From NCBI GenBank assembly GCA_016282835.1, contig JAEELR010000059.1:1-38656 (forward strand): a stretch of DNA of 38,656 bases, written 5' to 3'. Position 1 is the first letter of the stretch, and every line of letters begins with the position of its first letter. Below, piece by piece: positions 1-38,656 of this stretch. The stretch comes from Treponema sp. GTDB taxonomy: Bacteria; Spirochaetota; Spirochaetia; Treponematales; Treponemataceae. The notes beneath the pieces are model-generated. The model was not told where the DNA came from. It worked only from the letters and a program-made list of their open reading frames with translations, and ran no database searches. Made by a program: the position numbers and the translations under genes.

Positions 1-178
1 CGTTATAGTAAGTATTATACAAGGTCTGGTCGATTATTTCGCTTTCGATTGTAACTTCACTGAGTTTTAATTTCGTGTTATGCAATGCGTTATAAAGCGA
101 TAAGAAATTTTCCTTTGCATTTACATCTTTCATAAATAGATCTACGAAAACTGAATCTCGGTATTTTGTGTTCTCCAT
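1..178 (-). CDS. Rpn-family / PD-(D/E)XK nuclease-family putative transposase, N-terminal part (truncated by window edge)
   Basis: Minus strand ATG at 178 preceded by AGGAGG; reads MENTKYRDSVFVDLFMKDVNAKENFLSLYNALHNTKLKLSEVTIESEIIDQTLYNTYYN, resembling the N-terminus of Rpn-type proteins; no stop before base 1. Not in the supplied ORF track. Confidence 0.7.
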   Translation of the reverse strand, partial: MENTKYRDSVFVDLFMKDVNAKENFLSLYNALHNTKLKLSEVTIESEIIDQTLYNTYYN

Positions 179-258
179 GAGAACCTCCTGTTTTTAATTT
201 TGATCTTATTTATATATATACATTGGAATTATATTTTTATTCATTTTTTTGAAAAAAA

Positions 259-376
259 TTTGTCTAGTGTACACTAGACAAAGGAATTGAATGATTCCTT
301 TGTCTAGTGTACACTAGACAAAGGAATTGAATGATTCCTTTGTGGCAAAACATCACTTTGCTCGTTTTGCCACAAA
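259..376 (+). repeat. Array of stem-loops: two tandem 40-bp units (24-bp perfect palindrome TTTGTCTAGTGTACACTAGACAAA plus hairpin AAAGGAAT-N6-ATTCCTTT), then a hairpin TTTGTGGCAAAA-N14-TTTTGCCACAAA
   Basis: Direct reading: 261-300 and 301-340 are identical; all stems are perfect complements; adjacent stems share their AAA/TTT edges. Confidence 0.95.
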
Positions 377-406
377 AAAGATTTCATAACATCATAGAAG
401 GCTTTT

Positions 407-1270
407 ATGAAGAAGTGGTGTATATTTTTCTTTCTAATTACTCTAAGCAGTCTATTTGCAGAGTCTAATCATGAAAAAGTAACTAAAGCATTACAGAACA
501 AAAAATACAATCATGCTAAAGTGATTCTAACAGAATGGGAAAAAGAAGATCCGCAAAACCCGGATTTATTAACAGGCTGGTTTAATTATTATCAGTTACG
601 AAAGCAAAAATCCATTACCCGGATGGGGCCTTCAAAACTCACGGGACAAGGATCTTATATCTACGGAGCAACAATTTATGATGAAGAAGATTTAAAAACT
701 GCAATAAGATATCTGGATAAGGCTTTAGAATTATATCCATACAGACTGGATATTCAGTTTGGTAAAACAAGATGCCTTCTTGATGCAGAACACTATACAG
801 AAGGAACAGACCAGTTAATTTCAGTACTAAAACTTTATGAAAAAGATCCTTCTCATGACTGGTACTGGACTCTTGATGAATCTTTTAAGGCAAATGGATG
901 GGATGTAAAGGATACATTTCTTGGCTGCTGTCAGGATTACATAAATATGATGGATTTTGGAGCGGACCGGGCAAAAACAAAGGAATTTTTAGATTGCTTA
1001 TTAAAAGTACTTGGAGAAAACCCTGTATTCCTGAATTACTATTCTATTTTTTATAAATATGCAGGAGATAATGAAAACAGATTAAAATGTCTTTTAAGAG
1101 CTTATAACCTTGATAAGGATGATTTTATTGTAATGGCAAACATCTGTTATACTTATCATGATATGAAAAAAGATAAAGAAGCTGATGACTGGTATAAGAA
1201 AATTTTGAGTTATCATACAGAAGAATCTGATAACTATGCTGAAAAATGTAAAAAATATATCAGCCAATAA
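407..1270 (+). CDS. TPR-repeat protein with signal peptide
   Basis: ORF of 287 aa, hydrophobic N-terminus ending SLFAES, TPR-like helical repeats, SD-like AGAAGG upstream. Confidence 0.8.
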   Translation: MKKWCIFFFLITLSSLFAESNHEKVTKALQNKKYNHAKVILTEWEKEDPQNPDLLTGWFNYYQLRKQKSITRMGPSKLTGQGSYIYGATIYDEEDLKTAIRYLDKALELYPYRLDIQFGKTRCLLDAEHYTEGTDQLISVLKLYEKDPSHDWYWTLDESFKANGWDVKDTFLGCCQDYINMMDFGADRAKTKEFLDCLLKVLGENPVFLNYYSIFYKYAGDNENRLKCLLRAYNLDKDDFIVMANICYTYHDMKKDKEADDWYKKILSYHTEESDNYAEKCKKYISQ

Positions 1271-1330
1271 ATTCATTTCAGAATCTATAAGTCTCTGCAC
1301 GCACAGATTCTGAACCAAATTCAGAATGAC
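1270..1330 (-). repeat. Degenerate minus-strand copy of the GTCATTC(C/T)GAA dispersed repeat
   Basis: Reverse complement GTCATTCTGAATTTGGTTCAGAATCTGTGCGTGCAGAGACTTATAGATTCTGAAATGAAT matches the 30059-30128 and 30142-30211 copies. Confidence 0.7.
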
Positions 1331-1393
1331 AAATTCAAGTAACGGCAGCCCGCCACTGACAGACTGCCGCCATAAGTTTTCCTCAAAAAAATT

Positions 1394-3424
1394 CTATTGT
1401 ATAACACCCATCCTTAAGTCATCAGTTATTATAACTGTTCCGGCAGTAATACAACCTCCCGCTGTCTGAACTGTAATCGGTGCGCTGTATGTTTGGCCGT
1501 CTTTTGTAACGTAAACAAGTATTGTCTTTGTGCCTATATCATCTCCATAAGTTCGCTTTGACCATTCGTTGTTTGTTACTCTAATTGCGTTTGTTTCATC
1601 TGCAAATTTTATACCGGGAACAGTTATTGAATCGCCTGTTATAAAATTCAGGAAAAGATAACCGTATAAGTTTGCTGTACCTGCATTTGTGGATGGCTGC
1701 AAATCATTAAAATCAAGAGAAATATCTTCCCCGGAATTTACAGTCACAGTTTTTGTCTGCTTATACACAATAGAATCACTTGATCCTGCTTTTAAAATTG
1801 CACTTACTTCATAGGTGTGAGAGCCGGAAGAGAAGAAACCGGCAAGATCAGAATCTTTTGCACAAGTTTTATTCAGTACAAAATAATTATCTTTCTTTAT
1901 AACATAAGAAGACATTTTTCCGCTACTTTTTAACGAAATATAATCTATATTGTTGCCATCAGCATAAAGCTTTATATCCAAGAAATATAAACTATTGTTC
2001 AACGACGAAGGTTTTATAGAAGCCGAATCATCTAAAACAACACTTTCCGGAACCGGTATGTTGAGCTTTATTGCAGGACCTTCTACATACGCATACAAAT
2101 AGATTTTTTTATCCTCGTCAATGTCATTTGTAAAACTTGCGCCAACAGCATAATCAAGTTTATGATTTGCGTTGTAATCTCCCCTTGAATCCCGGGAATT
2201 TTCCAATGACCAGCCTAGTAATTTATATCCGGCCGGCACTGAATAAATTTCTGTACCAGGAATTGTTACTGTTGAATCATAATCCACATCAAGTTTCAGA
2301 TAATTTGTTGAATAGCCCGTATCATAAGAAAATCCTTCAGGAACAGGATCCAGATTCAAAGGTGCATCTGCAAAAACAAACTGAACCTTTTTTGCAGTCC
2401 ATTTTGCAGTAAGAGTCATATCCTGTAAATCACCATTGGCCCATTCTCCGGCAAGTGTCCTCAAAATAATATGTTCCTGTCCTTTATCGTCAAACCATCC
2501 ATTAAAATTATAACCTTTTGCAGAAAGCTTGTACGGTTCTTCATCAATCCAAATAGATTTTCCATCTACTTCAACAATAGAATCTTCTGGGGCAGTTCCA
2601 TAAGCAGTAACAAAATGAATTGTGTAAGACTTTGGCGTATATTTTGCCTTAAAATTAACCGATTTTTCTACTTTAAAAGTTGTAAAATCTACAACAGTCT
2701 TAGTTGAATCATTTTCGTCGTACCAGCCGTCAATTGTGTATCCTGTTTTCGCTGGAACTTCAGGAACTTCGCTAAGAGTTTCATCTTTATCCAGATAATA
2801 TTTTTTTGTAGTATTTTCAAATTTTATCACGCAGTCAAAATCTGTGAAATCTGCAATAAGTTCAACAGTCTTACCATTAGTGTCTGTAAGATTTTTCTGC
2901 TTATCTCCGTTCGAGAAAGTTTTTTTCTCATCTCCAGACTGCATATACCAGCCGGAAGATTTTTTGTTTGCATACGAAAGCGTATTTTCCGGGATAGTAA
3001 ATTCTTCATCATATTTAACTGTAATCGATTCTGGCAATTTGTCTTCCTGAGAACTGCCTGCATCCCCTCTTTTGAAAACGACTGTATACTGAATCGGTTC
3101 AAATACAATGCGAACTGTTATGTCTTCTGTGAAAGTTGAAACTTCATTACCTTCTAAATCAACGAATTTAACAAAATTATAGCCCGTCTTTTCTTTATAT
3201 TCATACGGAACATAAATTGTACAAATATTCTCACCCTGTTTATAATATATATTTGAATAGATTTCTTGTCCGCTTTCATCTACAAGCGTTAATTTTATTT
3301 CTTTTACTTCCGGCTCAGGATTTGGATTAACAGGCTCGGGACAACCAGTTAAGAAAATACAAGATAAGAACGCAGCAAAAGCAGCATGCAAAATTGATTT
3401 GCCACAAAATAAACGATTTTTCAT
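1394..3424 (-). CDS. Lipoprotein with InlB B-repeat (Listeria-Bacteroides repeat)-like domains
   Basis: 676 aa; lipobox FLTGC; repeated 'KTGYTIDGWYDENDSTKTV...FKAKYTPK' and 'GYNFNGWFDDKGQE...LTAKWTAK' modules; SD GGAGG. Confidence 0.85.
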   Translation of the reverse strand: MKNRLFCGKSILHAAFAAFLSCIFLTGCPEPVNPNPEPEVKEIKLTLVDESGQEIYSNIYYKQGENICTIYVPYEYKEKTGYNFVKFVDLEGNEVSTFTEDITVRIVFEPIQYTVVFKRGDAGSSQEDKLPESITVKYDEEFTIPENTLSYANKKSSGWYMQSGDEKKTFSNGDKQKNLTDTNGKTVELIADFTDFDCVIKFENTTKKYYLDKDETLSEVPEVPAKTGYTIDGWYDENDSTKTVVDFTTFKVEKSVNFKAKYTPKSYTIHFVTAYGTAPEDSIVEVDGKSIWIDEEPYKLSAKGYNFNGWFDDKGQEHIILRTLAGEWANGDLQDMTLTAKWTAKKVQFVFADAPLNLDPVPEGFSYDTGYSTNYLKLDVDYDSTVTIPGTEIYSVPAGYKLLGWSLENSRDSRGDYNANHKLDYAVGASFTNDIDEDKKIYLYAYVEGPAIKLNIPVPESVVLDDSASIKPSSLNNSLYFLDIKLYADGNNIDYISLKSSGKMSSYVIKKDNYFVLNKTCAKDSDLAGFFSSGSHTYEVSAILKAGSSDSIVYKQTKTVTVNSGEDISLDFNDLQPSTNAGTANLYGYLFLNFITGDSITVPGIKFADETNAIRVTNNEWSKRTYGDDIGTKTILVYVTKDGQTYSAPITVQTAGGCITAGTVIITDDLRMGVIQ

Positions 3425-3456
3425 TTAGACCTCCAATATCGTTATTAAGAATTTAT

Positions 3457-3534
3457 TTTGGGCGAAGGCAAGTGGAACAAGACTTCGCCCAAAGGAAATC
3501 TTCAACTTCCTTTGGGTAGTGTACACTACCCAAA
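3457..3534 (-). repeat. Second copy of the triple stem-loop cassette, minus orientation: TTTGGGTAGTGTACACTACCCAAA palindrome, AAAGGAA-N9-TTCCTTT hairpin, TTTGGGCGAAG-N15-CTTCGCCCAAA hairpin
   Basis: Direct reading; same order of modules and same TAGTGTACACTA core as 259-376. Confidence 0.95.
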
Positions 3535-3595
3535 CTTTTGAAAAAAAATTACAAAAATTAAACAAAAACATACTCCCGCTGTATATAAATTTAAT

Positions 3596-4762
3596 ATGAA
3601 GAAACAAATTATATACACGGGACTTTTAATTCTCCTCGTTACAGGCTGCCACTGTGAGAATACAAAATCATTCAAGGTGCGTGGCGGGGAAATTAAAATT
3701 ACAAACTGGAATGTACAGACTTTTTTTGATACTACAACTGACGGCTCGGAGTACAGGGATTTCAAGAACAACAGCAAATGGACTGTGCAGAAATACGAAA
3801 CGCGATTAAAAAATCTTGTGCAGGCAATGAAAAAAATTGACAGCGATATTTTTGTCTTTGAAGAAGTCGAAAATAAAAATGTCGTGCAGGATATTGCCAA
3901 CTTTCTTGCAGGCGAATGGAACTTAAAGCGGAAATACAAATACACTTTTTTCGAAAAAGAAAAATCCAGTGCGATTGGGCTCTGCATTTTCTCGAGATTT
4001 CCTTTGCGCTCTCCAAAAGTTCATTCGATGAATATAAAATCCCTTTCTAACAAAATGCCATCTTCCCGTCCAATCGTAGAAATAACTGCCGACATCAACG
4101 GAAAGCCTCTTACCCTTTTTATAAATCACTGGAAAAGCATGAGCGGCGGAAAAGAAGAAACTGAAGTCTGGCGAAACATTCAGGAAGGCACTTTGTACAC
4201 CGCACTCAATTCACTAAACAACAGCGACGCGCAAAGAAGTTATTTAATTGCAGGCGATTTCAACCGTGACATTTTAGATTTTTACACCAGCGAAAAACCT
4301 TATGTCTATATCCGGGAATGTGTTCACGGCGATTTCACAAATAACTCTCTTAAAGTAAAAAGCCTGTGGTATTTAGACGAAGCTGTTTCTGTAAACGACA
4401 AAACACCTGCCGCACCACAAAGATTTCTCCAAGGTCAAAAAGCCCTCGTGTCATCGCAGGAATTCCTCGCAAGCGGTACAACCCCTGCGTCATCGCAGAA
4501 ATTCCCTGCAACAGACGAAGCTTCTTCTTCATCGAAGCCAGCCGGTACCTACTCTTACAAAGGGACCTGGTCTAAAATCGACAACTTTTTCTGCAGTGAA
4601 AATATCTGTGTAGAAAAGTTTTACATTGAATCAAACGGAGACTGGTATAACAGCACAAAAGATGAACCAAACAGATTTGCTTTATGGCAGGATTCAAATT
4701 TTGGATACAGCGACCATTTACCAATCAGCTGTGAAATATGCATTGAACAAAATGTGAATTAA
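3596..4762 (+). CDS. Endonuclease/exonuclease/phosphatase (EEP, DNase I-like) family lipoprotein
   Basis: 388 aa; lipobox LVTGC; EEP motifs KITNWNVQTF, FEEVEN, INHWKS, LIAGDFNRD, SDHLPI. Confidence 0.85.
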   Translation: MKKQIIYTGLLILLVTGCHCENTKSFKVRGGEIKITNWNVQTFFDTTTDGSEYRDFKNNSKWTVQKYETRLKNLVQAMKKIDSDIFVFEEVENKNVVQDIANFLAGEWNLKRKYKYTFFEKEKSSAIGLCIFSRFPLRSPKVHSMNIKSLSNKMPSSRPIVEITADINGKPLTLFINHWKSMSGGKEETEVWRNIQEGTLYTALNSLNNSDAQRSYLIAGDFNRDILDFYTSEKPYVYIRECVHGDFTNNSLKVKSLWYLDEAVSVNDKTPAAPQRFLQGQKALVSSQEFLASGTTPASSQKFPATDEASSSSKPAGTYSYKGTWSKIDNFFCSENICVEKFYIESNGDWYNSTKDEPNRFALWQDSNFGYSDHLPISCEICIEQNVN

Positions 4763-4771
4763 AACTGAAAT

Positions 4772-5275
4772 CTAAAAATTATAAATTGCCCAGACTTCAC
4801 TAATACTCTTTTGCCTGAGTTCATTTACAGAAGTAATGATTGCGTTTTCAGAAGAAAAATCTACTGTTTCGCCTGTGCCATCTGATGAAGTGCTGAACTT
4901 TAAAACACATTCTTTTCCTTCACCCTTTGTTATGGCAGCTTTTATAGTTTCACATTCAGCAACATATTTTTCTACAGGAAGTATTTTCTCTTTTGTAATT
5001 TTTCCTTTGAGGGTAACTTTTTTTACACTCGAATAGGATTGTGAACTTGCCCTTAAAGAAATCAAAGCCTCAAGGGCATAAGTGTTTTGCGGACAGTTCT
5101 CATACAAAGAAAGCTCTAAGACTGAATCATTTACTTCGCCTGCCTGCTTTACATTTTGTTCTGCATGTTCAGCAGTCTGTTCTGTCTTTTGTTCAATGTT
5201 TTTTTCCAGCTTATTTGATGCACAGCTTAAAAACAAAAGCGAAAGTAAAGAAACAAAAATCAGAGCCTTCTTCAT
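4772..5275 (-). CDS. Putative lipoprotein
   Basis: 167 aa, signal peptide with lipobox LFLSC. Confidence 0.7.
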   Translation of the reverse strand: MKKALIFVSLLSLLFLSCASNKLEKNIEQKTEQTAEHAEQNVKQAGEVNDSVLELSLYENCPQNTYALEALISLRASSQSYSSVKKVTLKGKITKEKILPVEKYVAECETIKAAITKGEGKECVLKFSTSSDGTGETVDFSSENAIITSVNELRQKSISEVWAIYNF

Positions 5276-5309
5276 ACAAGTCCTCTATATACTCTATACA
5301 CTCTAAGTA

Positions 5310-6734
5310 TTATTTTTTACTTTTCATCTGATTAACTTTTTCAAGTCTGGCAAGTGCCTTTGCTTCAGTTTCATCAGCATTCTTCTGCAACCTTTCAAGC
5401 ATCTGCTTTTCATTGTTAACCATATAAACCGGCTGTAAAGTTGCATCCAGACAGTCGCGCCAGAGTGAACTTTCAGGGTCAACCATGTTTCTTGTTAAAG
5501 TTGCCATTGCAATCGGAATGTGTACGAACTTTTCGTGAACTAAACCAACAACAATCTTTGTCTTTCCGGCCATTGCAGCGTGTACCGCATTATTACCCAA
5601 ACGCTCACAATAAAGTGAATCGTTAGCAGTTGTTACAGAAGCACGAACTTCATAACCCGGATCAATGTATTTCAAATTAATGTGAATGTTTCTCTGCTTA
5701 AAGTATTCGTTAATCTTGTCGCGAAGGAATGTACCAATATCGGCAAGCTTTTTATTTCCCGAAGCATCTGTCTGACCTGTTGAATCTAAAAGCTCCTGAC
5801 CTGCACCTTCAGCAACAATAATTACTGCATGATGTCTTTTTTCAATTCTCTGTTCAAGGTGATGCAAAAATCCGTTTGGTCCGTCCAAATCAAAAGGTAC
5901 TTCCGGAATAAGACAGAAATTTGTTTCGTGACTTGCGAGTGCTGTTGCGGTTGCAATAAAGCCTGATTCACGACCCATAAGCTTTACAAGACCAATACCA
6001 CCAATCTGTGAATGAGCTTCCATGTGAATAGAATTAACAGCCTGAGTTGCCTTCTGTACGGCAGTTTCAAAACCGAATGAGCGGTCAATAAACTGAAGGT
6101 CATTATCAACAGTTTTTGGAATACCAACTACAGCAATCTTTAATCCGCGTCTTTCAATTTCATTTGCAATATCAAGGGCACCACGCTGAGTTCCATCGCC
6201 GCCAATAATAAACATAACGTTAATTCCAAGTCTTTCAATAGAATCAACAATGTCTACAGTTCTGTCTCCGCCACCACGCGAAGTTCCTAAGAATGTACCA
6301 CCAATTTTATGAATCGTATCAACATTATCAGGATTTAAATCTACAGGTTCATAGCCGGACTCATTAAAAAATCCCTTGTAACCAAACTGAATGCCCCGGA
6401 TTCTTCTAACGCCATAGCGGTTCCACAAACATCTGACTACAGCACGAATAACATCGTTCAAACCAGGACACAAGCCGCCACAAGTACAAATGCCGGCAGT
6501 AACATGTGCAGGATTAAAATAAATATATTCGCGAGGTCCTGCTTTTTCCATAAAATTTTCTTTTGCATCTGGTCCTTCTGGAGTTGAATCAGCAAAAGAG
6601 TTTACATGATATCGCACAAAAGAAGTGTCTTTTACATAAGCTGCTCTAAAAGTTCCGTGATCGAGCGAAAGTTCAATTGGTGACTTTACTTTACATTCAC
6701 CAAGATTCTCAACTGTAAAATCGTATTTTATCAT
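5310..6734 (-). CDS. pfkA: 6-phosphofructokinase (spirochaete/trypanosomatid-like long PFK group)
   Basis: 474 aa; motifs [45 protein letters not shown]. Confidence 0.88.
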
Positions 6735-6991
6735 TCTATATCCTCTTTATTCATTTTATATACAATAGTAAGAAAAGAATATCTGTAAAATCTGAAAAAT
6801 TCAATGGTCTGTTTTTTGGCCGCAGGTTTTATCACGAGCAAAACACTTTTTCTGCTAAGATTTTATCCCTACAAATTCCGGTGTATACGCCCTTCCCTTA
6901 CGGTCACCGTCCTCGTTTCACTGCGGTCGGCAAGGGGCTCCATACCGTGCTGAATTCCTTTCGCCCCTTCCTGGAAAAATTTGTACTCAAA

Positions 6992-8251
6992 TCAATGAAT
7001 GAAAATCGATTTCACAAAGTCTACAATCTTATCAAAGAAAGCCGTTACAGAAACTAAAAGTCCCGCGCCTGAAATAAAAGTTCCAAGCGAGCTTCCCAGT
7101 GAAGAAAGTAAAAACACAAGCAAAACCCTTAAGATTCTATTTTTGTACCAGCCCTTTAATGAACCTGCATCTTCAGAAAGCTGTTCCATATCTGACACTA
7201 AAGGCTTTCTAATAAGGGCCTGAATTATTCCCGCAACAATTCCAATTCCTATAAAAGGACAAAGCGAAGTAATTGGTGCACCAATAAATGAAATCAAAAT
7301 TGTCACCGGGTGTGCCAGAGAAATAATTGCACCGACTGCAGCCAAAACTCCGTTCCACAAAATCCAGCTGCCGAGCATCTTCTTGCCTGCTTCTAATCCG
7401 CCAAAAACAAAACCGCTAACTATAAGCGCAACAATAAGAACTGGAATTAACCAGCCTAAAATTTTAGAACCAAGAGATCTAGGTGGAACTTCACTGATAT
7501 CAGAACAGTCAGTCTGTTTTTCACCGCGTGCAATTTCTTCCATATATTTCTGCACTCCAGGTAAGTGGCCTGCTCCTAAAACTGCTAACACATTATTTCC
7601 TTTACATTCCCAAATGTGGCTCGCAAGGTAGCGGTCGCGTTCATCAATCAAAACAGATTTTACCGTAGGAAGGAAACCCGAAATGTCTGACATCATCGAA
7701 TCCATTTCATTTTCTTTCTTTAAGCTTTCAATCTGCTCAGAAGAAACCTCCTCTTTACTGAAAGCACTGGAAATTAAAACAGAAAGAAGCTTGCATTTTC
7801 CCCACAAAGAATTTTTTGCCCAGGCTCTGCGAAGCGTTACGGCAATCGGGCGGTCAACCATCTCAAGCGGAATATTCATTTCCTTTGCTTTTTTCATTGC
7901 AGCAAGCATTTCGTCTCCGGGCTTAACATTTGTTTTTAAACCCATTCTTTTCTGGTAAGAACTCAAGATGATATTTGCAAACATTAAAAATCCCATCTTT
8001 TCTTTTAACACTTTTATAATATCCATCTTGCGCCAGCTTTCAGAATCTTCCATGCTTTCACGGCGCTTTTCATCAAGCTCAACAGCAACACAATCCGGCT
8101 TTTCTGTTTCAATGGAAGCTGTAACTTCTTCTACACTTTTTTCCGAAACATGTGCAGTTCCAACTAAAATAAATTTTCTGCCGTTTAATTCTAAAACTTT
8201 TTGTGTCTTTGTATTTTCTTCTGTTCTTTCTTCATTCAAATTTTCTTCCAT
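6992..8251 (-). CDS. TraB/PrgY-family membrane protein
   Basis: ORF track extends to 8284, but the ATG at 8251 (MEENLNEER) has a better SD (GAGGA). LVGTAHVSEKSVEEV, AVELDEKR, VLGAGHLPG and C-terminal TM helices. Confidence 0.82.
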   Translation of the reverse strand: MEENLNEERTEENTKTQKVLELNGRKFILVGTAHVSEKSVEEVTASIETEKPDCVAVELDEKRRESMEDSESWRKMDIIKVLKEKMGFLMFANIILSSYQKRMGLKTNVKPGDEMLAAMKKAKEMNIPLEMVDRPIAVTLRRAWAKNSLWGKCKLLSVLISSAFSKEEVSSEQIESLKKENEMDSMMSDISGFLPTVKSVLIDERDRYLASHIWECKGNNVLAVLGAGHLPGVQKYMEEIARGEKQTDCSDISEVPPRSLGSKILGWLIPVLIVALIVSGFVFGGLEAGKKMLGSWILWNGVLAAVGAIISLAHPVTILISFIGAPITSLCPFIGIGIVAGIIQALIRKPLVSDMEQLSEDAGSLKGWYKNRILRVLLVFLLSSLGSSLGTFISGAGLLVSVTAFFDKIVDFVKSIFIH

Positions 8252-8293
8252 AAAGTCCTCTGCATTTAAATCATTTTTAATCATCTATATTTT

Positions 8294-9931
8294 TTATTTA
8301 GCCTGCATTTCCCATTCAGCAATTCTGTATTCAAAAAACATCTGGCTGTTTACGCTGATAACCTTTGCGTACATTTCTTTTGCACTTTCATGAATTCCAA
8401 ACATATCATATAAAAGGCCCAGATAAAAATACATCTTGCCGCGTAAATTTATATCCTTTAAATTTGCAATCTGCTGTTCAAGATTTTTGTATCCGTTTTC
8501 ATCATGGAACGCCCTGAGCATTTTATATTCTATGCTGTTAATGTTGCCCATTTTCCTGAGGATGCCATTGCTGTAATCTTTTGCAGCTTTTTTATTTCCA
8601 AGCATATAGTAACAGTAAGTTACAAGAATCGGGTATGAAATGTTTGTCTGATTATTTTTTCTGCATTCATAAAAAGCACTTCCGGCAGTCCTGTAGTCTT
8701 TTTCGTGCAGAGCAAGAATGCCAATGTTTTCGTAAGCATAATAATACTTTGGATTACACTCCAGCACTTTATTATAATCTTCCAGTGCCTCTTTAAATTT
8801 ATCCTGCTCGTCACGGATTCCTGCCCTGTACGCATAAGCTAAGAAATAAGTTGGATCCAGTTCAATCGCCTTTGTCCACGCTTCTTCTGCTTCCTTAAAT
8901 TTTCCGTAGCCCCGGAAAGCTAATCCTGAATTACAGTAAAAATCATAGTTCTTAGGATTTATTTCTATTGCCTTCAAAAAATAATCTGAGGCGATTTTAT
9001 AATCATCGTGAGCATAGGCAAGTTTACCAAGGTAAGCATAAGCCATTTCATTTTTAGGATTTATGCTCAACAGGCGGTTAAAAATTTCTTCTGACTTTTC
9101 ATCATTCTCAAGATAGTATTCCATCTGACCATAGCCGAACAAAGCGGTTTCATTTCTTGGTTCACTCTTTAACGCTTTTGCATAATACATTTTTGCCTGC
9201 TTATAATTTTTGTTCAGCGAAGCATTCTGTGCGTATTCAATATTTGCCGGAGCGTTGTATGGATCTGCTTTCAGGATTGCCTGTAACTGTGCAGTTCTTT
9301 CTTTTGTGTTCCCGGTTTTTTGTGCTATGGCAAGCTTTATCTCCTTAACGTCCATGCTGTTGCTGTCAATTTTTAAAAGCTCTTCACATTCATTTCTTGC
9401 TTCATCATATTTTTCAGCAGAAACTAAAAGAGAAGCTTTTATTACTCTAAGGTTAAAATCCTTTCCTAAATCTTCATCAATTGAGTCATAAAGCTTTAAG
9501 GCCGAATCGTAATTTCCATTTTCCAAAGCTGCCTGAAGTTCATTCATGAATATTTTTTTTCTAAGTGAAAAATATATTTTATTTAATTCTTCATCCTTAG
9601 ATTTTTTCTGCAAAAGCTTTGAACATAAATCAAGCGCGTCCCTGTATTCTGAGCAAACGTCCAGAAGCTTAAGTTTTAAAAGGTTCAATTCATAATCGTT
9701 TTTGTATGACGAAGGAACTTCATCAAATTTCTTTAGTGCTTCCTTGTTTTTGTTTTCCCTGCATAACTGCTTTACATTAGAAATAAATTCTTCTTTATTA
9801 AAATTTGTATCTTCAACTTTAACAGGAGTTTCAGTCGTAACAGGCTTTTCAACTTTTGTAGATTCACAGCCGGCAAAAATTAAAGCTGCCAGACTGGCAA
9901 GAATTAGTACTTTTATAATTTTACACTTCAT
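8294..9931 (-). CDS. TPR-repeat lipoprotein
   Basis: ORF track starts at 9970; the ATG at 9931 gives a signal peptide with lipobox IFAGC and SD AAGGA. Many TPR motifs (e.g. AYAYLGKLAYAHDDYKIASDYFLKAIEINPKN). Confidence 0.85.
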   Translation of the reverse strand: MKCKIIKVLILASLAALIFAGCESTKVEKPVTTETPVKVEDTNFNKEEFISNVKQLCRENKNKEALKKFDEVPSSYKNDYELNLLKLKLLDVCSEYRDALDLCSKLLQKKSKDEELNKIYFSLRKKIFMNELQAALENGNYDSALKLYDSIDEDLGKDFNLRVIKASLLVSAEKYDEARNECEELLKIDSNSMDVKEIKLAIAQKTGNTKERTAQLQAILKADPYNAPANIEYAQNASLNKNYKQAKMYYAKALKSEPRNETALFGYGQMEYYLENDEKSEEIFNRLLSINPKNEMAYAYLGKLAYAHDDYKIASDYFLKAIEINPKNYDFYCNSGLAFRGYGKFKEAEEAWTKAIELDPTYFLAYAYRAGIRDEQDKFKEALEDYNKVLECNPKYYYAYENIGILALHEKDYRTAGSAFYECRKNNQTNISYPILVTYCYYMLGNKKAAKDYSNGILRKMGNINSIEYKMLRAFHDENGYKNLEQQIANLKDINLRGKMYFYLGLLYDMFGIHESAKEMYAKVISVNSQMFFEYRIAEWEMQAK

Positions 9932-10067
9932 ATTATTCCTTCTACTTTTTAATATTAAAACTTTTCTCAATACAATGAGTTACAAAAACTAGCGTTATTA
10001 AAGATAACATATATTAGGTTAAACTTTGAGTTTCATCAATTCAAAAATACAGTATTCAAAAATGTGT

Positions 10068-10197
10068 CTCAAAAATGTGTCCGCTCCCAGAAAAGACTTT
10101 TGGGGGAACGACAACCACTACTTGCGAAGCGTGGTTTTCTTTCCCCCAAGCCCCTAATCTTTCTCGCACGCTTTAAATGGCTTTGCGATGATTTGAG
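10068..10197. repeat. Degenerate palindromic intergenic element related to 35336-35483
   Basis: Shares TCAAAAATGTKTCCGCTCCCAGAAAAGAC head; contains nested stems TTGGGGGAA/TTCCCCCAA and AACCAC/GTGGTT with 4-nt spacers on both sides. Confidence 0.7.
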
Positions 10198-10206
10198 GCT
10201 TTGTCA

Positions 10207-10232
10207 GGTGGTTTCGACTTCGCTCAACCACC
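10207..10232. repeat. REP-like imperfect palindrome GGTGGTTTCGA-N6-TCAACCACC
   Basis: Same arms recur at 30019-30041 and 35287-35321. Confidence 0.75.
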
Positions 10233-10281
10233 GAACCAAACATCATTGAATTTATTAATTCTAACAAGTAAAATCCAATTT

Positions 10282-12078
10282 ATGAAAATACATCCATTTA
10301 AAAGATTCATAGCTTTTACTCTCTGCTATCTCATTGCATTCATATTCATTTTCGTTCTTCAGTTTAAAACTGAATCGATTATTTCTAAAAATATAAACGG
10401 ATTAAATTTAACTTTAGCACAAACAGAAAAAGGTGAAAAAGAAACAAACCTTCAGAATCAATTTAAAATTGCATATAAAGGATTAATTTTAAGCTCATCG
10501 GAATTAAACCCGGCTTACGGAATTAGAGACGACGGTACAAAAGAAAACCTCATTCTGGAAAGTTATTCCCTGCCTGATGAACAAAGCGTTTTATTAAAGT
10601 TCAGGGATTTAACCTCAGTTCTATTTTATCTGTCAAAAAAGAATGAAGACACAGAATTATTTATTGTTGCAAAACCTTCAGCACAGTTTACAAAGATTAA
10701 TATTCCTTACGCATTAAATAAAAATATGAACCAGGAATTCTCAAGCACTTCTTCATCAATTATTTCTACAAAGAATTCAAATTTTATTTTAAAGGCTAAT
10801 AATCTTTCAAACAGTTTCATCTCACTTACTCAAGCAGAAACAACGGCAAGGTTCCAGTCATACGATCCGGGCAAAAAATTTACATTTGAAAACATTACTA
10901 ACTTTGCAAAGATTGATGAAAAAGAATATTCAGAAAACCTGCAGCTGCTGCGCGATGAATTAGTTTCAAAAGTTGCAAAAAAACTTCAGACCGCCGAAAA
11001 TGAAAATTTAAGCGAAAGCGAAATCACTTGCTATGTTGCAGAAATGATCAGGCTTGGAAAATATAACGAAGCATTAGACCTTATCCCTGCATCCTTCAAA
11101 AACGGAAACAAACGAACTTATGTTTCCAGTCCTTATTTCAACAATCTTGCAAACATGAACAAAGGACTTGTCATGCAGACAGAAAAATATGCATCTATGG
11201 TTTCCAATGCAATCGAAACAAAAAATCTTGCAATCTTTACAGTTGATGGAATCGGCGACTATATTTTACGCGAAAAGAAAACAGAAAAAATCAGGCAGTT
11301 ACTTTTGATTCCTTCTAAAATAGAAAACTTTGAGCCAAATCTTTTACAGGCCGTTGGAATCATAACTGTATACTCAAAATTATTCTCTGCAGAAAAACCT
11401 CTTTCAGCATACTTAGAATCATATTTACAGAAATGCATAACAGTAATTGAAGATTTATGTACATTCAATAACGGTGAGCTTTACTTAAATCTTTCAGAAG
11501 ATGCTGACAATTTTTACACTACAGTTTTGACAGGAACTTCTTTAGTAAAACTTGCTAAATGCGTAAATCAAACTGAATATAATCAGGGTGGACTTCTTTT
11601 AATCAATACGGCAATCGCTAAAACTGATGCAGAAAAACGCAATTCACAGCTTCTCGCTCAGATTTATCCTGTTTTATTTGATGACAACAAATTCTATCCA
11701 CACACAGAAATTCTAGGCTACTACGGAGAAACCTGTGTCTGGGCATGGACCTGTGCCGAATCAATTGATTACACAGTTACCCAGGACAGCATTGTTAATA
11801 TAAACATTGATTTCCCGTTGTACTTAACTCATCATGTTATCTTTAACGGAATTCCTAACTTCCATGCAAAAATTGAAATTCAAAAACAGATATTCAGGAC
11901 TGACCCGCGATTTGAGACTTACAATTCTTCAGGATATATCTATCAGACTGCATCTCAAACCTTTATGTTAAAGAGCAGACACAAATCTAAAGTTGAATTA
12001 ATCAGGCTTTTCTGTGACCCGCAGAAATTCACGGACGTTCAGGGAAACACGATTATTACATCAGCGAGAGAAGAATAA
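10282..12078 (+). CDS. Conserved hypothetical protein with N-terminal TM/signal anchor
   Basis: ORF track starts at TTG 10201 inside a repeat; the ATG at 10282 (MKIHPFKRFIAF) is the more likely start. Confidence 0.7.
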   Translation: MKIHPFKRFIAFTLCYLIAFIFIFVLQFKTESIISKNINGLNLTLAQTEKGEKETNLQNQFKIAYKGLILSSSELNPAYGIRDDGTKENLILESYSLPDEQSVLLKFRDLTSVLFYLSKKNEDTELFIVAKPSAQFTKINIPYALNKNMNQEFSSTSSSIISTKNSNFILKANNLSNSFISLTQAETTARFQSYDPGKKFTFENITNFAKIDEKEYSENLQLLRDELVSKVAKKLQTAENENLSESEITCYVAEMIRLGKYNEALDLIPASFKNGNKRTYVSSPYFNNLANMNKGLVMQTEKYASMVSNAIETKNLAIFTVDGIGDYILREKKTEKIRQLLLIPSKIENFEPNLLQAVGIITVYSKLFSAEKPLSAYLESYLQKCITVIEDLCTFNNGELYLNLSEDADNFYTTVLTGTSLVKLAKCVNQTEYNQGGLLLINTAIAKTDAEKRNSQLLAQIYPVLFDDNKFYPHTEILGYYGETCVWAWTCAESIDYTVTQDSIVNINIDFPLYLTHHVIFNGIPNFHAKIEIQKQIFRTDPRFETYNSSGYIYQTASQTFMLKSRHKSKVELIRLFCDPQKFTDVQGNTIITSAREE

Positions 12079-12231
12079 GCACAAAATTTCAATTTTTTCT
12101 ACTGAAAAACGGCAAATTTTACACACTTTTTCACTTTTTTTTTGTAATTTATGTCTTTTTTTACGGTTTTATGGTATAATATAGAAAGTATTTTTTGCAT
12201 ATATTGTTGATTTTTCGACAAGGGAGCTATT

Positions 12232-13662
12232 TTGAATAAACACGATTTTCCAAAGATCCACTTTTACGACCAAGACTTTGTGGATATATATACAAAAACA
12301 TGGAATTGGCTTGGAGATTATTGGATTGATCCTAAGACAGGAGAAAAATCTGACGACGGTCTTTTTGTTTATCCTTCACATGGAAATTTAATTTTAGACC
12401 AGACTGAATCAATTTTCTCTTCATTCTTTTTAGTTTATTCAAATAAAAATTTCCCTGCAAATCAAAACATAGATTATTTTTATTCCAAACAGGAAGACAG
12501 TGGTGCAATCCGCTGGAAGTATGATGTAAAAACCGGAAAGCCGATTTTTGAAAAGAAAAATCCTGAAGGAATCGGTCTTCCGCTTTTTGCCTGGGCAGAA
12601 TTCAATCTTTATCATAAAAGTGCAAATAAACGCCGTGTAAAAGAAGTAATGCCAATCCTCCAGAAATACATGGAATGGATTGATAAAACTTTTAAAAAAC
12701 CAAACGGACTTTATGCAGTTCCTTTTGAAGCTTCTACAATGTTCAATTCTCCACGAAAAGGAAGTTATTATCCTGTAGACTTTAACTCTTGTGTTGCAAT
12801 TAACGCTGCCCACATGTCTGCTTTAGGAGATATCCTTAACGACAAAGACATCAGCTTCCAGTACAAGAAAATGTACTTCAGTTTAAAAACAAGAATTAAC
12901 AGTTTAATGTGGGACAATGAAACAGGCTTCTATCACGATTTAGACAAAACCGAGCACAGACTCCCTCAAAAAACTATTGCAGGATTCTGGCCGCTTTTAG
13001 CAGAACTTCCAAATGCAGATAAAGCAGAAATTCTTGTAGGTCATTTGAAAAATCCAAAGACATTCGGAACAGACCACCCGTTCCCTTCTTTAAGTGCAGA
13101 CTCTCCTGATTTTAAAGAAAGCGGTGAAGGTTACAAAGGCTCTGTTTTCCCTACATTCAACTTTATGATTATAAAGGGTCTTGAAAAATATCAGTACTAC
13201 GGACTTGCCCGCGAATGTGCAATCCGCCACCTCTATTTTATTCTCGAAGGTTTAAGTCCTCTTGATGCAAAACAGCAGGGCGATTTATACGAAGCTTATT
13301 TACCATGCAAAGAAGGTCCTGCCTGCTGCAGAGGAGAAAGCGACTTCCCTAGAAAAAGATTCTTACACTTTATCGGTCTTTCAACTATTACACTGATGAT
13401 TGAAAATGTTATCGGGTTAAGCATAAGCCTTCCACGAAAAACTGTAGACTGGATTATTCCTAACCTTGAAATAATGGGAATTGAAAAGCTCTCACTTAAA
13501 CGCAACCTCATCACAATTCTTAGCAACAAGTCAAACAGAGGCTGGGGCATTCAGATGGAAAGTGAAAAGCTTTATTACTTCACAATTAACATTATAGACC
13601 AGAAAAAGAAAACCTTGCCTATACCGTCTGGTAAGTGTTCAATGCTTATAGATAAACTCTAA
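12232..13662 (+). CDS. GH63/trehalase-like (alpha,alpha)6-barrel glycoside hydrolase
   Basis: 476 aa; TTG start with GGGAG SD; motifs LPLFAWAEFNLYHKS, MWDNETGFYHDLD, TIAGFWPLLAELPNADKAE, GYKGSVFPTFNFMIIKGLEKY. Confidence 0.75.
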   Translation: MNKHDFPKIHFYDQDFVDIYTKTWNWLGDYWIDPKTGEKSDDGLFVYPSHGNLILDQTESIFSSFFLVYSNKNFPANQNIDYFYSKQEDSGAIRWKYDVKTGKPIFEKKNPEGIGLPLFAWAEFNLYHKSANKRRVKEVMPILQKYMEWIDKTFKKPNGLYAVPFEASTMFNSPRKGSYYPVDFNSCVAINAAHMSALGDILNDKDISFQYKKMYFSLKTRINSLMWDNETGFYHDLDKTEHRLPQKTIAGFWPLLAELPNADKAEILVGHLKNPKTFGTDHPFPSLSADSPDFKESGEGYKGSVFPTFNFMIIKGLEKYQYYGLARECAIRHLYFILEGLSPLDAKQQGDLYEAYLPCKEGPACCRGESDFPRKRFLHFIGLSTITLMIENVIGLSISLPRKTVDWIIPNLEIMGIEKLSLKRNLITILSNKSNRGWGIQMESEKLYYFTINIIDQKKKTLPIPSGKCSMLIDKL

Positions 13663-13682
13663 TACGGAGGGCTGACTGACAA

Positions 13683-15227
13683 ATGCATGCACCGAAAGCT
13701 GTAATTGAAATTGGCTCAACGGGAATTCGTTTGTTAGTTGCAGACCCTGTTGAAGACAATCAGAATAAAAAGAAACAATTTAATGTACTCGACAGAAGCG
13801 ACCAGCATGTAAGCATTGGTCAGGATGTTTACACAAACGGAAACATAAGCCGCGAAACTTTACTTACCTGCATTCAGGTTTTAAACCGATACAAAGAACA
13901 GCTTGCTTCATATCAAATAGAAGAAAAAGATACAGCCGTTATAGCAACCAGTGCAATCCGTGAAGCAAAAAACAGAGACCCCTTTGTAGACCGCATTAAA
14001 GTCAAAACCGGTTTCACAGTACGCGTAATAGACGGAATTGAAGAAAACCGCTTAATGTATCTGGCAATTACCGACTGCCTTAAAGAAGAAAGTCTTGATG
14101 TAAGAAATTCAAATTCAATTATCATCGATATCAGCGGCGGCTCAACAGAAATGATGCTCTTAGAAAAAGGAACTATGATCAGCGCACACACAATCCGCCT
14201 TGGTTCTGTAATCATTGAGCAGCAGATGAAAAGCATGATAAGCACTACCGATGATATACAAAAGTTTATAGAAGACTTTATCAGAAATACAGCAAATAAT
14301 TTAAAAGCAGAAATAAACCTTGAAAATGTTGAGCAGTTTATTGCCGTAAGCAGCGACATGCGAATTGCAGCCCTTTTCTCTGGAATGCCGGTTTCACCTT
14401 TTCTGTGGGAAATCTCCAGAGGATCGTTTGAAAAATTTGTTGAAGAAATCAGATACGCTCCTTTAGAAGAAATTATTGCCAAGTTCAAAGTAAAATTTGC
14501 TGATGCACAGACATTTAAAATTGCCCTTATCGCCTACAGTGCTTTCTTGAAAATGACAAACGTTAAAACAATCATTGTACCGGAAACCTCTTTAAGAGAA
14601 GGCTACCTGTTAAGCTCGAAAAAAAACTCAGCTGCAGAAATTCACGACGAGTTTACCGACCAGATTATAGCAAGTGCTTCATCGCTATTAAGAAAATATA
14701 AGGGTGATGCAAAGCATGCAAACTTTGTAATGAACACAAGCTTAAAGCTTTACGATGCAATGCAAAATGAATTAGGACTGGAAGATTCTGCAAGAACACT
14801 TTTAGCAGTCAGTGCAATCCTTCACGACATTGGAGTTTTTATTCAGGCAGACAATCACAACCTGCATTCAAAATACATTATTTCCAATTCAGAAATTTTC
14901 GGGCTAAACCGCGACGAAAAAAATATTGTTGCACTCATTACAAAATTTCATAAAGGAAGTTTAATGCCTCAGGACGACAGCGAATTTAAATTGCTTTCCA
15001 GAAGCAGCCGCTTAATCATCCTTAAGCTTACGGCAATTCTTCGCGTTGCAGATGCTTTAGACAGAGGACACAGACAAAACCTTACGAACTATACGATTCA
15101 TTTAGCACAGGACACAATCACTTTAAGAATAAAAGGCTATAAAAATCTTTCGCTGGAAAAAATAGCAATCGGGCAAAAAGGTGATTTGTTTGAAAATGTC
15201 TTTGGATATAAAATTGTTCTTATATAA
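13683..15227 (+). CDS. ppx: Exopolyphosphatase / GppA-family phosphatase with C-terminal HD domain
   Basis: 514 aa; AVIEIGSTGIRLLVAD, IIDISGGSTEMMLLE, C-terminal ILHDIGVFIQADNHNLHSKYII. Confidence 0.88.
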   Translation: MHAPKAVIEIGSTGIRLLVADPVEDNQNKKKQFNVLDRSDQHVSIGQDVYTNGNISRETLLTCIQVLNRYKEQLASYQIEEKDTAVIATSAIREAKNRDPFVDRIKVKTGFTVRVIDGIEENRLMYLAITDCLKEESLDVRNSNSIIIDISGGSTEMMLLEKGTMISAHTIRLGSVIIEQQMKSMISTTDDIQKFIEDFIRNTANNLKAEINLENVEQFIAVSSDMRIAALFSGMPVSPFLWEISRGSFEKFVEEIRYAPLEEIIAKFKVKFADAQTFKIALIAYSAFLKMTNVKTIIVPETSLREGYLLSSKKNSAAEIHDEFTDQIIASASSLLRKYKGDAKHANFVMNTSLKLYDAMQNELGLEDSARTLLAVSAILHDIGVFIQADNHNLHSKYIISNSEIFGLNRDEKNIVALITKFHKGSLMPQDDSEFKLLSRSSRLIILKLTAILRVADALDRGHRQNLTNYTIHLAQDTITLRIKGYKNLSLEKIAIGQKGDLFENVFGYKIVLI

Positions 15228-15238
15228 CGGAATGTGGA

Positions 15239-17374
15239 ATGGAAAAAAAGTTTTTTAACAGGGAACTAAGCTGGATAGAATTTAATGCACGCGTTTTAAA
15301 TGAAGGAACCAGAAACGAACTTCCCTTACTGGAAAAAATAAAATTCCTCGCAATCACAGAAAGCAACTTTGACGAATTTTTTCAAGTTAGGGTTGCTTCA
15401 ATTAAAGAACAAATTCGAAATGCAAATTCTAATGACGAAACTGCACAAAAATTATGTGAAGAGAATAAATTAATTCTAAAAAAAATCAGTTCAAGATGCC
15501 ACGAATTAATTTTACAGAGAGCCACTTTTTTAAAAACAAAAATCTTTCCTGAATTAAAAAGAAACGGAATACGCTATATAAAATCAAATGAATACACAAA
15601 GGCACAAAAATCCTACTTATATGAATACTTTAAGTCAGAAGTTTTTCCTGTTTTAACGCCGCTTAGAACAGACACAATTATTTTGCCTCACATTCCAAAC
15701 CTAAAGCTTGTGGCAGCATTTTTACTGGAAGCAAAATCAATTTTACAAAAAGTTAAAAATGCACTCACTGCAAAAAACAGCAGCAACTTAATTGCACTTG
15801 TTCAGATTCCGGAAAATCTTGAGCGCCTTATCTGGCTTCCTTCAGATGATAATGAACACACAAAAACTTTTGCTTTACTTGAAGATGTAATTTCATCCTT
15901 TGCTTCAGAATTATTCCCGGGATATAAAATAAAAGAAAACCTGTGCTTTAAAGTTAACCGCGATGCAGATTTAACAGTTGATGAAAACAATTCCAACTTT
16001 ATAGAAGCCATGCAGGAAGTCCTCGAAAAAAGGCAGTCATCATTTATTGTGCGCCTCATGTACACCGGAAACGCAAAAAAACTTCTTGAAGAGATTAAGA
16101 ATCAGCTGAACCTCGATGAAGAAGACATTTACAACATCGATTCAGTTTTAAACCTGAAAGTCTTAAACAACATAGAACTTTCAGAAAACAAAGAAAACCT
16201 TTTGTATCCGCAGTGGAAACATTTTGAAAGCAGCAGTCTGCCAAAAGAAAACACCTGCTGGAATTCAATAAGACAAAAAGACATTCTGCTTCAAACTCCA
16301 TACGAATCGTTTGACAGTTTTATCAAGTTCTTAAAAGACGCTTCTGTTGACCCGTATGTCCTTGCAATAAAAATGACTCTCTACAGAATAGGTTCTGCCT
16401 CTCCAATAATTCAGGCGCTGAAAGAAGCAGCTCAAAATGGAAAGCAGGTTACAGTCTTTGTAGAACTCAAGGCACGCTTTGATGAAAAACAAAACATCAG
16501 CTGGGTAACGGAATTAGAAAAAGTTGGCGTTACAGTAATTTACGGAATTGTAAATTTAAAAGTTCACGCAAAAATCTGTATGATAATCAGAAAAGAAAGT
16601 GACGGCATAAGACGATACGCACATTTGAGTACAGGAAACTACAATGTAGAAAATTCAAAGCTTTATTCTGACCTTTCAATTTTTACCTGCAGAAACGAAA
16701 TTACAAACGATGCAACTTTATTCTTCAACGCAATTTCCGGCTACAGTTCAATTCTTGCCATGCCAAATTTATATATGGCACCAATTTCAATGAAAGAAAA
16801 ACTCCTGGAACTTATAGACAAAGAAATAAAGCTTTCAACCCCGGAAAGAAGCGGACACATAATTGCAAAAATGAACAGTCTGTGTCATCCGCAGATTATA
16901 GAAAAACTTTACGAAGCAAGTAGAGCCGGCGTTAAAGTTGAACTCAATGTAAGGGGCATCTGCACACTAATTCCAGGTGTAAAAGGAATGAGCGAAAACA
17001 TAAAAGTTGTAAGCATAATCGACAGATACCTTGAGCACTCACGCGTATTTTATTTTGAAAACGCAGGCGACGAAAAACTATATTTAAGCAGTGCCGACTG
17101 GATGGAAAGAAATTTAGACAGGCGAATTGAATTAATGTTCCCGGTTTTAGACAAAGATATTTTTAACTACATCAAAGAAATTCTTTCCGGATATTTTATG
17201 GATAACACTCACAGCTATACTTTACAAAGCGACGGAAAGTGGCAGAAAAATTCTCCAAAAGCAAAAGAAAGTGAATACAGGGCACAGGAAGTTTTATACA
17301 AAAAATACAAAGCAAAAGAAGTCACAAAAAACTCCCTGCACGATACAGAATTCTCTGTCAGAAGAAATAACTAA
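15239..17374 (+). CDS. ppk1: Polyphosphate kinase 1
   Basis: 711 aa; FFNRELSWIEFNARVL, DILLQTPYESFDSFIKFLKDASVDPYVLAIKMTLYRIGS, NVRGICTLIPGVKGMSENIKVVSIIDRYLEHSRVFYF. Confidence 0.96.
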   Translation: MEKKFFNRELSWIEFNARVLNEGTRNELPLLEKIKFLAITESNFDEFFQVRVASIKEQIRNANSNDETAQKLCEENKLILKKISSRCHELILQRATFLKTKIFPELKRNGIRYIKSNEYTKAQKSYLYEYFKSEVFPVLTPLRTDTIILPHIPNLKLVAAFLLEAKSILQKVKNALTAKNSSNLIALVQIPENLERLIWLPSDDNEHTKTFALLEDVISSFASELFPGYKIKENLCFKVNRDADLTVDENNSNFIEAMQEVLEKRQSSFIVRLMYTGNAKKLLEEIKNQLNLDEEDIYNIDSVLNLKVLNNIELSENKENLLYPQWKHFESSSLPKENTCWNSIRQKDILLQTPYESFDSFIKFLKDASVDPYVLAIKMTLYRIGSASPIIQALKEAAQNGKQVTVFVELKARFDEKQNISWVTELEKVGVTVIYGIVNLKVHAKICMIIRKESDGIRRYAHLSTGNYNVENSKLYSDLSIFTCRNEITNDATLFFNAISGYSSILAMPNLYMAPISMKEKLLELIDKEIKLSTPERSGHIIAKMNSLCHPQIIEKLYEASRAGVKVELNVRGICTLIPGVKGMSENIKVVSIIDRYLEHSRVFYFENAGDEKLYLSSADWMERNLDRRIELMFPVLDKDIFNYIKEILSGYFMDNTHSYTLQSDGKWQKNSPKAKESEYRAQEVLYKKYKAKEVTKNSLHDTEFSVRRNN

Positions 17375-17417
17375 ACCCCACCCGGCTTCACTATGACAGG
17401 CTTCACCACAAACACAT

Positions 17418-18908
17418 TTACTCAATCCAGTTCATGCTTCGCTTAACGGCTTTCTGCCACATAGAATATAGTTCAGCCCGCTTTTCTTCATTCATATCAG
17501 GAACAAATTCTTTATCAGTTTTTCTGTTTTCTAAAATTTCTTCCTTCGACTTCCAGAAGCCGCACGCAAGCCCCGCAAGATATGCAGCACCCAAAGCAGT
17601 AGTTTCAACATTCTTCGGCCTCAAAACAGTAGCTCCTAAAATATCACTCTGGAACTGAAGCAGAATATCACTTACAGAAGCCCCGCCGTCAACATTCAGT
17701 ATATTAATCGGAATACCGGATTCTTTAACCATTGTATCAAGAACATCCTTCACCTGAAACGCAATACTTTCAAGCGCTGCCCTGCAAATATGTGCTTTCT
17801 TAACACCTCGCGTAAGACCAAGAATTGCACCACGCGCATACATATCCCAGTAAGGAGTTCCTAAGCCTACAAACGCCGGAACAATATAAACTCCATTCGA
17901 ATCTTCAACCTTTGCAGCAAACTCATTTATTTCTGCCGCTGAATTTATAAGCTCAAGTTCATCGCGCAGCCACTTAATAACAGCCCCCCCAATAAACACA
18001 CTTCCTTCCAGAGCGTACTCAACTTTTCCGTTCATCCCCAGAGCAACAGTTGTCAAAAGCTTGTCAGAGGAAATCGCCTTATCGCCTGTGTTCATCAGCA
18101 TAAAGCAGCCAGTACCATAAGTATTTTTTGCATCGCCTTTATTAAAACAGCCCTGCCCGAAAAGAGCCGCCTGCTGGTCGCCAATAGCAGAAGCAATAGG
18201 AATTTCTGCACCGCAAAGATCTTTATCCGTAACACAATAGACGCAGCTTGAATCTTTAACCTCAGGTAAAATTGAACGCGGAATATTTAAAAGCTCCAGA
18301 AGTTCATTATCCCAGTCCAGAGTGTGAATGTTAAAAAGCATGGTTCTGCTCGCATTAGTCACATCCGTTACATGGCACTTACCGCCCGAAAGCTTCCAGA
18401 TTAACCAGGTATCAATTGTTCCCGCAAGAATTTCTCCCCTTTCTGCTTTTTCCCTCACGCCAGGCACATTATCCAGAATCCATTTAATCTTTGTCGCACT
18501 AAAATATGAATCCACCTTAAGCCCGGTTTTCTCGCGAATCATTTCAGCCTTTCCCGACTTAACCAGTTCCTCGCAGGTTTTTGCCCCTCGCCTGCACTGC
18601 CACACAATCGCATTGTAAACACTCTTACCAGTATTTTTATCCCACAGAACAACAGTCTCGCGCTGATTCGTAATCCCGATCGCAGCAATCTCATCCTTCT
18701 TTATTTCCAAATCGACAAGAACATTTTCTAAAACAATAAGCTGGCTCTTAAAAAGTTCATCCGCATTATGTTCAACCCAGCCCGCCTTAGGATAAATCTG
18801 TGTAAACTCTTTTTGCGAAAATCCGAGGGGTGTTGCATTTTTATCGTAAACAACCGCGCGGGAAGAAGTAGTTCCCTGGTCCAGCGCAACAATATATTTT
18901 TTCTCCAT
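17418..18908 (-). CDS. glpK: Glycerol kinase
   Basis: 496 aa; [79 protein letters not shown]. Confidence 0.97.
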
Positions 18909-19192
18909 ATAAAATCTCCCAAAACTAGTTCTAAAATCATACCACAGTTTTTATAAATCTTGTATTTTTTTTATGGACGAAATTCCTCTCAATAGAAATT
19001 ATTAACTCTCAATACGACTTCATTTCTCTTTGTCCCGGCTTTTCAGGGTTCCAGGCCAAGCCTTCCATTCTTCGAACTCGCTCCGCTCGCCCTTCCAATC
19101 CGGCGTAGAATTTTTGAAATTTCTTTAATTGAAAACCCACATTTCGCGTGATATAATTTTAAATATATTCACAAAAACAACTTGGAGAAAAT

Positions 19193-20887
19193 ATGAGTGA
19201 CGAATTAGACCCAACCATTGCAGCCTTGTTACATGAAACTGTAAATTCAACAGGACCTGAAATTTCTGATGAATCAAATAATTATGGTGAAAAACAATTT
19301 GAAGCTAAAATGGCTGAACATTTTAAATCTGAAAGCGATACTAACACAGGCATTAAAACAGACGAAATTCGCGAAGTAGATTTAAGCATTACTCATTTTG
19401 ACAAATCAACATTCGAAAAAAAATTTTTAGATGAACCAAGTCCAGTTTTTGATGATCCAAATTATTATAAAGCGTGTTTAACAGGAGAAGGAGAAAGCTC
19501 TCAGAGACTTCACCAGATTTTAGTTAAATACTTAAACTGTCAGGACAAAAATGACAAGACTGTTTACCGACAGCAGATTGTAAATGCATACTGGGAATTT
19601 TTAAGAACCCTCTCGCAGAAAATAGGCTCGCCATCCTTCTCAGACTGTAAAAAAATGGCCTTCAGATTCGGCGTAGTGCTTCCTTCATTATTCAGCCCGG
19701 AACAGAAAACCTTCTTTGCAAAATCTATTCCAAACAATAATACCGGCGAACCAGTTTTATATATGGACGAATGGATAAAAGAAATAGTTAAAGGCCGAAT
19801 GAAGCTCAGTACCACGGATGAAGTTCCAACCAAATCAAAAGGACCTCAGGCTGATCAGCAGAGAATTATGGCGTTAAAGTCAAAAAACTCCGGTAAGCTT
19901 CAAAGTGCAGAAAACCTGGTAAACATCCGCGAAAGTGAAAGACGAAATCTTGAAATTGAAATTCAGGAACGAGTTAAGTTTTTATGCGAACACGAAGAAA
20001 TCTTAGGCCTGCAGCCTCACCGCGCAACATATACAGACTTACAGAAAAAAGCATTCTCTGAAATTACAAACAGATTCCACGAACTGCAGAAAATTGACCG
20101 TGAATTAAATAACTATCTCCGCGAATTAAAAGACGCAAAAGAAATAGAATCAAACCTTGATGCAAAATCTACAGCAGAAGCATTTAATGAACCAAGCGTA
20201 GGCAAAGATGAAATTCTTTCTGAAATGAATACAATCCGTCAGATGGCAAAAATGACTTGCGGACGACAGGGAAATCAGTTCCCTATTATGACACGAGAAT
20301 TTTTCCACTGTATGGATATTGGAACAGGCTTCAGGGAAAATGTTTTACAGGAGCTTGAATGGATTGAATCAATAGACCCTGAATGTTTCTGCCGAATTCA
20401 CCGTGGAGTTTCGCACCGAATTGTTCCTTATGTTTTGCTGGTCCCTACTTACGGCGACAACGGTTTCTGCTGGGAACCATTTGACAGATTTAACCGTGTA
20501 ACAAGCCGTGGCCGAATTGTAATCCCAATGTATCCAAGAGATTTAAAAATTGCCTGCCTTATGGCGGTTGGTGATTTAAGATGGCAGGTTGCAAAAGAAA
20601 AAGCATCCTTCGACTGGATGAGCGACGGACTTACCGGAAGATATTATCAGTATCTTGAAGAAAACAAAATGAAAGGCGACATAAAACAATTCTTTATAGA
20701 CGATTATATTTTGTGGATTACAAAAGAAGCAAACGGTACCCAGAAACTGCCAAAAGAAGTTCGTGACATTTTCTGGCGATACATGCCATTTACACAGGAA
20801 CGCAAAGACGAACTCAAAATGCGCTCACTTGTGTATCTGGAACTCTGCAAAAAGGATTACAACCGCAGCATAAGCGACGGCTATTAA
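19193..20887 (+). CDS. Conserved hypothetical protein
   Basis: 564 aa; SD GGAG upstream; promoter-like TGATATAAT upstream. Confidence 0.75.
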   Translation: MSDELDPTIAALLHETVNSTGPEISDESNNYGEKQFEAKMAEHFKSESDTNTGIKTDEIREVDLSITHFDKSTFEKKFLDEPSPVFDDPNYYKACLTGEGESSQRLHQILVKYLNCQDKNDKTVYRQQIVNAYWEFLRTLSQKIGSPSFSDCKKMAFRFGVVLPSLFSPEQKTFFAKSIPNNNTGEPVLYMDEWIKEIVKGRMKLSTTDEVPTKSKGPQADQQRIMALKSKNSGKLQSAENLVNIRESERRNLEIEIQERVKFLCEHEEILGLQPHRATYTDLQKKAFSEITNRFHELQKIDRELNNYLRELKDAKEIESNLDAKSTAEAFNEPSVGKDEILSEMNTIRQMAKMTCGRQGNQFPIMTREFFHCMDIGTGFRENVLQELEWIESIDPECFCRIHRGVSHRIVPYVLLVPTYGDNGFCWEPFDRFNRVTSRGRIVIPMYPRDLKIACLMAVGDLRWQVAKEKASFDWMSDGLTGRYYQYLEENKMKGDIKQFFIDDYILWITKEANGTQKLPKEVRDIFWRYMPFTQERKDELKMRSLVYLELCKKDYNRSISDGY

Positions 20888-20900
20888 TCTTTATATTTTA

Positions 20901-21323
20901 TTATTTACCCCACTTTTCCTGTTCAGCTTTTTCTTCCTCAGTCGGCAATACAGAAGCAGGCATTTTAGTTTTATGTTCTGTGTTTTCCACCTGAGTTTCA
21001 GCTTCATCAGATGAAGATGCAGCAGGTTTTGTGTAACGGCCACCACGGCGTCTGAACCAGGAATCTTCAAATTTATGCTCGTTACCAAATTTCTGGATAA
21101 GCTTCATACTTACTTTACTGTAAATGAAAAAGCTTAGGAAAAGGCCTAAGATAATGGCAACCATTACAGTAATCATATAATAATCGCCTGAATCAACTTT
21201 AACAAAATATCTTAACAGTAAAACTCCGCCAGCAGTAAAAAGAAAAATTAAACCTAAAGTTAAAACAATATTTGCAAGTGTAGAAAGAACTACAAATAAA
21301 ACTGTAAACGCTTTTTTATTCAT
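20901..21323 (-). CDS. Small membrane protein, co-transcribed with lspA
   Basis: 140 aa, two TM segments; start overlaps lspA stop by 4 nt. Confidence 0.7.
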   Translation of the reverse strand: MNKKAFTVLFVVLSTLANIVLTLGLIFLFTAGGVLLLRYFVKVDSGDYYMITVMVAIILGLFLSFFIYSKVSMKLIQKFGNEHKFEDSWFRRRGGRYTKPAASSSDEAETQVENTEHKTKMPASVLPTEEEKAEQEKWGK

Positions 21324-21910
21324 TCAGCTTCTTCCTCATTTTTTTTGGCTTCTTTTGCTTTTTTAGAATCTTTTGCAATAGCAACAAGAATTGAAATCAA
21401 AAATAAAGCTCCGCAAACTACAACAAAACTGTCTGCAATATTGAACGTAGGCCATCTGTCCCAGGAAAGGAAACCTTTTGTTCCAATCCCAAACCATTTG
21501 AAATCTAAAAAGTCTACAACGCCTGCCGGTCTGAAAATTCTGTCGATTATATTTCCAAGTCCACCGCCCAGAATTCCGCAGATTGACCATCGCTGAAGCT
21601 TTGTAAATTCATTGTTCCTAAAGTAAACAACAAATACAACAGCAATAACAATAAGCGGGATTACAGAAAATAAAACTTTTCTTACATTATCACTAAAGCC
21701 TGCACCAAAGCTGAAGGCAATTGCAGGATTTCTAACATGAATGAGTCTGAAGAAATTTCCAAGAATGTTTATAACAGCTCCATCTTCACCAGTATATAAA
21801 AGTGGAATGTACTTAACAACTAAAGCTTTAGAAAGCTGGTCTAGGATAATTGCTACTACGGTTAAAATTACAGGCAGCAATTTTGATTTTAATGTTTGTT
21901 TTTCGTTCAT
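21320..21910 (-). CDS. lspA: Signal peptidase II (prolipoprotein signal peptidase)
   Basis: 196 aa; ILDQLSKALVVKY, HVRNPAIAFSFGAGF, GGGLGNIIDRIFRPAGVVDFLDF, TFNIADSFVVVC. Confidence 0.93.
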   Translation of the reverse strand: MNEKQTLKSKLLPVILTVVAIILDQLSKALVVKYIPLLYTGEDGAVINILGNFFRLIHVRNPAIAFSFGAGFSDNVRKVLFSVIPLIVIAVVFVVYFRNNEFTKLQRWSICGILGGGLGNIIDRIFRPAGVVDFLDFKWFGIGTKGFLSWDRWPTFNIADSFVVVCGALFLISILVAIAKDSKKAKEAKKNEEEAE

Positions 21911-21953
21911 GCGTTTAAATATACTAAAGACAAGCCGTTAAGTCTAGAAAAAA

Positions 21954-23087
21954 TTATTCTGAAGCCTCGCTCAAATCCTGTGATTCTGCATCTGGAACTT
22001 CTGCACCGGGAGCTTCTGGCGGCAAGATTTTATTGCAGACTCTTTCAATCTCTTTTGCAAAATGATTTGAAAGATAACAGGTTCTGTCTGTTTCAATTTT
22101 TAATAAATATGCAAGAAACGGATAAGTATTTTCTACAGGACCATAGCCTTTTGTTTTATATGAAGCAGAAAGCTTACTTAAATCAAAAGTATAATCTACC
22201 AGATTATTTTCCTGCCTTACAGTTTTCATAGAATTACATAAATCTTCATCACCCAGTAAAAGAACAAAATCGTTTTCATCCGGGTTAGAAAGAGTTATTA
22301 AAGCTTCATATTCCTGCATAAAAATTTTTTTATTATAAGAATAAATTTTTTTATAGGTTTCAAAATCCTTGTATTTAAGTCTTCTGAATTCAAGATGTCT
22401 GTAGGGCCTTAAGTTTTTTACTCCCTTGAACCACTTTACATCATTTGTGAAAAACTCAGCACTGTACACTTCGTAACCGTCATGAGCAAGCCTGTTTATT
22501 GTATGACTGTAAAAATCAATTGGAGCTGTTTTTGGTGGAATAAACAAAACAATTTTTCTTGTGGCAGAAAGCCTTTCTTCACAATATTTTTTTTGCAGCA
22601 CTAAATTCTGTACCTTAAACTGTTTCTGTTCTTTAAACCCTTCCTTAAAGTTCCCGGTAAAATATGTTTTCTCTGTTTTCACATTCAATTTTTTCTCAGA
22701 AAGCTTTGCCGGCCTAAAATATACAAAAAGAAATGCGACAAAAACCGTAAAAATTAAATTAACGGAAGAAATCAGTTTAAATGCAATTCCATAGCGGTCT
22801 ATTACCAGATTAGACATAAGTCTTAATAACGCTCTGAAATTCCATATAAATGTAAAGAAAGTAAGCAGGAAAAGAATTATCTGAAACTCTGAAACACCAA
22901 AAATGCAAATACTTACAATGGAAGCAATCAAGGCAATTGTTGGAAGAACCGAAAGTGAATCATCTTTTGCATTAGTAATAAAAAAGAAGCGGATGTTTGT
23001 AACAAATAGTAAAACAAGAATTAAAATCTGAGAAAGCATTTCCTGATTCATATAAAGCATTTTATAGTTTATAAAAAGCAGTTTCAA
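21954..23087 (-). CDS. Hypothetical membrane protein
   Basis: 377 aa, N-terminal TM helices. Confidence 0.65.
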   Translation of the reverse strand: MKLLFINYKMLYMNQEMLSQILILVLLFVTNIRFFFITNAKDDSLSVLPTIALIASIVSICIFGVSEFQIILFLLTFFTFIWNFRALLRLMSNLVIDRYGIAFKLISSVNLIFTVFVAFLFVYFRPAKLSEKKLNVKTEKTYFTGNFKEGFKEQKQFKVQNLVLQKKYCEERLSATRKIVLFIPPKTAPIDFYSHTINRLAHDGYEVYSAEFFTNDVKWFKGVKNLRPYRHLEFRRLKYKDFETYKKIYSYNKKIFMQEYEALITLSNPDENDFVLLLGDEDLCNSMKTVRQENNLVDYTFDLSKLSASYKTKGYGPVENTYPFLAYLLKIETDRTCYLSNHFAKEIERVCNKILPPEAPGAEVPDAESQDLSEASE

Positions 23088-23179
23088 CTGATATTCTCTA
23101 TACTTTAACTGTTACATGGTAAAAACTTGACTTCCGGCTAATTTGGAGTAGCACTCAGGATTAGTCGGATATTATTATA

Positions 23180-23422
23180 ATGCACTTTATAAATATCAGC
23201 GGTCACATTCTGCCATATTTAAACAGAATGAAAAAACAGTTCAGAGTACTCTTAATAACTGGTTCTCGCCAGATTGGAAAATCAACTTTACTAAAAGAAA
23301 AGTTTCTCACAGACTATAAATATGTTACCCTCGATGATTCAAAAAATACAGTTTCATATTCTATAAATGATGATTATGGAACATTAAAAGTTGCAGAAAA
23401 TACTCCTGACTATGAGAAATAA
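23180..23422 (+). pseudogene. Truncated AAA (AAA_14/DUF4143-type) ATPase remnant
   Basis: 80 aa; begins like AAA_14 proteins with Walker A (LLITGSRQIGKSTLLKE) and YVTLDD, then jumps to an unrelated short tail and ends. Confidence 0.6.
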
Positions 23423-23802
23423 ACATATCTCCCCGCCAGCAAAAAGCAAAGTGCTTCAACCAGGGCAAGAGGAGTCATTGTGTACTTCTCTTTGCTGCTG
23501 GTGGAGAAAAAATTCATTACTGTGTTTATAAAAAAGAAGCCGGCAAAAACATAGCAGATAATCTTTGTGGCCCCGGAAGAAAACCACATCCTCATAAAGC
23601 CGCCTGCCTGCAGAAGAATCAGTCCTGCAAAAATTTGTGTAAGCAAAGAACCAGCACTTGCCGCCCTCAACGCAGGAGGAAGCACTTTATACTTTCCGCC
23701 CATTGTAAACTCCCCGAGAGGCAAACCTGCAATCAATAAAACTTCAAAAGCAGCCACTATAAATAACAATACAGCGCCCAAAATACTAAATACTTCTCTC
23801 AT
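23410..23802 (-). CDS. Hypothetical four-TM membrane protein
   Basis: 130 aa hydrophobic ORF downstream of the hydrolase on the same strand. Confidence 0.6.
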   Translation of the reverse strand: MREVFSILGAVLLFIVAAFEVLLIAGLPLGEFTMGGKYKVLPPALRAASAGSLLTQIFAGLILLQAGGFMRMWFSSGATKIICYVFAGFFFINTVMNFFSTSSKEKYTMTPLALVEALCFLLAGRYVYFS

Positions 23803-23835
23803 TTTCTTTATCCCTTCGTTCAGTCTGATATCCGT

Positions 23836-24840
23836 TTACTTTGAAATTCCGTCTGTAACTTTTGTAATCCATTTAAGGCAGTCTTCATTTAATTTTTTCA
23901 GCTGTTCAGCAGCTTTTACTTTCTGGAAACCGCCATCCATAACTGCCGTTATAACCGGTGAAACTAGTGACAAATCGCACAGCCCCATGTGACCTATGTT
24001 CTCATAATGAATGTTCGTGTAAATTGTGCTGCTGCTGTCCAGAAATTTTGCATTGTTTCCGTACTGGTCCCACTCCTTCAAATGCGGATAAGAAGCATCA
24101 GAATAAATGCTTAATACAGGAACGCTATAATCCTTCTGATTAAAAACAAACTTACCGTTTTCAACACCTGTAATGTCATACATAAATGGCGATTCCAGAG
24201 CAATCACGCCGGTTACATCATCCCTGATTCTCGCCATAGCATAAGCTGCAGACCCGCCCAACGAGTGTCCTTCTACAATAAATTTACAGCCGCCAGATTT
24301 TGCTTTCCAGTCATCCATAACAGCATTCAGATCATCTGTCCTTATTTCCATCCACTTATGAAAAACTTCATAGGCTTTCTCCGGGTTTTCATCAGGTTTT
24401 AACGCAGACATCTCCATAAAAAAGTCCCTGCTTGGACCGCATTTCTTTCCGTTTTCATACACAACACTTGCTGCCTGCCCCGGATGAGCCACCGCAAGAA
24501 CAGTATATCCGTAACTTGCAAGCTCCCTGTACAAAGTCAGATTGTTATCTATGGTTCCGCATGATCCGTGAGAAGCAACAATAACCGGCTTGTCTTCGCT
24601 GCAATCTTTGGCATACCACTTCCTGACCTGCAGCTGCCTTGTGCTTCCGTCAGCAGAATATGGATCCGCCTTATCCTCGTTCACCCAATAATCCTCTGAA
24701 GCAACCTGATATTTTCCTGTAACCGGAATATTTTTTACGGGCGGGAACAAAATAAACTTAAGTGCAACTATCACCACCAGAATTATTGCAATTATACTAA
24801 TCATTTTTTTCACCTTCTTATTCCCTGAAATGCCATTCAT
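23836..24840 (-). CDS. Alpha/beta hydrolase (PAF-acetylhydrolase/dienelactone-hydrolase-like)
   Basis: 334 aa; ASHGSCGTIDN oxyanion region, nucleophile elbow VEGHSLGGSAAY. Confidence 0.82.
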   Translation of the reverse strand: MNGISGNKKVKKMISIIAIILVVIVALKFILFPPVKNIPVTGKYQVASEDYWVNEDKADPYSADGSTRQLQVRKWYAKDCSEDKPVIVASHGSCGTIDNNLTLYRELASYGYTVLAVAHPGQAASVVYENGKKCGPSRDFFMEMSALKPDENPEKAYEVFHKWMEIRTDDLNAVMDDWKAKSGGCKFIVEGHSLGGSAAYAMARIRDDVTGVIALESPFMYDITGVENGKFVFNQKDYSVPVLSIYSDASYPHLKEWDQYGNNAKFLDSSSTIYTNIHYENIGHMGLCDLSLVSPVITAVMDGGFQKVKAAEQLKKLNEDCLKWITKVTDGISK

Positions 24841-25472
24841 TATTTATCCCCTTTCAGTTCGCGTTTCAGTATTTTCCTGTAAAAGTCCATGTCCGCCTTA
24901 ATCCTTTCAAGCCCGTACTCAAGCATGTAGAGCTGGTAATTGTCTATGTTTGTTACGGCCTGCTCAACACTCTTTTCACCCGACACCTCAAGCAGATTCC
25001 TGACAAGCGCAGGGTCTTCCTTTATTCGCTTAGTATTTCTTTCTATTACAGTTTTCTGCGTTTTATTAACATAATCTTTTATGGCAAGAAGCTTAGTGTA
25101 TTCTCCTTCCAGATCAGAAATATACGACTCCAGAAATGCAACCCTTTTTTCACCGGGAGCAATTCCAAGAAAGAATAGCTTACCCTCTTCCATGCTTTTC
25201 ATCTTCTGGATATTCATGGGAGTTCCCACCCAGTTTTTATAATACTTCACTCCTTCAGCCGTTATGCTGTACTGCTTCTTGAGAATGTTATTGTCCACAA
25301 ATTCGGTCACAGATATATATCCCTTTTCCAGAAGCTTCTTAATTGCAATCTGCATGCTGCCAAGACTGTCGCTGCAAACCGTAGAAAGATTCTGCTGTAT
25401 ATAAGTGCGCATTTCATAAATTGTCATTGCCCTAAATAAAAGCAAACTAAGGATAATATTTTCCACAGGCAT
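24840..25472 (-). CDS. PadR-family transcriptional regulator
   Basis: 210 aa; ENIILSLLLFRAMTIYEMRTYI...SLGSMQIAIKKLLEKGYISV...KKQYSITAEGVKYYKNW winged-helix; overlaps the hydrolase start (TAATG). Confidence 0.82.
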   Translation of the reverse strand: MPVENIILSLLLFRAMTIYEMRTYIQQNLSTVCSDSLGSMQIAIKKLLEKGYISVTEFVDNNILKKQYSITAEGVKYYKNWVGTPMNIQKMKSMEEGKLFFLGIAPGEKRVAFLESYISDLEGEYTKLLAIKDYVNKTQKTVIERNTKRIKEDPALVRNLLEVSGEKSVEQAVTNIDNYQLYMLEYGLERIKADMDFYRKILKRELKGDK

Positions 25473-25486
25473 GTCCTCCTTAACAC

Positions 25487-25516
25487 ATTACTAATAGTAA
25501 TATTACTAATAGTAAT
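25487..25516. promoter_or_regulatory. Two contiguous copies of the palindrome ATTACTAATAGTAAT, candidate PadR operator
   Basis: 25487-25501 and 25502-25516 are identical 15-mers with ATTACTA/TAGTAAT arms, 15 bp upstream of the padR start. Confidence 0.65.
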
Positions 25517-25613
25517 AATATCTGTCAATACCTTTTCCTTTACTGTGAAAATAAAAACACTCTTATTTCACATAAAAAAATTTTGTATTATAATATGGTA
25601 GAGAGAGTTTATT

Positions 25614-26822
25614 ATGAGTTATTCATATGTGGGCTTAATTGCTTTTTTTGTTCATATAATCATTAACTTCACTGAATTAACTGTTTCGCGAAAACAAAAT
25701 ATTTCAAAACCTCAAAAGGTGTATAAGTACTTTTTGTTTTTTGTACTTGTTTATTATGTTTTTGATATACTCTGGGGCTTTATCTACAGCCTGAAATTTC
25801 AGCTCCTTTCGTTTATCTGGACAGAACTGTATTTTGTTTCTGTAGCTATGGCTGTTTATTTCTGGACAAAATTTGTTGTTAAGTATATAGAAGGAAAAAA
25901 TGCCTTTACTTCGATTTTAAAATTTTCAGGAATCATTTTTTTAGTATTTGAATTTGTCTCTCTGCTCCTGAATCTTTTCCTGCCCGTAATGTTCTACTTT
26001 GATGATCTTGGCGCTTACCATACATCCATTGCCCGCACTTTAACTATGGCATTACAAACCCTGCTTTTTGCTACTACAGCATTCTATATGTTTGCAGTTG
26101 CAATAAAAAGTAAAGGTAAAATACGAAACAGACACTTTTGCGTCGGCTGCTTTGGAATTTCCATGACAGTCTTTGTTATTCTTTCTACGCTTTATCCTAT
26201 TCTTCCATTTTACTCACTGGGATATTTATTCGGCACCTGCTTTCTGCACACCTTTGTTCTTGAAGATGAAAAAGAGTCCCGCCGCATTGAACTGGAAAAG
26301 CTTTTTAAACTGGAAGAGCTGCACGAAAAAGAACTTGGTACCATGAGAAATATTGCATACACCGATTTGCTCACAGGCGTTAAGAGTAAAAATGCATATC
26401 AGGAAGAAGTACAGATAATTGATGAAAAAATCAAGGAAGGTCTATTGGAATCGTTTGGGCTTGTTGTTTTCGATTTAAATGATTTGAAACGCATAAACGA
26501 TATCAAGGGACACGATGCCGGAGACAAGTATCTCAAGTCTGCCTGCAAAATAATCTGTGAAACCTTTAAGCACTCGCCTATTTTCCGCATTGGTGGTGAT
26601 GAATTCATTGCTTTCCTGATTGGCGAGGATTTTTCTAACAGAGAAAGCTTAATTTCTGGCTTTGAACATTTGATGAAAGAAAATCAGTCTAATGATGATA
26701 TAGTGATTGCATTCGGCTATACAGAATTCATGGAAAATCAGGATAACAACTACTCTTCTATATTTAACCGCGCTGACCTTAAGATGTACGAAAGAAAAAA
26801 GAAGATGAAGAGCGCTATATAA
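25614..26822 (+). CDS. Membrane-anchored GGDEF diguanylate cyclase
   Basis: 402 aa; multiple TM helices, YTDLLTGVKSKNAY, RIGGDEFIAFL. Confidence 0.88.
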   Translation: MSYSYVGLIAFFVHIIINFTELTVSRKQNISKPQKVYKYFLFFVLVYYVFDILWGFIYSLKFQLLSFIWTELYFVSVAMAVYFWTKFVVKYIEGKNAFTSILKFSGIIFLVFEFVSLLLNLFLPVMFYFDDLGAYHTSIARTLTMALQTLLFATTAFYMFAVAIKSKGKIRNRHFCVGCFGISMTVFVILSTLYPILPFYSLGYLFGTCFLHTFVLEDEKESRRIELEKLFKLEELHEKELGTMRNIAYTDLLTGVKSKNAYQEEVQIIDEKIKEGLLESFGLVVFDLNDLKRINDIKGHDAGDKYLKSACKIICETFKHSPIFRIGGDEFIAFLIGEDFSNRESLISGFEHLMKENQSNDDIVIAFGYTEFMENQDNNYSSIFNRADLKMYERKKKMKSAI

Positions 26823-26828
26823 ATTTAC

Positions 26829-26858
26829 TTGAAGAATTACTTTTTTGCGTGATATAAT
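26829..26858 (+). promoter_or_regulatory. Promoter for rsmI: TTGAAG-N18-TATAAT with extended TG -10
   Basis: TTGAAG 26829-26834, TATAAT 26853-26858; predicted TSS falls on the GTG start. Confidence 0.6.
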
Positions 26859-26864
26859 TTTTAT

Positions 26865-27590
26865 GTGGCAGAGTTATTTATTGTAGCAACACCTATTGGA
26901 AATTTAGGGGATATTACTTACAGGGCCTTAGAAACTTTTAAGAGTGTCGATTTAATTGCAGCAGAAGATACGCGGCACACACTGGAGCTTTTGACTCATT
27001 TTGAGATTAAAAAACCGTTGATTAGCTGCAGGGCTCAAAATGAAGCGGCTGTTGCTGAAAAGATTATTAAGGAGCTTGCTGAAGGTAAGAATGTTGCTTT
27101 TGCAAGTGATGCTGGAACTCCGGGAGTCAGTGATCCGGGGGCTGTTCTTGCACTTAATGTCCGAAAGGCGGGCTATAAAGTAACTCCAATTCCCGGCGCG
27201 AGTGCTTTTGCAACTTTAGTGAGTGTAGCTGGTGCCGGCGGAAAAACCATAATCTTTGAGGGCTTTCTTTCACCAAAACCTGGCAGAAGGCGAAAAAGAC
27301 TCAAGGAACTGATGGAAACTAATGCGGCAATTGTTTTGTACGAAAGTCCATACAGAATAGTTAAGCTTTTGACTGATATTGCCGATATTGATAGTGAGAG
27401 GCGTGTCGTCGTAGGCAGGGAGCTTACGAAACTTCACGAAGAAATAAATGATGGAAAAGCGGCGGATGTTCTGGCAGATTATTCTTCCAGGGCAAAAATT
27501 CTTGGCGAGTTTGCTGTTTTTATTGCAGGAAATAGTAATAAAAATGCTAAACTTTTCGAAGAAAATTCCGATAATATAAGCGAGGCGTAA
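26865..27590 (+). CDS. rsmI: 16S rRNA (cytidine(1402)-2'-O)-methyltransferase
   Basis: 241 aa, GTG start; ELFIVATPIGNLGDITYRALE, AAEDTRHT, ASDAGTPGVSDPG, PIPGASAF. Confidence 0.95.
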   Translation: MAELFIVATPIGNLGDITYRALETFKSVDLIAAEDTRHTLELLTHFEIKKPLISCRAQNEAAVAEKIIKELAEGKNVAFASDAGTPGVSDPGAVLALNVRKAGYKVTPIPGASAFATLVSVAGAGGKTIIFEGFLSPKPGRRRKRLKELMETNAAIVLYESPYRIVKLLTDIADIDSERRVVVGRELTKLHEEINDGKAADVLADYSSRAKILGEFAVFIAGNSNKNAKLFEENSDNISEA

Positions 27591-27591
27591 A

Positions 27592-27879
27592 ATGATGATA
27601 AATAAGATTTCTAGTGTTAACGTTATTAACAATTTGCAGAATGTCAAGAAAGCAAATGCTACTTCTAACGTAAAAGAAACTGCTGATGAAATCAGTATTT
27701 CTGAAGAAGCAAAAGCAATGCAGGAAGCCTATAAATTGGAGCAAATTGCAAAAGAGACACCGGATATTCGCGAAGATTTAGTTGAACGCGTTAGACAGAA
27801 GATTCAGGATCCAAATTACCTGAACGCTGATACTATTGCAGCAACAGCAGACAAGATTCTAAGCGCTTACGGATTGTAA
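27592..27879 (+). CDS. flgM: FlgM-like anti-sigma-28 factor
   Basis: 95 aa; VKETADEISISEEAKAMQE...DIREDLVERVRQKIQDPNYLNADTIAATADKIL is a typical FlgM C-terminal region. Confidence 0.8.
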   Translation: MMINKISSVNVINNLQNVKKANATSNVKETADEISISEEAKAMQEAYKLEQIAKETPDIREDLVERVRQKIQDPNYLNADTIAATADKILSAYGL

Positions 27880-27904
27880 TTTCTGTAAATTTAGGGGATA
27901 AATT

Positions 27905-27935
27905 GGGCGGACAATCAGTTCCGCTCTTTTTTTTT
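27905..27935 (+). terminator. Rho-independent terminator after flgM
   Basis: GGGCGGA-CAATCAGT-TCCGCTC stem followed by nine T. Confidence 0.88.
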
Positions 27936-27973
27936 AAAAATTATCAAGTTTTATTGGCAGGAGATTTTATCAA

Positions 27974-29122
27974 ATGGCAGACTTTGTGTTCAAAATATCA
28001 CCAAATGTTGTTTTAGGTTCATACACTTCAAGTAGATTAGGTCAGTTAGTTTCAGACTACGGCAGCAAATTTATGCTTATTATTGACCCTATTCTTAAAG
28101 AATTTGGCACAACTGAAAAGATTACAAAGTCTCTTACAGACAGAAATGTTGATTACTTTACTTTTGAGGAACTTCCATCCAATACAGATACTTCTATCCT
28201 GGAAAATGCATTAACGCTCGCAAAAGAAGCTCATGTTCACGGAGTTATTGCCTGTGGCGGCGGTCGTACTCTAGCAGTAGCAAAAGCTTTATGCGCTTTA
28301 TATTATGAAACTCACGATATTTATGATTTTATAGACGGAGCAACACCTTCTACAGCACCACTACCTTTAATCTGTCTGCCTACAACAATGCGCGACAACT
28401 TTATTTTTACAGAAAGAATTCCAATTGTTGATTCAAGAAGCAATATCATTAAACTTATAAAAACTCAGCCGGGCTTATGCAAACTCGTTGTATGGGATCC
28501 TTCCCTTTCACTGGGACTTACAGAAAAACAGAATTCAGCTATGGCCCTGGAAACTTTGTCTTTGGGCGTAGAAGCTTATATGAGCCAGAAGTCAACATTC
28601 TTCAGTGATATGTTGATTGAAAAGGGACTGGAATTGTTCAGCTACGGAATTGACGGCTCTCCAACACTTACAATCACAACCCCTCGCGAAGTTTTGTATT
28701 GCCAGGCAGGCTGTATGACAAGTTTGGGTGCAGCAACAAGTTCATTGGGAGCCTGTACTTTAATCGCGCTCGCAATCAATGGCCGCTATAAAATTTCCCG
28801 CTCGCTTACAAGTACAATTCTTTTGCCATACATTATTGAAGACGGTGCAAAATTCCAGGCTTCACGATTAGCTAAAATTGCTAAGATTCTACGCGCCTGT
28901 CCTGAAGACACAAAAGATGCAGATGCCGTTACAGCGTTTGCCGAATATGTAAGACAGAAAATTGCAAAAGTAAATCTTCCTTCAAGATTAAAGGAACTTT
29001 CTCTTTCTATAGAGCAGCTCACACTTGCTGTAGAAGACTGCGGCGATATGGACTTAATCAATTCTTTGCCTCGAAGCATGACAACAGATGATTTATTTGA
29101 AATTATAAAGCAGGCATACTAG
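27974..29122 (+). CDS. Iron-containing alcohol dehydrogenase / glycerol dehydrogenase-like
   Basis: 382 aa; GVIACGGGRTLAVAKAL, PTTMRDNFIFTERIPIVD. Confidence 0.78.
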   Translation: MADFVFKISPNVVLGSYTSSRLGQLVSDYGSKFMLIIDPILKEFGTTEKITKSLTDRNVDYFTFEELPSNTDTSILENALTLAKEAHVHGVIACGGGRTLAVAKALCALYYETHDIYDFIDGATPSTAPLPLICLPTTMRDNFIFTERIPIVDSRSNIIKLIKTQPGLCKLVVWDPSLSLGLTEKQNSAMALETLSLGVEAYMSQKSTFFSDMLIEKGLELFSYGIDGSPTLTITTPREVLYCQAGCMTSLGAATSSLGACTLIALAINGRYKISRSLTSTILLPYIIEDGAKFQASRLAKIAKILRACPEDTKDADAVTAFAEYVRQKIAKVNLPSRLKELSLSIEQLTLAVEDCGDMDLINSLPRSMTTDDLFEIIKQAY

Positions 29123-29944
29123 ATGATAGCACCAGAAAAACTATATCAACTCGAAAGCGGACAAAAACGAAGAAAGCTTGCATTAACTTTTGGTGAACTA
29201 GAACGCGACATTGCAGGAATTGCAGAAAAAGGTCTTGAGTATAATTTTAAGCAGCTCTCAAGAACTGATTACATAAAAGCTGTTGCGAAATTAGTTTTAG
29301 AAGATCCCAAGCTCCCGGAAAGCAGTGCCTCTCAGTTAAAAAAGCTTCTAGAAGAAATTCCTCTTGATGAAAGGCGCGTCTGTAACTTTGCCCGCAATGA
29401 ACTTTTGAAAATCATCGGAACCTTCCCCGCTGAATGGGATTTGGTGATTGCACCGCATAGCAGCGAAAAACTTACCGTTGAAAAAAGAAATTTCTATAAA
29501 GGCGTTTGTGTTTATGCAGAAGATATCCGCTCTCCGTTTAATTTAGGAAGTATTTTCCGTACGGCTGAAGGACTTGGCTGCGAAAAAGTTTATATTTCAC
29601 CAAACTGCACTGACCCTGAACAGACAAAAGCTATACGAAGCGCAATGGGCTGCATAGAAACATTAGGCTACACCCGCTCTTCTTTAGACGAACTGCCGGC
29701 TGATGTCCCGGTTTTTGTTCTGGAAACAGGCGGAACACCCATAGATGAATTTGATTTCCCTGAGCAAGGAATCGTTATAATTGGTTCTGAAGAATTAGGA
29801 GTAAGTCCCGAAGCGTTAAAACGAGCAACTTACGGCAGGGTTTCTATTCCAATGAAAGGATTAAAAGCTTCATTAAATGTAGGCGTTGCGTTCGGAATTC
29901 TAATGCAAAAGTGGGTTGAATTCCTGGAAAAAAGCGATAGTTGA
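29123..29944 (+). CDS. TrmH/SpoU-family RNA 2'-O-methyltransferase
   Basis: 273 aa; AEDIRSPFNLGSIFRTAEGLG, IIGSEELGVSPEAL, VSIPMKGLKASLNVGVAFGI. Confidence 0.9.
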   Translation: MIAPEKLYQLESGQKRRKLALTFGELERDIAGIAEKGLEYNFKQLSRTDYIKAVAKLVLEDPKLPESSASQLKKLLEEIPLDERRVCNFARNELLKIIGTFPAEWDLVIAPHSSEKLTVEKRNFYKGVCVYAEDIRSPFNLGSIFRTAEGLGCEKVYISPNCTDPEQTKAIRSAMGCIETLGYTRSSLDELPADVPVFVLETGGTPIDEFDFPEQGIVIIGSEELGVSPEALKRATYGRVSIPMKGLKASLNVGVAFGILMQKWVEFLEKSDS

Positions 29945-29974
29945 ACAAGTTCCTGCGGTCTCTGAGTGAAGAAT

Positions 29975-30034
29975 TGCAGTGGTTGAACTAGAGTTGCGGT
30001 GATTGAGCTAGAGTTGCGGTGGTTGAGCTCGTCG
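29975..30034 (+). repeat. Three tandem 20-bp units (TGCRGTGRTTGARCTAGAGT-like)
   Basis: 29975-29994, 29995-30014, 30015-30034 aligned by eye; the last unit merges into the REP-like palindrome 30019-30041. Confidence 0.8.
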
Positions 30035-30058
30035 AAACCACTGTATACAGAGCAACGC

Positions 30059-30211
30059 GTCATTCCGAACTTGTTTCGGAATCTGTATGGATAGAGACTG
30101 ACAGATACTGAAATAAACCCTGCATGACACAAAATAATCCTGTCATTCTGAACTTGTTTCAGAATCTGTATGGATAGAGACTGACAAATACTGAAATAAA
30201 TTCAGCATGAC
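30059..30211 (+). repeat. Two 70-bp copies of a dispersed repeat (30059-30128 and 30142-30211)
   Basis: GTCATTCCGAACTTGTTTCGGAATCTGTATGGATAGAGACTGAC... versus GTCATTCTGAACTTGTTTCAGAATCTGTATGGATAGAGACTGAC... Confidence 0.92.
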
Positions 30212-30271
30212 TACGCGCTTAAACAGTGGCGAGCTTGACCGGTTTGTCGGATTTGAAGTGCATGTTAGGTT

Positions 30272-30790
30272 TTATTTCTTAAAGTTATTACAAGCTTCTT
30301 CGACCTTCTTAAAATCAATTACAATTTTTCCAACAGGAAATTCTGCTTCAGTTGCAGTGCATTTTTTTTCATACAAATTCTTTGCAGTTTTTTCTATTTT
30401 TTCGCGATTATCTTTACAGAAATTATACTCTGCCAGCATAAGCATTTTGTAACTGAAGTCTCCCTCATCATTGATTTTGTAATCTGTGAGTTCGGAAGAT
30501 GGAACTGGTATCATAGAATTAAAGCGAAGAGTTCCATACAATTTTTCCTTACTTCTCATGTAAATTGTTGTAAGATTATTTTTTCGGATTTTACCGTTAT
30601 CGTAATCTTTATCTTTTGGAGAAGACATCGGAACAAAATATTTAAAACCATTTATTTCAGTTATAATACCGACATATTTTCTGTGATATGTTCGTTCATT
30701 TGGTTTGTTTTTCATTACGTGAGTTTCGATTTTTGAAAGGTAAGCAATATATTCATCACTTACAATATAAAAAACATTATCTTCTGCCAT
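30272..30790 (-). CDS. toxN: Type III toxin-antitoxin system toxin, ToxN/AbiQ family endoribonuclease
   Basis: 172 aa; FYIVSDEYIAYLSKIETHV, RKYVGIITEINGFKYFVPMSSPKDKD, GTLRFNSMIPVPSSEL, YKMLMLAEYNFCKDNREKIEKTAKNLY align with recalled ToxN/AbiQ sequence; preceded by RNA repeats and terminator as expected. Confidence 0.93.
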   Translation of the reverse strand: MAEDNVFYIVSDEYIAYLSKIETHVMKNKPNERTYHRKYVGIITEINGFKYFVPMSSPKDKDYDNGKIRKNNLTTIYMRSKEKLYGTLRFNSMIPVPSSELTDYKINDEGDFSYKMLMLAEYNFCKDNREKIEKTAKNLYEKKCTATEAEFPVGKIVIDFKKVEEACNNFKK

Positions 30791-30799
30791 TCTGTCCCC

Positions 30800-30830
30800 A
30801 AAAATAAAAAAGGCGACATTTAAGTCGCCC
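30800..30830 (-). terminator. Intrinsic terminator between toxI repeats and toxN
   Basis: Minus strand GGGCGAC-TTAAAT-GTCGCC-TTTTTTATTTTT. Confidence 0.9.
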
Positions 30831-30831
30831 G

Positions 30832-30936
30832 TTAAGTTCTCCAGTTTGGGTCGGAGCGTACCCAGTTTAAGTTTTCCGCTTTGAGTCGGAACGTACTCAG
30901 TTTAAGTTTTCCACTTAGGGCAGGAAAGCTCCCAAT
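30832..30936 (-). ncRNA. toxI: ToxI-like type III antitoxin RNA: three contiguous 35-nt pseudoknot-forming repeats
   Basis: Minus strand R1 30936-30902 ATTGGGAGCTTTCCTGCCCTAAGTGGAAAACTTAA; R2 30901-30867 ACTGAGTACGTTCCGACTCAAAGCGGAAAACTTAA; R3 30866-30832 ACTGGGTACGCTCCGACCCAAACTGGAGAACTTAA. Confidence 0.92.
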
Positions 30937-30942
30937 AATTAA

Positions 30943-30971
30943 AATATAACCTTGAATATTGCAGAAGTCAA
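30943..30971 (-). promoter_or_regulatory. toxIN promoter TTGACT-N17-TATATT
   Basis: -35 at 30971-30966, -10 at 30948-30943; predicted TSS (about 7 nt downstream) lands at the first base of repeat 1. Confidence 0.82.
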
Positions 30972-31070
30972 TAGGAAATATTTCTATCTGTTATCAAATC
31001 TAGACAATCTTTACTTGGATGAATTTATTTTCTTATTGATATTTAATAATTACTCTGAATATATTTTATT

Positions 31071-31775
31071 CTATAAATTTAAAAGCTCTTTTTTCTTTGC
31101 ATCATATTCGTCTTGAGTTATTGCACCATTATCAAGTAATTGCTTAAATTTTATTAATTCATCTGCATTTGATGTATTTATTTTTTCTTCGGTATTATTA
31201 TCAATTTGAATAATTGGATTAAATTTTTCAGAAAAGCAATTACTAAAAAACTTATCTGCATTAGGCTTGAATTGATTTTCTATTCCAAGAAGAATTACTT
31301 GTCCATCATTCTTTTCAATTGCAAGTAAAATTCTATCTTGATTTATCATACCTGCAAGTAATCCGACAACTCCTAATACCAATGCACCAGCCACAGCTTT
31401 ACCAGTATCTTTTTCTGCTTGTGTTCCTCCAACATAGTGAACTTCTGATACTTCATTTTTTTTAATTCCAAAATATACATTTTCACCCATTACAACTGTT
31501 TCTATATACAGACCTTCTTTTTCTGCTGATAAAACACATCGAGGAGCTTTTAGCATATTTGACTTAATCATATCTTCAATATGATTAATTCCTGCATATA
31601 AGTATATGTCCGAAAATTTAGGAGAAAATGAACTATACCCACCAACAATGTTTTTTGCTTCAGCTTTTGAAACGCTGTTTATATGTTCGCCTCCAGATTT
31701 ACTAGCATCTTTCTTTGTTACTGCAACAACAATAATTGCAATGATAAAGGAAATAATAAATAGAAAAGTAAACAT
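31071..31775 (-). CDS. SHOCT-domain membrane-anchored protein
   Basis: 234 aa; N-terminal TM; C-terminal DELIKFKQLLDNGAITQDEYDAKKKELLNL is a typical SHOCT. Confidence 0.75.
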   Translation of the reverse strand: MFTFLFIISFIIAIIVVAVTKKDASKSGGEHINSVSKAEAKNIVGGYSSFSPKFSDIYLYAGINHIEDMIKSNMLKAPRCVLSAEKEGLYIETVVMGENVYFGIKKNEVSEVHYVGGTQAEKDTGKAVAGALVLGVVGLLAGMINQDRILLAIEKNDGQVILLGIENQFKPNADKFFSNCFSEKFNPIIQIDNNTEEKINTSNADELIKFKQLLDNGAITQDEYDAKKKELLNL

Positions 31776-31886
31776 TTTGACCTCCGAGTTTTCTATTTTA
31801 TTTTTTGGAAATGTCGGATGACTTTACTTATTAACAATAAGCAGGCCAATGAGCCTGTCCACATAACATAATTTTACAGGTTTTAA

Positions 31887-33389
31887 CTACGATTCATTAT
31901 TAAATGATTTCTTTAAGCGCTCAGTAATTCCCTGCAGCTGTTCCTCTGAAGTAATATTAAACAATTTCAAAACAAACTGATCGATTTGTTCATAGTTAAT
32001 ATCACCTTCAATATAGTGGTCCATTGAATCCGCAAGATTTACTAAAGAGGTCAGTTTTTTCATGGCATCAGGAGCCTTACTTGGTTCATGGTGATATCGT
32101 AAAACTTCAGAAATTGATTCCGGGAAATTCCACTTTTCTGCAATCTTAGCACCAACTTCACCGTGGTTTACGCCGGCAACAAGAGTCTCAAATAATGAAG
32201 TACTTATTCCCTTTTCCAGACACAGGTTTTTAATCTTTTCTTTTATGTCAGTATGTGCATTGGCAAAAATAATTTTACCCATATCGTGCAAAAGTCCGCA
32301 TACATAGCTGTCTTCTATACAGTTCCTGTCTGAAGGTGCAGTACAGAAGTTTCTTGCCAAGTTATACGCAAAGAATGCAACTTTATATGAGTGATTCCAG
32401 AGCTTTTTATTATCATTATTCGAGCTGATCATGAGGTTTTCCATAGAACCTATACTGAACAAAAGGTTCCTGATTCCTCTGAGACCTACAATTTTTAGCG
32501 CTGTAGAAATAGAGTTACATTTCTGAGATCTCATATATGCTGCTGAGTTTACAAGCTTTAAAAGTTCACCGGTTAAAGAAACATCACTTGAAATTCGCAT
32601 TGCTATATCACTCATCTTAGAATTCGGGTCACTTATAAGCCTGTTGATTTGCGAAATATTTTCAGGGAACTCAGGCAAACCGTAAATGAGGTCAACAAAT
32701 TCTTTAGAAAGGTTATTGATGTTCTGAATAACTTCTTTACTGAACGGCAGGATAAGTCGGGTTATTGTTTCTCCGTTTTCAGAAAGCACCTGGTAATTTT
32801 CTTCAGTTAATCCTATTCGCCTTAAGATTAACATCATCATTACAAGTCCTAAACCTGCACCTTCTGAATTGTCCAGAACCTGATTAAGTCCTTCTTCTAT
32901 AGAATCATACTGCTGTGCCCTGGTGATTTTGTCGTGAATTCTTTTGTATTCGAAAACAGTTAATTCTGCTTTATTTCTGATTTCTACTTTTATCTTATTG
33001 TTTCTTGACTGGAAAATTGTCTTTATGTAGTAGCCCTGCTTTCTCTGTAATTCAAGATAATACTTTATGTCGGTTATGGTATCCTGCTTAAAATTTACCA
33101 TTCCGCGATTATATTCTTCTATATTATTGATATCTAATTTTTTTTCCTTGAAATAAACACGCTTTGTATTTGCTTTTTTTGCATTGTTAACTAATTCTTT
33201 TACACAGTAGCACAGGCACTCTATCATTTGTGTCTGGCCCAGAAGTGTCAGGAATGAACGCAAGACATTTGCAATATAATCTTCCATTTCGTGAGGTAAG
33301 GTATATGTTGTAATTGTAAGAGGAAGCCCTGATTGAATTGCAATTAAAATCTTTGAATCATCGACTTTTATTTTATTGATTTTACTCAT
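31887..33389 (-). CDS. HATPase-like plus HDOD-domain signalling protein
   Basis: 500 aa; N-terminal CVKELVNNAKKANTKRVYF (N-box-like) and GAGLGLVMMMLILRRIGL (G-box-like); C-terminal HDOD with LLHDMGKIIFAN and NHGEVGAKIAEKWNFPESISEVLRYHHEP. Confidence 0.8.
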   Translation of the reverse strand: MSKINKIKVDDSKILIAIQSGLPLTITTYTLPHEMEDYIANVLRSFLTLLGQTQMIECLCYCVKELVNNAKKANTKRVYFKEKKLDINNIEEYNRGMVNFKQDTITDIKYYLELQRKQGYYIKTIFQSRNNKIKVEIRNKAELTVFEYKRIHDKITRAQQYDSIEEGLNQVLDNSEGAGLGLVMMMLILRRIGLTEENYQVLSENGETITRLILPFSKEVIQNINNLSKEFVDLIYGLPEFPENISQINRLISDPNSKMSDIAMRISSDVSLTGELLKLVNSAAYMRSQKCNSISTALKIVGLRGIRNLLFSIGSMENLMISSNNDNKKLWNHSYKVAFFAYNLARNFCTAPSDRNCIEDSYVCGLLHDMGKIIFANAHTDIKEKIKNLCLEKGISTSLFETLVAGVNHGEVGAKIAEKWNFPESISEVLRYHHEPSKAPDAMKKLTSLVNLADSMDHYIEGDINYEQIDQFVLKLFNITSEEQLQGITERLKKSFNNES

Positions 33390-33486
33390 GTCTTTTGCTC
33401 CAATATCTTTAAAATGATAACACAGAAACCTTAAAAATACAAACTTTATTGCCCGCTTCTACACCGCTTCGACCCACTTCAACACA

Positions 33487-35241
33487 CTATAAAAAGAGAG
33501 AAATTGTTTCCATTAAGTTGGCATAAGATATTGGTTTTGTAATATAGCTGTTTAATCCGTAGTAAGTTGCTTTTTCTTTATCCTCTTTAAATGCATTTGC
33601 TGACATTGCAATAATTGGAATATTAGAAAGCTCAGGATTTTCCAGATTACGAATTTTTGCTGTAGCAGAATAACCGTCCATCTCCGGCATAATGATATCC
33701 ATTAAAATTAAATCGTAATAACCCTGTGTCGAAGAGGTAAGCATATTTATTGCCTGCATTCCGCTTAAAGCTGTTTCGCATTTTATTTTTGCCATTTCCA
33801 GTAAACCGGTAGCAATTTCCAGATTGATTATATTGTCATCAACAACAAGAATTCGTTTGTTTTCAAAATTGTATGTTATGTGCTGAGTTTTTACTTCATT
33901 CAATAATTCAACTTTTTCGAAACTTAAATTGATTATAAACTCGCTTCCCTCACCAATTTTACTGCTTGCTGCAATAGTTCCGCCCAAAATGGTAACAAGT
34001 TTTTTCGTTATCGAAAGTCCCAGACCTAAGCCAAAAACACCCTTTGTACTTTCATCCTTTGCCCTTTCATAAGGCTCAAATATTTTTTCCAGAAACTCAG
34101 GTGCAATTCCTTTTCCTTCATCACGAACAATAATTTCATACTGCCCGCATTTTCTGTCCATGGAGCCAGCATCTTTTTGATTGATTGTTATATAAATATT
34201 TTTCCCGCATTCAGTATATTTTATCGAATTGTTTAACAGGTTCAGGATTATCTGCTTTATCTTTACTTTATCTGTCCTGACCGTGCAATCATTTAAATTT
34301 GAAAAATCAGTTATAAGCTTTATCCGTTTCAAATCAGCTTCTATCTTTACAAGCTGAATGGTTTCTTCTACAAGCACTTTTATATTTACCGTAGTGTTTT
34401 CAATCGGTGTAATTCCCTTTTCAATTTTCGAAAGCTCCAGAACATTATTCACAAGATTCAACAGGAATTCACTCGAAGCGCTAATCTGGTTCAAATAGGA
34501 TTCAACTTTATCCCTGTGGTCAATAGAAGCTTTTGCTAACTGAGTAAATCCTGTAATGGAATTAATTGATGTCCTGATATCATGCGAAGTGTTGGCAATA
34601 AAATCACTTTTTGAATCAGCAGCTTTTTGTGCAATCTTTTTTGCTTCCTCTAATTTCTTATTCTGCTTTGTGCTTAAATAATTTTGAATCTTAAAGATAA
34701 GACAAATCAGGAAAGCAATAAAAATCATACTGTAAGTCATGTCTATAATACTTGTAAGCGGACTTTCAATTGGAGCAACAAGAACGGGATGCTTAATAGT
34801 AAGCATTATCGTAGCAACATCAGCAACAGTACCAATAACAAACATAATGATTGCTTTATAACCGGTTAAAACTAAATAAGTAAATACAAGACCGGCAAGC
34901 ATCCAGAAAATCATTCCGCATTTAAAACCGCCAAAAGCACAGAATAAAACAGGAAGAATAATACAATTAGAAATGGTTAAAATAAAAATAGCCGCTGCCG
35001 TAGGATGCTTCCAGTTATTGGCAATTATGAGCGAAAAAGTAAAAAGACAAACTGCCGCAAAAGCAAATGCATTAGCAAAAAAAGAAAACTTCAGAATGAA
35101 ATTAAAAAGAATTGAAATTAAAGCTATAATATCAAGACCCAAAATTAAAACATTAAAAAACAAATGCTGTATTGTATATTCTTCATTAAAAAGATAATTC
35201 TTTATTTTTGCCTTAAAACTCATAATTCCATTATACTCCAT
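33487..35241 (-). CDS. Membrane hybrid sensor histidine kinase with C-terminal receiver domain
   Basis: 584 aa; TM helices, FIANTSHDIRTSINSITGFTQLA, GLGLGLSITKKLV, ILVVDDNIINLEIA...DLILMDIIMPEMDG. Confidence 0.92.
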   Translation of the reverse strand: MEYNGIMSFKAKIKNYLFNEEYTIQHLFFNVLILGLDIIALISILFNFILKFSFFANAFAFAAVCLFTFSLIIANNWKHPTAAAIFILTISNCIILPVLFCAFGGFKCGMIFWMLAGLVFTYLVLTGYKAIIMFVIGTVADVATIMLTIKHPVLVAPIESPLTSIIDMTYSMIFIAFLICLIFKIQNYLSTKQNKKLEEAKKIAQKAADSKSDFIANTSHDIRTSINSITGFTQLAKASIDHRDKVESYLNQISASSEFLLNLVNNVLELSKIEKGITPIENTTVNIKVLVEETIQLVKIEADLKRIKLITDFSNLNDCTVRTDKVKIKQIILNLLNNSIKYTECGKNIYITINQKDAGSMDRKCGQYEIIVRDEGKGIAPEFLEKIFEPYERAKDESTKGVFGLGLGLSITKKLVTILGGTIAASSKIGEGSEFIINLSFEKVELLNEVKTQHITYNFENKRILVVDDNIINLEIATGLLEMAKIKCETALSGMQAINMLTSSTQGYYDLILMDIIMPEMDGYSATAKIRNLENPELSNIPIIAMSANAFKEDKEKATYYGLNSYITKPISYANLMETISLFL

Positions 35242-35286
35242 AAATTATAATAATGCATAAAACTTTTATTATTGTTCAGAAACTGC

Positions 35287-35321
35287 GGTGGTTGAGTAGG
35301 CAACGCCGTATCGAAACCACC
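35287..35321. repeat. REP-like palindrome GGTGGTTGA-N15-TCGAAACCACC
   Basis: Same arms as 10207-10232 and 30019-30041. Confidence 0.75.
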
Positions 35322-35335
35322 CTGCCTCATCAAAG

Positions 35336-35483
35336 ACTCAAAAATGTTTCCGCTCCCAGAAAAGACAGGCGGCCTCACGCGGTTGAAGGGTATAAGGTAT
35401 TTGACTCACTCGCTTACGCTCGTTCGCCCCTTCAAAGTGTTCGGCCGCCTTCTGCTTTTCTTCGCGCTACAACATTTTTGAGT
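35336..35483. repeat. 148-bp MITE-like palindromic element with 13-bp terminal inverted repeats
   Basis: ACTCAAAAATGTT (35336-35348) / AACATTTTTGAGT (35471-35483); internal AGGCGGCC/GGCCGCCT and TTGAAGGG/CCCTTCAA nested arms. Confidence 0.85.
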
Positions 35484-35517
35484 TACTTCCTAACCGAGGT
35501 AATTTCAATACGCATCG

Positions 35518-36183
35518 CTATTCAATCACCACTTCAGTCTTGTCAATCTTCCCTCTGAGCCGTAAGAACCTGATTCTGCATTCCAAGATACTGATTAAGA
35601 CAACAACAAATGAAATATAGAAGAAAAAATTACTCAGCTTAAAGCCCGCAAAATAATCATAGACACCGTGTAAAAGGAAAGCCCATACAAATGGTGAAAC
35701 AGAAAGTTTTTTAACGCGAATCGAATAAACAAAAAGCGAACTCAAACCGCAGCAGGCTGTATGAATGATTACCGATGTAAAAAACCTAAGCTCAAGACTG
35801 GTAGAGCCCGAAAGAAAATACACTATGTTTTCAAAACACGCTAAAGATAATCCGCACAAAAGTCCGCACGCAAAAAACGAATTAATATTCATCTTTTTAT
35901 ATGGAAGAAAAAACAACAGAATCATCTTAAAACTTTCTTCTATTATACCGTTAAGAATCAGGGCCTTTAGTAAAACAGCCGGCAAAGTAGAAGCCTGAAG
36001 TAAATTTTTCTGCTCTATAAAAAACTGAACTGCAGTAATGGGAATAACGGCAAGCAGACCCAGAACACAAGCTAAAACTGAATGGAAAAAATTCAAAGAC
36101 TTAACACAAAGCTTTATAACAATAAAAAAAACTACAACTATTAAAATGCTCGCAATAAGCGGCAGATAAAGACTAAAATTCAT
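35518..36183 (-). CDS. PrsW-family intramembrane metalloprotease
   Basis: 221 aa; polytopic; NGIIEESFKMILLFF, GLSLACFENIVYFL, FLLHGVYDYFAGF. Confidence 0.82.
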   Translation of the reverse strand: MNFSLYLPLIASILIVVVFFIVIKLCVKSLNFFHSVLACVLGLLAVIPITAVQFFIEQKNLLQASTLPAVLLKALILNGIIEESFKMILLFFLPYKKMNINSFFACGLLCGLSLACFENIVYFLSGSTSLELRFFTSVIIHTACCGLSSLFVYSIRVKKLSVSPFVWAFLLHGVYDYFAGFKLSNFFFYISFVVVLISILECRIRFLRLRGKIDKTEVVIE

Positions 36184-36252
36184 ACAAGAAACATTTTAGA
36201 AAATCTAAATCCATTTGTAAAGTTTAGATTATTTTTACCGAAAATTTAAAAG

Positions 36253-37173
36253 ATGAAAAAGAATTCTATTTTATTAACAGTTATTATTTCTCTCGTAGGT
36301 TTTGCATTTATTTCGTGCAATTTTTTAACCACATCTAAACCGGATTCAGGAATAACCGCTCCTGCCATAGATGTAGATTCATCTGGAACAGCACTTGTAA
36401 TTACACCAACAATTTTGTCTTCAACAGAATACATGAATATTTTCCGCTACGAAGTTACAGGAACCGGAACAGATGCAACCGTTGTAGAAAACTCACTCCG
36501 CTGTATAGGACAGAATTTAAAATCAGCAGAATACACTAAAACTGGAACAGTTATCTTTTTTGACAAATACACTGATGACGCAAAGTTCTATCAGTACTAT
36601 GTGCGCTACAGAACTACAAACGGATACAAAGTTTCAAAAACAACAGGAACTTATAAAGGCCGCCAGACAGACAATAATTACAAAGAAGTAGCAGTAAAGC
36701 TTGCAGGCGGTGTAGAAAAAGTTAAAATCACCTACGACGGAGAGTCAGCAATTCTTTCACTAAATGCTGCAGAAGTTACAATTCCGAACACAGACAAGGA
36801 CGACACAGAAAACCCTGGTCAGAAAATTAAGTTCACATTTGAAGTAGCAATTTCGAATTCTGCTCAGACCCGTCTTTTTAAACTCACAGAAGTCACAGGC
36901 GTTTACCAGATTGACTTACGAAAAGTTCTGCCCGATCAATTCCTGGACACTAACCTCACCATAAAAGCACTGGTCGGAGTTGAAACCGATGAACACACAC
37001 AAGGCCAATCAGAAAACCTTGCGACAGACTATTACAATTACTATTACTCAATGCCGTTAAAAGAAATCACTTTGCACAATGTAAATGATGAAGAGATTTC
37101 GTATTTCGTCGTGAAAAATGAAACTGAGCTTGTAGATTTACTTGAATACCCGGACGGAAAAATTTCTGAATAA
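36253..37173 (+). CDS. Putative lipoprotein
   Basis: 306 aa; lipobox-like AFISCNF. Confidence 0.7.
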   Translation: MKKNSILLTVIISLVGFAFISCNFLTTSKPDSGITAPAIDVDSSGTALVITPTILSSTEYMNIFRYEVTGTGTDATVVENSLRCIGQNLKSAEYTKTGTVIFFDKYTDDAKFYQYYVRYRTTNGYKVSKTTGTYKGRQTDNNYKEVAVKLAGGVEKVKITYDGESAILSLNAAEVTIPNTDKDDTENPGQKIKFTFEVAISNSAQTRLFKLTEVTGVYQIDLRKVLPDQFLDTNLTIKALVGVETDEHTQGQSENLATDYYNYYYSMPLKEITLHNVNDEEISYFVVKNETELVDLLEYPDGKISE

Positions 37174-37235
37174 ATTTTTGTGGGGGAAAGCCTCGCTTGA
37201 AACTTCGTTGCGAATACCCCTACGCGTGCACTTCG

Positions 37236-37271
37236 TTGCCCGCTACCCTTTCTAACGGGGCAAATTTTTTT
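37236..37271 (+). terminator. Probable intrinsic terminator
   Basis: TTGCCC-N16-GGGCAA stem followed by A and seven T; large loop. Confidence 0.5.
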
Positions 37272-37425
37272 ATCTTACGGCAGCCCCGTAACACCCCAGC
37301 CTAATCACCGCATCTCTCCGCATCCCCACTTTCCTTAAATAAATTAAGTGGATTTTTACAAATTACTGGAATAAAATTTATATGAATTTATACAAACGGA
37401 AATTTTTTATAAGGGAGTGTGTCAT

Positions 37426-38656
37426 ATGGAAAAATTCAGAAACTTTTTTATTAAAACAATTATTTGCACCCTTTTTCTAGGTTTAATGGCTTGTTCAACA
37501 GAAACAAATAAAACTTACCTTGTAATTTCATCATCAAAATCCAGTAGAAATATAACACAAACTGTTGAAAACTTAACAGACATTTCTCTTAAAGGAACAC
37601 TAAACGGTACAGAAACAAACTTAGCAGACTGGGAAAACTGGAATGCAGCAAATAACACTAAAATTGAAATAGAAGCAGGTTCATGGACTTTTACTTTGAC
37701 TGCATACATTGAAGAACAGGAATATAAATCAGTTGTACAGGCCGTTATTATTCCTAACACAGTAAATCCCGTTTCTTTCCATCTTAAAAAAATAGAAACA
37801 CACGAAGACCTTGATAACACACAGGTCGATATTTCTATAGATATAGATCCTGATTCTCCGTCAATTGTACAGGAAAGATTCTATATGAATAATAATTTAA
37901 ACGACTTATACATAAAAACCTCATTCCCTAAAGAAGATAGTGAGTTTATATATGCCGCACACATTTCTTTCGCCGAATTGCCTGAGTATGAAAGCGAAGA
38001 AGCTTATTGTTATAACAATACATGGCACTTTTCTTTAGCTGAAATCAACACTTACTGTGAAGCAGAAAAAAAAGACAGCTGTACAATAACTCCTAAAGTT
38101 AAATTCGAAAAATACAGAAAAGAATCAGAATATTCAAACTGGACAAATGCAGAGTTTCTTTCAGACCAAGAAATTGGCGGTGAAGAATCACTTACATATA
38201 CCGTTCCGGAAACGACTTGCAACAAAATGGATACACCTTATTTCTATGTAGAAAGTACTTCGCAGGGTATCAGAGTAATTGCTAAACCTTACGATGAATA
38301 CACTCAAAGGTGTCATATAGGATTAAAAACTGCAGACAACACAATCATTAATTACAGTGAATACGATTACAATAAATCTAACACCGCTTTATTTAAGTGT
38401 GTAAATCCAGGAGCAAATTATTACATCTATATTTCTTATTATGGAACGCCAAATGCTGAATGGGACTGGAGATATAATGTACAATCAACAACACCAGTTT
38501 GTGCAAAAGCAGGCAACGGTGAAATCAGTTATAATATGGGCAACCCTTCATATGATGACTCAACTAAAACACTTACATTAAGCCCAATTCGTTTTGCATC
38601 AGACAAATATACATTGAAAGCTAATCCAATCATTTACCTTGCAGACAATTCAACAG
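37426..38656 (+). CDS. Putative lipoprotein, truncated by window end
   Basis: ATG at 37426 with GGGAG SD; MEKFRNFFIKTIICTLFLGLMACSTETNKTYLV; frame stays open to the window end. Not in the ORF track because no stop is present. Confidence 0.8.
   Translation, partial: MEKFRNFFIKTIICTLFLGLMACSTETNKTYLVISSSKSSRNITQTVENLTDISLKGTLNGTETNLADWENWNAANNTKIEIEAGSWTFTLTAYIEEQEYKSVVQAVIIPNTVNPVSFHLKKIETHEDLDNTQVDISIDIDPDSPSIVQERFYMNNNLNDLYIKTSFPKEDSEFIYAAHISFAELPEYESEEAYCYNNTWHFSLAEINTYCEAEKKDSCTITPKVKFEKYRKESEYSNWTNAEFLSDQEIGGEESLTYTVPETTCNKMDTPYFYVESTSQGIRVIAKPYDEYTQRCHIGLKTADNTIINYSEYDYNKSNTALFKCVNPGANYYIYISYYGTPNAEWDWRYNVQSTTPVCAKAGNGEISYNMGNPSYDDSTKTLTLSPIRFASDKYTLKANPIIYLADNST

Follow-up and report, generated by a model that had tools for sequence, protein, structure and literature searches.

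In the ToxIN-type locus of a rumen Treponema genome, three dissimilar antitoxin RNA units stand before the toxin gene, and comparison with relatives argues strongly that purifying selection holds each unit to its own sequence at its own position. The locus lies on the minus strand of a 38,656-nt contig, analysed as a whole and called the window here. It is almost certainly, judging from its sequence, a genuine type III toxin–antitoxin system and a member of ToxIN in variant form, the variant features being heterogeneous, position-conserved units and a replaced tertiary triplet. The differences between the units are not recent noise, and the three units may not be interchangeable copies, contrary to the usual assumption; reviews describe each type III antitoxin array by one consensus repeat and treat its units as equivalent.

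Toxin identity and locus anatomy

The toxin gene (30272..30790, minus strand) encodes a 172-aa ToxN/AbiQ-family endoribonuclease that matched Pfam PF13958 (E=3e-39, 135 bits against a cut-off of 25) and PADLOC AbiQ (E=1.5e-41). Its PDB sequence matches were 4ato ToxN (the best, E=2.9e-20), 4glk AbiQ and 2xd0 ToxN_Pa, and the catalytic residues of ToxN_Pa (K33, T/S52, S53 and K55) have counterparts in K38, S56, S57 and K59; in the alignment to 2xd0, K38, S57 and K59 fall on K33, S53 and K55, and S56 replaces T52. Directly upstream of the toxin stand three 35-nt units in tandem, within the ~34–37-nt range of such arrays: R1 (30902..30936), R2 (30867..30901) and R3 (30832..30866), all on the minus strand. 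The array was also called independently by TRF (score 128 at a period of 35), and together with the toxin identity this supports the sequence-only reading, which had placed a ToxIN array of three diverged 35-nt repeats at 30936–30832.

On the same strand, a putative −35 element (TTGACT, 30966..30971) and −10 element (TATATT, 30943..30948) are spaced by 17 nt, and six nt separate the −10 element from R1, whose first base is the predicted +1 (30936). This arrangement is kept in all 12 complete loci of the window's own family (T1, see below), with a −35/−10 spacing of 17 or 18, a purine (A or G) at +1 and 9 nt from the −10 element to R1 stem 1 in 12/12; the last distance is 7–10 nt in 38 of 39 loci from the families that were compared. 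Between R3 and the toxin lies a predicted intrinsic terminator (GGCGAC-TTAAAT-GTCGCC-TTTTTT, 30806..30829, minus strand), for which the relatives have an equivalent hairpin of different sequence, so that the array appears to have a promoter before it and a terminator before the toxin. GGGG (30796..30799, minus strand) is the likely Shine–Dalgarno sequence of the toxin, which starts at an ATG at 30790. Locus L005 has an array identical to that of the window, and its toxin start codon and ribosome-binding site are deleted together between two copies of TTTTTTAT (around 2960–3010); the deletion could be an assembly error. At the toxin end adjoins an 83-nt direct repeat (window 30059–30211, 1.8 copies, 91% matches) that looks like a dispersed intergenic element.

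No Rfam family matched the array at the gathering threshold, and at E<=10 only chance matches appeared (Ocean-V, 17 bits vs 75 required), as would be expected if the array were no antitoxin but a regulatory leader or a tandem repeat that arose by chance. Against that reading, the array directly precedes the ToxN gene in all families, has a period of 35 and promoter and terminator anatomy, and shows covariation, which together make it highly improbable. An interpretation of the array as coding sequence was considered and dropped. Membership in CptIN was rejected, as CptIN, which assembles as a heterotetramer, has a 40–45-nt unit and a one-nt L1, whereas here the unit is 35 nt and L1 3 nt. Viral contigs searched for the R2 pattern, the R3 pattern and the toxin gave no match, and thus no phage mimic of the array was found there.

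Predicted pseudoknot fold and tertiary core

The sequence-only reading had proposed that positions 4–7 of each unit pair with 16–19 (stem 1) and 11–14 with 25–28 (stem 2), and all of these base positions and pairs were reproduced. R1 has stem 1 GGGA/GCCC with A7.G16, stem 2 UUCC/GGAA, junction base U15 and an L2 ending in G23-U24, which gives a canonical-like core. R2 has GAGU/ACUC, UUCC/GGAA, G15 and C24, and R3 has GGGU/ACCC, CUCC/GGAG, G15 and C23-U24. R2 and R3 differ at exactly six positions (5, 11, 18, 23, 24 and 28), and the two compensatory pairs claimed among them, 5–18 (A-U/G-C) and 11–28 (U-A/C-G), were confirmed. As had been noted, R1 and R2 show 10 differences over their 35 positions, and R1 keeps stem 2 intact and three of the four stem 1 pairs, the fourth being A7.G16; the 3' tails GAAAACUUAA and GAGAACUUAA are likewise present in the units. 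Under six random substitutions, two or more compensated pairs would arise with p = 0.0016, and two or more with all eight pairs kept with p = 0.0007. Only 1.35% of shuffled 35-mers could form any 4+4-bp H-type pseudoknot, even in a loose layout.

The sequence-only reading had named covariation over homologues as a check, and this supported both stems. On 34 distinct unit cores, the structure ((((...[[[[.)))).......]]]] was paired in 96.3% of cells, a figure subject to ascertainment bias since the unit parser demanded most pairs; no unit was dropped for want of pairing from the arrays parsed that way (T1, T2, T2b, T2c and T3), and a single Ruminococcus unit (L024), which the strict parser had overlooked, was entered manually. 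Seven of the eight pairs changed on both sides, which 3/500 shuffles equalled, and the covariation score was 0.523 vs 0.229 for shuffled data, a value reached by 0/500 shuffles. Sliding the partners lowered pairing to 40–69%. The unpaired cells numbered 10, all at pair 7.16 and all A.G by parse. This A7.G16 'mismatch' of R1 was seen again in other families, and in unit 3 of T4 arrays, five loci have A.G at this pair, the other six have U-A, and none has a third state. A.G thus acts like a genuine non-canonical pair, and the apparently absent fourth stem 1 pair of R1 is probably not missing. From these comparisons, it is very likely that all three units form an H-type pseudoknot. The idea that orthogonal stems prevent pairing between units was dropped, as R3 stem 1 GGGU can pair with the R1 and R2 stem 1 strands via G.U.

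ToxI_Ec resembles the Treponema units in its 4+4-bp pseudoknot, and its core numbering maps directly. Its G5, U12, A19, A20, G21 and U22 are described as conserved, with a U12:U22:G21 triplet and A-minor contacts, and conservation of the triplet has been stated for each of the five E. coli clusters (clusters 1–5, PMC8860590). Under our inferred mapping, the repeat position equals the core position plus 3 except in L2, where core 21 and 22 are matched by the last two bases, 23 and 24. R1 (core G, U, AA, G, U) then keeps G5, U12, G21 and U22 of E. coli ToxI, whereas R2 and R3 both have A at core 5 and G at core 12, together with C24 in R2 and with C23 and U24 in R3. These R2 and R3 states are invariant over 12 species, except for position 23 of R2. 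The U:U:G triplet, a general but not defining trait, would therefore be present in R1 and not in R2 or R3, where G15 stands with C24 or C23. Consistently, the junction base covaried with the penultimate L2 base, giving 28/34 standard pairs (GC 15, UG 7, CG 3, UA 2, GU 1), although this column was the best of five L2 columns tested and was picked post hoc with the data already seen. In APC-corrected mutual information, 5–12 ranked sixth and 12–22 eleventh. The differences at 23 and 24, unexplained in the sequence-only reading, fall where the partners of the known triplet sit, so the six R2/R3 differences would amount to two compensated pairs plus triplet partners.

Position-specific conservation among relatives

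Relatives were collected by a genome scan and a search across 200 genomes of the genus, and were grouped in tiers by amino acid identity of the toxin: T1, the window family (82–100%), T2 (57%), T3 (54%, range 50–61%), T4 (about 29%), T5 (36%) and a single-unit group (32%). Each tier was monophyletic in FastTree, with weak support (0.55) for T1. Excluding the T1 locus L036, which is divided between two contigs, 12 complete T1 loci (toxins about 82–95% identical to that of the window) have the same R1-R2-R3 order and the same dissimilar units. Only 8 of the 105 array positions vary among them: 1, 2 and 10 in R1, 20, 21 and 23 in R2, and 2 and 20 in R3. The mean array p was 0.031, whereas toxin pS was 0.675, toxin pN 0.089 and the value of the 50 bp upstream 0.486. 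Synonymous sites of the toxin are near saturation; dS between the window and all but its nearest relative, L005, ranged from about 1.2 up to undefined. Such few array changes at near-saturated pS indicate that the units are not homogenised and that purifying selection maintains their differences, very probably acting on each unit according to its position. The divergence pointed out by the sequence-only reading is thus real and, in the 12 T1 loci, maintained by selection at each position.

T4 repeats the pattern in 11 loci, with three dissimilar position-conserved units and an array p of 0.066 vs a pS of 0.767, and the same pattern was found in T2 (five loci) and T5 (three measured, a fourth by eye). 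Two T4 loci sit in the genome of the window itself, L002 (G000:C212:7003-7491) and L003 (G000:C246:3466-3954); each has three dissimilar units, and unit 3 differs between them by an A.G-to-U-A switch.

R1 carries a signature, A7.G16, G8-C9, U15 and U24, that occurs in R1 of 12/12 T1 and 5/5 T2 loci and is absent from every R2 and R3 of these loci. The 25 core positions of a T1 R1 and a T2 R1 can be identical save for a 2-nt insert in L2, and old DNA exchange could be an alternative source of these shared bodies. The 3' tail is family-specific and common to the units of one array, being AACUUAA in T1 and GAUAUAA or GACAUAA in T2, with AAUAUAA in R3 of L052/L053. The unit body tracks position and the tail tracks the toxin.

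Among known systems, ToxIN_Bt of Bacillus thuringiensis (PDB 4ATO) is the closest in its toxin, the best PDB match, and also has a pseudoknot antitoxin, with 34-nt units in 2.9 copies (PMC5086642). It is represented here by the consensus repeat of reviews, whereas the Treponema units differ at 6–10 of 35 positions and so depart from the near-identical repeats that are usual, but not defining, for the family. ToxIN_Pa of Pectobacterium atrosepticum is similar in architecture, with 36-nt units and a triangular 3+3 complex, but has 5.5 near-identical units with a single varying base, in the first repeat (PMC3475682). AbiQ/antiQ of Lactococcus shares the toxin family and 35-nt units (2.8 copies in the literature), but the array copies of pSRQ900 are 98% identical. 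A ToxN locus of a Clostridioides phage (pCD1602_4, 4706-6185) has non-identical units with a compensated stem 2 (GCUC/GAGC, UUCC/GGAA), but in A-B-A order with units one and three equal. By TRF, identity between units was 92–100% in enteric and dairy plasmid arrays (E. coli, Enterobacter, Vibrio and Lactococcus); arrays of Haemophilus, Fusobacterium, Enterococcus and Clostridioides phage had 78–89% or a deviant unit, indicating that heterogeneity is not confined to Treponema. We found no earlier report of position-specific unit conservation in the literature covered, which did not include Blower 2012 (NAR) and Short 2013 (PNAS).

Copy number and the role of unit differences

Diverged arrays have three units (12/12 T1, 11/11 T4, 5/5 T2 and 4/4 T5 loci), while T3, whose units are near-identical, has one, two or three: three identical units precede an intact toxin in L047, two units occur in L054–L057 and one in L058. 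T1 arrays that lack a unit (L028 with R1-R2, L118 with R1-R3, and L120) all lack an intact toxin, so that unit loss affects 0/12 loci with an intact toxin vs 3/5 others (Fisher p=0.015), although loci of one family share ancestry and the constant copy number does not represent 12 independent events. Cloned regions of the near-identical ToxI_Pa array often gave 2.5–5.5 copies, with change by slippage (PMC3475682).

Further degenerate and odd loci were observed. L028 (777-846, G000:C66) is an orphan promoter with R1-R2, both mutated, and no toxin; it lies downstream of a fragment with an end similar to the SHOCT C-terminus encoded by the window gene 31071–31775. L107 (G100:C208:13032-13135) has a full three-unit array, promoter and terminator with no toxin behind them, and represents either a recent toxin loss or a retained stand-alone antitoxin. 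L016/L063 (Treponema berlinense) and L015/L062 hold relic ToxN fragments and a terminator remnant without an array. In L098, two units upstream of the toxin have long stems that are apparently compensated between units (GGAAGT/ACTTCC, GATTGT/ACAATC).

Overall, the best explanation, which we hold to be reasonably probable, is a ToxIN array that gains a copy-number benefit from dissimilar units. A single promoter would start the transcript at the first base of R1, three pseudoknot units would follow, and the terminator after R3 would limit read-through into toxN. Cleavage of the precursor by ToxN would fall between units, probably within their A-rich tail (UUAA/ACU), and the products would trap the toxin in a closed 3+3 ring of toxins and RNAs, by analogy with ToxIN_Pa, ToxIN_Bt and ToxIN_Ec. 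The units would combine a common tail gripped by ToxN with differing bodies (stem pairs and versions of the central tertiary contacts), and selection would keep every body distinct at its own position. A non-identical array would resist unit loss or gain by slippage or recombination, so that one transcript always supplies the three units needed by the ring, and each unit would sit on its own compensated fitness peak, unable to drift.

That a stable three-unit copy number is itself the benefit of the unit differences is plausible at somewhat below even chances; it is favoured by the copy-number variation in T3, the T1 unit losses without an intact toxin and the slippage of ToxI_Pa. As R1-R2 and R2-R3 still have the identical 15-mer GGAAAACTTAAACTG in common at 35-bp spacing, slippage would be reduced, not abolished, and the idea leaves the set, position-specific differences in loops and tertiary core unaccounted for. 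An alternative, in line with the sequence-only suggestion that toxin monomers may bind non-equivalent RNA units, is that R1, R2 and R3 have separate jobs in an asymmetric ring, for example with R1, whose 5' end would come from the predicted start site on its first base and need no cut, closing the ring and R2 and R3 setting its stability. In keeping with this, the R1-only signature persists in T1 and T2 although their toxins are only 57% identical, with R1 cores that can match over 25 positions bar the L2 insert; R1 retains E. coli ToxI bases that R2 and R3 replace; and the stability of ToxIN is known to influence phage range (PMC5772629). However, the T3 toxins with identical units, two or one show that heterogeneity is not obligatory and that the fold does not require non-equivalence. 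Moreover, all three units end in the same tail, where the E. coli complex shows base-specific ToxN contacts, so that one toxin could hold them equally, and the T2 locus L061 (G179:C14) has the types of the R2 and R3 closing pairs (C-G, U-A) exchanged relative to the four other T2 loci, though its toxin is split between two frames. We therefore regard separate jobs as a tentative and rather unlikely proposal.

Still less likely is that the differences confer no advantage and represent compensated neutral divergence after an old duplication, without homogenisation, locked by epistasis within units. Most differences indeed lie in pairs or coupled tertiary positions and are compensated, and identical units suffice in T3. 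By contrast, loop positions 8, 15 and 24 differ between units and are invariant within each position despite near-saturated synonymous divergence, and pure drift would have had to reach this outcome by coincidence in three or more toxin families. We thus rank copy-number stability above functional non-equivalence and the latter above frozen drift, with the sequence data separating the three poorly. It appears similarly doubtful that the ring is obligately heteromeric, each precursor supplying a single ring in which R1, R2 and R3 follow a fixed order, differ in their version of the central triplet and cannot stand in for one another.

If the units are functionally non-equivalent, swapping or replacing them would impair neutralisation or the phage response, and if the ring is heteromeric, the symmetric crystal ring would be a special case of homogeneous arrays. 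The concerted replacement of a ToxI triplet described as conserved may help to pin down which RNA features the toxin requires. A family in which three units are kept apart across many species offers a direct route to the question of ring symmetry, and the Treponema family also lets one ask in which order the complex assembles and why the arrays are repeated.
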